Assembly (NCBI RefSeq): GCF_007860075.1
Contig: NZ_SJPP01000001.1
Location: 4,437,490-4,501,489, forward strand
DNA length: 64,000 bases
Reading direction: 5' to 3'
Source: Symmachiella macrocystis
GTDB taxonomy: Bacteria; Planctomycetota; Planctomycetia; Planctomycetales; Planctomycetaceae
In this document: in pieces, positions 1 through 64,000 of the stretch
Numbering within the stretch: position 1 is the stretch's first letter
Layout: every line of letters begins with the position of its first letter
Notes under the pieces: model-generated
Told to the model about the DNA's origin: nothing
The model's input: the letters and a program-made list of their open reading frames with translations, nothing else
Database searches by the model: none
Program-made: the position numbers and the translations under genes

Positions 1-287
1 CGCAATTGTTCAACCAACCGGTCGACGTCGGCGACCTCCGGTTCGTGTGAGATATCCGCCACGTGGATTGATTTGATATCCTGAGCGGCGAGTCGCTGCT
101 GAATTTCTGCCAACATCCCGTTGCGGCATAAGGTCTGTGATCCCACAACCACAAAAGCTCGCTGTCCCAGCCCGCGGGCCAATTCGCCGACTTCGGCGCG
201 ACGTCCCCAGCCAAAACAAATTTGCGCAGGTGTCAGCAGATTGTACGAGAGGGAATTCAACAACTTGGCGGACTCCTGTTTTAGCAT
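1..287 (-). CDS. Iron-containing alcohol dehydrogenase family protein, N-terminal part (runs off the window)
   Basis: Read on the minus strand from an ATG at 287, an open frame of 95 codons runs off the left edge. It begins MLKQESAKLLNSLSYNLLTP and continues with AQICFGWGRRAEVGELARGL and a hydrophobic strand RAFVVVGSQTL. This is the layout of the N-terminal NAD(P)-binding half of iron-type alcohol dehydrogenases and maleylacetate reductases: a short leader, then P..I.FG.G....L, then a Rossmann-like strand. The His ligands for the metal lie further on and are outside the window, so substrate and metal cannot be judged. It is divergent from the KtrA gene, with 193 bp between the two starts. The family call rests on pattern recognition of the N-terminus only. 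Confidence 0.72.
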   Translation of the reverse strand, partial: MLKQESAKLLNSLSYNLLTPAQICFGWGRRAEVGELARGLGQRAFVVVGSQTLCRNGMLAEIQQRLAAQDIKSIHVADISHEPEVADVDRLVEQL

Positions 288-480
288 TGAGGCACGCTGT
301 GTACGGTCAGCCGAAGATCACCGACTGTTGATCGTCGGTTGTACGTTGTTTCATACACGCAATTCCACCCCGGAGACAAGCAGCCCATAGTTGGAATTGT
401 GTTTCAGCGGTGCTACCCCCTATCATGTCTGCACGCGGGGAACGCAGGTCTAGCTTGGTCGTCGTACAGGAGAATCAACA

Positions 481-1164
481 GTGCAGCGGATTGCGATTTT
501 AGGTTTGGGACGCTTTGGAACCACGCTGGCGAAGAGCTTGGGCAAAAGTGATGTCGAAGTGATTGCGATCGATCGCAATCCGAATCTCGTCACCGCTGTA
601 AAAGACGACGTCGCCTTGGCCGTTCGGCTCGATTCCACCGACGAAGAAGCCCTGCTCAGCCAGGACGTGCAAAATTGCGATGTTTGCGTCGTTGCTATCG
701 GCGAAAACTTTGAAGGAGCGCTACTGACGACGGCGACTCTGAAGAAAATCGGTGCCAAGCGGATCATCTGCCGTGCGCAAACAACGACGCATGCGGAAAT
801 CTTTCAAAGCATCGGGGCCGATGACATCGTGCAACCCGAAATTGAAACCGGCAACAGCCTGGCCCGTCGCTTAGCCAATCCGCAGTTCCAGGACCTGATC
901 GAACTGGCTGAAGGGTACAGCCTGATCGACATCCGCTGTCCGGTTGAGTTTCGCGGCAAGACGTTGTCGCAACTGCAACTGCGGACAGAATATCAGGTGA
1001 ACCTTGTTGCTTTAAAGCGGACTGTGACGGTCCAAAAAGATGGCGAACTGATTCAAACCCTACGCATCACCAGCGTCCCCAAACCCGACGACGTCATGCA
1101 GCCCGACGACGTCCTCGTATTAGTCGGCTCCCACGAAAGCCTAGAACGCCTACCGCGAGGTTAG
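481..1164 (+). CDS. ktrA: Potassium channel regulatory protein, TrkA/KtrA family (RCK_N + RCK_C)
   Basis: This 227-residue protein has the two-domain layout of KtrA/TrkA proteins, which gate K+ transporters by binding nucleotides. Residues 1-125 are a Rossmann fold with the glycine motif ILGLGRFG and an acidic residue ending strand 2 (VIAIDRNP), which normally binds the adenosine ribose. Residues 140-225 form the RCK_C domain. The start is GTG at 481, chosen because AGGAG at 468-472 lies at good spacing. No membrane partner (KtrB/TrkH) is next to it, so the channel it regulates must be encoded elsewhere. A perfect 7-bp stem (1150-1156 with 1165-1171) straddles the stop codon, but no T-run follows, so I do not call it a terminator. 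Confidence 0.88.
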   Translation: MQRIAILGLGRFGTTLAKSLGKSDVEVIAIDRNPNLVTAVKDDVALAVRLDSTDEEALLSQDVQNCDVCVVAIGENFEGALLTTATLKKIGAKRIICRAQTTTHAEIFQSIGADDIVQPEIETGNSLARRLANPQFQDLIELAEGYSLIDIRCPVEFRGKTLSQLQLRTEYQVNLVALKRTVTVQKDGELIQTLRITSVPKPDDVMQPDDVLVLVGSHESLERLPRG

Positions 1165-1222
1165 GCGGTAGACTATAGACCTTAGACTGTAGGACTGCGC
1201 AGCTAAGCGATCATAAACAAAC

Positions 1223-1275
1223 ACTGGCCACCGGCCACTGACCACCGGCCACTACTTTCTGCCTACTGCCTACTC
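1223..1275. repeat. Degenerate GGCCACT / GCCTACT repeat cluster
   Basis: The 12-mer CCACCGGCCACT occurs twice with a 14-bp period (1228-1239 and 1242-1253), followed by GCCTACTGCCTACT. The reverse complement of the 12-mer recurs at 5011-5022, and the 14-mer at 1262-1275 recurs inverted at 51324-51337. This is dispersed intergenic repeat DNA. Confidence 0.7.
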
Positions 1276-1278
1276 AAC

Positions 1279-1698
1279 TCACGTCCAAGCTTCATCCCAG
1301 TTTCCGTCATAAGCGGAGATGATACGGCCGGGTTCGAAGTTCACCGGGGCTTGGGCAAGAATCCGTAGCCAAACCGGGTGCCCGTTACGGGTGCCGACCA
1401 GTGAGACGTGCGGACCCAAATCGTCCGCCTCATCCACGGGCAGTGCTTGCCAGCGAAACTCGGTCACGTCGTCTAGCAATTTGTAGACGCCGTTGAGGTC
1501 GAGCGAAAAGTTGGAAGAGGTCTGCGTGCCGTCTTTAGGACCACCCACAACCTCGGTCCGGGAAGCGAAGATTGTCACCTCCCATTGCGAGTCGATCTGG
1601 TGGTAATGACAGCCCACAGGCGCGAGTACATCAAACGCGTGAATCTCTTCCGTGGCGTCGTATGTAAGGTCTTGAATCCATTGCGGAGGTTGAGTCAT
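1279..1698 (-). CDS. Hypothetical protein
   Basis: I do not recognise a named family. The protein of about 139 residues begins MTQPPQWIQDLTYDATEEIH, then has alternating beta-like stretches (GCHYHQIDSQWEVTIFASRT; FSLDLNGVYKLLDDVTEFRW; HVSLVGTRNGHPVWLRILAQ) and ends NWDEAWT. It has no signal peptide and no membrane segment, so it is probably a small soluble alpha/beta protein. An upstream in-frame GTG at 1767 would add 23 residues; I prefer the ATG at 1698 because the added leader has unusual composition, but neither start has a good ribosome site. Neighbours give no functional hint. Confidence 0.6.
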   Translation of the reverse strand: MTQPPQWIQDLTYDATEEIHAFDVLAPVGCHYHQIDSQWEVTIFASRTEVVGGPKDGTQTSSNFSLDLNGVYKLLDDVTEFRWQALPVDEADDLGPHVSLVGTRNGHPVWLRILAQAPVNFEPGRIISAYDGNWDEAWT

Positions 1699-2100
1699 CG
1701 GTGCGTTTTTCTGGAAATTGGTGGCCACAAGTCCATAGAATCGATGAAGATAATTTGCAATCGTCACGACGCCCGAAGCCCAAACGGTTCACACGCCCGC
1801 TCAACCGCCGAGTCAAATTGCTAAAACCCATCATGCCCCAAAGCGGAGGCATTTTCGATACCTGCCACTCGCTCAATAGCCGATTTCACCCAAAACCCCA
1901 TGATTGTATCAATTAGGTCGACCGCGAAGGATAGGCCCACAAATAGCGTAAAGAATCCTTAGCGCGCTCCATTCCGCTGGTCCCTAAGTTGATCAAAATA
2001 GGAGACACGAAGCGTTTACTATGAGTAGTTTTACCTATTTTCGTGAGAGCGTCCGCCGAGCCTGCGCAGTAATTTTTTGTACGGGAACTGGTTTACGACT
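1699..2100. other. Intergenic region, no gene seen
   Basis: This 402-bp gap lies between the downstream end of leuS and the start of the hypothetical gene. Short frames here have no family resemblance, and I see no hairpin followed by a T-run. It should hold the promoter of the hypothetical gene. Confidence 0.5.
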
Positions 2101-4962
2101 TCACCGCACGACAAAATTCACCATCCGCCCCGGCACAGCGATCACTTTCACCACTTTTTTGTCGCTGATTTGTTTTTGCACCGTCTCGTCGGCTTCGGCG
2201 GCGGCTTGCATCGCAGCGGGGTCTGCCTCGGCGGGGATCCGGATGATCGCCCGCTTCTTACCGTTGACCTGCACCGGGATTTCGATTTCCGACTCGACGA
2301 TCATCGCCGGATCAAATTCCGGCCACGGTGCATAGGCCAACGTTTCGCCATGCCCTAACAACTCCCACAATTCCTCAGCCAAGTGCGGCGCGAACGGGCT
2401 TAACATCAAGACGAATGCTTCCATCACCGATTGGGGACGGGAATCCTGTTGGCTGAAATGATTGGTGAATTCCATCAACCGGCTGATCGCCGTGTTAAAT
2501 GACAATTTCTCGCAGTCGTCACTGACTGCTTGAATGGTTTTATGCAAGATCCGCAATTGATCGGCGTTGGGTTCGACAGCTTGGATCGCGGGATTCAATT
2601 TGATATCTTCCGCAACATCATCGGCGATCATCCGCCAAGCTCGAGCCAAAAACCGGCTGACCCCCTCCACGCCGCTCATGTTCCAGGGCTTGGTCTGTTC
2701 CAACGGGCCCATGAACATTTCATACAACCGCAACGCATCGGCTCCATACACGTCGACGACTTCATCGGGGTTGATGACGTTGCCCCGCGATTTGGACATC
2801 TTGAACGACCGGCTTTCCACGGCAACGTCGGCGTCGTCCTTCAATACAAAATCGTTCCCCTGCTTATCAACTTGATCCATTTCCAAGCGGAAGGCGGTGA
2901 CGGTTTCGCCCGTTTGTTTGCTAACTTTCCCCTCAACGCCCTCAGGAGCATCGCGGACCATCGCGGACGATAACCAACTCCCATCAGCTGTCTGATAGGC
3001 GGTCAATTCCGCCTCGCCCAAAATCATGCCTTGGTTGACCAATCGGTCAAACGGTTCAGGGGTGGAGACATAACCGCGGTCGAACAACACTTTGTGCCAA
3101 AAACGCGCGTACAATAAGTGCAAGACCGCATGCTCGGCGCCGCCGATATACAAATCGACCGGCATCCAGAATTTTTCCAATTCCTCGCCGACGAATCGTT
3201 CGCTGTTTTTGGGATCGATGTACCGCAAGTAATACCAGCACGAGCCAGCCCATTGCGGCATGCTATTCGTTTCACGAACCAACTTCGTGCCGTCCTCAGC
3301 GGTCGAATATAACCATTCGTCACCCGCTTCGGCCAACGGTGGTTCCGGGCGTCCGTGCGGTTTGAACTCGGACATATCGGGCAACGTGACCGGCAAATCT
3401 TTGTCCTCAACAGCCCGCATCAAGCCGGTCGGGTTGCCCGCATCGTCCAACTCATGCCAGATCGGAAACGGCTCGCCCCAAAAGTGCTGCCGGCTGAACA
3501 ACCAGTCCCGCAACCGATAATTCACCGCTCCTCGGCCCAAGCCGGATGTGTTCAATTCTTCGGTGATTTTTGTTTTAAATGCCGCTGTCTCCATGCCGTC
3601 GTATGCGGCGGAATTGACGGCTGTTCCCAATCCAGCGAAGGGAAACCGTTTCTCGCCGTTGATCTCGGTTGCCAACGCGGCTTCATCGCGCGACGCCTCA
3701 TACCCCTCCGGGGGTTGGACGACGGGGCGGATTTCGATGTCGAAGGTGACGGCGAATTCCCAGTCGCGCAAGTCATGCGCCGGAACCGCCATGATCGCCC
3801 CGGTGCCGTAGCTGATCAAAACATAGTCGGCGATCCAAATCGGAATCTGTTCGCCGTTGACCGGATTGATCGCATAACTGCCGGTGAAGACGCCCGATTT
3901 CTCTTTGGCCAAATCGGTGCGATCCAAATCGCTCTTGGTCGCCGATTTGTCGCGATACGCAACAACCGCCTCGCGCTGTTCATCCGTTGCCAAGCGATCG
4001 ACAACAGGATGCTCCGGCGCTAACACCATATACGTTGCACCGTACAACGTATCGGGGCGGGTGGTATAGACCCGCAACACATCGTCCCCCGGTTCGGTCG
4101 GGAACCCGGATTTGCCGCGCGCCGTTTTCCAGGCTTCGATATCGTCGCCGATATAAAAATCGACCTCCGCCCCTTCGCTGCGGCCGATCCAATTTCGCTG
4201 TAAGGCCTTGATCGAGTCGGGCCAATTCACCTCTTCCAACTCGTTCAACAACCGCTCCGCATACGAGGTGATCCGCAACATCCATTGTCGCAACGGAATC
4301 CGCGTCACCGGATGGCCGCCCCGCTCGCTCACTCCGCCGATGACCTCTTCGTTGGCCAATACCGTTCCCAAGGCGGGACACCAATTCACCGGTGCTTCGG
4401 TTTGATAGGCCAAGCGGTTTTTGTCTTGATAACGACGGACCGCTTCGTCGCCGGCAGCGGTGATATCCTCGGGAATCGGCAACTCAGCGATCGGCCGACC
4501 GCATTGCTGTTCTTCGTCGAACCAGGTGTCGAACAATTCCAAGAAGATCCACTGCGTCCAACGAAAAAAGTCTTCGTCGGTCGTCGCCAATTCGCGGTCC
4601 CAGTCGTAGCTGAAACCCAACATTTTTAATTGGCGGCGGAAGGTACCGATGTTTTTGTAGGTCGTTTCTCGCGGATGCGTACCGGTTTTGATGGCGTGTT
4701 GCTCGGCCGGCAAGCCAAAGGCGTCCCACCCCATGGGATGCAATACCGCTTTGCCTCGCATGCGGGAATAACGACAGACAATATCAGTCGCCGTATAACC
4801 TTCCGGATGCCCCACATGTAAACCGTCTCCCGAAGGATAGGGAAACATGTCCAACACATACAATTTGGGCTGATCGGAGATTTTCGGAGCAGCAAAAGTC
4901 TTGTGCTGTTCCCAATAAGCTTGCCACTTGGGCTCAATCCGCTTGGCGTCGTAACGAGGCAT
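2101..4962 (-). CDS. leuS: Leucine--tRNA ligase
   Basis: Leucyl-tRNA synthetase charges tRNA-Leu in the cytoplasm. At 953 residues it is slightly longer than typical bacterial LeuS (about 860-880). The class I HIGH motif appears as HVGH at residues 49-52 inside [20 protein letters not shown]. The second signature [15 protein letters not shown] lies near residue 719. Between them is the CP1 editing insertion, with [20 protein letters not shown]. The C-terminal part holds the anticodon-binding helices and the small LeuS tail ([19 protein letters not shown]). The start [20 protein letters not shown] fits the family N-terminus exactly. It is preceded by a repeat-rich 195-bp gap, so it is probably transcribed separately from tatD. 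Confidence 0.98.
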
Positions 4963-4997
4963 GGTATTTAGTTGGAACGTGAATTGGGTGGATGAAA

Positions 4998-5163
4998 GTA
5001 GCCAGTGGCGAGTGGCCGGTGGCCAGAAAAATATTCGTAGGTCAGGCTCCTGCCTGACATTCTGTGGATTTGATCATCGATCGGTAAATTCGTCAAACGG
5101 AAGCCTAACCGACACGCTGACATCGTTTACTGGCCACTAGCCACCGACCACTGGCCACTAACC
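4998..5163. repeat. Palindromic intergenic element between tatD and leuS
   Basis: About 30 bp of AGTGGCC-type repeats at 4998-5026 are matched by inverted, imperfect copies at 5130-5163. Between them is a perfect hairpin: GTCAGGC (5041-5047), loop TCCT, GCCTGAC (5052-5058). The 12-mer at 5011-5022 is the reverse complement of the unit repeated at 1228-1253. The arrangement resembles a small non-coding mobile or REP-like element. Confidence 0.55.
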
Positions 5164-5943
5164 AAGCTCCAGCCCGAAGAGTTGACACGCGTTGCGGGTG
5201 GTAAGTTCGCCGAAGGCTTCGGGCGTCATGCCGTGCACCTCCGCTAGGCAGGCGGCTGTGTAGCGGACATAGCTCGGTTCGTTACGTTTGCCCCGTCTTG
5301 GCGTGGGCGCCAAATACGGGGCATCGGTTTCTACCAAAATGCGATCGAGGGGAATCTCTTTGGCCAAGTCTCGCAGGTTGGCGGCTTTCTTAAAAGTCAC
5401 CATCCCCGAAAACGAAATGTGCATCCCCATTTCCAGGCAGGCTCGTGCAGTCTCCAGGTCATCACAAAACGAATGCATCACCCCGACCAAGAGTCCCTCG
5501 GCAGCAGCGATTTTGAGCTGTTCCAAGACCTCGGCGGACGCGTCGCGGCAATGGACGATGAACGGCAGGTTCTTCTGGCGAGCGAACGCCATGTGTTGTT
5601 GAAAGTGTTCGACTTGCAGGTCGAGTGGAGCATAGTCCCAATAGCGGTCCAAACCGGTTTCGCCGATCCCGACCACGCGGGGGTGGTCGGCCAATGCTTG
5701 GATCGCCTCCCAGTCCCCCGGTGCGACTTCGTGCACGTAATTGGGCTGAATGCCGACCACGGCATAAACGTTGGGGTATTTTTCCGCCAATTCGACAGCA
5801 GCGCGGCTGGTGGAAAGGGTCAGGCCAATGGTGAGGATTGCCTGCAAACCCGCTTCGGTCGCGCGGGCCACGATCTCGTCGCGATCCGGCTCAAAGGCCT
5901 CTTCGTCCAGATGGGCGTGCGTGTCGATGAGCGACATGGGCAT
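5158..5943 (-). CDS. TatD family metal-dependent DNase/hydrolase
   Basis: The 261-residue protein has the full TatD (YcfH/TatD amidohydrolase-fold) signature. The HxH metal site is DTHAHLD near residue 10, followed by GIGETGLDRYWDY (metal-bridging Glu), PFIVHCRDAS and VMHSFCDD (His ligands) and ETDAPYLAP (catalytic Asp). The family cuts DNA as a 3'-5' exonuclease or deoxyribonuclease and acts in the cytoplasm. Its ATG overlaps the stop codon of the upstream gene as TAATG at 5941-5945, which implies translational coupling. A second in-frame ATG lies at 5937. The gene is the last of the run continuing from nuoN. Confidence 0.93.
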   Translation of the reverse strand: MPMSLIDTHAHLDEEAFEPDRDEIVARATEAGLQAILTIGLTLSTSRAAVELAEKYPNVYAVVGIQPNYVHEVAPGDWEAIQALADHPRVVGIGETGLDRYWDYAPLDLQVEHFQQHMAFARQKNLPFIVHCRDASAEVLEQLKIAAAEGLLVGVMHSFCDDLETARACLEMGMHISFSGMVTFKKAANLRDLAKEIPLDRILVETDAPYLAPTPRRGKRNEPSYVRYTAACLAEVHGMTPEAFGELTTRNACQLFGLELG

Positions 5944-6383
5944 TACGTGGAACTATCCGCGGTCCGCGCAGCTGCGAGTTCCGACAACGTGTCCAAATGT
6001 TGCTTCGCTTGCGGAGCGATCACATTGAGCAGCGCCTGCGCTTCGGAATCGCTTGCGCAATCCTTGAGTGCTTGTTCGAGATCGGAAATCAATTCCCGCT
6101 GTTCTTGAATCAACTCATCCAGCAAGTAGTCGAGGCTGACGTAATGTAAGTCCGTGTATTCCGTGGGGTACGTGCCAAATTCAATAAACACGCCCCGCTC
6201 GGTCAACAGGTCTGAGATTTCATGAACCTGCTCTTGCTGCTCGGCAACCAATCGGGCGATGGTGGGATACTCTTCCGCATGCTCGTCGCTGCTCCAGGGC
6301 CAACACTCACCGGCGTACTGCAACAGGCCGCGGAGAATGCGGATCAAGACTTCGTTCAAGCAGGTGTTTTGTTGTTCGGGCAT
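5943..6383 (-). CDS. Hypothetical helical protein downstream of nuoN
   Basis: I cannot name this family. The 146 residues are predicted to be almost all helical: CLNEVLIRILRGLLQYAGEC, then a stretch with PTIARLVAEQQEQVHEISDL, a turn GVFIEFGTYPTEYTDLHYVS, then LDYLLDELIQEQRELISDLE and a final helix. The length and four long amphipathic helices resemble ferritin-like or hemerythrin-like bundles, but I do not see a clear E..ExxH metal motif. It lies 56 bp after nuoN on the same strand and shares TAATG with tatD, so it is probably part of the transcript. No signal peptide is visible. Confidence 0.7.
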   Translation of the reverse strand: MPEQQNTCLNEVLIRILRGLLQYAGECWPWSSDEHAEEYPTIARLVAEQQEQVHEISDLLTERGVFIEFGTYPTEYTDLHYVSLDYLLDELIQEQRELISDLEQALKDCASDSEAQALLNVIAPQAKQHLDTLSELAAARTADSST

Positions 6384-6439
6384 AGGGAAGATGGCTTCAG
6401 GATCGGTTTTGCAAATACACCGTCATCGGAGGGGCAAGC

Positions 6440-8092
6440 TTAAGGGACGATGCCCGAAAATAACATCGTGGAAACATGCTCAGCAGCCTCATAAACCGGA
6501 GCAATGAAGATTGTTCCGGCGACCATCACACAAACCGCCAGAAAAGCGACGTATGCTCCTCGTTTGGAAACCAACGGCACTTCGGCAATCCGCGCGGAGT
6601 CCTTGGCGGGGGCAATCCACATCACTCTCAGGACATTCAGATAATAGAACAGGCTGAAAACAGTGTTGAGCACGCCCAGTAAGAACACAGCATACATGAT
6701 CGGCTGATACTGAGCGGCATCGAACAGGGCAGCAAAAATGACAAATTTCCCAATAAACCCACCTGTGGGAGGAATGCCGACCAGGCTGAACAAGCAGATC
6801 AGCATGCCGACGGCCAACATCGGAGAAGTTTTGGACATGCCAGCGTAATCGGCGATCTCTTCGCTATAGATCTCATTGCGGATCAGTGCCACGATTCCAA
6901 ATGCCCCGAGATTCATCAACACATACACAACCAGATAGTACAACAGTCCTTCGATTGCGAGACTCGCATTGGTGTTAGCAGTGGCCGCATCACCGGGGGC
7001 ATTCAGGAAAATCATCATGGCCGAAACAGCCATCAGCATGTAGCCGGCATGGGCGATTGTGGAATACGCCAGCAACCGTTTCATGTTGGTTTGACTGTAG
7101 GCGGCTAGGTTCCCGAACGTGGATGTGATTGCCGCCACGAATCCCAGTACGACGCCGATCTGCATATTGAACTGTTGAAGTGCTTCGGGATTGTCGGCGG
7201 ACGGTCCCACCAAGGCCAGACAGAATCGCACCAATAAAGCGAAGGCAGCTGCCTTGGACGCTACGGAAAGAAACCCAGCGACTTCAGCTGAGGCCCCTTC
7301 AAATGCGTCCGGACACCAGAAGTGGAATGGGAATATCGACAATTTGAATGCCAAACCAATCAGGATCATCACGACGGCCAAGGTCAATGTGGTGATCGCG
7401 GCGCCGGTCATCAGGTTGGGATCGGCTGCGATTTTTGCCATCTGCATTGCCATATCTGGAAAATAAGCCGTCCCCAGCATCCCCGACAGCAGGCTGATTC
7501 CATAGAGCATCACTCCGGCCGCACCGCCGCCGTAAACGACGTATTTCAGGGCCGCTTCGCTAGCCGTCTTGCGGCCTTTGAGGAATCCGACCATGACGTA
7601 ACTGGGCACACTGGTCGTCTCGATTGCCAGAAAGAGCATCAGCATGTGATTCGCCGAAGCCATCATCATCATGCCCAGCGTCGCACCCATGAGTAGTATG
7701 TAAAAATCAGGCCCATCTTCGCGATCAGGAATGCCGCTCAGCAGCGTCAGCCAGACGACAATAAACACCGCAGCCAACAGCAAAAGCCGAAAGAATCCGG
7801 TGAAAGGGTCAAAGACCAGCAATCCCGTGAACAATTCTCGGGAGTAAATACCGTCCGCGTCGCTCATTAGCTGTGATTGAGTCGCGACCGAAAGAACAAA
7901 GGCGGCAACGATACCGATCATCGTCAATCCGGCCGGGGAGACAATCCCCCCCTTGCGGTCGACGTTGAACAGTCGGGCGAACAACAGCAACACAATCGTG
8001 GCGCAGACCGCTAACTCGGGAGAAAACGCCCACAGCGAATTCCCCGTGTCGGTGTAAATGTGGTTAACTAAGTCTTCGATTTTGATATTCAT
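6440..8092 (-). CDS. nuoN: NADH-quinone oxidoreductase subunit N
   Basis: NuoN is one of the three antiporter-like proton-pumping subunits in the membrane arm of complex I. The 550-residue protein has about 14 hydrophobic segments. It carries the family motif GLAFKLSIFPFHFWCPDAFEG, with the lysine of the proton channel, and later GNLAAYSQTNMKRLLAYSTI with a further conserved Lys. C-terminal GIPPTGGFIGKF is also typical. It lies last in the nuo gene order, 56 bp after nuoM. The hydrophilic start MNIKIEDLVNHIYTDTG precedes the first helix, slightly longer than in E. coli NuoN (485 residues). Confidence 0.96.
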   Translation of the reverse strand: MNIKIEDLVNHIYTDTGNSLWAFSPELAVCATIVLLLFARLFNVDRKGGIVSPAGLTMIGIVAAFVLSVATQSQLMSDADGIYSRELFTGLLVFDPFTGFFRLLLLAAVFIVVWLTLLSGIPDREDGPDFYILLMGATLGMMMMASANHMLMLFLAIETTSVPSYVMVGFLKGRKTASEAALKYVVYGGGAAGVMLYGISLLSGMLGTAYFPDMAMQMAKIAADPNLMTGAAITTLTLAVVMILIGLAFKLSIFPFHFWCPDAFEGASAEVAGFLSVASKAAAFALLVRFCLALVGPSADNPEALQQFNMQIGVVLGFVAAITSTFGNLAAYSQTNMKRLLAYSTIAHAGYMLMAVSAMMIFLNAPGDAATANTNASLAIEGLLYYLVVYVLMNLGAFGIVALIRNEIYSEEIADYAGMSKTSPMLAVGMLICLFSLVGIPPTGGFIGKFVIFAALFDAAQYQPIMYAVFLLGVLNTVFSLFYYLNVLRVMWIAPAKDSARIAEVPLVSKRGAYVAFLAVCVMVAGTIFIAPVYEAAEHVSTMLFSGIVP

Positions 8093-8148
8093 GAATCACA
8101 AACTCAAGTCGATCGGTGGCTGTCGGCAGAGTGACATGCGATCAGACG

Positions 8149-9735
8149 TTATTTGATCAATTGAGTGACAGCTTCCACAGACGATTGCGCGGTGGCCGAC
8201 AGGTTGTCGACCAACAACGTGGTTGACGACCGCATGAGACCGAAAATCGACTCAGGATAGACACCCAACACAATGGCGAACACTAACAACGTCACAGCCA
8301 CCGAAATCTCGCGCCCGTTCATGGGCGTAATCTCTTCGGCATGCGGGCCTTTGTATTCCGGGCCAAGATAAACTCGTTGAATGGCCCACAGTATGTAGCC
8401 GGCCGTCAGGATCACCCCCGCAGCGGCGATGATTGCAATCAAGGGGCTGAAATTCCAGGCGCTCAACACGGTGAAGACTTCGCCCGGAAATCCGCACAGT
8501 CCGGGAAGTCCCAAACCAGCGAAGAAAATTCCCGCTGCCAACCCGCCGTACAGCGGCATCAAGGCCATCAGTCCGCCGAATTTGTTCAGATCCCGATGGT
8601 GCACGCGATCGTAAATTACGCCCACCATAAAGAACATGCCGGCGGAAGAAACGCCGTGTCCGATCATTTGGAACATCGCACCGTTAATGCCCATGTTCCA
8701 GTAATCCTTGCCGATCGTGGTGCCGTCGGTGATTTTCCACACGGCGATTCCCAGGATCACATATCCCATGTGGCTGACCGAACTGTAAGCCACGAGTCGT
8801 TTGAAGTCGGTTTGGGCCATCGCGGCAAATGCCCCGTAGATGATGCTGCCCGCTCCAATTAAGACCAGCACATAAGCGGCGACCTGCGCCCCTTCGGGAC
8901 AAATCGGAAAGGCGATCCGCAAGATGCCGTAGCCACCCATTTTCAACAACACACCGGCCAAAATCATACTGATCGGCGTCGGAGCTTCGACGTGCGCGTC
9001 GGGCAACCAAGTGTGAAAGGGAATGGTGGGAACTTTGATCGCAAATCCGACAAACAGCAGCCAGAATGCAATCAATTGCATTGTGCCGTCGAATTCAATC
9101 CCGGCGATTTTGCCTTGGCCGATTTCATGCAGACGCAAGATGTCGAACGTCGATGCGTCTCCAGCAGCCGCACTGCCGAAGTAGAACATCAACATGGCGA
9201 TGAACATCAACACGCCGCCGAAGAGTGTGTAGAGGAAAAACTTGATGGCCGCATATTCCCGCCGTGGCCCGCCCCACACACCGATCAAGAAGTACATCGG
9301 CAGCAACATGACTTCCCAGAAGACATAGAACAGGAAGAAGTCGAGCGCCATAAACACGCCCAACATGCCTGTTTCCAACAGCAGGAACAAAATCAAATAG
9401 CCTTTGACCTGCTTTTTAATGCTCCAGGAGGCCAACATCGCCAGCACGGAGATGAAGCTCGTCAGTAGGACCAATGGCATACTGATACCGTCGATCCCCA
9501 ACTGATAGTTGATATTCCAGGCACCGATCCAGGTCTTGCTGACCTGCATCTGCATCTCACCGATGGCCGGGTCGAATGCGTTGAGTAGGAATAACGTGAG
9601 CACGAATGTGACACCTGTCACAAACAACGTGAACACCCGCATGCCTTCTTCGGCTTCTTTGGGGAAGAAACTCAACAGGATCGCGCCCAAAGTCGGTGCG
9701 AAGATGATCGCCGATAGCAGGAATGAATCACTCAT
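8149..9735 (-). CDS. nuoM: NADH-quinone oxidoreductase subunit M
   Basis: NuoM is the middle antiporter-like subunit of complex I. The 528 residues hold about 14 membrane helices. Diagnostic stretches are LGIDGISMPLVLLT, FYVFWEVMLLPMYFLIGVWG with the conserved helix-5 Glu, FAIKVPTIPFHTWLPDAHVE with the channel Lys, TDFKRLVAYSSVSHMGYV and LPGLCGFPGEV. Length is close to E. coli NuoM (509). Gaps to nuoL (73 bp) and nuoN (56 bp) fit a single operon on the minus strand. Confidence 0.97.
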   Translation of the reverse strand: MSDSFLLSAIIFAPTLGAILLSFFPKEAEEGMRVFTLFVTGVTFVLTLFLLNAFDPAIGEMQMQVSKTWIGAWNINYQLGIDGISMPLVLLTSFISVLAMLASWSIKKQVKGYLILFLLLETGMLGVFMALDFFLFYVFWEVMLLPMYFLIGVWGGPRREYAAIKFFLYTLFGGVLMFIAMLMFYFGSAAAGDASTFDILRLHEIGQGKIAGIEFDGTMQLIAFWLLFVGFAIKVPTIPFHTWLPDAHVEAPTPISMILAGVLLKMGGYGILRIAFPICPEGAQVAAYVLVLIGAGSIIYGAFAAMAQTDFKRLVAYSSVSHMGYVILGIAVWKITDGTTIGKDYWNMGINGAMFQMIGHGVSSAGMFFMVGVIYDRVHHRDLNKFGGLMALMPLYGGLAAGIFFAGLGLPGLCGFPGEVFTVLSAWNFSPLIAIIAAAGVILTAGYILWAIQRVYLGPEYKGPHAEEITPMNGREISVAVTLLVFAIVLGVYPESIFGLMRSSTTLLVDNLSATAQSSVEAVTQLIK

Positions 9736-9808
9736 TGTTTCAATGAACTCAACTGTCGAAGAGAGGTTGTCACACTCTGTATTTGAAAAATGCCCAATAT
9801 CGTCCGAA

Positions 9809-12238
9809 TTAGAACGAGAGCAAGTAGACCAGCATCAACACGCCGAACAATCCGCCGGCGATAAATACCACATATTGTCGCAACTGTCCGGTTTGGACCA
9901 CGCTCAGCGAACGGCCAATAGCAAACGTCTTTTGGCCGATCCAGTTGACGATCCCGTCGATCACCGTTTCATCAAACCGGCGGTCAATTTGGGACACGTC
10001 CATGGTCACTTTAGCGGTGCCGTGCAGAAAACCGTCAATGACCACGCGATCAAAAGCGGAGATCCAACCCGAGACCACATGCACCGGCCGGACGAACATC
10101 ACGTCATACAGTTCGTCGAACCGCCATTTTTCCACTAAAAACTCATGCACGCCGGACAACTGCCGTTTAACGTCACTCGGGTTCAGCACCCGGATGCCGT
10201 AAAAGAGATACGCTAAGACTCCACCCATCACCGCAATCGACAACGCATAGCGTCCCGCTTCGGCGTGCACCTCACCCACGTGGGCATGGCTGGGCAAGTT
10301 GATGTTCCCCGGCGGAATCGCCTCAGTACCATTCGCAACACCGACCGGTTCGCTGTGCACCAACATGCTCCACAGCGGTCCTTCTTCGCCACCGACGGCA
10401 ACGAATGCGGCAAACACCGATAAAATCAACAACGGAGCGGTCATCACCCAAGGCGATTCGTGGGCATGATCGTGAACATGCTCGTCCCGCGGTTCACCAG
10501 CAAAGGTGTAAAACCACAGACGGAACATATAAAACGCCGTGATCCCCGCACCAGCCAGTGGTAGGAAGAACAACAGCGGATGCGAACCATTCAGTCGTGC
10601 GTACGCCAGCGACGTCGCCAAGATTGCATCTTTGGAGTGATAACCGGAGAAGGCCAACACGCCAGGAATCGCCAAACCGGTAATCGCAATCACGCCGATC
10701 AGCATCGTATAAGCCGTGATCGGCATCTTTTTACGAAGTCCGCCCATCTTGGGCATCTCCTGCTCGTGATGGCAACCGTGAATCACGCTGCCTGAGCAGA
10801 GGAACATTAACGATTTGAAGAAGGCGTGCGTGATCAAGTGCAACAGACCCGCCGCCCAGCCGCCCACGCCCAAACCAAGCATCATGTAGCCCAGCTGGCT
10901 GATCGTGGAATAAGCCAGGACCCGTTTGATGTCGGTCGCCACAATGGCAATCGTGGCCGCCATGAACAGCGTAATTCCACCGATATAGGCGATGGTGAGT
11001 AGAACTTCCGGCATGAACATCGGATAGAAACGTCCGACGAGATACACGCCGGCAGCTACCATCGTCGCGGAGTGCACCAGTGCCGAAACGGGCGTTGGGC
11101 CTTCCATGGCGTCGGGTAACCAGGTCTGTAGCGGAAATTGAGCACTCTTGCCCACACATCCGCAAAAGATCCCGATTCCAGCGGCGACCATGAGGTAATA
11201 AGGGATCGTCGACTCTTCTCCACCCGCACCGTGCAGCACGACCAACTTCGATTCGTCCTCCGCCATTTGCGTTGTGATCTGACCTTGGTCGTCACGCAGC
11301 ATTTGGAACAGGCCGGGATCCGTCTTGGCCAGTGCTTCATCCGGCTGTGTGAAGGTGAACGTGCCGAAGGACGTCCACAGGATCATCAGTCCGATTAAAA
11401 ACCCGAAGTCGCCCACGCGGTTGACGATGAATGCTTTGTTCGCAGCCGTCGAGGCCGATTTGCGTTCGACATAAAAGCCAATCAATAAGTAACTGCAGAT
11501 ACCGACCAATTCCCAGAACACGAACACCATGAACACATTGCCCGCGATGACCAGTCCCAGCATGGAAAAGCAGAACAGCGACAGAAAGGCGAAGAAACGA
11601 TAGAACCGCCCCGGTCGGTGCAAATGCCCTTGGCCGACATGTACGAAGTGATCTTCGTAATCCTCGGTCAGCTCGTCACTCATATAGCCGATGGCGAACA
11701 CATGAATGCAGGTTGCAATCAACGTGACCATCGTGAACATCACCAGCGTTAGGCTGTCGATGTAATAACCGATGTCGAGTTTCAATTTGCCAAAATGGGC
11801 GATCTGATAATACGTTCCTGAGACAGCCGTTGGTCCGTCGTGCTCAGCTTCGGAGTGTGTGTCATCTGCCGCAACAGGATGGTCATGATCGGCAGCGGCA
11901 TGTTTTTCCTCAGCATGCCCCTCTTCGGCGTGACCCGGCTCGTGGTGCTCACCGGCAGCATCTTCACCGTCACCATGGGCGACTTCGTCGTGAGCTGCGT
12001 GGTGTGGCGTGAGCGGATGCCAGTCCGTGGCGTTCAACCAAATTATTGAGGCGAGGAGGCTACAGACAAATCCTGTGCCGATACAACCGACGGCCAGATA
12101 GGCGGCGGTCTTTTTCAGCCGCGTGCTCCAATATCCGGCAAAGATTTCGGCTACGAAACCGGCCAACGGCAGCAGCCAAGCGATTGTCAGCAAGCATTTG
12201 AGCCAATCGCCCGTTTGTTTATAGATTTCCGGATCCAT
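9809..12238 (-). CDS. nuoL: NADH-quinone oxidoreductase subunit L, with histidine-rich loop
   Basis: NuoL is the distal proton-pumping subunit of complex I with the long lateral helix. At 809 residues it is about 200 longer than E. coli NuoL (613). Core motifs are LTLVMFTMVTLIATCIHVFA, FWELVGICSYLLIGFY, SAQFPLQTWLPDAMEGPTPV and TDIKRVLAYSTISQLGYMML. The extra length is mainly three insertions: residues 74-134, a loop with 14 histidines among many Asp and Glu; about residues 300-350, an acidic loop; and a C-terminal half with more His clusters (DEHVHDHAHESPWVM, PSHAHVGEVHAE). The His-rich loop follows the first hydrophobic helices. It is in frame with the rest, so the insertion is real coding sequence. 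Confidence 0.96.
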   Translation of the reverse strand: MDPEIYKQTGDWLKCLLTIAWLLPLAGFVAEIFAGYWSTRLKKTAAYLAVGCIGTGFVCSLLASIIWLNATDWHPLTPHHAAHDEVAHGDGEDAAGEHHEPGHAEEGHAEEKHAAADHDHPVAADDTHSEAEHDGPTAVSGTYYQIAHFGKLKLDIGYYIDSLTLVMFTMVTLIATCIHVFAIGYMSDELTEDYEDHFVHVGQGHLHRPGRFYRFFAFLSLFCFSMLGLVIAGNVFMVFVFWELVGICSYLLIGFYVERKSASTAANKAFIVNRVGDFGFLIGLMILWTSFGTFTFTQPDEALAKTDPGLFQMLRDDQGQITTQMAEDESKLVVLHGAGGEESTIPYYLMVAAGIGIFCGCVGKSAQFPLQTWLPDAMEGPTPVSALVHSATMVAAGVYLVGRFYPMFMPEVLLTIAYIGGITLFMAATIAIVATDIKRVLAYSTISQLGYMMLGLGVGGWAAGLLHLITHAFFKSLMFLCSGSVIHGCHHEQEMPKMGGLRKKMPITAYTMLIGVIAITGLAIPGVLAFSGYHSKDAILATSLAYARLNGSHPLLFFLPLAGAGITAFYMFRLWFYTFAGEPRDEHVHDHAHESPWVMTAPLLILSVFAAFVAVGGEEGPLWSMLVHSEPVGVANGTEAIPPGNINLPSHAHVGEVHAEAGRYALSIAVMGGVLAYLFYGIRVLNPSDVKRQLSGVHEFLVEKWRFDELYDVMFVRPVHVVSGWISAFDRVVIDGFLHGTAKVTMDVSQIDRRFDETVIDGIVNWIGQKTFAIGRSLSVVQTGQLRQYVVFIAGGLFGVLMLVYLLSF

Positions 12239-12321
12239 ACCACTCTCGGTCTACTATCGATGCCCGGGTTCAGCCGGCAAAATTTCCGTGAGACAATTTC
12301 CAGTACGCGCGGCCGGCAACA

Positions 12322-12630
12322 TCAACCTTGCAAGTCGTTGGCGCGGTCGACGTCGATCGTCAGGTGGTTGTTGTAAAAATTCAATGCGATCGCCAAGGCC
12401 ACCGCCGCTTCGGCAGCTGCCAACACGATCACGAACAGAGCAATGACCTGTCCGTCTAATCCCAATGCCGTATAGTTCGCGAATGCCACAAAATTCAAAT
12501 TCGCGGCGTTGAGCACCAACTCCACGCCCATCAACACGCCGATCGCGTTGCGTTTGGTGGCCATGCAGACCACGCCCGCCACGAACAGCACGGCTGAGAT
12601 AAAAATGCAAAAATTGAGTTCGCTTCCCAT
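12322..12630 (-). CDS. nuoK: NADH-quinone oxidoreductase subunit K
   Basis: NuoK is a three-helix subunit of the complex I membrane arm. At 102 residues it has the usual size (about 100). The second helix holds the key glutamate in GVLMGVELVLNAANLNFVAF, and the third has VIVLAAAEAAVALAIALNFY with a second conserved Glu. It sits between nuoJ (44 bp upstream) and nuoL (83 bp downstream), the normal order. Confidence 0.97.
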   Translation of the reverse strand: MGSELNFCIFISAVLFVAGVVCMATKRNAIGVLMGVELVLNAANLNFVAFANYTALGLDGQVIALFVIVLAAAEAAVALAIALNFYNNHLTIDVDRANDLQG

Positions 12631-12674
12631 ACTTTCACTTCCGTCGTTTCACCGCCGAACAAGCGGCGTCTAAT

Positions 12675-13295
12675 TTAGCTCGCTGTCGTTTTCGCCAAAG
12701 GGTCAATCCGTCGTTTGGACCGTGCCAAATACGCTGCGCCCACAAGCACGACCAACAGATGCACCGAAACAATTTCAAACGGCAGCAAATACCCGACGCC
12801 TGTCGGTTCACCGGGTTGATTCAGGTCTTTGTCAGGCCTTACTCCCAGCAACGCAAAACCAAGCGGTCGAATCGTGCGACCTTGTTGAGCGGTCGTGTAA
12901 CCTTCAGGACGGTTTTCCGTTGCATGCCCGCTGACGACCCCGTCGACTGCGTGCCAATCCACACCAAAGGCGGAGACTGTGATCAAACCCAGCAGCGCTG
13001 AACTGACAATGGCCGCCACCACCCATTCGGTCGGCGAGGTTTTCATCGTCACATACGGTCCACTGGCAGTCAGCATGATTCCGAAAATCAACAGCACCAA
13101 CGTCCCGCCGACATAGACCATCAGTTGGACAGCCCCGACAAAGTCGGCCTGCAGCAGAAAGAAGAGTCCCGACGTCGAGCCGAGTGAAATAATTAACCAA
13201 AAAGCCATACGCACGATGTTTTGGCTCAGCACGACACCCAAAGCGCCGCCGCAAACTGCAATCCCAAACACCCAGAACAGGAACTCCTGAAACAT
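12675..13295 (-). CDS. nuoJ: NADH-quinone oxidoreductase subunit J
   Basis: NuoJ is a five-helix complex I membrane subunit. The 206-residue protein begins with a hydrophobic helix and carries ADFVGAVQLMVYVGGTLVLL, whose helix normally has the pi-bulge that moves during turnover. The last helix is preceded by a hydrophilic stretch of roughly 40 residues (WHAVDGVVSGHATENRPEGY) that is longer than in E. coli NuoJ (184). Its ATG overlaps the nuoH stop codon as TAATG at 13293-13297, leaving no room for nuoI, which in most bacteria lies between H and J. Confidence 0.96.
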   Translation of the reverse strand: MFQEFLFWVFGIAVCGGALGVVLSQNIVRMAFWLIISLGSTSGLFFLLQADFVGAVQLMVYVGGTLVLLIFGIMLTASGPYVTMKTSPTEWVVAAIVSSALLGLITVSAFGVDWHAVDGVVSGHATENRPEGYTTAQQGRTIRPLGFALLGVRPDKDLNQPGEPTGVGYLLPFEIVSVHLLVVLVGAAYLARSKRRIDPLAKTTAS

Positions 13296-14542
13296 TACCG
13301 CCCCTCCTCTTCAACGGCCGGCAACGGCGTGTCAGGCTGTGATTTCGTGGCGTTGGAATCCAATTGCGTCACCTTGTCCGCGATCGATTCCCCAAAAAAC
13401 TGTGTCCGCCCTTCGCCCTCGTTGCCCCCTTTGATTTGATACATGGCCAAGGGCCACAGCACCGCACCCAGGAACAAAGCGCAACTCATCGGCAGCAGAT
13501 ACTTCAGGCAAGTCATCATCACTTGGTCAATCCGCAAACGGGGAAACGTCCAGCGAATCCAAATCTGCAAAAAGACGAGCAAGCTGCCCTTGGTGATGAA
13601 CACAACCATAAAGAACAGATTCACGACATAACTGGCCAGCCCGTAGGGACCGGCAGATTGCAGTGAAACCAATGTATTATCTAAAGGAGCGATCCCGGTG
13701 TACCAGCCGCCCAAAAACAGCAAGACGGCGATTCCACTGACCGCAAACATTCCCGCATATTCCGCCATAAAGAAATACGACCAGCGAATTCCACTGTATT
13801 CGGTATGGAAACCGGCAACCAATTCGCTTTCCGCTTCGGCCAAGTCAAAGGGAGCCCGTTTCACACTCGCCGTTGCCACGGTGAAATACACAAAGAACCC
13901 GATGAAGGTAAATGGATTGCGGAAGATCAACCAATCGGAAAGAAACCAACCCGATTGCATTTGGCTAATCTCAACCAAGTTCAGCGATCCGACGGCCACG
14001 ATTGGAATTAACGCACAGATCGCCATGGGGATCTCGTAGCTGACCATCTGGGCTGCTTCACGCATTCCACCAAACAGCGCCCACTTCGAACCGCTTGCAT
14101 ACCCGGCCAAAATGATGCCGATCACTTCGAGCGACATCACCGCCAGTACAAAAAACAGCCCGATGTCGAGGTTCTGGGCGATCCAGCCGTTGCTAAATGG
14201 CAAGGCGATGAATGCGGCGAACGAGGCGACGAAGACAATATACGGTGCCACACGAAACAGCATGCCATCGGCAGCTTGCGGGCATAGGTCTTCCTTTTGG
14301 ATCAACTTGATCCCGTCGGCCAACGTCTGTAGCCAACCGAACTTCCCACCCACCCGGGTTGGACCCAGGCGGTCTTGGATGCGACCGGAGACTTTTCGTT
14401 CCAACCAGATATAAAATAGCGGAGCAACAGCGAAAAAGTTGACGATGATCACCGCGTGAATCAGCGCTACTATCGCCCATTTCCACCAGGCATCGGTGAA
14501 GATATCACTGATGCTATCAATTCCAAACAACGCAAATGTCAC
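13295..14542 (-). CDS. nuoH: NADH-quinone oxidoreductase subunit H
   Basis: NuoH forms the quinone chamber at the junction of the peripheral and membrane arms. Motifs are FYIWLERKVSGRIQDRLGPT, RVGGKFGWLQTLADGIKLI, FDLAEAESELVAGFHTEYSG and a C-terminal WIRWTFPRLRIDQVM. I place the start at GTG 14542 because GGGGAG lies 7 bases before it; in-frame ATG at 14605 and TTG at 14626 are possible longer starts. The C-terminus has about 40 extra hydrophilic residues. It is the first nuo gene of the cluster, so the promoter must lie above 14542. Confidence 0.95.
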   Translation of the reverse strand: MTFALFGIDSISDIFTDAWWKWAIVALIHAVIIVNFFAVAPLFYIWLERKVSGRIQDRLGPTRVGGKFGWLQTLADGIKLIQKEDLCPQAADGMLFRVAPYIVFVASFAAFIALPFSNGWIAQNLDIGLFFVLAVMSLEVIGIILAGYASGSKWALFGGMREAAQMVSYEIPMAICALIPIVAVGSLNLVEISQMQSGWFLSDWLIFRNPFTFIGFFVYFTVATASVKRAPFDLAEAESELVAGFHTEYSGIRWSYFFMAEYAGMFAVSGIAVLLFLGGWYTGIAPLDNTLVSLQSAGPYGLASYVVNLFFMVVFITKGSLLVFLQIWIRWTFPRLRIDQVMMTCLKYLLPMSCALFLGAVLWPLAMYQIKGGNEGEGRTQFFGESIADKVTQLDSNATKSQPDTPLPAVEEEGR

Positions 14543-14877
14543 AAAAGTGCTCCCCACCGGAGGCGGAAACGGACCAACTTCGCAGAAGTCGATTCGACCG
14601 GACATAACTGACAGCGGTTTGTGCAAAACCTCAAGCGACGTCCACGCCGCTCGCCAGAACTGAAAGCCTCAGCGCATAACGCTTTCGGCGAATTCAGCGA
14701 AGCGTGAACTATGCCACAACTGTTGAGGCGATTCAAGCGACCGGCAGCGCAAGCCCTTCATTTCTCAAAATCGAGAAGCACGCGGCGGTCCCGATTGCCC
14801 TCTCGATCCATCAGAAACGGGACGTTTCGAACTAGGGATTTCCGAGTGTAATCCTGGGATTCGTGGCGCCAACGGTC

Positions 14878-15009
14878 TGCTTGTCTCTGTACTGTGCTTT
14901 ACATACAGATTGTTCGCGGTTTCAGCCTATGGAGACTCGCCGAGGAAACCTGTCTTGCGGGGACAAGCGCGCAAAAAAGCCACCAGTCCATCAGGCTGGT
15001 GGCTTTTTG
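14878..15009 (+). ncRNA. Candidate structured small RNA ending in an intrinsic terminator
   Basis: A stem of about 11 pairs closes the domain (14878-14888 with 14959-14969, three G-T pairs). Inside are TGTA/TACA (888-891 with 904-907, partly competing) and GGTTTC (14918-14923) with GAAACC (14945-14950), capped by CTC-GCC-GAG (14936-14944). The terminator hairpin follows directly. A TGTAAT -10-like box at 14847-14852 could start transcription near 14859, but no good -35 is present. It matches no RNA family I know: the conserved tmRNA, RNase P and SRP sequence blocks are absent. The terminator could instead serve a minus-strand transcript. Confidence 0.3.
14974..15008. terminator. Bidirectional rho-independent terminator
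   Basis: A perfect 13-bp inverted repeat: AAAAAGCCACCAG (14974-14986), a 9-base loop, and CTGGTGGCTTTTT (14996-15008). The GC core with A-run and T-run on opposite sides lets it work in both directions. Confidence 0.9.
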
Positions 15010-15454
15010 CACTTATTAAAAACGGCGAGCCCGCTAGCTGACCAGCGTGCGGTCAAAAAACGGGGATTGCAGCGAACCCGCCGGGTAGGTAGTCGGTTGT
15101 TTTCAAATTTCGCTTCGCTATCTGTCGGTCTGTCTCTCCGCCATCACGGCAAGCACGTTGGTTGGGAAATGGTGTTCGGTTGAAATCGACACCGTTGCTG
15201 GCCATTGTTCGTCTTGCTGCTTGCTATGAAACATAACCGCGATTCCCGTACCACTGGAGTGTGGAAACCGATGTCAACAGGCGCAACACCATACAAGGTA
15301 TCACGATACGAATATTCACCGAGCGGGTGCGATAAGTCAGGAGCTCCGTGAACTGTTGTCATTTAGACAACGATTGTCGCAATCCAGCGGCGCTTGGGAG
15401 CCAGAGTGATCGAGAAGCAACCTGGGAATCGACGAATAGCCACGCAGCCAACCG

Positions 15455-15943
15455 CTACATGCGGCCTTCGGCGATCAGGGCGACGCCGGGAGCACCGTCG
15501 CGTTGGCATTCCTCGTAGAGCTCTACCAGTTCGGGGAGCTTTTCAGGAGCATCGATCAGGCAATACTTCAACTGCCACGCTTGCAGAATCGGCTCCGTAA
15601 AGACACGGGCTGAGTCGTTGGGGATCGCGTCCTGATTCAGAAAACTGCGATATCCGACCAGCGCGAACAACGGCAGCTGGTAGTCGTAAATCGCGTTGCG
15701 GAGTGCGTCGCCCGATTCAAACAACCCCGTGCACTGGATGATCAGAAGCGGTTGCGCGCCGCCCATGTGTAGCCCGGCGGCAATCGACCAAGCTTCACCC
15801 TCGCGACAAACCCGGATGAGTTCCAAGCCCTCGGCATCGTTGAGTGCCGCTTCCCACGCGCCGAATGTGCTGTCTGGAAGCCACACGACATGCGTGATGC
15901 CGAGTGATTTCAAGGTGGCGACAATTTGTGGACCAGAAAACAT
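15455..15943 (-). CDS. Thiamine-pyrophosphate-binding domain protein, sulfopyruvate/phosphonopyruvate decarboxylase alpha-like
   Basis: The 162 residues match the N-terminal (PYR) domain of ThDP enzymes, as in the separate alpha subunit ComD of sulfopyruvate decarboxylase. Visible are GITHVVWLPDSTFGAWEAAL, RVCREGEAWSIAAGLHMGGA with the Glu that activates the thiamine aminopyrimidine, and PLLIIQCTGLFESGDALRNA. The PP domain that binds the diphosphate, normally in a second subunit or the C-terminal half, is absent: the frame stops at 15455 and nothing adjacent encodes it. The partner must be elsewhere, or the protein works alone in another role. No signal peptide is present. Confidence 0.8.
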   Translation of the reverse strand: MFSGPQIVATLKSLGITHVVWLPDSTFGAWEAALNDAEGLELIRVCREGEAWSIAAGLHMGGAQPLLIIQCTGLFESGDALRNAIYDYQLPLFALVGYRSFLNQDAIPNDSARVFTEPILQAWQLKYCLIDAPEKLPELVELYEECQRDGAPGVALIAEGRM

Positions 15944-16067
15944 TCGGTGAGCTCAACAGCAAGACACAGCGGATTCACAACGCTGCGCAAAGCATAGCCG
16001 ATATCACCTCAAGACCACAGCGTCGCCATGCACAAACCCCACAAATGCCCCCCTCTGTCCTCAAGCC

Positions 16068-17207
16068 TCACTTCTTCTTAACTGTCGGCTTGCGTTTGAA
16101 CTCAATCGGAGTCAACCACACAAACGGTTTGCCGGCTTCGTCGATATACAACTCCCGTCGCAGTCGCGATTGAAAAGCGATGCGCTGAATAGCCAGGCCC
16201 CAGGTTGTTCTTTTGCGCGGAAACGTGACCTGAATTTTATCGTAATCAATATGCCATTCATCCATACCGGCGTGGTCCACCAGGATGGGGATCTCAATGG
16301 CCGACGAGGCGGCTTCCACAACGTCAGCCAGTGGTCGATCTTCCAGGTCGACGGTGACGTATTTGAAGAGATTCGGCGCAATGCTGGAGCGAGGCGTATC
16401 GACCGGCCAAGGCCAGCCGACTTTCCAAGGTTCTTTGGTCTTGGTGATATCGCGCACGGAAAGTTCCAAATCTCCGGTGGGAGTCCGTTGTGGCGTAAAG
16501 CAAAGTCCATAATGCCGCAGCAGGATCGCCAGTGCCGTACCGCGACTCAGTCCGGCCAACGATTGCGGAAACAATTCTTTGCTGCGCGGTTGGGCCATGA
16601 TTTCTTTGGCTTCAGGAGTGACGTGAATCGGCAAGTCCCCTTTTTCCTGATCAGGGGCGAACAAGACCATTGCCGCCAACAGATCCTTGCCGAGTGGATC
16701 GATGGTTAGCGGACGCTTCAGCGGCAGAAGCACTTGGTCCAATTGTTTTTTGGTCAAACCCCAAGCCGGCTGCCCATCGGGGGAACCTTGCGCCCCGTAG
16801 GTCCGCAGTTCGTCTAACCATTCCGAGAGTCTGCCGCCCTGCGAGAGTGAGAACATCCGCCCGGGAAGAATCAGGCGGCCTTGACGGTCCATTCCGGCGA
16901 TGACGATGACCCGCCGCACGGAATTTCCAATATTTTTTTCCGTCACGCCCGGCTCATCACGCGGCGTTGCCCGGCGGATGCGAACAGCAACATTCATTTT
17001 CTGAAAGTACTCCGACCAGCGCTGCGCCGTCCGATTCGCGCCACCATTGCCGGTCAGCAGTTGGATCTCCAGATGCGTATCAGGCAGTTTGCCAGTGCGG
17101 GGTGTTGTGCTGCGCGGGCGAGAATTCTGGGCGTATATTGCTGCAATCGTGGTGAAATTCAGGAAAATGAGGCCCCAAGCCAAACGACTGGATAAAATGC
17201 GGTGCAT
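16068..17207 (-). CDS. Conserved secreted hypothetical protein
   Basis: I do not recognise a characterised family. The 379-residue protein has an N-terminal signal peptide or anchor (LAWGLIFLNFTTIAAIYAQN) and a basic low-complexity linker (NSRPRSTTPRTGK). Next comes an alpha/beta region that begins HLEIQLLTGNGGANRTAQRW, with VRRVIVIAGMDRQGRLILPG. The C-terminal part has DVVEAASSAIEIPILVDHAG and WHIDYDKIQVTFPRKRTTWG, which resembles short secretin/STN-like or DUF4974-like segments, and ends in a lysine-rich tail. It is probably periplasmic. It is divergent from the Cys-rich protein gene, with a 387-bp shared upstream region. Confidence 0.65.
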   Translation of the reverse strand: MHRILSSRLAWGLIFLNFTTIAAIYAQNSRPRSTTPRTGKLPDTHLEIQLLTGNGGANRTAQRWSEYFQKMNVAVRIRRATPRDEPGVTEKNIGNSVRRVIVIAGMDRQGRLILPGRMFSLSQGGRLSEWLDELRTYGAQGSPDGQPAWGLTKKQLDQVLLPLKRPLTIDPLGKDLLAAMVLFAPDQEKGDLPIHVTPEAKEIMAQPRSKELFPQSLAGLSRGTALAILLRHYGLCFTPQRTPTGDLELSVRDITKTKEPWKVGWPWPVDTPRSSIAPNLFKYVTVDLEDRPLADVVEAASSAIEIPILVDHAGMDEWHIDYDKIQVTFPRKRTTWGLAIQRIAFQSRLRRELYIDEAGKPFVWLTPIEFKRKPTVKKK

Positions 17208-17594
17208 AGTGAAGATCTCCGTCGTGGGTGGGCATTGCTGTCTAAGGTCGCCTTACCGATTGTACTTTCAAGTCGACCGCAGGATCTATTAAGTCTTCTG
17301 TAACATAGTACGCAAAGTGTCAGTAGGAGTTTTCGGCAATTCACTCGATCCAGCTTGGGGATTGTCCGAATTTGCGAAGATGCGCGGAAAGCGATAAATT
17401 TGCCGCCGTTGTCTTGCCCGCAAATTCCCCCCGGTTATACTCAGCGCCAGTGATCGCCGTGGTTTCACCCAGGGGACGTCTGGGTGGCGGCGAACGAGAC
17501 CGGCTTAAGCCTGCAGGATTCGCATTTACGGCTATACGACAGTTCCGGGATCATGGATTCACACAGTTGAGACTCATATGGAGGGTGTCTGACG
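17208..17594. other. Divergent intergenic region
   Basis: No gene is seen in this 387-bp gap. It lies between two genes that point away from each other, so both promoters should be here. I see no clear -35/-10 pair or operator. Confidence 0.5.
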
Positions 17595-18074
17595 ATGATG
17601 CGAAAAATGATTGTGACTTCGGTAATGGTAGTGATGGCGTTGGCGTTCATGTCCAGCGACGCGGAAGCGAGGAACCGGTGTCGTAAGGTCAAATGCAAGA
17701 AGGCGCGGTATTCTTCTTGCTGCAAGACCCAGCGTCGATCCAAGCGATGCTGTCAGCAAACCAGTTGCTGCGAACAAACCGCTTGCTACACACAAACCGA
17801 ATGCTGCACGCAAACTAGCTGCGAGCCGACGGTGATCACGCAAGCTTGCTGCACACCGGCGCCGAGCTGCTGCGTTGCGCAATGCTCGACTCAAAGCTGC
17901 GGTAGCTGCCAGCAGTCGGCTTGTGGTTCCTCTTGCGGATCATGTGGATCCTCCTGCGGTTCTTCCTGTGGATCATGCGGCTCCTCCTGTGCTCCTTCGG
18001 CACCGGCGGCAGCTCCCACCGAAGCACCCGCTCCGGAACCCGCCCCCGCGCCCAGCACAGCCAGCACGAAGTAA
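17595..18074 (+). CDS. Secreted cysteine-rich repeat protein
   Basis: The 159-residue protein starts with a signal peptide (MIVTSVMVVMALAFMSSDAEA, residues 5-25). The mature part has 26 cysteines within about 105 residues. First come CC pairs in a basic, Gln/Thr-rich stretch (KRCCQQTSCCEQTACYTQTE). Then comes a Gly/Ser segment in which cysteines recur every three or four residues (CGSSCGSCGSSC, repeated). The tail is Ala/Pro/Glu-rich with no cysteine and looks like a disordered linker. GAGG at 17581-17584 supports the ATG at 17595; a second ATG follows at once. A strong terminator lies 34 bp after the stop, so it is a single-gene transcript. Possible roles are disulfide cross-linked envelope protein or metal binder; neither is shown. 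Confidence 0.75.
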   Translation: MMRKMIVTSVMVVMALAFMSSDAEARNRCRKVKCKKARYSSCCKTQRRSKRCCQQTSCCEQTACYTQTECCTQTSCEPTVITQACCTPAPSCCVAQCSTQSCGSCQQSACGSSCGSCGSSCGSSCGSCGSSCAPSAPAAAPTEAPAPEPAPAPSTASTK

Positions 18075-18107
18075 TTGCGACACATTGCGTCGTAAGCAAA
18101 ACCAGAC

Positions 18108-18146
18108 ACCCGGCGATGAATTTTTTCATCACCGGGTGTTTTTTAC
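18108..18146 (+). terminator. Rho-independent terminator of the Cys-rich protein gene
   Basis: ACACCCGGCGATGA (18108-18121) pairs with TCATCACCGGGTGT (18128-18141) with one mismatch, followed by six T (18141-18146). It lies 34 bp after the stop of the Cys-rich gene. Confidence 0.9.
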
Positions 18147-18310
18147 GCGCTCATTGGGACGCACTGAAAATGCAGGCGGATGGGAGATCGCTTTGCTCCG
18201 GCACACGGCCACCCACCCTGATCTTGGAAACCAACGATTGGACTGTGTATGCTGAATGTCCGCCAAAAAAATCATTAACTCTATTTCCAACATAGGAATG
18301 GATCGCTGCC

Positions 18311-19474
18311 ATGTCGTCCCAATTACCAACGCTCGGCCGCCGCGATTTTATTCTCACCGCTGCGGCGGCTGCATCATCAGCCGTAGTTGCCAGCACAACC
18401 ATGAACAGCGCCGTGGCGGCCAATAAGGTCCTACCGCGCATTCACACCGTGCTCGGGCCGGTTCCACCCGAGAAACTGGGACTGACGCTTATGCACGAGC
18501 ATGCGCCGTTGGTCGATTGGTCGGAGTTGTACGAGTTCAAACCCGCGCCGCTCGTCCCAGCCGTGCGCAATGAAATGCTCAAGAAGATGACGGCCATGTT
18601 GCAGGCGTTCGAGGCGACGCTCACCGACAAGCAAAGTCCGGGGGCGATTGTCGAGTGCACGCCGATTCGCGTAGGTCGCGACCCGAGTCTGATGGTCGAT
18701 TTGGCCCGCCGCGTTAAATGCCATGTGATCGCCGCCACCGGATTCTGGTGCGAGGCCTTCGCTCCGCAACATCCCTGGGCGATTCAAATGGGGCTGGAGA
18801 AGGGGGGTATCGACAAGATCGCACAGCTTTACATCCGCGAGATACGTGAAGGAATGGAAGACCCCACTGGGCCGTGGGGCGAGAAGTTTACGAACGTCAA
18901 AGCGGGCGTGATCAAAATCGGCACCAGTGCCTACATGACCCCCAGTGAACGCCGCTGCAACACAGCCGCGGCGATCGCCAGTTCCGAAACCGGTTGTCCC
19001 ATCACCACACACACCACTGATGGTGGCGGATTGGAACAAGCCCGCTTGCTCTTAGCCGCCGGCGCGAAACCGCAACGGGTCATCATCGGTCACATGGGCA
19101 ACAAGGACGACCGCGAACAAGAGGAAGCACACGAATACCAACGGCAACTGGTCGAATTGGGGTGCTACGTGCAGTTCGACCGCGTGGGGCATGACAGCTA
19201 TGCCGTTGAAAAGTGCGCCCGACAAATTCGCCAACTGGTCGACGCGGGATTCGCCCAGCAAGTCCTAGTGGGCCACGACTGGGCCCCGTACTTTTACCGC
19301 GGCCAGTTCGATTCCAGCGTACCGAACAACACGATCGACGCCTGGACATTCAAGGATTCCGATTACACGATCGTCACGAAACAACTGCTACCACAACTCG
19401 CAGCCGCAGGGGTTTCGGCGAAGGATATTCAAGCAATTACGATTGACAACCCGGCCCGGGTGTTGGCGTTTTGA
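18311..19474 (+). CDS. Tat-exported phosphotriesterase-family metal hydrolase
   Basis: The N-terminus has a twin-arginine signal: GRRDFILTAAAAASSAVVAS. The 387-residue protein then follows the phosphotriesterase (PTE/PHP/lactonase) fold of the amidohydrolase superfamily. Metal ligands are visible: MHEHAP near residue 62 (HxH), Lys in VIKIGTSAY near 202 (the bridging, usually carboxylated residue), THTTDGG near 236, IIGHMGN near 260 and LVGHDWAP near 320 (Asp). All ligands are present, so it should be active. Substrates in this family range from lactones to phosphotriesters and cannot be read from sequence. It is a lone gene, convergent with glmM. Confidence 0.88.
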   Translation: MSSQLPTLGRRDFILTAAAAASSAVVASTTMNSAVAANKVLPRIHTVLGPVPPEKLGLTLMHEHAPLVDWSELYEFKPAPLVPAVRNEMLKKMTAMLQAFEATLTDKQSPGAIVECTPIRVGRDPSLMVDLARRVKCHVIAATGFWCEAFAPQHPWAIQMGLEKGGIDKIAQLYIREIREGMEDPTGPWGEKFTNVKAGVIKIGTSAYMTPSERRCNTAAAIASSETGCPITTHTTDGGGLEQARLLLAAGAKPQRVIIGHMGNKDDREQEEAHEYQRQLVELGCYVQFDRVGHDSYAVEKCARQIRQLVDAGFAQQVLVGHDWAPYFYRGQFDSSVPNNTIDAWTFKDSDYTIVTKQLLPQLAAAGVSAKDIQAITIDNPARVLAF

Positions 19475-19546
19475 TCGGCGCGCGGGTGCCACAGCCGGCT
19501 TGTCCAGCAGTGCTTCGTTTGGGGAGCCTGCCCTACACGAATTCAC

Positions 19547-20899
19547 TCACCCGCCAACTGCTTCGCCAACGATCGCTTTCGCTTCGGCGCATAACGCTTC
19601 GCCCGTCGATTGTTCTGGGGCTTCGGAGATGATGCGTACGATCGGTTCGGTGTTGCTGGCTCGCACCTGCACCCAACGGTCGGGCCAATCTAGCCGCAGG
19701 CCGTCCCCTTCGGTGGCTTTGGCATCGGCGTATTTGGACTTCAAAGCTGCGCAGGCCTGGTCGACCATTTCTCGTTCGCAGGTGATCTTGTCTTTGACGA
19801 TCGTGTATTGCGGCAGCGAGTCAGCCCAGGCGGACAGGGTGGTTTTGCGGTCGGTCAAACCGGCCAAGACATAGGCCATGCCAGCGAAGCTGTCGCGGAC
19901 GAAACCGACTCGCGGTTCAATCACACCGCCGTTCCCCTCACCACCGATGATCGCATCCACCTCATTCATTTTAGCAACGACATGCGCTTCACCGACTTTA
20001 GAACGATGAAACGCGCAGCCATATTTTTCCGCAATATCGGCCGTCACGCGGCTGGTGGAGCCGTTGACGACAATCGGGCCGGGCGTCCGCGCCAGAATGA
20101 AATCGGCACATAGAGCGAGCGTCAATTCCTCACCGATGTAGCGGCCGTTTTCGTCGACAATCGCCAACCGGTCGGCGTCGGGGTCTTGGGCGAATCCAAT
20201 ATCCGCGCCACGCGTACGGACTTCGTCGCACAGCCCCCCCAGGTTTTGCGCCAACGGTTCGGGCGTGTGCTCGAATTGACCGTCAGGCGTCGCCCCCATC
20301 ACATGCACTTCGCAGCCGAGTGCCTCCAACAAGCGCGGTCCCAACACGCCACCCGAGCCATGATTGCAATCGAGTACCACTTTCAGTTTTCGTTGCCGCA
20401 CCGGTTCGACATCGATCAGCTTGAAAACCCGTCCCAGATGAATTCCGCCCGGATCCTCCAATTGGCGAACCGTTCCGATTCCCGCATGATCCTTCCAGGC
20501 TAAATCTCGGTTTTCCAGAATGCTCAGCAACCGCGCGCCGGCCGCTTCGTCCAACACCGAACCGGTCGGCTGGAACGGTTTCAGACCGTTCCATTGCACG
20601 GGATTGTGGCTGGCCGTGATTTGCAATCCACCGGCGGCTTTTAATTCCGTGACCAACACGCCGCACGTCGGTGTCGAGGCAATATCAATATCGACCACGT
20701 CACAGCCGGTAGCCAGCAGTGCGGACATGACCGCGTGTTTGACCATGACTCCCGTCGCTCGCCCATCGCGGGAGAGCACGATCGTGCCCCCTTCACACAT
20801 GGTTCCCAAAGCGGCGGCAAAATTGACGAGGAATTCCGGGTCCAGTCCGTCCCCCACCACGCCTCGCAATCCCGAAATGCTCAAAATCCGTTGTGTCAC
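19547..20899 (-). CDS. glmM: Phosphoglucosamine mutase / phosphomannomutase family
   Basis: An alpha-D-phosphohexomutase of 450 residues. The catalytic serine lies in TASHNPVQWNGLKPF near residue 97. The magnesium loop is DPDADRLAIVDENGRYIGEE, the sugar-specificity loop GEGNGGVI, and the phosphate-binding loop RASNTEPIVRIISE. The usual product of GlmM is glucosamine-1-phosphate for UDP-GlcNAc synthesis; phosphomannomutase activity is an alternative, and GEGNGG fits either. Start is GTG at 20899 with GGAAGGA upstream. It begins 18 bp after the stop of plsC, so the two are co-transcribed. Confidence 0.88.
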   Translation of the reverse strand: MTQRILSISGLRGVVGDGLDPEFLVNFAAALGTMCEGGTIVLSRDGRATGVMVKHAVMSALLATGCDVVDIDIASTPTCGVLVTELKAAGGLQITASHNPVQWNGLKPFQPTGSVLDEAAGARLLSILENRDLAWKDHAGIGTVRQLEDPGGIHLGRVFKLIDVEPVRQRKLKVVLDCNHGSGGVLGPRLLEALGCEVHVMGATPDGQFEHTPEPLAQNLGGLCDEVRTRGADIGFAQDPDADRLAIVDENGRYIGEELTLALCADFILARTPGPIVVNGSTSRVTADIAEKYGCAFHRSKVGEAHVVAKMNEVDAIIGGEGNGGVIEPRVGFVRDSFAGMAYVLAGLTDRKTTLSAWADSLPQYTIVKDKITCEREMVDQACAALKSKYADAKATEGDGLRLDWPDRWVQVRASNTEPIVRIISEAPEQSTGEALCAEAKAIVGEAVGG

Positions 20900-20917
20900 G
20901 TCTGTGATCCTTCCACA

Positions 20918-21643
20918 TTAGGGTTTGCCGGAATCCTCGATCCGGGGCCATTCCTCAGCAGCGCGGCGGCAATCCCGCAATCGCTGTTCGATGACTTCTA
21001 ACATTTCCGCTTGTCGTTCCTTGGTGCTCAGCCGCGCGACTTCTTCGGCGTCGAGCGGTTCGCCGATGACGACTCGGACGCGATACGGCTTGGGGAAAAA
21101 ATCACCGTACGCCATCGCTTTACGCGTCCCGGCAATCCCCACAGGGATTACCGGCACGGGAGCACGTCGTGTAATCGCCATGAATCCCCCCTTAATTTCT
21201 CCCAATTCGCCATCCTCGGTGCGGGCTCCTTCGGGAAAGATCCCCACTAGAAACCCTTGTTCCAAACGCTGGATCGTTGCCCGCATGGCAGCGGAACTCC
21301 CTTTCAGACGATTGATGGGCATCACGTAAGTCCGCCGCAATATCCAGCCGACCACGGGAACGTCAAACAGGTCGTGTCGGGCGAGGTAACTGACAGGTCG
21401 CTTGATCCAAACTGCCGCCACCAAAGGATCGAGAAAACTTTCATGATTCATCAAAATCAGGCCCGGCCCATCTTTGGGCAGGTTTTCAAGGCCCCGTGTT
21501 CGCGCACGAAACCAAATGGTGAACAGCACCTGCGCGACGATTTGAAAGCTGAACCAAACCCAATTGCGCCGCAACGGCGACTCATGGGGCGGTGGCGCCG
21601 GTTGAGGCTGATCTTGCTGAGTTTGGGATTGAACTTCAGACAT
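20918..21643 (-). CDS. plsC: 1-acyl-sn-glycerol-3-phosphate acyltransferase
   Basis: PlsC makes phosphatidic acid by acylating lysophosphatidic acid at the membrane. The 241-residue product has the HX4D catalytic motif NHESFLD, the substrate-binding FPEGARTEDG and the downstream PVIPVGIAGTRKAM. A hydrophobic stretch VWFSFQIVAQVLFTIWF near the N-terminus anchors it. The start is placed at ATG 21643 (MSEVQSQTQQDQ); an upstream TTG at 21751 would add a leader with no family similarity. It is first of a two-gene unit with glmM. Confidence 0.9.
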   Translation of the reverse strand: MSEVQSQTQQDQPQPAPPPHESPLRRNWVWFSFQIVAQVLFTIWFRARTRGLENLPKDGPGLILMNHESFLDPLVAAVWIKRPVSYLARHDLFDVPVVGWILRRTYVMPINRLKGSSAAMRATIQRLEQGFLVGIFPEGARTEDGELGEIKGGFMAITRRAPVPVIPVGIAGTRKAMAYGDFFPKPYRVRVVIGEPLDAEEVARLSTKERQAEMLEVIEQRLRDCRRAAEEWPRIEDSGKP

Positions 21644-21946
21644 GAATAGAATCACTCGGAGGGGCGGGTCTCGCTGAAACGGCAGGATAGCCAATGCTGC
21701 GCCCGGTATCCACACACGCCATCGATTTTTGACAAGAGTCTGGAAATCCAATCACGCTTTCTTCTGCACCAAAAGACGTCATAATTCTTGGGAGTCCAGA
21801 TTAGACGAAAAAACCTGAGCACGGCGGGTTTTCATTTTCTCCTAGTTTTATCGTTTTCGTGTATTTCGCGTCTTTCGTGGTTCCTCCTTTTCTGAACACC
21901 ATTAAGTTTCTGCACGTTCGTAGCACAAAGCAAGCAAAGGCCGATC
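21644..21946. other. Divergent intergenic region with three 9-bp tandem units
   Basis: No gene is seen. TTTCGTGTA, TTTCGCGTC and TTTCGTGGT follow each other at 21855-21881 in an AT-rich stretch. The region separates plsC (minus) from the amidase (plus) and should hold both promoters. Confidence 0.55.
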
Positions 21947-23287
21947 ATGGAACTCTATCCGGCACCGGAACAAACGATCCTCGGCACCGCCCGGCGGCTG
22001 CGCGGGGGGGAGACGTCTTGTGTACGAATTGTTGAGCAATGCCTGCAACGGATCGACGAACAGGAGTCGCGGATTCATGCCTGGGTGCTTGTCGATCGCG
22101 AGGGCAGTTTGGCCCGCGCGCGGGAGTTGGATGCGGAGTTGGCCGCCGGGACTGATCGCGGACCGCTGCATGGAATTCCTGTGGGGATCAAAGATATTGT
22201 CGACGTCGCCGGTTGGCCGACAGCGGCTGGTTCGCCGGGATGGAAAAACAAAATTGCCGGGGCTGACGCGGAAGTCGTTGCGCGCCTAAAAGCGGCCGGT
22301 GCGATTCTGTTGGGCAAGACCGTCACGACACAATACGCCTCGTTCGATCCTCCTCCCACACGCAATCCTTGGAATGTCGACCACACACCGGGCGGATCCT
22401 CCAGTGGGTCCGCAGCGGCTGTTGCTGCCGGAATGTGCCTTGGCGCGATTGGTTCACAAACCGGCGGATCGATCACCCGTCCCGCATCGTTTTGCGGTGT
22501 CGCCGGCTGCAAACCGACGCACGGCCGGGTTAGCCTGCGCGGAATTCTGCCACTCGCGCCGAATCTCGATCACCCCGGTCCCATTGCCCGCACAGTCGAC
22601 GATTTGGCCGTGATGTTGGACGTCATTGCCGGTTACGACGCGGGGGACGCATACAGCATTGATCGCCCGCTGGAAACGACAGCGATAAAACTTCACCCCG
22701 AAGACACAACCGCTCCGCGCTTGGGGCAATTGCAAGGTCTGTTCGCCGATATGGCGGATGAGACCGTGAAGACGGCATTTAATGTGGCTCTCATAAAACT
22801 GAGCGGCGGCGGTGCAGCGATTTCCAGCACTCCGTTGCCTGCGGACTTCAACGACGTACTCACGCCGCACGCTCTGGTCATGGCCGCCGAAGCCGCCGCG
22901 GTACATGAGCAGCGATTCACCGCTGAGCCGCAGGAGTACGACCCCTGCATCACCAAATTGATCACCGACGGACTGGCTGCTTCGGTGACCGATTACATTC
23001 GCGCCCGCGATCATCAAGCGCACTTGAAACGGCAGATGCGGGATTGCTTTGCGGAGGTCGATGCCCTGATTTGCCCCGCCACGACCAGCGCTGCTCCGGA
23101 CCGCTCAACGACCGGAAATCCGGCGTTCAATTCTCCCTGGAGTTTCACCGGACTGCCGACCGTCTCGTTTTCGATGGGACTCTCAAGCGAGGGGCTGCCG
23201 CTGGCGATCCAAATTGTCGGCCGGCCGTTTGAAGAAGCTGAATTGTTCCGCGTCGCGCGGTGGTGCGAACGCGCGATTTCTGAATAA
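21947..23287 (+). CDS. Amidase (amidase signature family)
   Basis: The 446-residue enzyme belongs to the Ser-cisSer-Lys amidases (AS family, with GatA). The catalytic lysine is in GIPVGIKDIVDVAGWPTAAG near residue 83, the cis-serine in HTPGGSSSGSAAAVAAGMCL, and the nucleophilic serine in GSQTGGSITRPASFCGVAG. The C-terminal CPATTSAAP and NSPWSFTGLPTVSFSMG are typical of non-GatA amidases. No gatB or gatC is adjacent, so hydrolysis of a small amide is more likely than tRNA amidation. There is no signal peptide. It ends 2 bp before the convergent enolase-superfamily gene. Confidence 0.9.
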   Translation: MELYPAPEQTILGTARRLRGGETSCVRIVEQCLQRIDEQESRIHAWVLVDREGSLARARELDAELAAGTDRGPLHGIPVGIKDIVDVAGWPTAAGSPGWKNKIAGADAEVVARLKAAGAILLGKTVTTQYASFDPPPTRNPWNVDHTPGGSSSGSAAAVAAGMCLGAIGSQTGGSITRPASFCGVAGCKPTHGRVSLRGILPLAPNLDHPGPIARTVDDLAVMLDVIAGYDAGDAYSIDRPLETTAIKLHPEDTTAPRLGQLQGLFADMADETVKTAFNVALIKLSGGGAAISSTPLPADFNDVLTPHALVMAAEAAAVHEQRFTAEPQEYDPCITKLITDGLAASVTDYIRARDHQAHLKRQMRDCFAEVDALICPATTSAAPDRSTTGNPAFNSPWSFTGLPTVSFSMGLSSEGLPLAIQIVGRPFEEAELFRVARWCERAISE

Positions 23288-23289
23288 GC

Positions 23290-24744
23290 TCAAGCCGGAA
23301 ATCGCGTTTGTAGCCACTGTCGCATGTTGGTCATCGAAGACCAATCGGGTTCGTTGCTCACACCGTATCCCGGACACTGCAAACTCGCGCAACGGACTTT
23401 GCCGTCGACGATGTTCAAGAACCATTCATCCCCCCGCTTTACGTAAAGGTCGGCGTGGTGCTTAGTGACGTTGGCTTTGTCTTGGTCCGACAACAACGAC
23501 AGCCCGTAGTTGTAGTGATGGCCGTTTCGTTCGCAATCGTTCAATCCCAGGATCGATGCTGAAACAAAATCTTGGTGCAACGGCACGACCGGTAGATTTT
23601 GCAGGTCCTCGCCGCTGAGATAATTCGACTCCCCTTCCAGTCCGTAATGCGCAATGAGCGCATAATTCATCAACGATTTGAAAAAGCCCTTGCAGTTCTT
23701 GTGGGAGGTTCCGGAATAGCCGACCGCGTGGGCGTTCTTGAACGATTTCAACGTGCCATCCGCTTCGTCGATAATCACCGGTTTGCTTTCGCCGATCTCG
23801 CGCAAGATCTTTGCATCGGCGGGCGTTACTTTGAGCGAACGCAGCAACGGTTGCTCGATGTAGGCAATATGTTGAAAGCAGCCCGGATTATGTGTTTCCA
23901 AGTTCTGCACAAAATCGCGAAATCGCCCCATGTCGGTGTAGGCTTCGTTGGCGTCGAGCGTGATGACGGTCTCTTCGGTCTTGGGGATCAGATCCCACAA
24001 CCGTTCCAGCCGCGCGAGATCGTGATCCGGTTGGCCCGAAATCTTGACCTTGAAATGCACCACACCATCGGTCTGGATGTACTCTGCTAATGTCTCGGGC
24101 AGTCCGTCATTCACGCGGTCCTTTTCTGGCAAGTCATCGGCCGTCAATGGATCGGCCAGTCCGACTGTGTGGCGGATATAAAATTCGCTCGCCGGAGTCG
24201 GAGGGAGGATTTTGGGCAGCGGCAGGTCGTGCAATTCCGGATGCACCTGTGCCGGACGAATTCCCAACCGGTCCGCATGAATCATTTCAAACAACGGACG
24301 GCCCTCTAATCGGGCAACACCATCCAGCAGCGCACGTTCGAACAGCGCTGAGGCAAACGCCGCGGTGAGGTCCTCCTGCTTGCTTCGGCGACCTTCGCGC
24401 ATGATTGTTTTGTGGCATTGTTGCCACTGAGCAAACGGGGTCTCGAACTGCGGTGATTGCAAGTGGGTCTCGCGCGCAAATTCAATCAGATCGACCAACT
24501 CGCGCAGTTTCAGGCCCCGCTCGCGCCCTGGACGTTTATCGAGCCAGCGGACCGACAACCGGTCTCCCGCACACCCGAACGTCGTATCGCCCCGATCATT
24601 TTCCAAGACCAACCGTACGTGCCCCAACGGACTGGTCAGTCGTTGCTGCGGACCCTTTGCCGTCTGTTTACCAATGGCAAACGCCATCCGTCCCGGCGGG
24701 GTTTCTCGGACGTACAACTCAATGTTTTTGATGCGATAAGTCAT
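23290..24744 (-). CDS. Enolase-superfamily protein (mandelate racemase / muconate lactonizing type)
   Basis: The 484-residue protein has an N-terminal capping domain and a C-terminal barrel with the acid/base and metal residues of the superfamily. The KxK pair is HFKVKISG near residue 238, metal ligands are TLDANEAY, YIEQPLLR and IIDEADG, and the barrel end has a Lys in SHKNCKGFFKSL. The order resembles dipeptide epimerase or MLE subgroups, but the length is 100 residues above usual and the substrate is open. The N-terminus MTYRIKNIELYVRETPPGRM has no signal peptide. Confidence 0.82.
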   Translation of the reverse strand: MTYRIKNIELYVRETPPGRMAFAIGKQTAKGPQQRLTSPLGHVRLVLENDRGDTTFGCAGDRLSVRWLDKRPGRERGLKLRELVDLIEFARETHLQSPQFETPFAQWQQCHKTIMREGRRSKQEDLTAAFASALFERALLDGVARLEGRPLFEMIHADRLGIRPAQVHPELHDLPLPKILPPTPASEFYIRHTVGLADPLTADDLPEKDRVNDGLPETLAEYIQTDGVVHFKVKISGQPDHDLARLERLWDLIPKTEETVITLDANEAYTDMGRFRDFVQNLETHNPGCFQHIAYIEQPLLRSLKVTPADAKILREIGESKPVIIDEADGTLKSFKNAHAVGYSGTSHKNCKGFFKSLMNYALIAHYGLEGESNYLSGEDLQNLPVVPLHQDFVSASILGLNDCERNGHHYNYGLSLLSDQDKANVTKHHADLYVKRGDEWFLNIVDGKVRCASLQCPGYGVSNEPDWSSMTNMRQWLQTRFPA

Positions 24745-25002
24745 AGGTGGGAATAGGTTCCGATTTCGGTGACAACGACGGCCAGCAACGACGCTGAAGA
24801 TTCACTGTAACCGTCGGGAATCGGGAACCGCAAGTCCGCCCGACCTGTGAGATTCCATGACGGATCACAGTCACCATGCAAAAACTGGAGCAAGTTTATC
24901 GGTTTTGCTGGACCGGCAAGCATCTCAATTCCGATGCCGAACAAGAGCATCTCCGCGCGCTGCTGACGGGGTTGCATCATCATCTCAGAGTCGGGATCAA
25001 CC

Positions 25003-26523
25003 ATGCACAAACGCGGAATCATAATTGCGGTGATGATTCTGGGATCGTTTGCTATCTGTTGGATCCAATTGCATCGCGCTCAAGCGACAACGCCTTCAGC
25101 GCCCAAAACGCTCGACGAGGGAATCCCCTACGCCGTAGCAATCGAAAATGGCGCAGCGACGTTCGATCTCAAAATTGGCAACAGCGACCGGTATTTGCTG
25201 ATTATCGGTAGCTTAGGCGCGAGCGACATGGAGTTCCCACTATCGCTCACCGCTCGTCCGATTGCGGCGGTCGCCAACCAACCCTTCGAGCGCATCGCCC
25301 CGCTTACCGTTCGCCCCATTACGACACCGGCAGCGCCACTGACAATGACATACACAACACCGTCACAGGATACCCACGAATCACGCGACTTTTCTATCCA
25401 CGTCACTGATGGCGCCTTAGATGATCCGCGCAGCTATCAACGAATCCGAGCACGATTGATTGCTGAAGGGCGACAGGTACGAGTCTATCTCGATGGTGAC
25501 CAAACTGAACGGGAATTGTATCCCGGCATCGCCGCGGAATTGATCCGGCTGTTCGACAACGAAGTCTATCCCACGAGCCTGCAGAATTGTGGCGATTATT
25601 GCGATGTCGATGGCGACGGGAAATTCGCGATTCTGTTGTCGCATTGGCTCGGCAAACTCCAAGGAGGAGGAACCTCTGTGGGAGGATTTGTCCGCGGCAG
25701 CGATTTTCGCAAAACCATCGACCCGCCATTTGGAAATCAAGCGGACGTGTTGTATCTCAACTCCAACATCGCCGCTGGACCGCGACTGAAAACGTTGTTG
25801 GCACACGAATACACGCATGCGGTGCTCTTCAGTGCGCGTCGACGGTTGGCCGATTCGATTGCTTTGGACACGGATGAGGAGGATTGGCTCAATGAAGCGA
25901 TCGCGCATGTCGCCGAGAATATGCATAGCAGCGATTGGTCCAACCTCGATCACCGCATCGAAGCATTTCTACAAAACCCGGCCGAGTGCCCGCTGGTCGT
26001 TGCCGATTATTACCGAGCGGGCCGGTGGCGGGACCACGGTTGTCGCGGCGCGACTTATTTATTTTTGCGGTGGTGTACCGATACCTATGGCGACGAGCTG
26101 ATCCGCCGCCTCATCCATTCCCCACACCGCGGCCGCATGAATCTCCTGCAGACGACCGGTAACACATTTGAGGACTTATTCCGCCATTGGACCATCGCCC
26201 TCGCTGGGCCGCCGCTTGACGACACAACCACCGCAATTCAACCGCCCGGTGGATTGCAATACCTTTCGCTCAACGACCGCATTGGAGAATACGACCTGCA
26301 TGGCATTGCCCGCGATCAATGGAACATCAAAGGCGCAGGACCGTCTCTGTCGCTCAACGGCACAGCCAGTCGGTTCGTGGAATTCTCCGCCGCAGATTCA
26401 CCGGGCACATTTCGGCTCTGCGTTTCCAGCCAATCATCGGCCAAGTTGCAAATCACGTTGACCAAACTACCGTCCGATGCTCTGGATCGAAACGGACGGC
26501 AACCACATTTGGCCGCACGGTAG
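25003..26523 (+). CDS. Secreted zinc metallopeptidase, M30 (hyicolysin)-like
   Basis: The 506-residue protein begins with a membrane-spanning signal (RGIIIAVMILGSFAICWIQL). A beta-rich region follows, then VRVYLDGDQTE. The protease core has CDVDGDGKFAILLSHWLGKL, the zinc motif HEYTH in LLAHEYTHAVLFSARRRL near residue 267, and a third-ligand glutamate in DWLNEAIAHVAENMHS near 297. This spacing is that of gluzincins such as M30. The C-terminal part looks like a small beta domain (RFVEFSAADSPGTFRLCVSS). All zinc ligands are present. It is a lone gene convergent with the thiolase, 11 bp apart. Confidence 0.78.
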   Translation: MHKRGIIIAVMILGSFAICWIQLHRAQATTPSAPKTLDEGIPYAVAIENGAATFDLKIGNSDRYLLIIGSLGASDMEFPLSLTARPIAAVANQPFERIAPLTVRPITTPAAPLTMTYTTPSQDTHESRDFSIHVTDGALDDPRSYQRIRARLIAEGRQVRVYLDGDQTERELYPGIAAELIRLFDNEVYPTSLQNCGDYCDVDGDGKFAILLSHWLGKLQGGGTSVGGFVRGSDFRKTIDPPFGNQADVLYLNSNIAAGPRLKTLLAHEYTHAVLFSARRRLADSIALDTDEEDWLNEAIAHVAENMHSSDWSNLDHRIEAFLQNPAECPLVVADYYRAGRWRDHGCRGATYLFLRWCTDTYGDELIRRLIHSPHRGRMNLLQTTGNTFEDLFRHWTIALAGPPLDDTTTAIQPPGGLQYLSLNDRIGEYDLHGIARDQWNIKGAGPSLSLNGTASRFVEFSAADSPGTFRLCVSSQSSAKLQITLTKLPSDALDRNGRQPHLAAR

Positions 26524-26534
26524 GCAAGCAAACG

Positions 26535-27719
26535 CTATGCTTCACATTCAACGATCATCGCCACCGCATTTCCGCCCCCCAGACAGAGACTCGCCAAACC
26601 GCGGCGCAAGCCACGGCGTTTGAGCGCTGCTATCAGCGTGACCAAAATACGCGCCCCGCTGGCACCGATGGGATGACCCAATGCGATTGCTCCGCCGTTG
26701 ACGTTCACCCGCTGCGGATCAAGCTCCAGTTGTTTCATGCAGGCCAACATCTGTGCGGCGAACGCTTCGTTGAGTTCGTAAAGATCGATGTCATCCGGCG
26801 ATAAACCTGCCTTGTTTAAAACACCGCGCACTGCCGCCACGGGGGCGATGAAAATATCGCGCGGTTCCACACCGCTGGTGAACGCTGCCACAATGCGGGC
26901 CTTATACGGTGCGGGGGAGGCATCGGCGATTTGTTTGTTAGCGACGACCACCGCCGAGGCGCCATCACTGAGCATCGACGAATTTCCCGCCGTGACCGTT
27001 CCCTCGGCGCTGAATGCCGGACGCAATTTGCTCAACACCTCCGCCGTCGTTCCCGGGCGTGGCCCTTCGTCCGCTGTGATTTGAATTTCGTCGCGTTTCT
27101 TGCGCACTGCGACCGGGACGATTTCCTCGTCGAACTCTCCTTCTGCGGTCGCTCGAGCGGCGCGTTGTTGGCTGGCGGCTGAGAATTCATCCTGATCCTC
27201 GCGGCTGACATCGTTTTGGGCGGAGGTCGCTTCGGCGTGTTCTCCCATCCCGCAGTCATGAAACGTGCACCACAAACCATCATACAGCATGGAATCGACA
27301 TGTTGGCCGTTGCCGAATTTTAGGCCCTCGCGCATTCCGGGAATGAGATGCGGCGCGCGGGTCATGTTCTCCATCCCGCCGGCGATAATCACGTTGGCAT
27401 CCCCCAGACGAATCGCCTGATCGGCCAGCATCACCGCTTTGAGGCCCGAGCCGCACATCTTGTTGATGGTCAGCGCTGCCACGCCGGCCGGAATTCCCGC
27501 TTTGAGTGCCGCTTGCCGCGCGGGGGCCTGTCCCAGTCCGGCGGAGAGAATGTTGCCCATGATCACTTCATCGACTTGTGCAGGGTTTATTTCGCTACGG
27601 CGCAGCGCTTCGCGAATACAAATCGCTCCCAACTCCGGAGCGGGAATATCTCGAAACACACCCAAAAATTTCCCAATCGGTGTCCGGCAACCGGCGATTA
27701 CATAGGCATCTGTCGTCAT
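26535..27719 (-). CDS. Acetyl-CoA C-acetyltransferase (thiolase)
   Basis: The 394-residue enzyme is a class II thiolase condensing or cleaving acyl-CoA. The nucleophilic cysteine is in [20 protein letters not shown] near residue 89. Near the C-terminus are [20 protein letters not shown] (His) and [15 protein letters not shown] (second catalytic Cys). The N-terminus [17 protein letters not shown] is standard. AGGAG lies 13 bases before the ATG. No adjacent beta-oxidation or hydroxybutyrate gene shows whether it acts in breakdown or synthesis. Confidence 0.94.
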
Positions 27720-27997
27720 GTTTTATGTGCTCCTGAATAATAAGTCGTTGCCATTATATTCCATTTCAAGATACGTCCGCACCCTAAAAACAAAACACAT
27801 CTCGATTCTGCCCCCATGATGACTTACCCGCAGACCGGAATTCGAGTGAAGCAGTCCCGGAAAACCTGCCGATTATAGGAATTGTAGGGGGCGGCTGTGC
27901 AGCGCGATATCCGTTGGGCCGCAGGATGATCGCGCCGGCGCGAGCAGATGTTGTCTCAGTCGGGTTCGCCCTCGGATTGGCGTGGAGGAATCGGATG

Positions 27998-29218
27998 ATG
28001 AACATACGGCTACTTGGAAAACTCTTGATCGTAGCAGCCTCGGTACTGCCGGTGAATGCGGTCCTCGCTGCCGATGCGAATGTGACTCCCATTCCGGCCG
28101 AAAATGTTCCGCTGCCAAATACCACCGTCTGTTATGTGATTGGCGATGTCCAGTTTCCCGGTGCGTTTGAATTCCAGTCGTCACCGATGGTTATCGACAC
28201 TCTGCTAAAACGTGCGGGCGGACTTGATTCTGCTGCGACAAGTTGCGAGATCCAAATCGTCCGTGCCGGTCGGGTTGTGCACCACGCCGATTACCAATTC
28301 ACAAAAAACGCGACGCATTGCCGTTTGAAATCGGGCGACGTGGTCATCGCCACCAAAAAAGAATCTCAAATTCCCGCAGCATCGGCGCGGAAAAAAACAT
28401 CGTCGGCCAACGCCAACTACGTTGGTCTGGTGGGGATTTTAGAAACACCGATCATTCTGCCCATTTTCAGGTCCGACGTGACTGTCGGCCGGTTGCTTGC
28501 GGAGTTACGACAGTCCCCCGCGATGGCCAATCAAATCCGCATCATCACTAGTGGTGATGAAAGATCGCGACGTCCCATTGGACAGGTCTTGCGCCGCTTG
28601 ACGAACGGAATGGTCTTGGTCTTCGATCCGCAAAACATCGACTTCGTAAGTCTTCCCAAGATACCCGCCGTCGCCGCAATGCCCGATGCCGCCGACCCGG
28701 GTGTGCAATTGGCATCGCAGGAAACCACCGAGTCAATCACTGGTCCAAAGCTAATGGCCGAACCCGTCGCGCCGCTAGATCAGCAGCCAGATGCCGACGC
28801 GCAGCTTATGAATGAACAACCCGCTGTCGTGGAATTGGCAGTGGAAAACGAACCAGAGCTTAGCATTGCCGCACCGGCCGCTGCCGACATGGCGACCACT
28901 GAAACGACCAGCGCCGCAGAGGCGAACAATTGGACGCCGGTGATTGGTGCCTTGTTGATTGTCATCGGCCTGATCTGGATGTTACGCGATCATCGCGAGC
29001 GTGTTTCACGCTGGATGGCTGTCGTTCCCGGAAAATCTGTAATCGCCGGCACGGCGCGGAAGATTCCGGTGTTGATGACAAACGCCCGCGGCAAACTACC
29101 CAGCGTTCGTCTGCTGCCCAAGAAACGTAGGACTGCGAAGCACGACGGTATCACGATGAACCGCGCGGGAAAACTCGTGCATCGCGTGCTGTTTCGGGTC
29201 GCTCGCCAGCGGGATTAA
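27998..29218 (+). CDS. SLBB-domain membrane protein
   Basis: The start is at 27998 (ATG; another at 27995) with GGAGG at 27984-27988. A signal peptide (LLGKLLIVAASVLPVNAVLA) is followed by two regions resembling SLBB beta-grasp domains as in polysaccharide export proteins: CYVIGDVQFPGAFEFQSSPM with LKRAGGLDSAA, then YVGLVGILETPIILPIFRSD with LLAELRQSP. An acidic linker follows, then a membrane helix (VIGALLIVIGLIWML) and a very basic tail with RKIPVLMTNARGKLP and KKRRTAKHDG. It is not a complete Wza-type export protein; the Poly_export domain is missing. I infer an envelope protein of unknown role. Confidence 0.7.
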   Translation: MNIRLLGKLLIVAASVLPVNAVLAADANVTPIPAENVPLPNTTVCYVIGDVQFPGAFEFQSSPMVIDTLLKRAGGLDSAATSCEIQIVRAGRVVHHADYQFTKNATHCRLKSGDVVIATKKESQIPAASARKKTSSANANYVGLVGILETPIILPIFRSDVTVGRLLAELRQSPAMANQIRIITSGDERSRRPIGQVLRRLTNGMVLVFDPQNIDFVSLPKIPAVAAMPDAADPGVQLASQETTESITGPKLMAEPVAPLDQQPDADAQLMNEQPAVVELAVENEPELSIAAPAAADMATTETTSAAEANNWTPVIGALLIVIGLIWMLRDHRERVSRWMAVVPGKSVIAGTARKIPVLMTNARGKLPSVRLLPKKRRTAKHDGITMNRAGKLVHRVLFRVARQRD

Positions 29219-29249
29219 CTGCAGACCTGACGTTTTCTCCGCATCGCTT

Positions 29250-30719
29250 TTAGGCCAGAATCTCTTTGACGACCCGGCAAGGACGACCATCGGTCAGGCT
29301 TCGTTCTTGGCCGTTGAGTTGGAACGTCAATTTTTCGTGGTCGAATCCGAACAGGTGCATCAAGGTCGCTTGGTAGTCGTTGGCAGCGACACGATCAACG
29401 ACGGCGCTATGGCCGAATTCGTCGGTCTCTCCAAAGGCTAATCCCGCTTTGACGCCGCCGCCGGCCAGCCAACTACTAAAGCCTTGTCCATTGTGATCGC
29501 GACCGCCGGTCTTGGGATCCCCTTCGGTGACAGGCAGCCGGCCGATTTCGCCGCCCCAATGCACGAGCGTCGTATCCAACAGGCCTCGCGCTTTGAGGTC
29601 CTTGACCAGCGCCGCCGTGGGTTGATCGGTCCGCTTGCAGACCTTGGGCAATTGCGTGCGGATGCTGTTGTGCATGTCCCATGGTTGGCCGCCCAGAAAC
29701 AGTTGTACGAACCGCACCCCGCGTTCGACCAACCGCCGCGCGATCAAACACCGTGTTCCGTATTCTTGAGTCGCCGGATCATCCAAACCATACATTTCTT
29801 GTGTGGCTTTGGACTCCTGGCTGATGTCGAGCGCCTCTTTGGCAGCACCTTGCATCCGTGCTGCCAATTCGTAACTGCTGATCCGCGCCTCGAGATCGTT
29901 TTCGCCGGGGTGGTTTTCTAGGTGTCGCCGGTTGAGTTTGCCGAGGAATTTCAGATTCTGTTCTTGCAGCGTCCCGGCCAGACGGGCAGGGGGCTCGAGA
30001 TTCAAAATCCGTGGTTCGCGGGGACGGATTACGGTTCCTTGGTAAATCGACGGCATCCAACCGTTGGACCAATTGCGAACGCCATCGACCGGATGTCCGC
30101 CCGGATCAGTCATCACCACATACGCCGGCAGGCTGTCGCTTTCCGCTCCCAGACCATACGTCAGCCATGACCCCAGTGCGGGGCGACCGGGGATCGAAAT
30201 TCCCGTATTCAAATACCGGATCGAGGATTCATGCCCGTTGATCCCGGTGTGCATCGAGCGGATCAGGGTAATGTCGTCGACGATTTCCGCCAGGTGCGGC
30301 AACAATTCCGACAACTCTGTGCCGCACTCACCATGTTTTTGAAACTTAAACGGACTGCCCATCAGTTTCTTGCTGGCGCGATTAATAAAGCTGAACGTGA
30401 TGTCGCCGGAAAAATCTTGTCCGTCGCGTTTCGTCAACTCCGGTTTGGGGTCGGTCAGATCGATGTGACTCGGACCACCATGCATGAATAGCGAAATCAT
30501 CGCCTGTGCTTTGGGTTCGAAATGCGGTTTTCGCGCAGCAAGATCGAACGAGGTCCGCGGCTTGGGGGCGATGCCTTCCTTCCCCAACAGGCCATCCTGT
30601 TTCAGCAACGACGCCAGTGCCAAACTTCCCATGCCGGCGATGCTGTTGAATAGAAAACGGCGGCGGCCCGACTGCCAATCCGGGGCTTGCGAGTGAGCTG
30701 TGGTGGATGATCGGTGCAT
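29250..30719 (-). CDS. DUF1501 domain-containing protein (Tat-exported, sulfatase-like fold)
   Basis: The 489-residue protein begins with a twin-arginine signal (SGRRRFLFNSIAGMGSLALA). The DUF1501 core follows: ISLFMHGGPSHIDLTDPKPE, NTGISIPGRPALGSWLTYGL, and near the end DTTLVHWGGEIGRLPVTEGD with GRDHNGQGFSSWLAGGGVK. DUF1501 proteins share the alkaline phosphatase/sulfatase fold but their activity is unknown. It starts 69 bp after the stop of the PSD1 cytochrome gene on the same strand, the pairing common in planctomycetes. C-terminal FGFDHEKLTFQLNGQERSLT is typical. Confidence 0.93.
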   Translation of the reverse strand: MHRSSTTAHSQAPDWQSGRRRFLFNSIAGMGSLALASLLKQDGLLGKEGIAPKPRTSFDLAARKPHFEPKAQAMISLFMHGGPSHIDLTDPKPELTKRDGQDFSGDITFSFINRASKKLMGSPFKFQKHGECGTELSELLPHLAEIVDDITLIRSMHTGINGHESSIRYLNTGISIPGRPALGSWLTYGLGAESDSLPAYVVMTDPGGHPVDGVRNWSNGWMPSIYQGTVIRPREPRILNLEPPARLAGTLQEQNLKFLGKLNRRHLENHPGENDLEARISSYELAARMQGAAKEALDISQESKATQEMYGLDDPATQEYGTRCLIARRLVERGVRFVQLFLGGQPWDMHNSIRTQLPKVCKRTDQPTAALVKDLKARGLLDTTLVHWGGEIGRLPVTEGDPKTGGRDHNGQGFSSWLAGGGVKAGLAFGETDEFGHSAVVDRVAANDYQATLMHLFGFDHEKLTFQLNGQERSLTDGRPCRVVKEILA

Positions 30720-30788
30720 GGTGTGAGACTTTCCGTCTTGCCGAATGTGAATTTGGGGAGATCGCGATCTGGGGGAGCTTACCGGATC

Positions 30789-33392
30789 TTATTCCATGTA
30801 CAGAAATTCGTTGGAGTTCAACAACACGTGACACAAATTTGTTAAGGCTTCAAACTGCGGCGTCGGCGGGGAGGGCGGATCGGCTTCCCCTTTTTTCTTT
30901 GGCGGTGCGGGGGGCGGGTTTTGTTTTAAGTAGACAATCTGTTCATCGAGAAACTGCACCGAATCGTCTAATTCTGCCTGGGTGGCGGGTCGCGAATAGG
31001 CCAGTTGCCAGGCAATCTGTACCTGCCGTCGCACGTTCTCGCCCGCTTCACGTTGCAGACGCTGGGCGAATTTCTTGGCATGCGCGAGCATGAATTCGCC
31101 GTTCATCAGCATCAACGATTGTGTGGCCGCTGTCGAAATTGGCCGGAGTTCACAATTCGTTTCCATGACCGGTGCGTCAAACGCTGTGAGTAAGGCCATC
31201 GGCTGACTTCGCCGCTGTTGGATATAAACACTCCGCCGCGTATCGTCGCCACCCACGACGATTTGTCCCACAAAATCTTCTTTCACTGGCACCGGTGGAC
31301 CATACATCGCGCCGCTCAACGTGCCGGCTGTGGCCAATACATGATCGCGGATGACTTCCGCATCCAACCGGACGACCGGTTTTTTCCAGTAGTAAAAGTT
31401 GGAGCTGTCAATCTGATGTTTGCTTTCATCCGTCTCTGAAGATTGCCGATAAGTGGTCGACAACAGGATTGTGCGATGCAGTTGTTTCAGACTCCAACCC
31501 TGCGCCATGAATTCGTCTGCCAGCCAGTCGAGCAACTTCGGGTGCGTCGGCGGTTGACCGGCGGTTCCAAAATCGGCCGGCGTCGGGACGATGCCGCGGC
31601 CAAAATGGTGCAGCCAGACGCGATTGGCGATCACCCGCGCCAACAACGGATGCCGTCCATTGGTCAGCCAGTGTGCATATGCCAAGCGACGCCCCGTGGT
31701 CGGTAGCGATTCATCATTCTTGGCGATTTCAAACGGTTTGCCTTCCGGAGCAGCGACTGTCAGAGCAGCGGGAATCACTTCGTGTTTCGGCTGTTGGTGG
31801 TCACCGCGATGAAACAGAAACGTTTCCGGAACGCGGCCGGGAACTTCCGTCAGGATGCGTACGAAATCTTCAACCGGTTTCTTTTTGCGAATTTCGCCGA
31901 TCCGGTCATCGAATTTTTTCAACTCCTCGCGCGAGGTGCTGATGTATTGGTAGAGATTGCCCGGTGAGATATTGAAATTCGGATGCATTTTGAACAAGGC
32001 AACATCGTCCGGCGTGCGTTTCGCCGCCGGTGTGCGATAAATGGTTCGCAAACGTTTGCCCAGTTCCTTGTCTTCGATTTTCGCAACTTCTGCGTCCAGC
32101 GCTTGAGCCATCAATTCATCTTGCCGTTTTTTCCGTTCGGCGGCAACTTTGGCGACCTCGGCTTCGACAGCGGCCGCTGCGGCTCGTTCTTCGTCGGTAT
32201 ACAGCGAGAGTCGGCGTTGCGATGGCGTTCGCCAGTTCTTCCAATCGTAGGCCGGTTCGAAGATTGCTCGCAGTTGATAGTAATCGTCGTGCGAAATCGG
32301 ATCGTAACGATGGTCGTGACATTGCGCGCAACCGACCGACATGCCCAACAAAGAGGTGGAGACGATCTTGATCGTTTCGGCCAACGCTTGATTGCGGGCC
32401 AAATCCAATTCGTCGGCGCCTCCGTCGGTGCCATCAGCTCCCATTCGCAAGAAACCGGTCGCCACTAGTTTTTCGAGATTTTCCGGACTCAAATTCGCAT
32501 GTGGCTGCGGCACCAGTTCGTCGCCGGCAAGTTGTTCGACGATAAATTCATCAAACGGCTTGTCGGCGTTCAATGAACGGATTACGTAGTCGCGATACTT
32601 ATAGGCGTAATTTCGTACGTTGTCGCGCACAGTATAACCTTCGGAGTCGGCATACCCCGCGACATCCAACCAATGTCGCCCCCAGCGCTCGCCGTACTGC
32701 GGTGAATCCAACAGCCGATCAATCAACCGTTCGTAGGCGTCGAGGGAATCGTCGGCCAGGAATTGCACGATCTCATCCATCGTCGGCGGAATTCCGATCA
32801 AATCTAAATGCGCTCGTCGCAGCAATGTCAGCCGTGAAGCATCGTTGGAAAACGACAATCCTTTTTCACGCATCTTCGCTAACAGCAACGCATCAATCGG
32901 ACTCCGCACACTATCTTGCGGAGCAAAGACCGGTACGTCGGGTCGTACAATCGGTTGAAAGGCCCAATAGGCGCGTTCTTCGGGAGTGATGCCCAAACCG
33001 CGGCCCAATTTTTCCGGTTCCGAGCGAATTGTCGGCGCTCCGACCGCAATCCATTTTTCAATCGTCGAAATATCTTCAGCAGAGAGTTTCTTTTCCCCAG
33101 GCGGCATGTCGCCGTCCCGTAGGCGGTCCATCAGATAACTGCTATCCGGTTCGCCCGGTTCGAGCACCGATCCGCTTTCGCCACCGGTGATCATAAACCG
33201 CCGTAAACGCAGATCCAACCCGCCCGCGTGTTCCTCGCCGCTGCCATGGCAATCGTAGCAGTACGTACGGAATATTGGCCGTATCTGCTTTTCAAACGAG
33301 ACCGCTGCGTCGGGCTGCACCAATTCATCGGCGGAAGCAAGACCGCTCAGGGCGACAAGACACAAACAGCCCCAGGGCAGTGTGCGAAACAT
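30789..33392 (-). CDS. Planctomycete cytochrome C / DUF1549 / DUF1553 (PSD1) protein
   Basis: The start is ATG 33392 (MFRTLPWGCLCLVALSGLAS, a signal peptide), with GGAG just upstream. The 867-residue protein has, in order, a PSCyt1 domain with the haem motif CYDCHGSG, and PGEKKLSAEDISTIEKWIAV. Then comes the DUF1549 domain with YGERWGRHWLDVAGYADSEG and a second CxxCH (CAQCHDHRYDPIS), and after a coiled-coil stretch of Glu/Ala/Lys the DUF1553 domain (PLLARVIANRVWLHHFGRGI; TPADFGTAGQPPTHPKLLDW). It is likely periplasmic. The family's biochemical role is not known; partnership with DUF1501 is inferred from context. The upstream leader to 33512 is unlikely. Confidence 0.94.
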   Translation of the reverse strand: MFRTLPWGCLCLVALSGLASADELVQPDAAVSFEKQIRPIFRTYCYDCHGSGEEHAGGLDLRLRRFMITGGESGSVLEPGEPDSSYLMDRLRDGDMPPGEKKLSAEDISTIEKWIAVGAPTIRSEPEKLGRGLGITPEERAYWAFQPIVRPDVPVFAPQDSVRSPIDALLLAKMREKGLSFSNDASRLTLLRRAHLDLIGIPPTMDEIVQFLADDSLDAYERLIDRLLDSPQYGERWGRHWLDVAGYADSEGYTVRDNVRNYAYKYRDYVIRSLNADKPFDEFIVEQLAGDELVPQPHANLSPENLEKLVATGFLRMGADGTDGGADELDLARNQALAETIKIVSTSLLGMSVGCAQCHDHRYDPISHDDYYQLRAIFEPAYDWKNWRTPSQRRLSLYTDEERAAAAAVEAEVAKVAAERKKRQDELMAQALDAEVAKIEDKELGKRLRTIYRTPAAKRTPDDVALFKMHPNFNISPGNLYQYISTSREELKKFDDRIGEIRKKKPVEDFVRILTEVPGRVPETFLFHRGDHQQPKHEVIPAALTVAAPEGKPFEIAKNDESLPTTGRRLAYAHWLTNGRHPLLARVIANRVWLHHFGRGIVPTPADFGTAGQPPTHPKLLDWLADEFMAQGWSLKQLHRTILLSTTYRQSSETDESKHQIDSSNFYYWKKPVVRLDAEVIRDHVLATAGTLSGAMYGPPVPVKEDFVGQIVVGGDDTRRSVYIQQRRSQPMALLTAFDAPVMETNCELRPISTAATQSLMLMNGEFMLAHAKKFAQRLQREAGENVRRQVQIAWQLAYSRPATQAELDDSVQFLDEQIVYLKQNPPPAPPKKKGEADPPSPPTPQFEALTNLCHVLLNSNEFLYME

Positions 33393-33671
33393 GGACAACT
33401 CCACAGGCAGGAAAGTGGGGGAGTGAATTTTAGGTGGGATGGACCTCGAAAATCGGCTTCGCAACCGATCCGCCAAGACCCATAACTGATTATCCTGTTT
33501 CCCGAGGTTCATGGCAAGGGAAAAGCGGTGGCATGCGGCGGCACAGCCGCTTTGTGCGAGCTTCCGCTCAAGATGCGGGGTGTCGCTCCCGTTGGTCGCT
33601 GGGGCTGGTGGGTGGGGGGGTTCTCAAGAGCTTGCACGCCCTCGATTAATCATCGCAAGGCAATTAAAAGA

Positions 33672-34493
33672 TTACGCTTCCGCAACGGCCCGCATTTTAT
33701 CCAAGCCTGTTCTTGCCACTTCCAGTGGATCCTGCTGCCACAGTTCCTCGTTGAACAATTCCAACGACAACCAACTGTCATAGCCGATTTGTTTGAGCAG
33801 CGTGATCAATCGTTGTAGATCTACGCTCCCTTCGCCTGGATAGACGCGGTCGCGGTCGGCTAGTTGTTCGCGCGCTGGCTGGGCTGGGGCGTCGTTGAAG
33901 TGGCAGATGGCGATTTGTGTGGGGGTAAGTTGCGCAATGCTTTCCATCGAACCGCCGCCGCGGAAGATGTGAAAGGGGTCGAGCACAATCGTGCCGTCGG
34001 GATGCTCGGCGTGGGTGATAATTTCCAGCGCGTCTTCGATGCTGTTGATATCCTCGACGAAGCCCAAAAATTCCATCGCCGGTTTGATGCCGATTTCGTG
34101 GCCGATTTCTAATAGCTCACGATAGTTCTTCGCCCCCAGCGCACGATCAGCGGTTTCCCGCGGCGGTCCGGCAATGATGTAAGCCGCGCCGACCGCTTCG
34201 GCTTGTTCCATCTTCCATTTACAGGCGTCCATGTTCGCTGTGTGTTCGTCTCCTGCCGACTCGAACCAGCCTTTCATGTGAATCGTCGTCGGCACACGGA
34301 GGCCTCGTTCGTCGAGGGCGACGACAATGTCGTGCAGTCGGCCCCCTTGGGTGAGATGGGCTTCGATATCGTCATGCCACAATTCAATCCCCGCATAACC
34401 CGCCTCCCCAGCAATGCGGATTTTTTCCAATAACGGCACCGGCCGAATTGTGCTACTGTTGAGTGCGTATTTGAAATCCGACATGATCGACAT
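33672..34493 (-). CDS. Sugar phosphate isomerase/epimerase family TIM barrel
   Basis: The 273-residue protein belongs to the xylose isomerase-like/AP endonuclease 2 barrels (IolE, IolI, hydroxypyruvate isomerase-like). It starts FKYALNSSTIRPVPLLEKIR and has GYAGIELWHDDIEAHL. Metal ligands can be placed: Glu in KPAMEFLGFVEDINS, Asp and His in IVLDPFHIFRGGGS, His in AICHFNDAPAQP, and Glu in WLSLELFNEELW. PGEGSVDLQRLITLLKQIGY is the usual stretch before the last ligand. An ATG at 34484 is an alternative start. Substrate is unknown; no sugar operon surrounds it. Confidence 0.88.
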   Translation of the reverse strand: MSIMSDFKYALNSSTIRPVPLLEKIRIAGEAGYAGIELWHDDIEAHLTQGGRLHDIVVALDERGLRVPTTIHMKGWFESAGDEHTANMDACKWKMEQAEAVGAAYIIAGPPRETADRALGAKNYRELLEIGHEIGIKPAMEFLGFVEDINSIEDALEIITHAEHPDGTIVLDPFHIFRGGGSMESIAQLTPTQIAICHFNDAPAQPAREQLADRDRVYPGEGSVDLQRLITLLKQIGYDSWLSLELFNEELWQQDPLEVARTGLDKMRAVAEA

Positions 34494-34643
34494 CCGTCAT
34501 TTGGTGTAGAAACTGTTTTCGAACTTCCCTGAGAATATCGTGGGACCGGCGGTGAATCAAATCACCGTGCGGGCGTAAACTATCTATGAGGATCGACGTT
34601 TTGTACAGAGGTGCGGCGCAATTCCAGGATGGGCGAGTGGTCA

Positions 34644-36119
34644 ATGAATGAATCAATGCTACGGCGTTTGAACTGGAGGCGAACACGAATTGCGGCCTTG
34701 CTGTTGCTGCCGATACTGATCGGCGGTTGTGGTGGCGATGAAGATGCGGCGAATGATTCTCGCCCGCCTTCGGTCGCGTCTCCAAATCGTCCGCCGGAGG
34801 ATAACGAGAAGCGTCCCCAAGGCGCACAACAAAAAACGCCAAAGCAACCCGCCGGTTCACAACGCGTTTATCGCCCCGATGATCAGCGGCCGCAGCATGA
34901 TGATGCCCGGTTGGCTGAGTTGGGGATTCATCGGTATGAATCGCAGCGCTTGATTCTCTATACCGACATCGATCCGGAATTAGCGAAACCGCTACCGGGC
35001 TTAATGGATGAAGCGTATCGGGCCTGGGAAGAGTATTTTGGTCCGTTGCCGCCGAATCGTGCGGGGAGCGATTTTCAGATGACCGGTTATCTCATGGGAG
35101 ATAAGCGGTTGTTCATCGAAACCGGTTTACTCCCCGAGGATTTGCCCGATTTTCCTCACGGCCGGAATCGCGGTATCGAGTTTTGGATGAACGATCAGGA
35201 ACACGATTATTATCGGAGGCATCTGTTGATCCATGAAGGGACGCATTGCTTCATGACGGCCATGCCGGGTGTGTTGGCGCCGAGTTCGTATATGGAGGGG
35301 ATGGCGGAATTGTTTGGAACGCATCGCACCGATGCGCAAGGACGCACAACGTTCCGCGTCATGCCCACTGAATCGCTTGAGGTGCGGGGATGGGGGCGTC
35401 TGCAGATTATCGCCGCGGAATGCGCCGCCGGTCGCGCGCAATCCATGATGGACATTTTCAACTACGGACACAACTCGTTTCTGAAGACGGAGTCCTACGC
35501 CTGGTCGTGGGCGCTGTGTAAGTTTATGGATGCACACCCGCAATACCGAGACCGGTTCCGCGAATTGGGAGGCTATCTGCAGGGGACGCAATTCAGCAGA
35601 AAATTTCAAGAACTCTACCGAAAGGATCTGTCGGAGTTGAACCGCGAATGGGCGTTGTTCACCTCCGGTCTGAATTACGATTACGACATGGAGCGGGCGG
35701 CGATCGAATTTCCTGCAACGCAATCCTTGGCTACCGGTCGCGAAACGGTTGTGGAGATCCAAGCAAATCGCGGGTGGCAATCAAGCGGTGTCGAGGTCGA
35801 AGCGGGGGCTTCGTATGAAATCACAGCCGAGGGAAAGGTAACCTTAGCGCAAACCCCGCGGCCCTGGGAAGCGACAGCGGCGGGAATCACGATTCGGTAT
35901 CATGACGGCCAGCCATTGGGAATGTTGCTGGCGGTTGTGGTGCCGAAACATGCGACCGCTGCCTTAGCGGATGGCATCGAACCTGTGGGCGCAGCTACAA
36001 CGTTGCGCCCCAGCGAATCCGGTACACTGTTTTTGCGCGTGAACGATGCGTGGGGCGAGTTGTCCGACAATCGAGGGACGTATCGCGTACGCGTCACCCG
36101 ACGCGCGGGCGACACTTGA
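34644..36119 (+). CDS. Zincin-like lipoprotein
   Basis: The start at 34644 (MNESMLRRLNWRRTRIAALL) gives a signal peptide with a lipobox LIGGC. ATG at 34629 and GTG at 34611 are alternatives. After a disordered acidic/Pro linker comes a domain with YTDIDPELAKPLPGLMDEAY. The HEXXH motif HEGTH lies in LIHEGTHCFMTAMPGVLAPS near residue 195, with Glu in YMEGMAELFGT about 16-20 residues on, a gluzincin-type arrangement. The C-terminal 130 residues are beta-rich (FLRVNDAWGELSDNRGTYRV), similar to substrate-binding accessory domains. It is probably an outer-surface peptidase; no specific family is recognised. Confidence 0.7.
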   Translation: MNESMLRRLNWRRTRIAALLLLPILIGGCGGDEDAANDSRPPSVASPNRPPEDNEKRPQGAQQKTPKQPAGSQRVYRPDDQRPQHDDARLAELGIHRYESQRLILYTDIDPELAKPLPGLMDEAYRAWEEYFGPLPPNRAGSDFQMTGYLMGDKRLFIETGLLPEDLPDFPHGRNRGIEFWMNDQEHDYYRRHLLIHEGTHCFMTAMPGVLAPSSYMEGMAELFGTHRTDAQGRTTFRVMPTESLEVRGWGRLQIIAAECAAGRAQSMMDIFNYGHNSFLKTESYAWSWALCKFMDAHPQYRDRFRELGGYLQGTQFSRKFQELYRKDLSELNREWALFTSGLNYDYDMERAAIEFPATQSLATGRETVVEIQANRGWQSSGVEVEAGASYEITAEGKVTLAQTPRPWEATAAGITIRYHDGQPLGMLLAVVVPKHATAALADGIEPVGAATTLRPSESGTLFLRVNDAWGELSDNRGTYRVRVTRRAGDT

Positions 36120-36138
36120 GTTCACCGGTTTCGACAAC

Positions 36139-36447
36139 TTAATGTTTCGAAGCAACCAACAAACGATTGATGACGCGATTCACTCCGTCGACCGTTTTCA
36201 CGAGCGAACAGATATCGTGATTCGCTTCCTGGGATTCGATGACCCCTTGCAGACAAATGCCCTGATCGACACGTCGCACGACGAGTGATTCAATTTTCAG
36301 GCGGGGGGTCGCCATCAGTCGACGTCGGACTTCTTGTTCGACTTGATGGGCAGTCTCTTCTGGCACCGCGGTGCCGGCTTCTTGTCGCGGTGAGGGGGCT
36401 GTTGCCTCAATCGTTTGGCCCGGGAGGCGTTCTGCCAGCTTGCTCAT
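36139..36447 (-). CDS. BON-domain protein
   Basis: The 102-residue protein starts at ATG 36447 (MSKLAERLPGQTIEATAPSP) with AAGGAA upstream. After a disordered first third comes a BON-like alpha-beta unit: HQVEQEVRRRLMATPRLKIE, VVRRVDQGICLQGVIESQEA and VDGVNRVINRLLVA. BON domains bind phospholipids or other envelope parts. There is no signal peptide on this short form. It converges with the lipoprotein gene 19 bp away. The family call is moderate because a single BON is short. Confidence 0.72.
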   Translation of the reverse strand: MSKLAERLPGQTIEATAPSPRQEAGTAVPEETAHQVEQEVRRRLMATPRLKIESLVVRRVDQGICLQGVIESQEANHDICSLVKTVDGVNRVINRLLVASKH

Positions 36448-36941
36448 TGTGTGGTTCCTTGTGCCACGGGAAAAATACGATCCTTCATTTCGCGGCAAAG
36501 ACTAATCGCCTTCTCAATCGCAAGCTCCGGTCACCATCGCTGGAGCACGTCTTCACCGTGGTCTTGCCGTCCATCGTGCGTTCGACACTAAGAAAAATGG
36601 CGGCAAGAAAAAAGATAACGATCTCAAACCATTCTGTGTAGGTCAATAATTGGTTTTTGCCCATATCGCAGTCATTTGCTTTGAATGCTGACCATGTAGT
36701 GGGCAGACAAATGAGGGGTAAGCAATTGCCGCGCCAACCTTTGTTGTGCGCTGGCCCTGCGAGTAGATTTTGCCCCGCCGCGACGATTAACTCTGTCGTT
36801 TTCGCCCAAAAATCAACAGAGAGCCGGTGGCGAGACCTTTTAGAAATCTTTGGGAAAGGCTGTAGCCCGTCGCTTTGGCAGCGTAAGATTTACAATTCGC
36901 GGCTGCGTGCATTGTAAGCGTGACGGGCGGAGAGAGGCGTT
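36448..36941. other. Intergenic region, no gene seen
   Basis: In 494 bp I see no plausible gene. Short frames have compositions unlike neighbours, and I saw no hairpin with a T-run. The BON gene promoter should be at the left side. Confidence 0.45.
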
Positions 36942-37730
36942 TTAGCGGGTGGTGAGAAGCCGCATGACAGCCGTTTTGATTTCGGCGTGGATACGTGGGT
37001 CCCACTCGGCGGCGACATGCGCTTGGAAATCGAAAGCTGAGCCGTAATTGGGGGTACCATCTTTGGAGTACCCCAGTTGGGGGTCGCCCAAGTCGATAGC
37101 CTGGAGACGATTCTCCGTCCACTGGCCCCAACAAAATACGTTGTGCGTGTAGTAATGCAGGGCGTTGTTGATGTTGATCGGCAATTTTTTAGGATGCCGG
37201 TCCACCGCGCGGCCGGTGGATGAGGCATCCAGAAAAATGACCTGCTTGATCGCTAAGGGATGGTCGCTGCGGGCGATTTCGTCGGCGACTTGCCAAGCGG
37301 TGTGACCTCCCCAACTGTTGCCCACAAGGACGATGCGGCTGCGGGGAAACTGACGAATGTGCTCGTGAATCGTGTCGACAATCGACGAGGTCATTGGCGG
37401 AGGACTGGTTTGGATTTTACCGGCACGGGTGCCGTTCCAGTTGAAATACTCGCATACCAACCGCTCATCGTCCAACTGACTGCAGAGCTGAAACATACCG
37501 CTGTTGCCCTGGTTGGCGCGTGCCGTGCCGGCAATTTCAGCCGGAGTCGGGTCAGAATCCATACCCCCGATGAACACCACCAGCAATTCGGGAGTCGCCT
37601 GGTCCAGGGTCGTTTTTTCGGCAGCGTCGACGTCAATCACAGTGCTCAGCGGCATGCCGACAACCGCTATGCTCATTATCAGCAGGGGGAGCCAAGTTTT
37701 AAGAAATTGTCGCCGTGCTTTGTGTGGCAT
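36942..37730 (-). CDS. Secreted alpha/beta hydrolase-like protein
   Basis: The 262-residue protein starts at ATG 37730 with a basic signal region (RRQFLKTWLPLLIMSIAVVG). A hydrolase-fold core begins PELLVVFIGGMDSDPTP. The nucleophile elbow is RIVLVGNSWGGHTAWQVADE (G-N-S-W-G), followed by VIFLDASST as the probable acid and a late histidine in DFQAHVAAEWDP. The substrate is unknown. The start region has no convincing ribosome site. Confidence 0.78.
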   Translation of the reverse strand: MPHKARRQFLKTWLPLLIMSIAVVGMPLSTVIDVDAAEKTTLDQATPELLVVFIGGMDSDPTPAEIAGTARANQGNSGMFQLCSQLDDERLVCEYFNWNGTRAGKIQTSPPPMTSSIVDTIHEHIRQFPRSRIVLVGNSWGGHTAWQVADEIARSDHPLAIKQVIFLDASSTGRAVDRHPKKLPININNALHYYTHNVFCWGQWTENRLQAIDLGDPQLGYSKDGTPNYGSAFDFQAHVAAEWDPRIHAEIKTAVMRLLTTR

Positions 37731-37914
37731 GAACACGCCAGGAAATACAGGTTGAAACGGCCATCATCAACATGACGGCGCAGCAGCGGATACAGAGACT
37801 GTATTGTCGTCGTAGAGGCGAGATGGGATCAAGACCAATGTCGATCCGGAGTGACCCAGCCATGGCGGACTGTGAAGCGGTTCTCAAATATCCAACACAC
37901 TAAATCAACCGCCG

Positions 37915-38496
37915 CTATTCCCAGGCGTCCATGATTTCCTGGAGTTGTGAATTCTCAGCACCGGGTGCGTTGGCGGTCTCGGGCGATGGGGAGGGCTCGG
38001 GCAGGGCATTTTCTCGGGGAATTGGCGTAGCGGAGGGGACGCGCCGTACCCGCGACCAAGCTTCTTCGAGGCGTCGCCGGGAGGGGCGGTCCAGGGCGCG
38101 GTCGCGCGCCATTTCGATCAACCGCGCCAATTTGCTGTGAAACTCTTTTTTGGTAAAGCTGGTTTTGATCAGGTAGTCGGTGGCGCCTGAGTGAATGGCG
38201 GCAATGACAGTTTCACGGCTGGCGTCGCTGGAGAGGATCATCACCGGCAATTCGGCCAAGACTTCATTGCGGCGAATGGTCCGCAACGTTTTCAAACCAT
38301 CCCACCCCGGCATCCGGATGTCGAGAATGATGGCATGGGGGGGATGGGCCAACGCCTTGCGGTATCCTTCTTCTCCGTCGGCTGCGACGAACACGATGTA
38401 TTTTTCGCGCATGACCGAAGCCAGCATGCTGCGGAAGAGTGGGTCGTCGTCGATAATGAGTACTTTGGACCGGCGGGCCCCAATTTCATTAACCAT
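37915..38496 (-). CDS. Response regulator receiver protein
   Basis: Start at ATG 38496 (MVNEIGARRSKVLIIDDDPL). Residues 10-125 are a CheY-like receiver: acidic pair in LIIDDDPLF, phospho-acceptor Asp in ILDIRMPGWDG, ILSSDASRE (Ser at the switch position), and Lys in YLIKTSFTKKE. A basic segment (RDRALDRPSRRRLEEAW) and a Pro-rich disordered tail follow, with no DNA-binding domain, so it is probably a protein-protein output. It follows the 76-residue gene by 71 bp on the same strand. No histidine kinase is adjacent, so the partner is unknown. A TTG at 38517 is an alternative start. Confidence 0.88.
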   Translation of the reverse strand: MVNEIGARRSKVLIIDDDPLFRSMLASVMREKYIVFVAADGEEGYRKALAHPPHAIILDIRMPGWDGLKTLRTIRRNEVLAELPVMILSSDASRETVIAAIHSGATDYLIKTSFTKKEFHSKLARLIEMARDRALDRPSRRRLEEAWSRVRRVPSATPIPRENALPEPSPSPETANAPGAENSQLQEIMDAWE

Positions 38497-38567
38497 TAGG
38501 TGATCAGCCTCAAACAACCGAAAGGACCCGGAAGATCGGCCCGCACTCCGACTGGCGCGGCGATCGG

Positions 38568-38798
38568 CTACTTTTGAGTAAACTGCACAATAATGGGCTG
38601 GTCGGAACCCTCAGGCTGATTCTCGGTCGCTAAATCAATGATCTCATTGATTTTTTGTAAAAGTTCCACACCGCGCTCGGAGATATCCAGCGGTGTTTCT
38701 GGATCAGTCTCGGTCGTCTCTTCGGGCGCAAGGAGCAGTGTTTCGTCAGGCGCAAGGAAATCAGTGTCCGCAAATCGGGGACCATTCATAAGGGCCAC
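38568..38798 (-). CDS. Small acidic hypothetical protein upstream of response regulator
   Basis: The 76-residue product (start GTG 38798, or ATG 38789) has an acidic stretch (ETTETDPETPLDISERGVEL) followed by an amphipathic helix LQKINEIIDLATENQPEG. No family is recognised. It lies just ahead of the response regulator on the same strand, so it could be a partner or a small regulator of that protein, though this is only position. No membrane segment or signal peptide. Confidence 0.5.
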   Translation of the reverse strand: MALMNGPRFADTDFLAPDETLLLAPEETTETDPETPLDISERGVELLQKINEIIDLATENQPEGSDQPIIVQFTQK

Positions 38799-39052
38799 GC
38801 AGCTAGTCCTTCGTCAGTCTGTAAGTCATCTATGGTGAATTTCGCGCGATGGCACGAGAACTTGCATCAACAATTGTCAGCGCCGTCTTGCTGAGACGGT
38901 GATTGACAACGTGGTCAAGTATAGGTTGCCAATTGCAAGCATTGCCCAATCGATTGAGTTTACCTAGTTTCGATACTGCAGCCAGGGTGACTCGGTCGAT
39001 GCAACCCGCACAATCGTTGCTACAGCCAGGAGCATTGTGCCGAACAAACCGG

Positions 39053-40831
39053 CTATTTGCTGGGCAGTTTGACGATTCCGTCCCAATCGCCCGGGGCTTG
39101 GCGGTTGTGCTGGGCGATGAGGACGTTGAGAAAGTCCTGTGCCCGGTCGCTGGGCGGGATGTCGTGCAGCGCTCGATAGGACTGTTCCCAATCCCCGGCG
39201 AGAAAATTGGTCACCGCATGTTCATACGATGCCAAATGCGCCGCGGTGAGCTCCGGAAAGGCGGCTTCAGGGGGTAACAGTTCGCTGACCGTTACAGGGG
39301 TCTGCATCCCGTAGGGTAAGACACGGGCTAATTTGCGAATGCGGCCCTCTTCGGGAGTCAACTCGTCTTGGATCCGATCAACCAAAGCTTCGTCCAACAG
39401 AATCGGGACGCGGAGTTGTTTGGTCATGCCCTCCAGCCGGCTGGCGAGGTTGACGACTGGCCCAAACACGGTGACTTTGACGTGGTTGGTCGTGCCGATT
39501 TTTCCCGCCACCGCTCTGCCGTGTGCAATGCCGATCCCCATCTGGAAATCGGCCAACGCGTGATCTTTTTTCCCAGCCGTGGCGGCAAAGGCGGCGCGAA
39601 TTCCCAAAGCGGCGCGACAGGCGTCCAGTGCCGCTGAATCAGTGGCGACTGGCCAGCCCCAAAAACCCATCGCCGCATCTCCCTGGTAATCGCCGATCAC
39701 CCCGCCATGTTCGGAAATATGGTGCGTCATCACGCCCAGGGCTTGGCTGACGCGATCAAGAAGATGGATCAATTCATCGCGGGCCCCTTCGGCCTGTTTG
39801 CTAAAACCGCGGAGGTCGCAAAACAACACGGTGACGTCGCATTCGCGCGGATCGAGACTTTTGGTGTCGAAACCGTCTCCCAACGACGATAAAATTCGCG
39901 GCGCGAAGAATTGTCGCAAACCCGCTTGTTGCCGTTCCAGGCGATTGACCTGCCGCACGGCGCTAATAATTTCAGCCATCAACTCGGCAAATTTAACGTC
40001 GCCCCGCAACTGCTGTTCGCTGGTATCTATTTGTCCGGCTGGATTGGCGGCACGATCAAAACGACCGGCCAGATAAAGTCCCCAACCTTGCGTAGCAGCG
40101 CCGCGGACCGGCGTGCAGAACGCCCAATCGAATTCTTGCGTGATGGTGTAATCCGCCTGATGATGCTCTTCGCTTTCCCAGACGTGTAGGATGCTTTGCT
40201 CTTTTTCCAAGACGGCCGCCCGGATCAGACGCGTGCTAGGGCGGAATTCTCCGGCGACTTCCAGACGACGCTCCCAATGTTCAATCACCGGCGGATCATC
40301 GCCCGTAATCGATACGACCGCAGCCGCTTCGGCCCCGGCAATCCCTGCCAGGAGGGTAGTTGTCAGGCGGACGAACAATTCTTCATCAGTCCGCGCCCCC
40401 CAGATCACATCGGGCAAGTGTGTTAATACCTCGATACGTCTGTCGGCATCTAGAAATTGAATCCGCCGCAAGTCGTCGCGAGAAAAGGCGACTTCTTCCA
40501 CCGGCTGGGTGGGAGTCGACGGTCGTGGTGTCCGCGCATCGCTGAATAGAAACGCAGTCTGTCCCAGCACAAAATGCTCGCCGGGTTCCAACTCGCAGGA
40601 CTCGACCTGTGCACCGCGATGAAAAAGTGGATTGGCTGCGACGGCGAATCTGCGGACGCGGAGAGAATCGCCGACGAGGTGCACTTCGACATGTTTCCGC
40701 GAAATGGACTTATCCCAGGGAACGGCTAAGTCGCATTGTTCGTCGCGACCGACCGCGAGCGGTTTGTCCGGTTTGATCACGACCGTCGTGCGGTTCTGGG
40801 ATTCGGCGCATTCGGCCGTTAGTTCAGCCAA
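39053..40831 (-). CDS. FHA-GAF-class III adenylate/guanylate cyclase
   Basis: The 592-residue protein has three parts. Residues 15-100 are an FHA domain (LAVGRDEQCDLAVPWDKSIS, RKHVEVHLVG), which binds phosphothreonine peptides. Residues 130-290 resemble a GAF sensor (VRLTTTLLAGIAGAEAAAVV). Residues 325-500 are a class III cyclase catalytic domain: VTVLFCDLRGFSKQAEGARD (metal Asp), GVIGDYQGDAAMGFWGWP (second metal Asp), and TVFGPVVNLASRLEGMTKQL (transition-state Asn and Arg). The substrate is probably ATP but base specificity is not proven. Its first 8 bp overlap the kinase stop codon, so it is translated with the kinase. Confidence 0.9.
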   Translation of the reverse strand: MAELTAECAESQNRTTVVIKPDKPLAVGRDEQCDLAVPWDKSISRKHVEVHLVGDSLRVRRFAVAANPLFHRGAQVESCELEPGEHFVLGQTAFLFSDARTPRPSTPTQPVEEVAFSRDDLRRIQFLDADRRIEVLTHLPDVIWGARTDEELFVRLTTTLLAGIAGAEAAAVVSITGDDPPVIEHWERRLEVAGEFRPSTRLIRAAVLEKEQSILHVWESEEHHQADYTITQEFDWAFCTPVRGAATQGWGLYLAGRFDRAANPAGQIDTSEQQLRGDVKFAELMAEIISAVRQVNRLERQQAGLRQFFAPRILSSLGDGFDTKSLDPRECDVTVLFCDLRGFSKQAEGARDELIHLLDRVSQALGVMTHHISEHGGVIGDYQGDAAMGFWGWPVATDSAALDACRAALGIRAAFAATAGKKDHALADFQMGIGIAHGRAVAGKIGTTNHVKVTVFGPVVNLASRLEGMTKQLRVPILLDEALVDRIQDELTPEEGRIRKLARVLPYGMQTPVTVSELLPPEAAFPELTAAHLASYEHAVTNFLAGDWEQSYRALHDIPPSDRAQDFLNVLIAQHNRQAPGDWDGIVKLPSK

Positions 40832-43052
40832 GTGACGAACTCCTCCCGCTGCCGGACAACGCTTCAGTTTCGATATTGCGGCCTCGTCGAGGTTGCGACG
40901 AGCCGATGCGGACCGTGCGATTGCTCACGCCGCGTAACAAGAAGTACCACAGAGCGCCGATCAGCGCAAAAAACGCCGACAGTCCGATCATGCCGTAGAA
41001 CATCAATTCCGATTGGACTTTCTGCACGGGTTGAATCGCTTCGGTGTGGCGCTCCTGAGCAACGGTCCACCAGTCGGTTCCGGGGACCCGGGCAAAGGCG
41101 GCTAACCAGCGCTGTTGGTCCTCGCCGCGTTTTACGGCTTCTTGATCAAGCCGGTCCGCAGGATCGTGGTGTTGGTTTTCGATGATCACATCCATCTCGC
41201 CCGCATCTTGCGTCGGGTGGTTCGAATGCGGGTACTGTGCGAGTTTTTCACGCATTGCGAGGCTGAGTTCCAGATCCTCAATGGTGGCTGCAACCTCGTC
41301 GTTGTCAAGACCTTCAAATCGCGAGGGGGCCATCAAGGGATGATCTAAAAATTTGCCGTTGCGTCCGTCGATCATGGCGACCCGTCGCGACTCTCCCAAC
41401 GTTTTCGCGGAGAGCAATTTTCCCAAGTCGATGGTGCGGGCGAGCACGCCCAGCGGTTGCGAGGTTTTTTTATCACGGACGACGACCGAGATGGCCACCA
41501 TGTAGCTATTCGTCTCTTCGCTGACGAAGGGGGCGGAGATGTGAAATGTTTTCTCATCCCAATGCGTTTGTACATCTTTGACGTCCACGGTTTTGGGGAG
41601 CTGTTTGCCGCCCCAATGAAAATAATCGCGCCAATGATATTCACCGTCGATCGTATCGCCATAAGGATCACGCCACAGTTGAACGCCTTTGGCATCGGTG
41701 AGAAACCAACTGCGATCCAACAGATAGTCGATGTCGCTGTCATTGGCGACTGTGTTCCGCGACCGTGCTTTCAGCGTTCGCGGGACACTATAGCGGCGGC
41801 GGAAATTTTTAAGCAATGCTTCCAGCTGGGAACGCTTGTTCTGGGGCAATTCCCCTTCACGATAAATGGCCTCTGCCAATTCTGGATTCCTCGCTACGCT
41901 GTGCAATTGACCGATCAAGCCGACCAGTTCGCTTTCCAGCATCCGCGCGGTCGCCTTGGCCGCTAGTTTGTTGTTCTCTGAGGCCTGGAAAACCACCGCC
42001 GATTCGGAGGTGGCCACCGCTTGATCGCCGGCCTGGAATCCCAAGGGGACCAGCGCCAACAGCAGCAGCAAGGGGGCTATGATGCCCATTACGATCGCCG
42101 GACGACGGGCGCGTTGTTTGGCACGAACTTTGAATGCTTCCAAGGCGGCTTGCGCATTGGGGTAACGCCGTGCAGGATTCATTTCCAGGCAGCGATCCAC
42201 GATATGCACCAAGCGTTTATCGACTCCCGCAACCCGACGATGTGCCGAGGGCCGCTCGGCGGATTGCAGCGTTCCCCGGTAAACCGCCAACCGTTCACGC
42301 AGGCTATCGGTGGCGAGAATCTTTTGTTCGACTTCGGGGGTGCGAAACGGCGGGTGTCCGCATAAACAATGGTACAACAGCGCACCGAGCGCGTAGACGT
42401 CCCAGCGTGCATCGGGCACCGCCGCCAGATCCGCTTGATCGGGCGCCATATAAAACAAAGTCCCCAGTGCCGGGTCCTGAGAGTTGGACAGTCGGGACTG
42501 ACCAAAATCCGCCAAGCGAGGTTGCATGTCACCATCGAGCAGCACATTGGCCGGTTTGATGTCGCAATGCAAAATCCCGCTGCCATGGGCGTGGACCAGC
42601 GCCCGCAACACCGCTTCGGCAATACGGACCGATTCGGTCATAGGCAACGGTCCCTCCCGAAGTAGCGCTGCCAAGGATCCGTTTTCCAAATACTCCATGA
42701 CGTAATAAGGAGGTTGCGCATCCCAGCCGACTTCATAAAGCCGCACAATATCGCGGCTCGTATAGAGCATGGCCAGTTTTTCGACTTCACGATTCAGCAG
42801 CGACCAATCCAGACCGCCGCGGTGCGTGTAGAATTTGATGGCGACCTGCTTGCCGGTGTTTTGCTCCCAAGCCAACCAGACAGAACCGTAGGCCCCTTCG
42901 CCCAGGCAGAGGTTGATTTTGTAACCCGGCACGTCCCCCGGCGGCCGCAATTTCCGCCGACTCAGCCGCGCGGACCGATCGGAACTCTCAGCATCCTGCC
43001 GGAGCGTATCATCGGGCGCGGTCGAGATCGGTCGGCTGGGGCTATCGGTCAT
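40824..43052 (-). CDS. Transmembrane Ser/Thr protein kinase with extracytoplasmic Cache-like sensor
   Basis: The 742-residue protein starts at ATG 43052 (a TTG at 43058 is possible). Residues about 45-305 are a Hanks-type kinase: glycine loop LGEGAYGSVWLAWE, VAIKFY, ILHCDIKPANVLLD (catalytic Asp; HCD rather than HRD), LADFGQSRLS, and MAPDQADL in place of APE. Next come a membrane helix (VMGIIAPLLLLLALVPLGFQ), an extracytoplasmic region with DSDIDYLLDRSWFLTDAKGV and WRDYFHWGGKQLP (double Cache-like), and a second helix (LMFYGMIGLSAFFALIGAL) near the C-terminus. The ligand is unknown. It precedes the FHA-cyclase with an 8-bp overlap. Confidence 0.9.
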   Translation of the reverse strand: MTDSPSRPISTAPDDTLRQDAESSDRSARLSRRKLRPPGDVPGYKINLCLGEGAYGSVWLAWEQNTGKQVAIKFYTHRGGLDWSLLNREVEKLAMLYTSRDIVRLYEVGWDAQPPYYVMEYLENGSLAALLREGPLPMTESVRIAEAVLRALVHAHGSGILHCDIKPANVLLDGDMQPRLADFGQSRLSNSQDPALGTLFYMAPDQADLAAVPDARWDVYALGALLYHCLCGHPPFRTPEVEQKILATDSLRERLAVYRGTLQSAERPSAHRRVAGVDKRLVHIVDRCLEMNPARRYPNAQAALEAFKVRAKQRARRPAIVMGIIAPLLLLLALVPLGFQAGDQAVATSESAVVFQASENNKLAAKATARMLESELVGLIGQLHSVARNPELAEAIYREGELPQNKRSQLEALLKNFRRRYSVPRTLKARSRNTVANDSDIDYLLDRSWFLTDAKGVQLWRDPYGDTIDGEYHWRDYFHWGGKQLPKTVDVKDVQTHWDEKTFHISAPFVSEETNSYMVAISVVVRDKKTSQPLGVLARTIDLGKLLSAKTLGESRRVAMIDGRNGKFLDHPLMAPSRFEGLDNDEVAATIEDLELSLAMREKLAQYPHSNHPTQDAGEMDVIIENQHHDPADRLDQEAVKRGEDQQRWLAAFARVPGTDWWTVAQERHTEAIQPVQKVQSELMFYGMIGLSAFFALIGALWYFLLRGVSNRTVRIGSSQPRRGRNIETEALSGSGRSSSLG

Positions 43053-43488
43053 GAACAAATTGACATTACTGTGGGTTTCACAAAATCGAACGCGTTGGTT
43101 GAGGATAGATCGAGCGCAGCCGGGATTCTAGCCAACAGCCTGCTATTCTAGCCAAAAGAAATACAAGTTGTCGTTATCAGAAAGAATTCCCACGCGGTCC
43201 TCAGTGAATTGTCGGTCGTCTGTGACAATGGTCAAGTGAACGAGAGTCGTTCTTTACAACGTACGACCCTCTGGTGCTCCTGGGGTGTCTTTACCGGTTG
43301 GGGCTTCTAGGATTTCGATGACGACAGATTGGATTTTATTACAAGCTATGCTGCGATCTCGGAGGCGTGACTAATTTGCAGTCATAAAAACTGTCGCATG
43401 TTGAGAAAATCGGGTAAACTACTGGTATCCAGTTATCGGCTTCTAAGAGGGACCGGAAGCGGCACACAAGTGAGGAGCAATTGTATCC
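43053..43488. other. Divergent intergenic region with 11-bp direct repeats
   Basis: No gene is seen in 436 bp. ATTCTAGCCAA occurs at 43125-43135 and 43145-43155, two helical turns apart, about 80 bp ahead of the kinase start. The right side should hold the promoter of the DUF1501 gene. Confidence 0.6.
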
Positions 43489-44904
43489 ATGTTGAGCTTG
43501 TTCGCGGACCAGCCCACGTTGGCACGGCGGAAGTGTTTGCAAATCGGCGGCTTGAGCCTGCTTGGTTTGACAGCGCCACAACTGCAACAACTTCGTGCAG
43601 CGACGCTCGCGCAATCGCCGACCACACAACCGCGGGCCAAATCCTGCGTGTTCATCTTTCTATTCGGCGGCCCCAGCCACATCGATATGTGGGACATGAA
43701 GCCCGAGGCTCCGACGGAAGTGCGTGGGGAATTCCAATCGATCGCCACGAATGTGCCTGACATCCGCATTGGCGAACACCTGCCGCTATTGTCGCAACAG
43801 ATGGACAAATTCTGTCTGCTCCGCTCGATGACCCACAAAATGAGCGTGCACGGCCCGGCCTGTAGCGAAATCTATTCCGGCCGTCCTTACTTCGGTCCTC
43901 CCGTCACCGATCAAGCTCTCCCGGAAGACTGGCCGTCGATTGCGTCGATGGTCGCCCGCTATGGACAGTCCACAACCGGGCTTCCCGCCTCAGTGGTTCT
44001 GCCCTGGTACACACAATTTGAGGGACAAGACAAAAGGATCGCCGGACAAACCGGAGGGCGGATGGGAGAACATTGGAACCCGTTTCTCATCCGGGGAGAT
44101 CCCCGAGAACAAGATTTCCAGGTCGAGGGTGTCCGCTTTCCCCAGGAGGTCACGCGTTCGCGTTTTGATCGGCGGCGAGAACTACGGCAACAACTGGCAA
44201 ACTTGGCCGACCGCCGGACCGATGCCGGGGAATTGGCCGAATTGGTCGATACGAATTACGCCGGCGCGCTGCGGCTGGTCGAAACATCCCAAGCCACAAA
44301 TGCGTTTTCATTGTCCGAAGAACCGACGGCGATTCGCGACCTGTACGGCCGGACGAAATTTGGGCAAAGCCTACTGCTGGCGCGTCGACTGGTCGAAAAC
44401 GATATCCCGCTGGTGACCGTCAACTGGGATGATGAGACAAAATACGACAAAGTCTCACCGCATTGGGACACACATCACCAGAATTTCCCCAAGTTGAAAA
44501 ACGACCTCTGTCCATTGTTCGATCACGCCTTTGCGGGATTCCTGCAGGATCTAGATCAGCGCGGGCTTTTGGAAACCACGATGGTGGTCGCGCTGGGCGA
44601 ATTCGGCCGCACGCCCAAGATCGGACTGGTCACGCAAAACGGCATGACGGAAAAAACGGGGCGCGATCATTGGCCGCACGCGTTTACCGCATTGGTCGCC
44701 GGTGGCGGAGTGCGCGGGGGACAGGCTTATGGAGCGACGACCTCCAATGGCGGCTATGTCGCCGACAAACCGGTTACCCCCGCCGACCTGACCGCCACAG
44801 TATTCAAGCATCTCGGCATCGACAGTTCGCTGACCTATTACGATGAATTCCAACGCGGGCAACAGCAGTTGTGCGTGGGTCGCGCGGTTAGCGATTTGGG
44901 CTGA
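43489..44904 (+). CDS. DUF1501 domain-containing protein
   Basis: The 471-residue protein has GAGGAG 11 bases before the ATG. The N-terminus RRKCLQIGGLSLLGLTAPQL is a Tat-like signal. The core has SCVFIFLFGGPSHIDMWDMK, EVRGEFQSIATNVPDIRIGE, VTVNWDDETKYDKVSPHWDT and MVVALGEFGRTPKIG, with GRDHWPHAFTALVAGGGVRG. This is the alkaline phosphatase-like fold. Unlike the gene at 29250, no PSD1 cytochrome gene lies next to it. Function unknown; probably periplasmic. Confidence 0.92.
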   Translation: MLSLFADQPTLARRKCLQIGGLSLLGLTAPQLQQLRAATLAQSPTTQPRAKSCVFIFLFGGPSHIDMWDMKPEAPTEVRGEFQSIATNVPDIRIGEHLPLLSQQMDKFCLLRSMTHKMSVHGPACSEIYSGRPYFGPPVTDQALPEDWPSIASMVARYGQSTTGLPASVVLPWYTQFEGQDKRIAGQTGGRMGEHWNPFLIRGDPREQDFQVEGVRFPQEVTRSRFDRRRELRQQLANLADRRTDAGELAELVDTNYAGALRLVETSQATNAFSLSEEPTAIRDLYGRTKFGQSLLLARRLVENDIPLVTVNWDDETKYDKVSPHWDTHHQNFPKLKNDLCPLFDHAFAGFLQDLDQRGLLETTMVVALGEFGRTPKIGLVTQNGMTEKTGRDHWPHAFTALVAGGGVRGGQAYGATTSNGGYVADKPVTPADLTATVFKHLGIDSSLTYYDEFQRGQQQLCVGRAVSDLG

Positions 44905-44939
44905 GAGATTGTGACGTGTTGCTGGTCAAATAGACCGCA

Positions 44940-45449
44940 TCAAAGGGATTCGACGTGCGAGTCGCTCAGTTCCGCGAACGAACCTTCCCCGTCGACGGCC
45001 GGTGAATTCACGTCAACGTCCGAATCCTCGACGATGTCATAATCCTGGTCGCTGGTACTTTCGGCTACCAGTGGCGTTGCCACCGAATCGAGGCCCTTCA
45101 TCTTTTTGACCGGCGTGGAGCTTCCATTCCCGTTCAATTTGTCGCGCCCCTCAGCTCGATTTTCTGAGCCGTCTCCGACAAAGAATTTCAGGTCGCCGAT
45201 CACAACGTCGTCACCTAGGTGGATTTCCGATTCTTCAACGTTTGCGCCGTTGACCGTAACACCGTTGGTGCTGCCCAGGTCACGAATCAGCAGACGGTTT
45301 CCCGCCTGTGCAATGCAACAGTGAATGCGGGAAACTTTGCGACTCGACACCAGGATAATGTCGCAACTGGGATGCCGACCGACTAACAGGATCGCTTTAT
45401 CCAGTTTGATCGGGTCTCCGTCGAGATGCGGAGTAAGACAGATTGGCAT
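44940..45449 (-). CDS. FHA-domain protein
   Basis: The start ATG 45449 is chosen because GGAG lies about 10 bases upstream and it removes an unrelated leader. The 169-residue protein is an FHA domain in residues 15-90 (AILLVGRHPSCDIILVSSRK, VSRIHCCIAQAGNRLLIRDL, GSTNGVTVNG) with the phosphopeptide-binding Arg, Ser, His and Asn present. An acidic, Ser-rich disordered tail follows (DIVEDSDVDVNSPAVD). Such a protein can read threonine phosphorylation, and a Ser/Thr kinase lies 2.4 kb upstream in the same orientation, but no direct link is shown. Confidence 0.88.
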   Translation of the reverse strand: MPICLTPHLDGDPIKLDKAILLVGRHPSCDIILVSSRKVSRIHCCIAQAGNRLLIRDLGSTNGVTVNGANVEESEIHLGDDVVIGDLKFFVGDGSENRAEGRDKLNGNGSSTPVKKMKGLDSVATPLVAESTSDQDYDIVEDSDVDVNSPAVDGEGSFAELSDSHVESL

Positions 45450-45836
45450 AGACCGGCTCCAACAAAATGATTCGCTCTTTTTCATCTTATCGACTGTTTG
45501 AGGCAAAGGGAATCATTTTTCGAGCAATTCGCAGCGTGGAAAGCCCGAACAAACGACGATTTTGGCTGGTTTCGGCGGGATTTAAGATGTCTGGAGGTCG
45601 AATTCCGCATGACGAAAGTATCGATTTCGCCCCAACCTACCGCTGTTTCGCAGTAGAAATCGCCGAATTGTCCCGGATCCCTCCGCCTTGATTGCCAGTC
45701 CAGTCGCAACAGCCGTATGATGTCCGGATTATGAGCCGGGGAAGTGTTGTACGAGAAAACTGTTTTTCACCCGCGCCCCGAATTTGCCGTACAGAATTGG
45801 CACAAAACGACGTTGAAACCAACCAGGAGCTGACTG
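45450..45836. other. Divergent intergenic region, no gene seen
   Basis: In 387 bp, I see no gene. It should hold promoters for the FHA gene (minus) and the FAH gene (plus). AGGAG at 45825-45829 is the ribosome site of the FAH gene. Confidence 0.45.
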
Positions 45837-46697
45837 ATGCATTTGGCCACTTTGCGAACAAACGCCGGCGACCGCGCTGTCGCCGTGATCGAAAACCAAT
45901 ACGTAGACTTGCAGGCGGCCGACCCGACACTTGCGAATGACATGGTTAGCCTGTTGTCCAAACTTCCCCAGAACCTGAAAAAAATCGAAGACGCCGTCGA
46001 GCGAGCCGCGGCGGCGGGTGAGTTTGTCACGGGAGAACTTCTGGCGCCGATCCCCCGTCCCGGCAAGGTGATTTGCATTGGACTCAATTACCGCGACCAC
46101 GCCGTGGAGAGCAACGCGCCGATTCCCGATGAACCAATTTGTTTCAGCAAGTTTTCCAGTTCCGTGATCGGCCCCGAAGAAACCATTGTTCTTCCGGCGG
46201 CCTGTAAGACTGTGGATTATGAGGCGGAACTGGTCATTGTCATCGGCCGCGGGGGACGGAACATTTCCCGTGCAGACGCCTTCGCTCACGTTGCCGGATA
46301 CACGGTTGGCAACGACGTTTCGGCCCGCGACTGGCAAATCGGACGCCCCGGCGGCCAATGGCTGTTGGGAAAAACTCCCGACACCTTTGCCCCAATTGGA
46401 CCGTACGTCGTGACGGCCGATCAGGTCGAGAACCCGCACGAACTGGCGATTTCGCTACGGCTCAACGGCGAGACGATGCAAGACTCCTCGACCAAGGAAC
46501 TGATCTTCGGCGTCGACGAAATCATTGCTCATATTTCGCAACTGTTCAGTTTGGAACCGGGCGACATCATCTTCACCGGCACTCCCCCAGGAGTCGGCAT
46601 GGCCCGCAAACCGCCCGTGTTTCTCAAAGATGGCGATGTCACCGAAGTCGAAATCGAAGGCCTCGGCGTCCTCAAAAACTCAGTCAAGCAACATTAA
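45837..46697 (+). CDS. Fumarylacetoacetate hydrolase family protein
   Basis: The 286-residue protein has the FAH fold of enzymes that cleave or isomerise diketo acids. The active region has VICIGLNYRDHAVESNAPIP, then VDYEAELVIVIGRGGRNISR (two Glu metal ligands), YTVGNDVSARDWQ (Asp ligand), and TPDTFAPIGPYVV. The C-terminal GDIIFTGTPPGVGMARKPPV is typical. This looks like the homologue used as 5-carboxymethyl-2-hydroxymuconate isomerase or ureidoglycolate lyase, but no pathway neighbours identify the substrate. The start has AGGAG 7 bases ahead. Confidence 0.92.
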   Translation: MHLATLRTNAGDRAVAVIENQYVDLQAADPTLANDMVSLLSKLPQNLKKIEDAVERAAAAGEFVTGELLAPIPRPGKVICIGLNYRDHAVESNAPIPDEPICFSKFSSSVIGPEETIVLPAACKTVDYEAELVIVIGRGGRNISRADAFAHVAGYTVGNDVSARDWQIGRPGGQWLLGKTPDTFAPIGPYVVTADQVENPHELAISLRLNGETMQDSSTKELIFGVDEIIAHISQLFSLEPGDIIFTGTPPGVGMARKPPVFLKDGDVTEVEIEGLGVLKNSVKQH

Positions 46698-46793
46698 CCC
46701 ACAACCGACGGCTTCGCCGTCGTTTCGAGCGCCAAATTCACAACCCCAGTTCACCACAAACCCAACAACGTCACCAACCCCAAGGCCCCCAAC

Positions 46794-47786
46794 ATGCAAG
46801 CAGTGGTTCTCAACCAGTTCGGCGAACCGGCCGACGTCTTGCGGATCGAATCGCGCGACCAACCGGTCCCGGCTTCCGGACACGTCCGCGTGCGGATGCT
46901 GGCTAGCCCGATCAATCCGTCGGACTTGATGATGATCCGCGGCCAATACGGCATTCTGCCCGAACTCCCGGCGACTCCCGGATTCGAAGGGGTCGGCATC
47001 GTCGAAGCCAGTGGCGGCGGACTGCTGGGAAAATTCTTGGTCGGCAAACGGGTCGCCGTGCTCAACGGCACAACCGGCAATTGGCAACAGCAGACCACCG
47101 TCCCCGCCAAACAAGCGGTGCCCTTGGGTAAGGAATTGTCCGTCGAACAAGCTGCCATGTTTTTCGTCAATCCGGCAACCGCCTACGTCATGACCCGCCA
47201 AGTACTCAAAGTGCCGCGCGGAGCATGGCTGCTGCAAACCGCTGCCGGTTCGGCGCTGGGCAAGATGGTCATCCGTTTGGGACGCAAGTACGGCTTTCGT
47301 ACGCTCAACGTCGTTCGTCGTCTAGAACAAGTCGCTGAGCTTAAGTCGCTCGGCGGCGATGCCGTGATTGCCACAAGTCCTGCAGAGTTACCCGAGGCTG
47401 TTACCGAAATCACGGGCGGACAGGGCGTGCCCTATGCCATCGATCCCGTAGGCGGCGCACTCGGCTCGGCTGTGGTGCAATCGTTGGGCAAAGGGGGACG
47501 CATGTTGGTCTTTGGCACGCTGTCTGGCGAACCACTCTCGTTTTCCCCCCGCGACATCATGACGCCCGATGCCAAGATCGCCGGGTTCTGGCTGTCGAAT
47601 CACATGAACTCGCTGAATTTGATCGGCAAACTGAAGCTGGTCAAGATGGTGAAAACCTTGCTCCGCGACGGAACGCTCACAGCTGATGTGGGAGAAACGT
47701 TTCCATTAGAAAAAGTTTGCGACGCCGTGCAGGCCGCCGAACAACCGGGGCGCGCGGGAAAAGTGTTGTTGTCTATTAGTGAATGA
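46794..47786 (+). CDS. Zinc-independent quinone oxidoreductase / enoyl-CoA reductase-like MDR protein
   Basis: The 330-residue protein is a medium-chain dehydrogenase/reductase without catalytic zinc ligands. Motifs: SPINPSDLMMIRGQYG and PATPGFEGVGIVEASGGGLL in the N-terminal domain, then LLQTAAGSALGKMVIRLGRK (NADPH Rossmann) and PYAIDPVGGALGSAVVQSLG. SPINPSDLMMIRG resembles mitochondrial-type 2-enoyl thioester reductase (MECR) as much as quinone reductases; substrate is uncertain. It follows the FAH gene by 96 bp on the same strand and may share its transcript. No clear ribosome site precedes the ATG. Confidence 0.85.
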   Translation: MQAVVLNQFGEPADVLRIESRDQPVPASGHVRVRMLASPINPSDLMMIRGQYGILPELPATPGFEGVGIVEASGGGLLGKFLVGKRVAVLNGTTGNWQQQTTVPAKQAVPLGKELSVEQAAMFFVNPATAYVMTRQVLKVPRGAWLLQTAAGSALGKMVIRLGRKYGFRTLNVVRRLEQVAELKSLGGDAVIATSPAELPEAVTEITGGQGVPYAIDPVGGALGSAVVQSLGKGGRMLVFGTLSGEPLSFSPRDIMTPDAKIAGFWLSNHMNSLNLIGKLKLVKMVKTLLRDGTLTADVGETFPLEKVCDAVQAAEQPGRAGKVLLSISE

Positions 47787-47905
47787 CCCCAAATCGGGAC
47801 AACTGCAAATTGATTAGGGCGCTGTGATGCTCCGTGGTCGCCTTCATTCGATCAGGGGTTGCAGATATCAAGCTTAGTGGGTGGGGTGAGTTTTATTTAG
47901 CGCGC

Positions 47906-47933
47906 GGCTCAGCAGGAGCTTCGCCCTCCCGTG
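47906..47933. repeat. GEAPAEP-type dispersed repeat, copy 1
   Basis: A 28-bp sequence beginning GGCTCAGC and ending TCGCCCTCCCGTG. The same 28 bp with one mismatch recurs at 52734-52761. Read on the minus strand it encodes REGEAPAEP, a peptide seen in many over-called planctomycete proteins. Confidence 0.85.
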
Positions 47934-47975
47934 TTGCGGATTTTTTTCGTGGAAACGAAAATTGCACACGCGTGC

Positions 47976-50900
47976 TTATGGTGAATCGCCGGGGCGGAGC
48001 ACTGCGACGATGTCTTCGAAGACTGTGTCGAAATTTAACGGCAGGGTCTTCACCAGCGGCAGATACGCCGACCGTCCGTCCGCGATGCGGAGGCGATTGC
48101 CGGAAAAGGCTTTCAGTTGTTGGATCTTTTTCGGGTCGCGATAGCAGAACACGGCATAACGATCTTCGAGGTGAATGTCGTCGATCTGCCAAAAATGCGC
48201 CATCAGTTGCAAGCCCCGCAATTCCAGGAGACGTTTGGCCTCCACTGGCATCGGGCCAAAACGGTCGATCACTTCCGCCTCGAATTCGGCCAGCTGTTGG
48301 AAGTCTTGTGTGCGTGACAACCGGCGATAGACTTCGATCTTTGCCCGCCCCGGCGGTACGTAGGATCCCGGCAGGTAAGCTGAGATCGGAAGGTCGATCG
48401 CCACGTTGGCCATTTGCCGCAAGGGTTGATTGGTCATTGTGCGGACACAATTTTCCAGCAGTTGGCAATACAGCTCGTAGCCCACGCTGGCGATGTGCCC
48501 GCTCTGTTCGTTGCCCAGGATATTCCCCGAGCCGCGAATCTCTAGATCGCGCATGGCGATTTTGAAGCCGGCTCCGAGTTCGCTGAATTCTTCAATCGCC
48601 TTGAGGCGTTTCGCCGCAGTGCTGGAGAGCGAGCGGCCTTCTTCGAGAACCAAATAACAATAGGCTCGATTCTTATAACGGCCGACGCGACCGCGCAGTT
48701 GGTGCAAATCGGCGAGACCATAATTGTCCGCTTGATGGATGAAGATCGTATTCGCGTTGGGAATATCCAATCCGCTTTCGATGATCGTCGTCGCCACCAG
48801 CACGTCGGTGTCGCGGCGGACGAACGATAGCATCGCCGGTTCGAGTTCCCCTTCCTTCATCTGCCCATGCACGATGCCGATGCGCGCTTCGGGGACCAGC
48901 GATTGAATTTGATCGGCGATACTTTGAATATTGTAGACGCGATTGTGTACGAAATAAATTTGCCCGCCGCGGTTCATCTCGCGGATGATTGCCTGCCGGA
49001 TCAGTTCGCCGTCAAAGCGGCAAATGCGGGTTTCCACCGCTTGGCGGTCTCGGGGTGGGGTCTCGAGGTTCGAGATGTCCCGAATGCCGACTAACGACAT
49101 GTGGAGCGTTCGCGGAATGGGGGTCGCACTCATTGTGAGCACATCGACTTCCAGACGCAGTCGCTTGAGCATCTCCTTGGCAGCGACGCCGAAGCGTTGT
49201 TCTTCGTCGATGATCAGCAGGCCCAGATCGTTGAACTCGATGTCCTTTTGCACCAGCCGGTGCGTCCCGATCACCAAATCGACCCCGCCCGATTTTAGCT
49301 TCGCCAACGTCTCACGTTGTTCGCGTTTGGTTTTGAAACGCGAAAGTACGTCGACGTTAAACGGATACTCCGCCATGCGTTCGCTGAAGGTGCGGAAGTG
49401 CTGTTCGGCCAGCACCGTGGTGGGGACAAGCACGGCGACTTGTTTTCCGGAGTCGACCGCCTTAAAGGCGGCGCGGATCGCCATCTCCGTTTTGCCGTAA
49501 CCAACATCGCCACAAATGAGCCGGTCCATCGGCTGCGCGCCTTGCATGTCACCGCGAATCGACTCCATGGTCGTCAACTGATCGGGCGTTTCGGTATAGG
49601 GAAACGAGGCTTCAAATTCGTGCTGCCATTGGCTGTCAGCCGGAAACGTGTGTCCCGATTTTGTCTTCCGCGCCGCTTGCAGTTGGATCATATCGGCCGC
49701 CAAGTCACGGACCGCTTCTTCGACCGCCTGTTTTTTACGTTCCCAACTCTTGGACCCTAACCGGGAGAGAACCGGCGCCGCCTTGGCCCCGCCGACATAT
49801 TTTTGCACCAGGTGAATCAGCGAGACCGGCACGTAGACCCGTGTCTTGCTGTGGAATTCTAATTCCAGATGCTCTTCTTTTTGGTCCCCTTTCTCTAACA
49901 ACTTGATCCCGCGAAACCGGGCGATCCCTTTGGAGAGATGGACGACCAAATCCCCTTCGCTCAATTCCAGGAAACTATCGATCGCCCGGGATTCAACAGC
50001 CGCCTTTTTGTTCACCGCCCGACGCACTTCCTTACGGTGGAACAATTCGTGATCGCTGACAACAATCACTCGCTCCGAAACCATGCGAAACCCAGCCGTC
50101 AACCGCCCCACACATAGGGAAATTCGCGAAGCGGCCGGTATCTTGCTTTCGGCAATCAACTCGCTCAGCCGTTCGCGTTCCCCTTCGTTGTGGCAAGCGA
50201 TCACCGCTTGTTCGTCGCTGGCGAGCAATGTGCCCAATTCCTCAATCGCTTCACCCGCACGACCATTGAAGCGTTCCACCGACTCGATCCGCAAATGACA
50301 AGTCGCCTCGAAGCTGTCTCCCGCTAAGGCGGAGATTGTTACCGTGGGATGCTGCATGCAGCGGGCTAACGTTGCATCCACTTGATAAAAGCCGCGCGGG
50401 TCATCCAGCCGCTCCAAATAGTGCTTGCCTTCGCTGACCAGTTCTCCCGGCTCGACGAGCGCGATCCAAGGTTGCGGCGGAATAAACTCCAGAAAATGTT
50501 CGCCCGCCAAGCGGTCACCGTTTGAGTCATCGTCGGGTCCCGGGGGAGCAACGAGTGTAATGGCGGCTTCGCTGAGGTCCTCTAATTTGCGCTGCGTCTC
50601 GACATCGAACGTACGGATCGATTCCAGCTCATCGCCAAAAAATTCCAGCCGCAGCGGGTTTTCAGCATCAGGAGAGAAGATATCGACAATCCCCCCATGC
50701 ATGCTAAATTCCCCCGGCATTTCGATGCCGGTGACATGCTCCAAACCGAGATCGACCAGGTCCCGCACCAATTCTTCGGGATCGATTTCGTCACCAGCCG
50801 AGAAGGTCCGTGTACCACGTATTAATTCATCGTGACTGGGGACCGGCTGTAAGAGAGCCGGGATGCTGGTGACAATAATTTTCGGCGGGACGGAGGATGT

Positions 50901-51254
50901 CAGGGCGCGCAGTACGCGGAGGCGGGCTCCGAAGGTTACGTCGGTGATGCGGTGATCCTTGGGGAGCGAATCCCACGCGGGAAACAGAACGGGGTCGAAT
51001 CCGCACAGCCCTGCGACATCGTCAGCAAAATCATCGACCTCACTAATCCGAGGCAGCACGACCAGCAGCGTGCCGGGCGCCTTATCGGCCAATGCGGCTG
51101 TGGTCAGCGCGCAGGCTGAGCCCCAGGCTCCGTCGATCGTCCCGCTATCGCCCCGCTGGAGCGCCGCAAGCACCTCGCCGAACCCGTCGGACCACAACAA
51201 CAGCGGCACCAAGTCACCCAAATGCCGCACTGGAGCACGCGTTTTCTTAGGCAT
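47976..51254 (-). CDS. mfd: Transcription-repair coupling factor
   Basis: Mfd releases RNA polymerase stalled at lesions and recruits UvrA. The 1092-residue protein has the full layout. The N-terminal UvrB-homology part has GSACALTTAALADKAPGTLL. Next is the CarD-like RNA polymerase interaction domain (EGDLVVHLSKGIARFRGIKL). The RecG-like translocase follows: GDVGYGKTEMAIRAAF (motif I), LGLLIIDEEQRFGVAAKEML (DEEQ), TMSATPIPRTL and HQLRGRVGRYKNRAYCYLV. The C-terminal TRCF domain includes AYLPGSYVPPGRAKIEVYRR. Length is close to E. coli Mfd (1148). The gene is alone on its strand. Confidence 0.97.
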   Translation of the reverse strand: MPKKTRAPVRHLGDLVPLLLWSDGFGEVLAALQRGDSGTIDGAWGSACALTTAALADKAPGTLLVVLPRISEVDDFADDVAGLCGFDPVLFPAWDSLPKDHRITDVTFGARLRVLRALTSSVPPKIIVTSIPALLQPVPSHDELIRGTRTFSAGDEIDPEELVRDLVDLGLEHVTGIEMPGEFSMHGGIVDIFSPDAENPLRLEFFGDELESIRTFDVETQRKLEDLSEAAITLVAPPGPDDDSNGDRLAGEHFLEFIPPQPWIALVEPGELVSEGKHYLERLDDPRGFYQVDATLARCMQHPTVTISALAGDSFEATCHLRIESVERFNGRAGEAIEELGTLLASDEQAVIACHNEGERERLSELIAESKIPAASRISLCVGRLTAGFRMVSERVIVVSDHELFHRKEVRRAVNKKAAVESRAIDSFLELSEGDLVVHLSKGIARFRGIKLLEKGDQKEEHLELEFHSKTRVYVPVSLIHLVQKYVGGAKAAPVLSRLGSKSWERKKQAVEEAVRDLAADMIQLQAARKTKSGHTFPADSQWQHEFEASFPYTETPDQLTTMESIRGDMQGAQPMDRLICGDVGYGKTEMAIRAAFKAVDSGKQVAVLVPTTVLAEQHFRTFSERMAEYPFNVDVLSRFKTKREQRETLAKLKSGGVDLVIGTHRLVQKDIEFNDLGLLIIDEEQRFGVAAKEMLKRLRLEVDVLTMSATPIPRTLHMSLVGIRDISNLETPPRDRQAVETRICRFDGELIRQAIIREMNRGGQIYFVHNRVYNIQSIADQIQSLVPEARIGIVHGQMKEGELEPAMLSFVRRDTDVLVATTIIESGLDIPNANTIFIHQADNYGLADLHQLRGRVGRYKNRAYCYLVLEEGRSLSSTAAKRLKAIEEFSELGAGFKIAMRDLEIRGSGNILGNEQSGHIASVGYELYCQLLENCVRTMTNQPLRQMANVAIDLPISAYLPGSYVPPGRAKIEVYRRLSRTQDFQQLAEFEAEVIDRFGPMPVEAKRLLELRGLQLMAHFWQIDDIHLEDRYAVFCYRDPKKIQQLKAFSGNRLRIADGRSAYLPLVKTLPLNFDTVFEDIVAVLRPGDSP

Positions 51255-51508
51255 ACTTTTAACAGTGGCAAATTGTAGCGGGCGAGTGAAATTTGGCCAA
51301 TGACTTTTTTAGTGGGCAGTAGAGAGTAGGCAGTAGGGCGGGCCGCGGAGTTTGGGTTATGGCCAGCTAATGGACTTATGTCGCGAATTCCTTCACGCCT
51401 CATGCCTTCCTAGTCGCTCGTTGACAAACGGCCGGTGGCGTTCATAATGGGGCGTGCTCGTGGCCGTTTGCGAACGGATTGTTGGGCGACGTGTCCTATG
51501 AGAGGTCT
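51255..51508. other. Intergenic region between mfd and tRNA-Gln
   Basis: Holds the GAGTAGGCAGTAGG repeat (51324-51337, inverted copy at 1262-1275) and the tRNA promoter. The mfd promoter should be near its left side. Confidence 0.5.
51421..51448 (+). promoter_or_regulatory. Sigma-70-type promoter for tRNA-Gln
   Basis: TTGACA (51421-51426) is a perfect -35 box. CATAAT (51443-51448) follows with a 16-bp spacer and matches the -10 consensus in five of six bases. The start would be near 51455, about 54 bases before the tRNA. A 9-bp inverted repeat (CAAACGGCC at 51425-51433, GGCCGTTTG at 51462-51470) brackets it. Confidence 0.75.
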
Positions 51509-51580
51509 TGGGGATTAGTGTAATTGGTAACACGAGTGACTCTGACTCACTTATTCTGGGTTCAAGTCCCAGGTCCCCAA
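51509..51580 (+). tRNA. tRNA-Gln (anticodon CTG)
   Basis: A complete cloverleaf of 72 bases. The acceptor stem is TGGGGAT with GTCCCCA (one G-T pair), the D arm GTGT/ACAC, the anticodon arm AGTGA-CTCTGAC-TCACT with T33 and anticodon CTG, and the T arm CTGGG-TTCAAGT-CCCAG. The TGGGG acceptor start is typical of bacterial tRNA-Gln. Discriminator A is at 51580; CCA is not encoded. Confidence 0.95.
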
Positions 51581-51848
51581 CTCGATTTTGATTTCAGAAA
51601 GCACCGTTGAGGCGGTTTGGGCGTGGAAGAACTCCGCCTGGCGCTGGTTTCTGCGGAATCCTCGCTAGGCTTGACCACTAGACGGCTTGCGACGCGCGGG
51701 TCCCTTGCCAAATGGACTGTGAAACGCTGTAATATCAGCGTCGGCGGGGAATGACCCACGGAAATCACTGTGTCCCCACGTTGCGCCGGTGTGGTGCCGC
51801 AGTCAGTTACATGCATTAAACTGTTACACTCAGGAAAGTTACGTCAAA

Positions 51849-52013
51849 ATGGGTTGTGTCGAACGTGATCGGGAAATGAAACGCCGCCGCAAACGTCGTG
51901 AAAAATTGCAGAAACTTCGCAAAGTCTATGCCAAAGCGGCTAGTGATGGTGAAAAGGCCGAATTGCTGGCCAAAGCACGGAAAATCAGCCCGTTGTTCTC
52001 ATTTGATGAGTAG
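51849..52013 (+). CDS. Small basic protein (DUF6800-like)
   Basis: The 54-residue protein starts MGCVERDREMKRRRKRREKL and continues with a strongly basic amphipathic helix (KLRKVYAKAASDGEKAELLA), ending SPLFSFDE. I recall very similar short proteins in many planctomycetes annotated as DUF6800, but cannot check this here. AGGA at 51832-51835 is somewhat far from the ATG. It lies downstream of tRNA-Gln. The next gene has a candidate upstream ATG (52006) overlapping its end, so the pair may be co-transcribed. The function is unknown. Confidence 0.7.
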   Translation: MGCVERDREMKRRRKRREKLQKLRKVYAKAASDGEKAELLAKARKISPLFSFDE

Positions 52014-52062
52014 CCGCGATTCGCCATCGCAGACGTCCTTGATTGATAATGAGCAAACAGCG

Positions 52063-52425
52063 ATGAATACTCTTCCAGCGGTTGAGCCCTCTCAACCGCT
52101 GTTTGTCGTTGCACACGCACTGAAAATTAAAGGTCGCGGCCTCGCCCTGATTGGGTTTACCGCCGACCAGCATGGTCTCTTTGCTAAGGGCCAACTGCTT
52201 GAATTGATTCGCCCTGATGGTTCGGATCGCCTTGTCCGCGTGCTCGGAGCCGAATATCCCCCGTCGGTCGAACTGCCCGATCCGCCTCCCGAGACCCCGC
52301 GTTACGGTCTGCTGGTCGGCCCCAAAATCGGCATCTCGCACGTCCCGCCGGGAACCGAAGTCCGATTCGCTGCCGGACAAGAACCGGCAAAGCGGATGCA
52401 ATTCGCCCTGCCGGACACTGATTAG
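52063..52425 (+). CDS. Hypothetical protein
   Basis: The 120-residue protein starts at ATG 52063 (MNTLPAVEPSQPLFVVAHAL); an earlier in-frame ATG at 52006 lies across the stop of the small basic gene. It is a small beta-rich protein: HALKIKGRGLALIGFTADQH, GQLLELIRPDGSDRLVRVLG, YGLLVGPKIGISHVPPGTEV. The pattern resembles a short OB/SH3-like or translation-factor beta-barrel (an RxGxxxLxG element binding into a second strand), but no named family is recognised. No signal peptide. Likely co-transcribed with the preceding gene. Confidence 0.6.
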   Translation: MNTLPAVEPSQPLFVVAHALKIKGRGLALIGFTADQHGLFAKGQLLELIRPDGSDRLVRVLGAEYPPSVELPDPPPETPRYGLLVGPKIGISHVPPGTEVRFAAGQEPAKRMQFALPDTD

Positions 52426-52480
52426 CACCAAAGCCACGACCCTTTGTGCTGAGTCAGGCCATAACACATTGGATACAGCG

Positions 52481-52559
52481 TTGGGTGCCACTGGCTTTGC
52501 CAGTGCAAGTTCAATTGGCTGAACTACCTAAAAACACTGGCAAAGCCAGTCCCACCCAA
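52481..52559. repeat. 79-bp element with 25-bp terminal inverted repeats
   Basis: Left arm 52481-52505, right arm 52535-52559. The arms match in 23 of 25 positions when one is inverted, and each holds the perfect palindrome CACTGGC-3-GCCAGTG (in the left arm, CACTGGCTTTGCCAGTG). The 29-bp centre has no coding signal. This resembles a REP/BIME or MITE element. Confidence 0.75.
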
Positions 52560-52733
52560 ATTTTAGGCACGACAAGCTGTCAGCCGCGCAGTTCCTCTTT
52601 CGAGGATTCCAGTGAGCGATTACACTCCCGCCCTGAAATACATGGGGCGGTTGAGGGGACGGTGTCTGTCTCGCCGCGCGACTGAATTGTATTTTTTCGA
52701 CTCTTCTGCAAATCCTGTCCTGTGTACCGTTGC

Positions 52734-52761
52734 GGCTCAGCTGGAGCTTCGCCCTCCCGTG
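52734..52761. repeat. GEAPAEP-type dispersed repeat, copy 2
   Basis: 27 of 28 bases match the copy at 47906-47933. It lies 41 bp before the glycosyltransferase start, so an over-long start there (52730) would translate part of the repeat. Confidence 0.85.
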
Positions 52762-52801
52762 CTATCGTATTTGCATTGAAACGACTTATAGAGAAACCGG
52801 C

Positions 52802-54145
52802 ATGGATGCCTCGTCTGCTCAAATTCGCCAACGCCTAATTCTTATCGCTGCAATTATTATCGGCGGTATTGTGATCACGGTGCGGAGCGAGCGTTCTAGC
52901 AGCGACTTGCGGGGATTTCATGCCGTCTGGGCAGCGAATTGGCAACAGCCATCGGTGGAGAATCGCCCCGACCCTGAAGACCCCTATGCCCCTTCATTCT
53001 ACGTGCTATTCGCTCCGCTGGGCGCGCTGCCGTTGTGGGGGGCGGCGCTGGTGATTTATTTGATCAATATCGGCTGCGCTTGGGGCATTCTTCGGCTGAC
53101 GATCGGGTTGTTGAATCTCCCGCCGCCGGAATACGCGCAACTGTGGATCCCGGTGGTCGGCGTTGCGCCGTTTTTTCTGGGGACGTTAACGCTGGGTCAA
53201 AACACCCTGATCTTGATGTGTTTGGTGCTGGGGGCCTATACGTTTGCGCGGCAGGGACGTGAGTTTCGTGGCGGTTGCCTGATCGGGTTGGCGACGGCGG
53301 TGAAGGTGTATCCGGTCCTGTTTTTGGTGCCGTTTGCATTGCGGTTGCGGTTGAAGGTGTGCGCCGGTTTTCTCGTGACGATTGTCTTGGTAACGGGCGG
53401 GCTGGGGACGTTGTTTTTGGGCTATGAAACCAACGTGGGGTGGTACCACAGTTGGGGACGGTATGTGACACGTGCGGATCAGGATCGGCTCGAAGATCCG
53501 GCGTTTCCGCGGTCGATGCGCTGTACCGCGCGGTACAACAACCAAGCTGTGCATGCCGTCTTAGCACGGGTGATGATGGATGTGCCGGCCAAGTGGTATG
53601 GCGAACGGTTTCAAGTGAACCTTCTGAAGTGTGATGCGGCAACGTGGCGACGGACGCGGACCGGGGCGACGCTGTTATTTGCCGGTCTGGGAATCGCCGC
53701 ACTGTGTGGCTTGCGTCTCAACCGACGACGGCAATGGCCGCGCCTGCTGCCTGTGGCAGAGACCGAGGTCGGCCTTTCCCGCGATGCCCGGGAATTGGGA
53801 ATGGTCTGCAGTTGGTTTTTTCTGACGAGTCCCATGGTTTGGACGCACTATTTGCTTTGGGCATTTTTCCCGTTGGCGTGCATTGTGCGGCAACGACCGA
53901 ATCGTCCGCGGATGGCGATTTTTGTCTTGGGTGCGTGGTTCGCGGCGGAGTGTTTGATCGGCAGCAAATTCAGCCGGGCGATCGGAGTGAATTTGTGGGC
54001 AGGGTTGTTGCTGTTCAGCTGGTTTGCCGTGCCGGCCTTACACGCAATGACGATGCGTGTCGTGAATTTTCAACGTAGCCGTGATGACGGGCCGATTCCA
54101 TTGTCCACGCGATCTCGTAACAATACCAAACGCCGCGCGGCATAG
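52802..54145 (+). CDS. Glycosyltransferase family 87 (DUF2029) membrane protein
   Basis: The 447-residue protein starts at ATG 52802 (MDASSAQIRQRLILIAAIII), just after the repeat. It has about ten hydrophobic segments, as in polyprenyl-phosphate-mannose transferases of the GT-C fold. The first extracytoplasmic loop holds SDLRGFHAVWAANWQQ and DPEDPYAPSFYVLFAPLG, where the acidic residue near the membrane usually belongs to the active site, and GTLTLGQNTLILMCLVLGAY follows. It would move mannose or similar sugar from a lipid carrier. The neighbours do not name the acceptor. Ends close to the convergent receiver-HATPase gene. Confidence 0.82.
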   Translation: MDASSAQIRQRLILIAAIIIGGIVITVRSERSSSDLRGFHAVWAANWQQPSVENRPDPEDPYAPSFYVLFAPLGALPLWGAALVIYLINIGCAWGILRLTIGLLNLPPPEYAQLWIPVVGVAPFFLGTLTLGQNTLILMCLVLGAYTFARQGREFRGGCLIGLATAVKVYPVLFLVPFALRLRLKVCAGFLVTIVLVTGGLGTLFLGYETNVGWYHSWGRYVTRADQDRLEDPAFPRSMRCTARYNNQAVHAVLARVMMDVPAKWYGERFQVNLLKCDAATWRRTRTGATLLFAGLGIAALCGLRLNRRRQWPRLLPVAETEVGLSRDARELGMVCSWFFLTSPMVWTHYLLWAFFPLACIVRQRPNRPRMAIFVLGAWFAAECLIGSKFSRAIGVNLWAGLLLFSWFAVPALHAMTMRVVNFQRSRDDGPIPLSTRSRNNTKRRAA

Positions 54146-54188
54146 GTATTGGCCTGCAGGGGCCTGTTCTACACGTCCGCCATGCGGA

Positions 54189-55130
54189 TCAATCGTCGTC
54201 GTCGCCACCCTCGTCGTTGTCAAAATCCTCGGCGACTTTGTGTTTGATGAGCGTGACTTCATTGCCGCATTCGTTGTACGTGACTTCGTCCATGATTGTC
54301 CGCATCAACACAATGCCGCGGCCGCGGAATTGTTCTTGTTCGACGATGTCGCCGGCATCAAGCAGTTGCGCGAAGTCGAAACCGGGGCCTTCGTCGCGGA
54401 TAACAAACGTAGCTTTTTCGCGGGAGATCTCCGCACGGACGTAGATTTTTCGATCACAATACGGTTGAGTAAAACTACGGGCCTGCGCGAGTTCGGCGTA
54501 TTTTCGCCGGTCAACTTCCGTCACCGTGCCACCAACTTCTAGATTGCCGTGGAAGTATGCATTGTTGAGCGCCTCTTCGATCGCCACACCGACGCGTAGT
54601 CGTTCGGACTGATCGCCCAACGGTAAACATCGCAGCAGTTGTTGGAAGTAACCGGCCAACAAGCGGATTTGCGCCAGGTCGTTTCGTAATACGAACACGG
54701 AATCGCTTTGGGCCAGATAATGCATCAATCGGGAATGCACACGGTCTTCGCGGGCAGCGGTTAATAAATGATGCACGGTTTCGCGGAGGTCTTCAGCCAG
54801 TCGGCTTTTGGGAACGTAGCTCGAAGCGCCCTGTTTGAGAACTTGGGCGGCGATTTGTTCGCTCCCTTTGCCGGTCATCAGCACGACCGGAATCAACGGG
54901 TGGTCGTCTTTGATCGACGCGATCAGTTCCAAACCGGTCATTCCCGGCATGACCAAGTCGGTGACCACAATGTCCGGCAGATCCGCAGCGATGCTACTGA
55001 GAGCTTCACCGCCATCTTTGGCATACAGAATATCCCAGCCTTCAATTTTGCCCAACAGTCCCCCCGCTAACCGTCGATCCATTTCCGAGTCGTCGACGAC
55101 GAGGACTTTTGTTGAGACAGCCGTGGACAT
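54189..55130 (-). CDS. Receiver-HATPase (RsbW-like) signalling protein
   Basis: The 313-residue protein joins two domains. Residues 8-125 are a receiver: VLVVDDSEMD, acceptor Asp in VVTDLVMPGMTG near residue 58, VLMTGKGSE and Lys in SYVPKSRLAED. The rest resembles anti-sigma kinase ATPases (HATPase_c_2): AIEEALNNAYFHGNLEVGG (N-box), FVIRDEGPGFDFAQLL (G1) and EQFRGRGIVLMRTIMDEV (G2). The C-terminus is acidic (DFDNDEGGDDDD). It has no histidine dimerisation domain, so it is not a classical histidine kinase; a phosphorylation-controlled anti-sigma or serine kinase is likely. No sigma factor or anti-anti-sigma gene is adjacent. Confidence 0.88.
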   Translation of the reverse strand: MSTAVSTKVLVVDDSEMDRRLAGGLLGKIEGWDILYAKDGGEALSSIAADLPDIVVTDLVMPGMTGLELIASIKDDHPLIPVVLMTGKGSEQIAAQVLKQGASSYVPKSRLAEDLRETVHHLLTAAREDRVHSRLMHYLAQSDSVFVLRNDLAQIRLLAGYFQQLLRCLPLGDQSERLRVGVAIEEALNNAYFHGNLEVGGTVTEVDRRKYAELAQARSFTQPYCDRKIYVRAEISREKATFVIRDEGPGFDFAQLLDAGDIVEQEQFRGRGIVLMRTIMDEVTYNECGNEVTLIKHKVAEDFDNDEGGDDDD

Positions 55131-55421
55131 GCCGCTTGCCTCCTACTCCAAGGTGTGTGTGCAACACGTGCTGACGTGCTGCTGATGTTGGGTTCGACCT
55201 ATAGCATACCCTGGAACACGCAGACTGCCAATTGGGGATTCTTGCTATTATCTCTTGTGCAGCTTTTGTCCGCATCTGGCGGTCAATTGATGGGCCTTCC
55301 TCACAAGCGGATCAGCCACCCGTTGCACCCAACAGTGGCATGCGGAGTGAACATGGGGGATTCGCCGGTGCGGCGGAAATCTTGACGGCAAAACCGGTCC
55401 AGTCGACTTGCCGCTGGATTG

Positions 55422-58247
55422 TCAGATTGCCGCGTCGATTTTGACCGCGCAGAACTTGAATTCCGGGATCTTTCCGTAGGGATCCAACGCGTCGGTCGTT
55501 AAGACGTTTGCCGCTGCTTCGCGGAAATGGAAGGGGATGAAGATCGTCCCCGGTGATACCGAATTGTCGCTACGAGCGGTTAGGACAATCGTTCCCCGCC
55601 GCGATGAAACGCGGACGAGTTGCTCACCGCAGATCCCCAGCCGTGACAAATCACCTGGATGCACAGCGACAAAGGCATCGGGCTGGAGTGCGTTGAGTGC
55701 CCGACTGCGACGCGTCATAGTGCCGGTATGCCAGTGCTCCAGCACGCGTCCCGTCGTCAGTACTAACGGGAATTCGTCATTGGGTAGTTCATCCGCCGGT
55801 AGAAAAGGGCAAGGGACAAATTTGCCCCGGCCGTTGGGCGTCGGAAATGTGTCGCCAAACAGAATCTGCGCACCGTCTTCGGTCTCCGGATGCGGACAGG
55901 GCCGGAGTTTGCCAGTTGCTCCCAAAAGTTCGTGCGTTAGCCCCTGATAGTTTTTCGTCAGCCCGGCGAACTCTTCAAAGATTTCAGCTGGCGATGTGTA
56001 GTCCATCGGATAACCCATGCGGCTGGCGATTTCGGCGGTGATCTGCCAGTCGGCCCTCGCCTCCCCGGGTGGATCCAAGACTTGCCGCCCGATTTGAACA
56101 CGTCGATCGGTGTTGGTGAACGTGCCGGTCTTTTCGAAATAACTCGAAGCTGGCAAAATCACATCGGCAAACTCGGCGGTTTCTGTCAGAAAAATATCCT
56201 GCACCACCAAAAAGTCGAGATTCGCCAGTGCGCCGCGGACTATGTTGGTATTGGGATCGGAGACGAAGGGATTTTCACCCAGGACATACATCCCGGCAAC
56301 ATCGCCCTGCAGCGCCGCATGCGTGATTTCCACAACTGTCAAACCAGGATTTGGATTCAGATCCACGCTCCAGGCTTGTTCAAATTTGTGGCGGACTTCC
56401 TCATAAGCCACTCGCTGGTAATCGGGATACACCATCGGGATCAAACCGGCATCGCTGGCGCCTTGGACGTTGTTTTGCCCGCGGAGCGGGTGGAGCCCCG
56501 TGCCCGGTCTACCCATATTACCGGTCATGAGGCACAGCGAAATCAAGCAGCGGGCATTGTTCGTGCCGGTGGTATGTTGTGAAATCCCCATGCCCCAAAA
56601 GACCAGCATGCTCCCCGCACGTCCGATGGTGCGAGCGATCTCGCGAATCTCTTCAGCTGCAATACCACACATCAGCTCAGATTGTTCCGGGGAAAAGTCA
56701 CGGAGGACCAATTCTCGTAGCTCCGGAAAACCTTCTGTGCGGGCATTGATGAAATCGTGGTCGACCAAATCTTCGGTGATCAACACGTGCATGACCGCGT
56801 TGTAAAATGCGACGTCCGAACCGGGGTGGATCTGTGCGAAGTGCGTGGCAAAGTCGACCAGATCATGGCGACGGACGTCGACTACGATCAGCTTGGTCCC
56901 ATTTTTGACCGCTTCTTTCATGAAGGTCGCCGCCACGGGATGATTGGCGCTCGCATGTGAACCAGTTAGCAGAGCGACGTCGGCGCGGGCCACGTCAGCG
57001 AAGACGTTTGTGACGGCTCCTGAACCAATCGTCTCCATCAATGCGGCGACCGAGGAGGCATGGCACAACCGCGTGCAATGGTCGACGTTGTTGGTGCCGA
57101 ATACGGCGCGAATCAGTTTCTGAAACAGGTACGCTTCTTCATTGGAACACTTGGCGGAACCAAATCCAGCTAGGGCGTCCCCTCCACGTTCTTCGCGAAT
57201 GGTTTTGAATCGGTTGGCAACCAGATCTAAGGCTTCGTCCCATGTTGCTTCACGAAACGCCGGGAGCACCACGTCATAATCGACGATGCCGCCCGGCTTG
57301 GATTTCGACTTAGAGCGGGGATCGGAGTCTTGTACCTCCGGCGAAAGTGGCGCTTTGGGGTAATACTCTTCACGGCGGATCAACGGTTTTGTCAAACGTT
57401 GGGGATGCAGCGCATAGTCCCAGCCGTAACGGCCTTTTACGCACAACCGTTCGTGGTTGACGGGGCTTTCGCGTCCGCTCACGGCCAGGATTGTATCGTC
57501 CGTCGCATGAACAGTGACCGAGCAACCGACGCCGCAATAGGGACAGACCGAGTCGACATCCCGCACATTGACAGCATCGACAATCGGTAAGGTGACGGGT
57601 TTGTGCGTCAAGGCATTTGTGGGGCAGACGGCCGCGCATTCGCCGCAAGAAACACAGGTGCTTTCGCCCATGGGAACGTCGAGATCAAAGGCGATCCGCG
57701 CCGTGTGTCCCTTGCCGGTCCGGCCAATGACCTCGTTCGACTGTATGTCATCGCAGGCGCGAATGCAGCGGTCGCACAGTATGCACGCGTGGTGGTCGAC
57801 GGCAATCACCGGCGAGGAATTGTCCTGAAAACTGTTGTCGTGGCTATGGGCATTTTGCGGCGGATTGATTGAGATACCGTATTTGTTCGCCAATACTGTT
57901 ACGTCGCAATTGTTTTGGGAAGAGGCTGCCGGATTCGCTTCGGCAATCTCTTCAGCGAGCAATTGCGTGAGCATGCGGCGGTGCTTTTCGACTTTTTCGC
58001 TGGAAGTCTCGACCTGCATGCCTGCTTCGCAGGGGCGAGCGCAGGAAGGGGTCAAGGTGCGGGCGCCGACGTCGACGACACACATGCGGCAGACACCGAC
58101 CGGATCCATGCGGGGCGAATGACACAGCGCGGGAATCTCGATGCCGAGACCGCTAGCGGCTTCATAGATGGATGTGCCTTGCGGAACCGATACGGATTGT
58201 CCGTCGATCGTGAGTTCAATTTGATCCACGGTGGTGGCGTGACTCAT
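55422..58247 (-). CDS. fdhA: NAD-dependent formate dehydrogenase alpha subunit (cysteine type)
   Basis: Start at ATG 58247, which overlaps the beta-subunit stop (ATGA) and has AAGGAG upstream. The 941-residue protein is the molybdopterin subunit that oxidises formate to CO2. N-terminal [2Fe-2S] cysteines: IPALCHSPRMDPVGVCRMCV. Ferredoxin-like [4Fe-4S] clusters: CILCDRCIRACDD and CVSCGECAAVCP. The molybdopterin cluster is CPYCGVGCSV. The Mo ligand is the Cys in DHCTRLCHASSVAAL near residue 394, where other formate dehydrogenases have selenocysteine. C-terminal molybdopterin domain has FPLVLTTGRVLEHWHTGTMT. Together with the beta subunit it resembles soluble NAD-linked formate dehydrogenases. 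Confidence 0.93.
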   Translation of the reverse strand: MSHATTVDQIELTIDGQSVSVPQGTSIYEAASGLGIEIPALCHSPRMDPVGVCRMCVVDVGARTLTPSCARPCEAGMQVETSSEKVEKHRRMLTQLLAEEIAEANPAASSQNNCDVTVLANKYGISINPPQNAHSHDNSFQDNSSPVIAVDHHACILCDRCIRACDDIQSNEVIGRTGKGHTARIAFDLDVPMGESTCVSCGECAAVCPTNALTHKPVTLPIVDAVNVRDVDSVCPYCGVGCSVTVHATDDTILAVSGRESPVNHERLCVKGRYGWDYALHPQRLTKPLIRREEYYPKAPLSPEVQDSDPRSKSKSKPGGIVDYDVVLPAFREATWDEALDLVANRFKTIREERGGDALAGFGSAKCSNEEAYLFQKLIRAVFGTNNVDHCTRLCHASSVAALMETIGSGAVTNVFADVARADVALLTGSHASANHPVAATFMKEAVKNGTKLIVVDVRRHDLVDFATHFAQIHPGSDVAFYNAVMHVLITEDLVDHDFINARTEGFPELRELVLRDFSPEQSELMCGIAAEEIREIARTIGRAGSMLVFWGMGISQHTTGTNNARCLISLCLMTGNMGRPGTGLHPLRGQNNVQGASDAGLIPMVYPDYQRVAYEEVRHKFEQAWSVDLNPNPGLTVVEITHAALQGDVAGMYVLGENPFVSDPNTNIVRGALANLDFLVVQDIFLTETAEFADVILPASSYFEKTGTFTNTDRRVQIGRQVLDPPGEARADWQITAEIASRMGYPMDYTSPAEIFEEFAGLTKNYQGLTHELLGATGKLRPCPHPETEDGAQILFGDTFPTPNGRGKFVPCPFLPADELPNDEFPLVLTTGRVLEHWHTGTMTRRSRALNALQPDAFVAVHPGDLSRLGICGEQLVRVSSRRGTIVLTARSDNSVSPGTIFIPFHFREAAANVLTTDALDPYGKIPEFKFCAVKIDAAI

Positions 58248-59872
58248 GGCGTCTCCTTGCCTGCTGGAACGTCTTGTGGAAATCGTTCCAGGACGGAGTT
58301 CATCGGTCCCAAGGCGACTTGCCCCAACCCGCATATCGAGGTTTGCAACAACGTCTCCGACAACTCCGGCATGATATCTAAGCTTGCTGCATCCCGTTCT
58401 CCGGACTGCACCTGTTCCAGCATTCGCACCGCTTTTTCACTACCGATGCGACAGGGGACGCATTTGCCGCACGATTCGTTGCGAAAAAACCGTGTGATGC
58501 TTAGTCCCAGATCGAACAAATTGCGACCCTCGGCAATCACAACGACGGCGCCCGATCCCAACATGCTGCCGACGTTGCGGAGGGCGTCGAAGTCGAGCGG
58601 TGTATCGATGTGCTCGGCGGGAAGAAAGTTCGAACTCGCTCCACCCGGCAGAACAGCTTTGAGGGGACGGTCGTCTTTTAAGCCGCCGGCGCGGGCAATC
58701 AGTTCGGCAATGGTGATTCCATGGGGAACTTCGTAAACCCCCGGTTCGTTAACGTCGCCGGAGATGGAAAAAAACTTTAGTCCCGGATAGTCGCCTACGC
58801 CTTGTGCCTGCCACCAGTCGTTGCCCTGGGCGATGATCGATGTAGAGAGTGCGAAGGTCTCGACATTGTTGATCAACGTCGGCTTGCCCCATAGGCCGTG
58901 CGTGCCGGGGTAGGGGGGGCGGATCCGCGGTTCGCCCCGTTTGTCCTCAAGGGCTTCCAGCAGCGCGGTTTCTTCACCCAGAATATAACCGCCCGGCGAA
59001 ACAAAAATCTCGATGTCAAACTTCCGACTGCTACCAGCGACATTGGCGCCTAGTATTCCACAGTTGTAGGCATCGTTAATGGCCGTTTGCAGTATTTCGC
59101 GCTCTGGGCCGTATTCGTGCCGGATATAGACAATGCCTTGCTCCGCACCAATCGTCAGCGCCGCTAGCAACATGCCTTCGATGATCAAGTGCGGCAGATG
59201 TTCTAAGATCACGCGATCCTTGAACGTTCCCGGTTCGCTTTCATCGGCATTGCAGATGATGTATTTGACCGGTTCGGTCTCTTGCGAGACGAGTTCCCAC
59301 TTAAGTCCGGTCGGAAAACCCGCGCCCCCCATGCCTTTGAGTTTAGATTGTTTCAAGCGTTCGATGCAGATCTGCGGAATATCTTCAGCGTCGATTAAGA
59401 GACGTTGCACCGTGCCATAGTGGGCGGCCGCATTGGTGTAGGGATCGCATTTCCATTCGCGCGTTGCTGTTGTGACGGGCGAGAGGTCGGGCAGGGGACT
59501 GCCGGCAAAGTCTTCTAAAAACGCGTCGAGTTCGGAATTGCTGATGGGGGCATCATTCAGCGAAGCCGCCGGCGCGTGCTCGCAGCGGCCCAGGCAGGAG
59601 ACTTCGTGGATTTCGAAGTCGCTCTGCGCGTCGCAGGCGGATTTGAGTTGGGCGAATCGCTCAGCGCCTCCAGCGATCCGGCAGGAGAGATCGCGACAGA
59701 CATGCACAGCGGCGCGGGGTGGGGGTGTTCGACGAAAGTGTGGATAAAACGAGACCAAACCTTGCAGTCGATAAAGCGGTATATTTTTGCGGCGTGCGAG
59801 GTCCCGCAGGCAGTCTTCGTCGAGATAGCCCCGCTCCGCTTGCAACCGACTTAACTCACGCAAAAGTTTCAA
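58244..59872 (-). CDS. fdhB: Formate dehydrogenase beta subunit (NuoE-NuoF fusion)
   Basis: The 542-residue protein joins a NuoE-like domain (residues 1-120) to a NuoF-like domain. The NuoE part binds [2Fe-2S] through CRDLSC and CLGRCEHAPA. The NuoF part has the FMN/NAD sites LKGMGGAGFPTGLKWELVSQ, NADESEPGTFKDR and SPGGYILGEETALLEALE, then the [4Fe-4S] ligands SCGKCVPCRIGSEKAVRML with ICGLGQVALGP. It passes electrons from formate to NAD+. The stop overlaps the alpha subunit start (ATGA). It could be mistaken for complex I NuoEF, but gene pairing with an FdhA decides. FdhD and molybdenum-cofactor genes are not in the window. Confidence 0.92.
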   Translation of the reverse strand: MKLLRELSRLQAERGYLDEDCLRDLARRKNIPLYRLQGLVSFYPHFRRTPPPRAAVHVCRDLSCRIAGGAERFAQLKSACDAQSDFEIHEVSCLGRCEHAPAASLNDAPISNSELDAFLEDFAGSPLPDLSPVTTATREWKCDPYTNAAAHYGTVQRLLIDAEDIPQICIERLKQSKLKGMGGAGFPTGLKWELVSQETEPVKYIICNADESEPGTFKDRVILEHLPHLIIEGMLLAALTIGAEQGIVYIRHEYGPEREILQTAINDAYNCGILGANVAGSSRKFDIEIFVSPGGYILGEETALLEALEDKRGEPRIRPPYPGTHGLWGKPTLINNVETFALSTSIIAQGNDWWQAQGVGDYPGLKFFSISGDVNEPGVYEVPHGITIAELIARAGGLKDDRPLKAVLPGGASSNFLPAEHIDTPLDFDALRNVGSMLGSGAVVVIAEGRNLFDLGLSITRFFRNESCGKCVPCRIGSEKAVRMLEQVQSGERDAASLDIMPELSETLLQTSICGLGQVALGPMNSVLERFPQDVPAGKETP

Positions 59873-59976
59873 TTGCTTTGCCTCCGTGTCCCACGACAGC
59901 AGAATTCGTCCGTGTCATTACCGACCCACGGCGGGAAGCATAGTGCGGTGCATGGATTAACTGACAACGACCGCCG

Positions 59977-62244
59977 TTAAAAGTATCGCATCCCGACCTG
60001 ATACACCAGCAATGCGGCGACATAGGCCAATGCCGTCATGTAGACAAAGGTAAAGACCGGCCAAAACCAGCTATTGGTTTCACGGCGAATCACCATCAAC
60101 GTCGCTCCGCACTGAGCACACAGGGCGAAGAAGACCATGATCGATAGAGCGACCGGGACGTTATAGACGTTTCTTCCGTCGGGCCAACGGGCCTGTTGCA
60201 GAGATTCCTTCAGTCCCTCGCTTTCCTCGTCGACATCGCCGCCCATGCTGTAGATTGTTCCCAATGTCGAGATGATCACTTCCCGTGCGGGAAACGATGC
60301 GACCGCTCCCACGCCGATCCGCCAATCCCAGCCAAGCGGCTTGACCGCTGGTTCAATCGCGTGTCCTACGCGGCCTAGAAAACTAGTTTCAATTAGTTGG
60401 GCGGAGACGGCGTTGTGGCGGTCGACGAGTTGCTCGAGTTGTGCCTCGTTTTCCGGAGTGTCGTCGAGTGCCTCAATTTGCGTTTCGAGTTTGTGTTGGG
60501 CTGTATGGTCGCCCGGAAAGTATCCCGCCGCCCAGACGATGATGGTCGTCGCAAAGATCAACGTACCGGCTCGCATCACAAAGGCTTTAGCCCGGTCGTA
60601 GACACGATAAAACACGATGCGTGGCGACGGCCATTTGTAACTCGGCAACTCCATTATGAACGGCGGAGTTTCTCCACGAAACATGGTCTTTTTCAAAATC
60701 CACGCCACCGGCACGGCGATCACCGCCCCCAGTGACGACATTCCCAACAGAACCACACCGGGCAGCGTCACCTGGCCTGACCACAAAACAAATCCACCAA
60801 TGCTAAGTTCCGGCCCAACCTGAAACAGTGTGACAGCGGGAATAAAGGCAGCGATCAATAGGATGTAGACCGGCAAGCGCGCCGAACAACTCATCAATGG
60901 GGCAACAAGAATCGTCACCATTCGGTCGCGGCGATTCTCAATCACCCGCGTTGCCATGACACCCGGAATCGCACAGGCGAACGACGACATCAACGGCACA
61001 AACGACTTGCCGCTCAGACCGACTTTGGTCATCAAGCGATCCATCAAAAACGCGGCGCGCGCCATGTAGCCGCAGTCTTCCAGGATGGCGATGAATAGGA
61101 ACAAAAACACGATTTGCGGCAGGAACACGATCACGCCCCCCACACCGGCAATCACGCCATCGTTGATCAAACTCCGCAGCGGCCCGGGAGCTAATGTCAA
61201 GGCGACGAGATCGGCAAGCCAACCTTGCGCCGATTCGATGATCTCCATGAACGGACCGGCCCAGGCGTAAATTGCTTGGAAGACGACGAACATCAAGGCG
61301 ATGAAGATTCCCACGCCGATGAATTTGTGCGTCAACAGGCGATCCAGTTTGTCACTAAAAGTCACCGACCGCGTGGTCGGCCGCGTATGAATTCCTGCGA
61401 GTACCTCGCGAATCCAGGCATACCGTTGCCGCGCCTCGATGGCTGGCACGGCTTGCCCGGCGGATTTGAGCCGTTCGCGGCATTCGGTCAGGGCCTGGGG
61501 CAGATTGTTACCGCACTTCTTCGTATATTCGGCTTCGACGCAGCCACCTGGATCGAGAATCATCCGCTGAATCAAAAACTCCGGAACGTCCGCTGCGCCA
61601 CCGGCGGTGAGGTGCGTCGCCAATTGATCGCACTCGCTGTAAAACTCTTCAGGGAAAACCTTTTTCCGCGCTTCCACGGGCGAGGACTTCGCAGCGGCGG
61701 CGATGGCATTTCTCACATCGTCGATCCCGACCGCGCGATGCGCCTCAGCCTTGACCACCGGCACCCCCAAGCGTTGCGATAGTTCCGTCGCATCGATCGT
61801 TGTGCCCCGCGCCAGGGCGACGTCGCACATGTTCAATACCACAACGACCGGCAACTGCATGTCCAAAACCTGGCTGACCAAATACAGGTTCCGTTCCAGA
61901 TTCGACGCATCCACGATGCAGACGACCGCGTCGGGATGGCCCACGTCCTTTTGCCGACCCAGTAGAACGTCGACGGAAACCATTTCGTCCAACGTGCGCG
62001 GGGAGAGACTGTAGGTTCCAGGCAAATCGATGATATGGAATTGTTGGCCTTGCCAATTGACGTGGCCGATTTTTTTCTCAACCGTCACACCCGGAAAATT
62101 GCCGACGCGGGATTGCATGCCGCACAGCAAATTGAACAGCGTGCTTTTGCCGGTATTGGGATTGCCTATCAGGGCGACGTTGAACGAACGCGTCTCTTTA
62201 GCGGGAGTGGGTGGGGGAGAAGAGGCGGGAACAGGAGCGGCCAT
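59977..62244 (-). CDS. feoB: Ferrous iron transport protein B
   Basis: FeoB imports Fe2+ across the inner membrane. The 755-residue protein has the N-terminal G domain with GNPNTGKSTLFNLLCG (G1, residues 27-42), SRVGNFPGVTVEKKIGHVNW (switch I), DLPGTYSLSPRTLDE (G3) and VVVLNMCDVALARG (G4 as NMCD). Its membrane part has about ten helices in two Nramp-like/Gate halves, with IVFLPQIVFLFLFIAILEDC (Gate) and SCSARLPVYILLIAAFIP. Length is near E. coli FeoB (773). It is the last gene after the two FeoA genes. Confidence 0.96.
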   Translation of the reverse strand: MAAPVPASSPPPTPAKETRSFNVALIGNPNTGKSTLFNLLCGMQSRVGNFPGVTVEKKIGHVNWQGQQFHIIDLPGTYSLSPRTLDEMVSVDVLLGRQKDVGHPDAVVCIVDASNLERNLYLVSQVLDMQLPVVVVLNMCDVALARGTTIDATELSQRLGVPVVKAEAHRAVGIDDVRNAIAAAAKSSPVEARKKVFPEEFYSECDQLATHLTAGGAADVPEFLIQRMILDPGGCVEAEYTKKCGNNLPQALTECRERLKSAGQAVPAIEARQRYAWIREVLAGIHTRPTTRSVTFSDKLDRLLTHKFIGVGIFIALMFVVFQAIYAWAGPFMEIIESAQGWLADLVALTLAPGPLRSLINDGVIAGVGGVIVFLPQIVFLFLFIAILEDCGYMARAAFLMDRLMTKVGLSGKSFVPLMSSFACAIPGVMATRVIENRRDRMVTILVAPLMSCSARLPVYILLIAAFIPAVTLFQVGPELSIGGFVLWSGQVTLPGVVLLGMSSLGAVIAVPVAWILKKTMFRGETPPFIMELPSYKWPSPRIVFYRVYDRAKAFVMRAGTLIFATTIIVWAAGYFPGDHTAQHKLETQIEALDDTPENEAQLEQLVDRHNAVSAQLIETSFLGRVGHAIEPAVKPLGWDWRIGVGAVASFPAREVIISTLGTIYSMGGDVDEESEGLKESLQQARWPDGRNVYNVPVALSIMVFFALCAQCGATLMVIRRETNSWFWPVFTFVYMTALAYVAALLVYQVGMRYF

Positions 62245-62327
62245 GATCTATCAAATTCTTCGATGATTTCACGATTGTTCCCCCAGCAAGACCGGGGGAG
62301 GGAGGGGCAGCTGGAGTCGACTGGGGT

Positions 62328-62564
62328 TTAGGCTTGAGGCAACGGTTCGATCGAGACTCGACGGGCTTCATTTTTTCGGAGTGACAATCGGTAACCCCGC
62401 AACTCAAACTCGATGGGATCGCCGAGCGGCGCGAAGCCCAATAGCTCGATTTCTTCGCCATCGATCAGTCCCATTTCCATGAGACGAATTGCGATACCGT
62501 CATCGCCGGAAATCTCGACAATCCGCGCCCGCTCGCCCAATTTCAGTCCATCGAGTGTGGTCAT
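62328..62564 (-). CDS. feoA: Ferrous iron transport protein A
   Basis: FeoA is a small SH3-like protein needed for FeoB activity. The 78 residues have LKLGERARIVEISGDDGIAI, RLMEMGLIDGEEIELLGFAP and GDPIEFELRGYRLSLRKNEA, which are standard FeoA strands. It lies 7 bp after the first FeoA-like gene and 83 bp before feoB. Confidence 0.93.
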   Translation of the reverse strand: MTTLDGLKLGERARIVEISGDDGIAIRLMEMGLIDGEEIELLGFAPLGDPIEFELRGYRLSLRKNEARRVSIEPLPQA

Positions 62565-62571
62565 GCGTGAC

Positions 62572-62838
62572 TCAATCTTCTCTTGCCCCGGTCACGGTCG
62601 CCGACGAGTGAGGGGGATGGCTGAGCAGGTTGACGAAAATGTGCGCTGTCTCATTGCCACGAAAGGTCAATCGGTGATTGCCAACAGCCACGATACACGG
62701 CTCGCCGGAACGGACCATGTGGACCACTTCGCCTTCGCGAAAGCCCATTTCGTTCAGTCGGGTGACCAGCGCGGTCTCCCCGCCGATCATCGCAATTTCT
62801 GCGGTTTCCCCAGCGTTTAGTAACTGAAGTGGAATCAT
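62572..62838 (-). CDS. FeoA-like protein, second copy
   Basis: The start ATG 62838 gives MIPLQLLNAGETAEIAMIGG, the usual FeoA beginning; an earlier ATG at 62904 would add 22 residues. The 88-residue protein has VTRLNEMGFREGEVVHMVRS and GEPCIVAVGNHRLTFRGNET with a Ser/His-rich tail. Two FeoA proteins in a row occur in some bacteria, where the second may be needed for FeoB function. It is the first gene of the feo operon. Confidence 0.9.
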   Translation of the reverse strand: MIPLQLLNAGETAEIAMIGGETALVTRLNEMGFREGEVVHMVRSGEPCIVAVGNHRLTFRGNETAHIFVNLLSHPPHSSATVTGARED

Positions 62839-63206
62839 CCGCGATTGGCCTGGGAATGAAGAGAGACGCCAAAGGGAAAGAGGGACAGCATCGGTATCAA
62901 ACATAAGCCTAGAAGGATTGAGACTCGATGTCAATTGCGGCGTCGGGATTGTCCATGCGTTCGCAGCTGCACAAATTCGACCTGCAGGGTGCGTTCGGTA
63001 GTAGGATCGATACCGCATCATTGATGCGTATACATACGGACAGTGGTGGCGGTGGCCCAGGCTTGCGGAGTCGTGCATATCGGAAAATTAGCTACAACCC
63101 ATACGAATACTGTTAAGGCAATCCGTTGACCCCGTCGAAGAAAATAGGGCGCGCTCGGCATTTCGTCGAGGGACCGTGGATTGTGACGTTTGGAGATAGG
63201 GACAAG
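62839..63206. other. Divergent intergenic region upstream of feo
   Basis: No gene is seen in 368 bp. It should hold the feo promoter (minus) and the promoter of the next gene (plus). It has a perfect interrupted palindrome at 63014-63028 and a weaker one at 62917-62935. Confidence 0.5.
63014..63028. promoter_or_regulatory. Candidate operator palindrome
   Basis: CGCATCA-T-TGATGCG is a perfect 7-1-7 inverted repeat between the feo operon and the hypothetical gene at 63207. Its size fits a dimeric regulator. It does not match the Fur or MntR consensus well, so the regulator is unknown. Confidence 0.4.
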
Positions 63207-63884
63207 ATGGCGGCTGCAGTCAACTTACAAAGCCCATCGCTTCCTGGAATTTCACCGTTCGGTGCGAATTCGCTTGGCCAGGCTGCTACGGGGAACCCGA
63301 CAGCCTTTGGAGCGACTCTGGAAAAATTCCTCGCTCAGTCGACGACGAATAAGAAAGAGGCCGACCCGGCGGACAAGACCAACCCGATGCAAGCGTTAAA
63401 TCAACTTCTGCAAATGGGAGGTGCCGGTGCACAAAGCGGGTTGGCCGCACTGCAAAACTTGGCCGGCCTGCGATCTGAGACGGAACAGTTGCAATCCCAA
63501 TTCGAAGCGGGCTTTAAACAGTTGATCTCAGCACAGGGGCTTGATCTACGCTCGGGAGTGAGCTTGCAGGCGGATGCGAACGGCGAGATTCGTGTCAGCA
63601 ACGACCATCCAGACAAACTGTTTATTGAATCGGCTTTGAAGAACAATCCGGAACTGAGCGATGTGTTCCGCAAGCTTGCCACGAAGTCGAGCGAATTGCA
63701 TGCGTCCGAAATGGCACAGAAATTCCAACAGGCTTATGGCATCGATCCACAACAGGCGTTGGCTCAATTCGGAAAAATGCTCGGCAAACAGACAGAGCAG
63801 ACGTTTAGTTTGACGATTACCAACGACGGCGCGAAAAATTCGTTTACGGCCCCTCCGGCAAACGCCGCGAATCCGGTCTTGTAG
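63207..63884 (+). CDS. Hypothetical protein, Gln/Ala-rich
   Basis: The start ATG 63207 has GGAG at 63192-63195. The 225-residue protein starts MAAAVNLQSPSLPGISPFGA, has no signal peptide, and consists of a low-complexity, Gly/Asn/Gln-rich first third followed by helices (LAGLRSETEQLQSQFEAGFK; FRKLATKSSELHASEMAQKF). The N-terminal part and length recall flagellar hook-length control or surface-appendage proteins, but no domain is recognised. No neighbouring flagellar gene is seen. Moderate confidence that it is a real gene. Confidence 0.6.
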   Translation: MAAAVNLQSPSLPGISPFGANSLGQAATGNPTAFGATLEKFLAQSTTNKKEADPADKTNPMQALNQLLQMGGAGAQSGLAALQNLAGLRSETEQLQSQFEAGFKQLISAQGLDLRSGVSLQADANGEIRVSNDHPDKLFIESALKNNPELSDVFRKLATKSSELHASEMAQKFQQAYGIDPQQALAQFGKMLGKQTEQTFSLTITNDGAKNSFTAPPANAANPVL

Positions 63885-63923
63885 GACCCTTCCTTTTTTT
63901 AGGTAGTGGTATGGAGGGGCGTG

Positions 63924-64000
63924 CTAAAGCCCCTGGGCAGCTTCTAGTCGGCGACCGATGGCAGCGTACAGCAGTCCTGTCACGATGGTTGCCGCAATCG
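63924..64000 (-). CDS. C-terminal fragment of a probable membrane protein (runs off the window)
   Basis: Read on the minus strand from the right edge, an open frame of 24 codons ends in TAG at 63924-63926. It encodes IAATIVTGLLYAAIGRRLEA followed by AQGL, a hydrophobic helix with a short charged tail, as at the C-terminus of a membrane protein. The rest is outside the window. Too short to name. Confidence 0.4.
   Translation of the reverse strand, partial: IAATIVTGLLYAAIGRRLEAAQGL

Follow-up and report, generated by a model that had tools for sequence, protein, structure and literature searches.

The closest described relative of the locus presented here is probably the PknG–GarA/OdhI system, in which an autophosphorylated threonine of the disordered kinase N-terminal tail recruits an FHA partner (PMC8546545). 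By analogy, this docking may be the nearest precedent for the contact that we propose, which is read here from an invariant threonine (Thr16), its +3 residue and co-variation in the FHA domain. However, PknG is a soluble protein that includes TPR and rubredoxin-like parts, whereas the kinase considered here is a dCache receptor; likewise, GarA/OdhI regulates metabolism and is not itself a cyclase, whereas the FHA partner here is a predicted second-messenger enzyme. In type VI secretion, the Ser/Thr kinase PpkA and the FHA protein Fha are also co-encoded and the FHA domain reads a phosphothreonine, but this residue is pThr14 of TssL, a secretion part, and no cyclase appears (PMC3953482). Myxococcus PKN2 combines a Ser/Thr kinase with a class III cyclase domain whose specificity positions are occupied by the acidic Glu and by Thr, but as a single fused protein without an FHA link (PMC1262709), in contrast to the two proteins and the proposed phospho-dependent contact of the present locus. 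Finally, the class III adenylate/guanylate cyclases CyaB, CyaC, OaPAC and Cya2 share fold and catalytic residues with the cyclase studied here, which differs from them by an Asp instead of Lys, an FHA N-terminus and no recognised light or cNMP sensor.

A search of the open literature found no paper on a planctomycete FHA-cyclase/kinase pair. To our knowledge, the outputs of the many Ser/Thr kinases of Planctomycetes are hardly known, and a conserved kinase–cyclase pair with a named docking residue would give an entry point to them.

A receptor kinase gene next to an FHA-cyclase gene

The window, a stretch of 64,000 nucleotides from Symmachiella macrocystis (59 Pkinase matches in the genome), carries on its minus strand a Ser/Thr kinase gene and an FHA/class III cyclase gene that share 8 bp (Table 1). 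Open reading frames and Pfam agree with the original prediction on the places of both genes and on their overlap. The kinase starts at the ATG at 43052, a TTG being also possible (open reading frame 40824–43058), while the cyclase starts at a TTG with GGGAGGAG in the sequence 8 nt upstream (40840–40847). The overlap had been proposed as a sign of coupling between both genes. We dropped this argument as weak since relatives do not conserve the feature: an overlap is seen in 5 of 28 adjacent pairs and the remaining 23 are spaced by 4–189 bp, indicating that the 8-bp overlap is incidental and kept in few relatives. Downstream of the cyclase, a small acidic open reading frame is possibly a third gene of the unit, and the response-regulator-receiver gene that follows is found at 14 related loci too.

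Table 1. Position of the features of the kinase–cyclase locus in the window
Feature	Position	Strand	Basis or detail
Receptor-type Ser/Thr kinase	40824..43052	-	ORF; Pfam; orthologues
Candidate FHA docking motif Thr16-Leu-Arg-Gln19, cytosolic N-tail	42996..43007	-	Orthologue alignment; codons checked
Ser31, near-invariant Ser/Thr, 15 residues past Thr16	42960..42962	-	Ser 99, Thr 2 of 101
Kinase domain: Lys, HCD (non-RD), DFG; APD for APE	42150..42914	-	Pfam; conservation
dCache_1 domain, predicted extracytoplasmic sensor	41058..41987	-	Pfam 6e-13
Two-gene overlap, 8 bp	40824..40831	-	Sequence
FHA – (GAF-like, unproven) – long helix – class III nucleotidyl cyclase	39053..40831	-	592 aa
FHA domain, pThr-binding Arg29, Ser44, His47, Asn67 present	40562..40753	-	Pfam; 52-member alignment
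FHA residue 42 (Ser44 minus 2), equivalent of Rad53 Arg83	40706..40708	-	Alignment
Class III cyclase domain	39401..39838	-	Pfam; metal Asp339/Asp385, transition-state Asn461/Arg465
Asp381, purine-specifying position (Lys in adenylate cyclases)	39689..39691	-	Alignment
Small ORF (76 aa, acidic) separating cyclase and response regulator	38568..38798	-	Translation
Response-regulator-receiver protein, downstream of cyclase	37915..38517	-	Pfam

The kinase is organised as an N-terminal tail, a kinase domain (Pkinase, 1.4e-43), a transmembrane segment, the dCache domain, a second transmembrane segment and a short C-terminal tail. The match to dCache_1 lies above cut-off between two hydrophobic stretches read from the sequence (predicted topology), as expected for a Cache-type receptor kinase and in line with the extracytoplasmic Cache-like sensor first proposed. 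Pkinase and dCache_1 are the only Pfam models above cut-off, with no TPR match, which places the protein outside the PknG family. The Lys, HCD and DFG motifs are each found in 41/41 family members, as in Hanks-type Ser/Thr kinases, which are recognised by a Gly loop, Lys, HxD and DFG; the VAIK lysine and DFG had been described as intact. Two departures from the kinase consensus had also been pointed out and are both present, but HCD is the rule of the family (41/41); only APD is peculiar to the window copy, the other 40 of the 41 kinases having the Glu of APE. The structure model of the kinase was poor (mean pLDDT of 50) and left out of the fold search. A first idea was docking through the C-terminal tail or a juxtamembrane strip; it was rejected because several orthologues (L034, L042, L057, L059, L070, L079) have a variable C-terminal tail or none. 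The non-RD type of the kinase and its non-conserved C-terminal tail were counted against the switch considered below.

The FHA and class III cyclase domains announced for the second protein are recovered by Pfam (FHA, 3.3e-5; Guanylate_cyc, 3.4e-12). The FHA match is above cut-off and has the GR, SxxH and Asn signature of a phosphothreonine reader, its contact residues being kept in all or nearly all of 52 aligned cyclases (Arg and Ser in each of them, His in 50, Asn in 51; L037 and L065, apparently one contig, are both counted). Guanylate_cyc scores 46.8 bits for a cut-off of 21.9 and matches 8/8 family members, and Asp339, Asp385, Asn461 and Arg465, the catalytic residues of class III enzymes, are each invariant (52/52). 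The structure model (mean pLDDT of 82) retrieved class III cyclases for residues 303–525, in a fold search that barely probed the FHA domain and the middle part. The GAF domain originally placed between them fared less well: no GAF profile matched the region of residues 129–256 in any of 8 family members (E up to 1), so that the label rests only on a predicted helix/strand order compatible with GAF and is unproven.

Pairing of kinase and cyclase within Planctomycetia

Among 40 genomes, both orthologues are present in 38 and neither in 2, and the genes are adjacent in 26 of these 38 genomes and unlinked in the other 12. The pair is spread over several families of the class, so the conservation beyond close relatives on which the original prediction depended is found. 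A larger table of 297 genomes of the class gave both genes in 166, the kinase only in 2, the cyclase only in 14 and neither in 115 (Fisher p of 2e-63, relatedness ignored; hits read by hand at E ≤ 1e-45 for the kinase and E ≤ 1e-40 for the cyclase, the latter set after viewing the list). Some genomes (G521, G557) contain two adjacent pairs each. Kinases were searched in genomes within the class; for the cyclase, the best E-value in 352 genomes of other classes was 4.2e-33, and therefore none of them has an orthologue at the threshold of 1e-40. The kinase–cyclase pairing is real. It is very improbable that it reflects nothing more than operon membership by descent: adjacency is indeed common inside families of recent shared ancestry, but co-presence and co-absence hold within several families and where the genes are unlinked. 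In 14 genomes a cyclase is present but no kinase was recognised as its partner's orthologue, although in one of them (G563) a truncated kinase copy lies at a contig end; G543 has a motif-bearing kinase and no cyclase match; both situations were counted against the switch.

A candidate docking motif in the kinase N-terminal tail

Within the variable N-terminal tail of the kinase (2.4–3.9 bits of entropy in the columns around Thr16), Thr16 is invariant in 101/101 orthologues, and the residue at +3 is Gln in 82 and Met in 14 of them (L163, with no motif, and L165, with a cut-off N-terminus, were excluded). Further kinases, read by eye, keep the Thr in 30/30 and Gln at +3 in 28/30 cases. The strict motif is carried by 90/102 family kinases versus 0/27 other kinases of the same genome (27 of its 58 other matches) and 2/28 from other genomes, both of the latter coming from f101 genomes; L194, L210 and L214, of 30 loci, had no usable tail. 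Since the loose motif TxxQ/M is frequent in unrelated kinase tails (23/55), only the fixed place and the invariance of the motif count. The divergent second pairs of f101 lack it at the usual place, and the TxxQ seen by eye elsewhere in 7/10 of their kinase tails is uninformative for the same reason. Taken from the alignments, Thr16 with its conserved +3 residue looks like a docking site for the FHA domain of the cyclase.

FHA domains read the residue at +3 of the phosphothreonine, with Arg83 of Rad53 as the reading position (PMC4037201). At the equivalent residue 42 of the cyclase FHA domain, a Phe or Tyr accompanies Met at +3 in 15/15 pairs, versus an aromatic residue in 5/58 pairs with Gln, and both independent Gln/Met switches, in two lineages, follow this pattern. 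The co-variation is suggestive but not significant, as these two events give a sign test p of 0.5 in a tree-aware test (13 pairs, letters of both positions entered by eye, pairs with an unreadable FHA domain or an odd tail left out), and the top FHA column (0.81) is barely above columns 20 and 25 (0.79).

Alternatively, Thr16 and Ser31 could have a structural or autoregulatory role in the kinase, the FHA domain reading another phosphoprotein and both genes being merely co-regulated in one pathway. The unexplained invariance of Ser31 equals that of Thr16, a helix is predicted at residues 21–32 (low-confidence model), and cyclases without a kinase orthologue retain intact FHA residues. However, Thr16 is part of a low-confidence segment ahead of this helix, and the conserved residue at +3 agrees with recognition by an FHA domain, while a divergent kinase from a genome with no cyclase match (G404) has lost Thr16, Gln19 and Ser31 together. 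We consider this explanation quite unlikely.

Proposed switch and possible substrate of the cyclase

We favour, with a probability of about 0.6, a receptor-kinase-to-cyclase switch that links dCache sensing to a cyclic nucleotide output through docking of the FHA domain on pThr16. The dCache domain would sense a ligand or a state of the membrane and thereby control the kinase, which would phosphorylate the invariant Thr16 of its own disordered tail. The FHA domain may then dock on pThr16, the loop around residue 42 reading the +3 residue, as conservation and co-variation suggest. Two cyclase chains docked on a kinase dimer could have their catalytic domains joined, or released, and docking would thereby set cyclic nucleotide output at the membrane. 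If true, the docking logic of PknG–GarA would extend to a second-messenger enzyme.

In a rather unlikely variant, pThr16 recruits the cyclase merely as a substrate and the functional phosphate is on the cyclase, whose FHA domain may fold back and switch activity. This would resemble PknG, whose N-terminal autophosphorylation sites recruit an FHA substrate that is then phosphorylated (PMC8546545), and the cyclase does have conserved threonines such as Thr92 and Thr369. But the stretch before its FHA domain is short and predicted to be disordered, and the 52-member alignment has no conserved Thr in the linker from FHA to the next domain, versus the ETTS motif of GarA/OdhI.

Concerning the output of the favoured switch, the class III specificity residues given in PMC4215837 are Lys/Asp where ATP is the substrate and Glu where it is GTP. 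The first purine-specifying position, aligned to the Lys of OaPAC, is Asp in 50 and Glu in 2 of the 52 cyclases, which departs from adenylate cyclases. The second is Thr in 41, Ser in 3 and Gly in 8, within the guanylate cyclase pattern (Glu first; Cys/Ser/Thr/His/Ala/Gly second), from which the first position deviates by its Asp in 50/52. With Asp in place of the Lys that specifies adenylate, the enzyme may use GTP, and the product of the switch would possibly be cGMP rather than cAMP. A more specific version, in which clade-specific +3 codes (TxxQ, TxxM) recruit a guanylate cyclase making cGMP throughout Planctomycetia, is doubtful at this stage. If true, surface sensing would be converted into a cyclic nucleotide by a phosphorylation-to-cyclic-nucleotide pathway across the class. 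Nor is an acidic purine-specifying residue confined to the pair: two more distant cyclases (L081, L082) carry one as well.

Layout of the gene pair and its distribution in the class

The two overlapping reading frames of the original prediction, a kinase and an FHA cyclase, were both located as described, with 8 bp shared on the same strand and agreeing Pfam domains, and the TTG start of the cyclase is preceded by a good ribosome-binding sequence. The GAF label given to the cyclase is tentative: the GAF profile matched none of the family members searched (0/8), but in the predicted structure (mean pLDDT 82) residues 129-256 show a strand/helix pattern compatible with a GAF-like fold. In this model, a long helix (268-305) follows, and then a class III domain whose structural matches are solved cyclases, among them OaPAC (Z 21.5 over 202 residues) and CyaB (Z 20.9).

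Coordinates of the kinase-cyclase pair and its neighbours in the window
Feature	Position	Strand	Remarks
Kinase ORF	40824-43052 with ATG; to 43058 with TTG	-	Pfam Pkinase + dCache_1
Cyclase ORF	39053-40831, TTG start	-	Pfam FHA + Guanylate_cyc
Small acidic ORF, 76 aa, unannotated	38568-38798	-	Between cyclase and response regulator
Response-regulator protein, cyclase downstream neighbour	37915-38517	-	Same strand as cyclase
Second, stand-alone FHA protein near the pair	44940-45506	-	Pfam FHA 3.8e-16

The pair is indeed kept in other planctomycete genomes. Among 392 genomes of the phylum, including 40 sampled from Planctomycetia, full-length cyclase relatives were confined to this class (38 of its 40 genomes), and no full-length relative was found outside it (best E = 4.2e-33). 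A kinase search of the same 40 genomes returned an orthologue in exactly those 38, G257 and G377 giving generic kinase matches only. In 26 of these genomes the kinase gene is followed by the cyclase gene as its neighbour; in the other 12 the two are not adjacent, lying up to megabases apart in single-contig genomes (e.g. G307, G105, G024). Spacing within adjacent pairs is loose (overlap in 5 of 28, 4-189 bp of separation in the remaining 23), and two genomes, G521 and G557, contain two adjacent pairs each. In a tally of 297 class genomes read by hand from match lists, 166 hold both genes, two the kinase only (G404, G543), 14 the cyclase only and 115 neither, a co-occurrence with a p of 2e-63 when relatedness is disregarded. 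Joint absence is found in separate genera of Planctomycetaceae (g7: G257, G484, G613; g276: G520) and also within family f109. In one cyclase-only genome, G563, the kinase copy is cut off at a contig end.

Catalytic residues

The catalytic Lys, HCD and DFG are each kept in 41/41 aligned kinases. The HCD in place of HRD, noticed originally together with APD for APE and an intact Lys and DFG, is thus family-wide, while APD is unique to the window kinase. Its HCD sequence marks the kinase as non-RD, a type often independent of activation-loop phosphorylation. In the cyclase, both metal Asp, the Asn and the Arg are kept in 52/52. With the Lys-to-Asp register set by alignment to OaPAC, the adenine-specifying Lys position holds Asp (50/52) or Glu (2/52) and the second specificity position Thr (41), Ser (3) or Gly (8). 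Under the published rule (PMC4215837), ATP goes with Lys/Asp, and GTP with Glu at the first position combined with Cys, Ser, Thr, His, Ala or Gly at the second. Since Asp or Glu replaces Lys and the second position is Thr, Ser or Gly, the cyclase, judged on these residues, breaks the adenylate-cyclase rule and resembles the guanylate-cyclase rule without equalling it. Asp at the purine position is not special to the pair, since two more distant cyclases (L081, L082) carry it too. Another cyclase of the window's genome (L001) aligns a different, conventional-looking stretch.

A candidate docking site in the kinase N-tail

When the aligned kinases were scanned for Ser/Thr conserved beyond the catalytic core, Thr16 (Thr18 counted from TTG) and Ser31 of the N-tail came up, each in 41/41. 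With more diverged orthologues added, Thr16 was invariant (101/101) and position 31 was Ser in 99 and Thr in 2, most other N-tail columns having an entropy of 2.4-3.9 bits. FHA domains read phosphothreonine and the +3 residue (PMC4037201). The residue at +3 of Thr16 is Gln in 82 of the 101, Met in 14, Leu in 2, and Tyr, Pro or Lys in one each; 30 further kinases all keep the Thr, with Gln at +3 in 28 by eye. The phosphothreonine-contact residues of the cyclase FHA domain are likewise kept (Arg 52, Ser 52, His 50 and Asn 51 of 52). A strict motif (TxxQ/M/L, 9-13 residues, L/M, S/T) occurs in 90/102 family tails versus 0/27 other kinase tails of the same genome and 2/28 from other genomes. The loose TxxQ/M (98/102, 8/27 and 15/28, respectively) is common in control tails, so that it is informative only through its constant position and lack of variation. 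Thr16, Gln19 and Ser31 are all missing from the divergent kinase of G404, whose genome gives no cyclase match at E <= 1e-10; the G543 kinase keeps all three residues, and no cyclase orthologue was found in its 820-contig assembly. Four HRD-type kinases (L179, L187 and L192 of G412, L180 of G563) have tails like GTVVQSPLEAAASAAVS, similar to the candidate docking motif of the pair, in family f101 genomes with the cyclase.

The phosphorylation-to-cyclic nucleotide switch initially suggested is partly supported and sharpened: sequence comparison establishes the pairing, catalytic residues intact in both enzymes bar the purine Lys, an intact FHA site and an invariant Thr16 with a conserved +3 residue. 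From this we infer, and propose for the pair, Thr16 phosphorylation, FHA binding and cyclase control. The dCache domain would sense a signal, the kinase would autophosphorylate at Thr16, and the cyclase FHA domain would dock on it, which may control cyclase dimerisation or position; the identity of the product is also part of this proposal. N-tail autophosphorylation sites of PknG are described as anchoring the FHA domain of GarA/OdhI (PMC8546545). By analogy, the pair would follow the same logic, its putative contact being of a known kind in a new use. Fusion of a kinase with a class III cyclase has been described before, in PKN2 (PMC1262709). In the window's own genome, L003 (G000:C1:3369718-3372324), a 1324-aa open frame matching Guanylate_cyc and Pkinase, is probably such a fusion.

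Co-variation, divergent copies and neighbouring genes

When 81 FHA columns were compared one by one with the +3 residue across 78 kinase-cyclase pairs, FHA residue 42 stood out as the most different between Gln and Met/Leu partners (distance 0.81), columns 20 and 25 scoring almost equal (0.79), as expected since one clade holds most Met cases. Residue 42 is two positions ahead of the SxxH Ser, just as Rad53 Arg83, which sets the +3 preference of its FHA domain (PMC4037201), is two positions ahead of Ser85. Residue 42 is Phe (13) or Tyr (2) in Met partners, His in two Leu partners, and Arg, Gln, His, Lys, Ala or others in Gln partners (aromatic in 5/58). On a tree built from the cyclase minus its FHA part, Gln and Met switched twice (in family f101 and in G492 of Planctomycetaceae), and residue 42 turned aromatic at both switches, among about seven aromatic gains in all (sign test p 0.5). 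This co-variation is suggestive of FHA reading, short of proof.

On the opposite side, FHA residues are intact in aligned copies from the cyclase-only genomes G642, G474 and G511, so that in the 14 genomes without a recognised kinase orthologue either the kinase went undetected or the FHA domain has another partner to read. In families f101 and f5, the tails of divergent second pairs are altered or displaced. A divergent second pair type of f101, adjacent and altered in both FHA and tail, comprises L280/L318, L286/L317, L288/L316, L281/L310, L282/L307, L283/L308 and L284/L306.

The stand-alone FHA protein could compete for the putative phospho-site. The genes may form a unit of four, since both the window and 14 related loci from its family have a response-regulator gene downstream of the cyclase in the same orientation. 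A small protein similar to the 76-aa product and ending in LLVLNEVFDSI was seen by eye at the same place in eight related loci.
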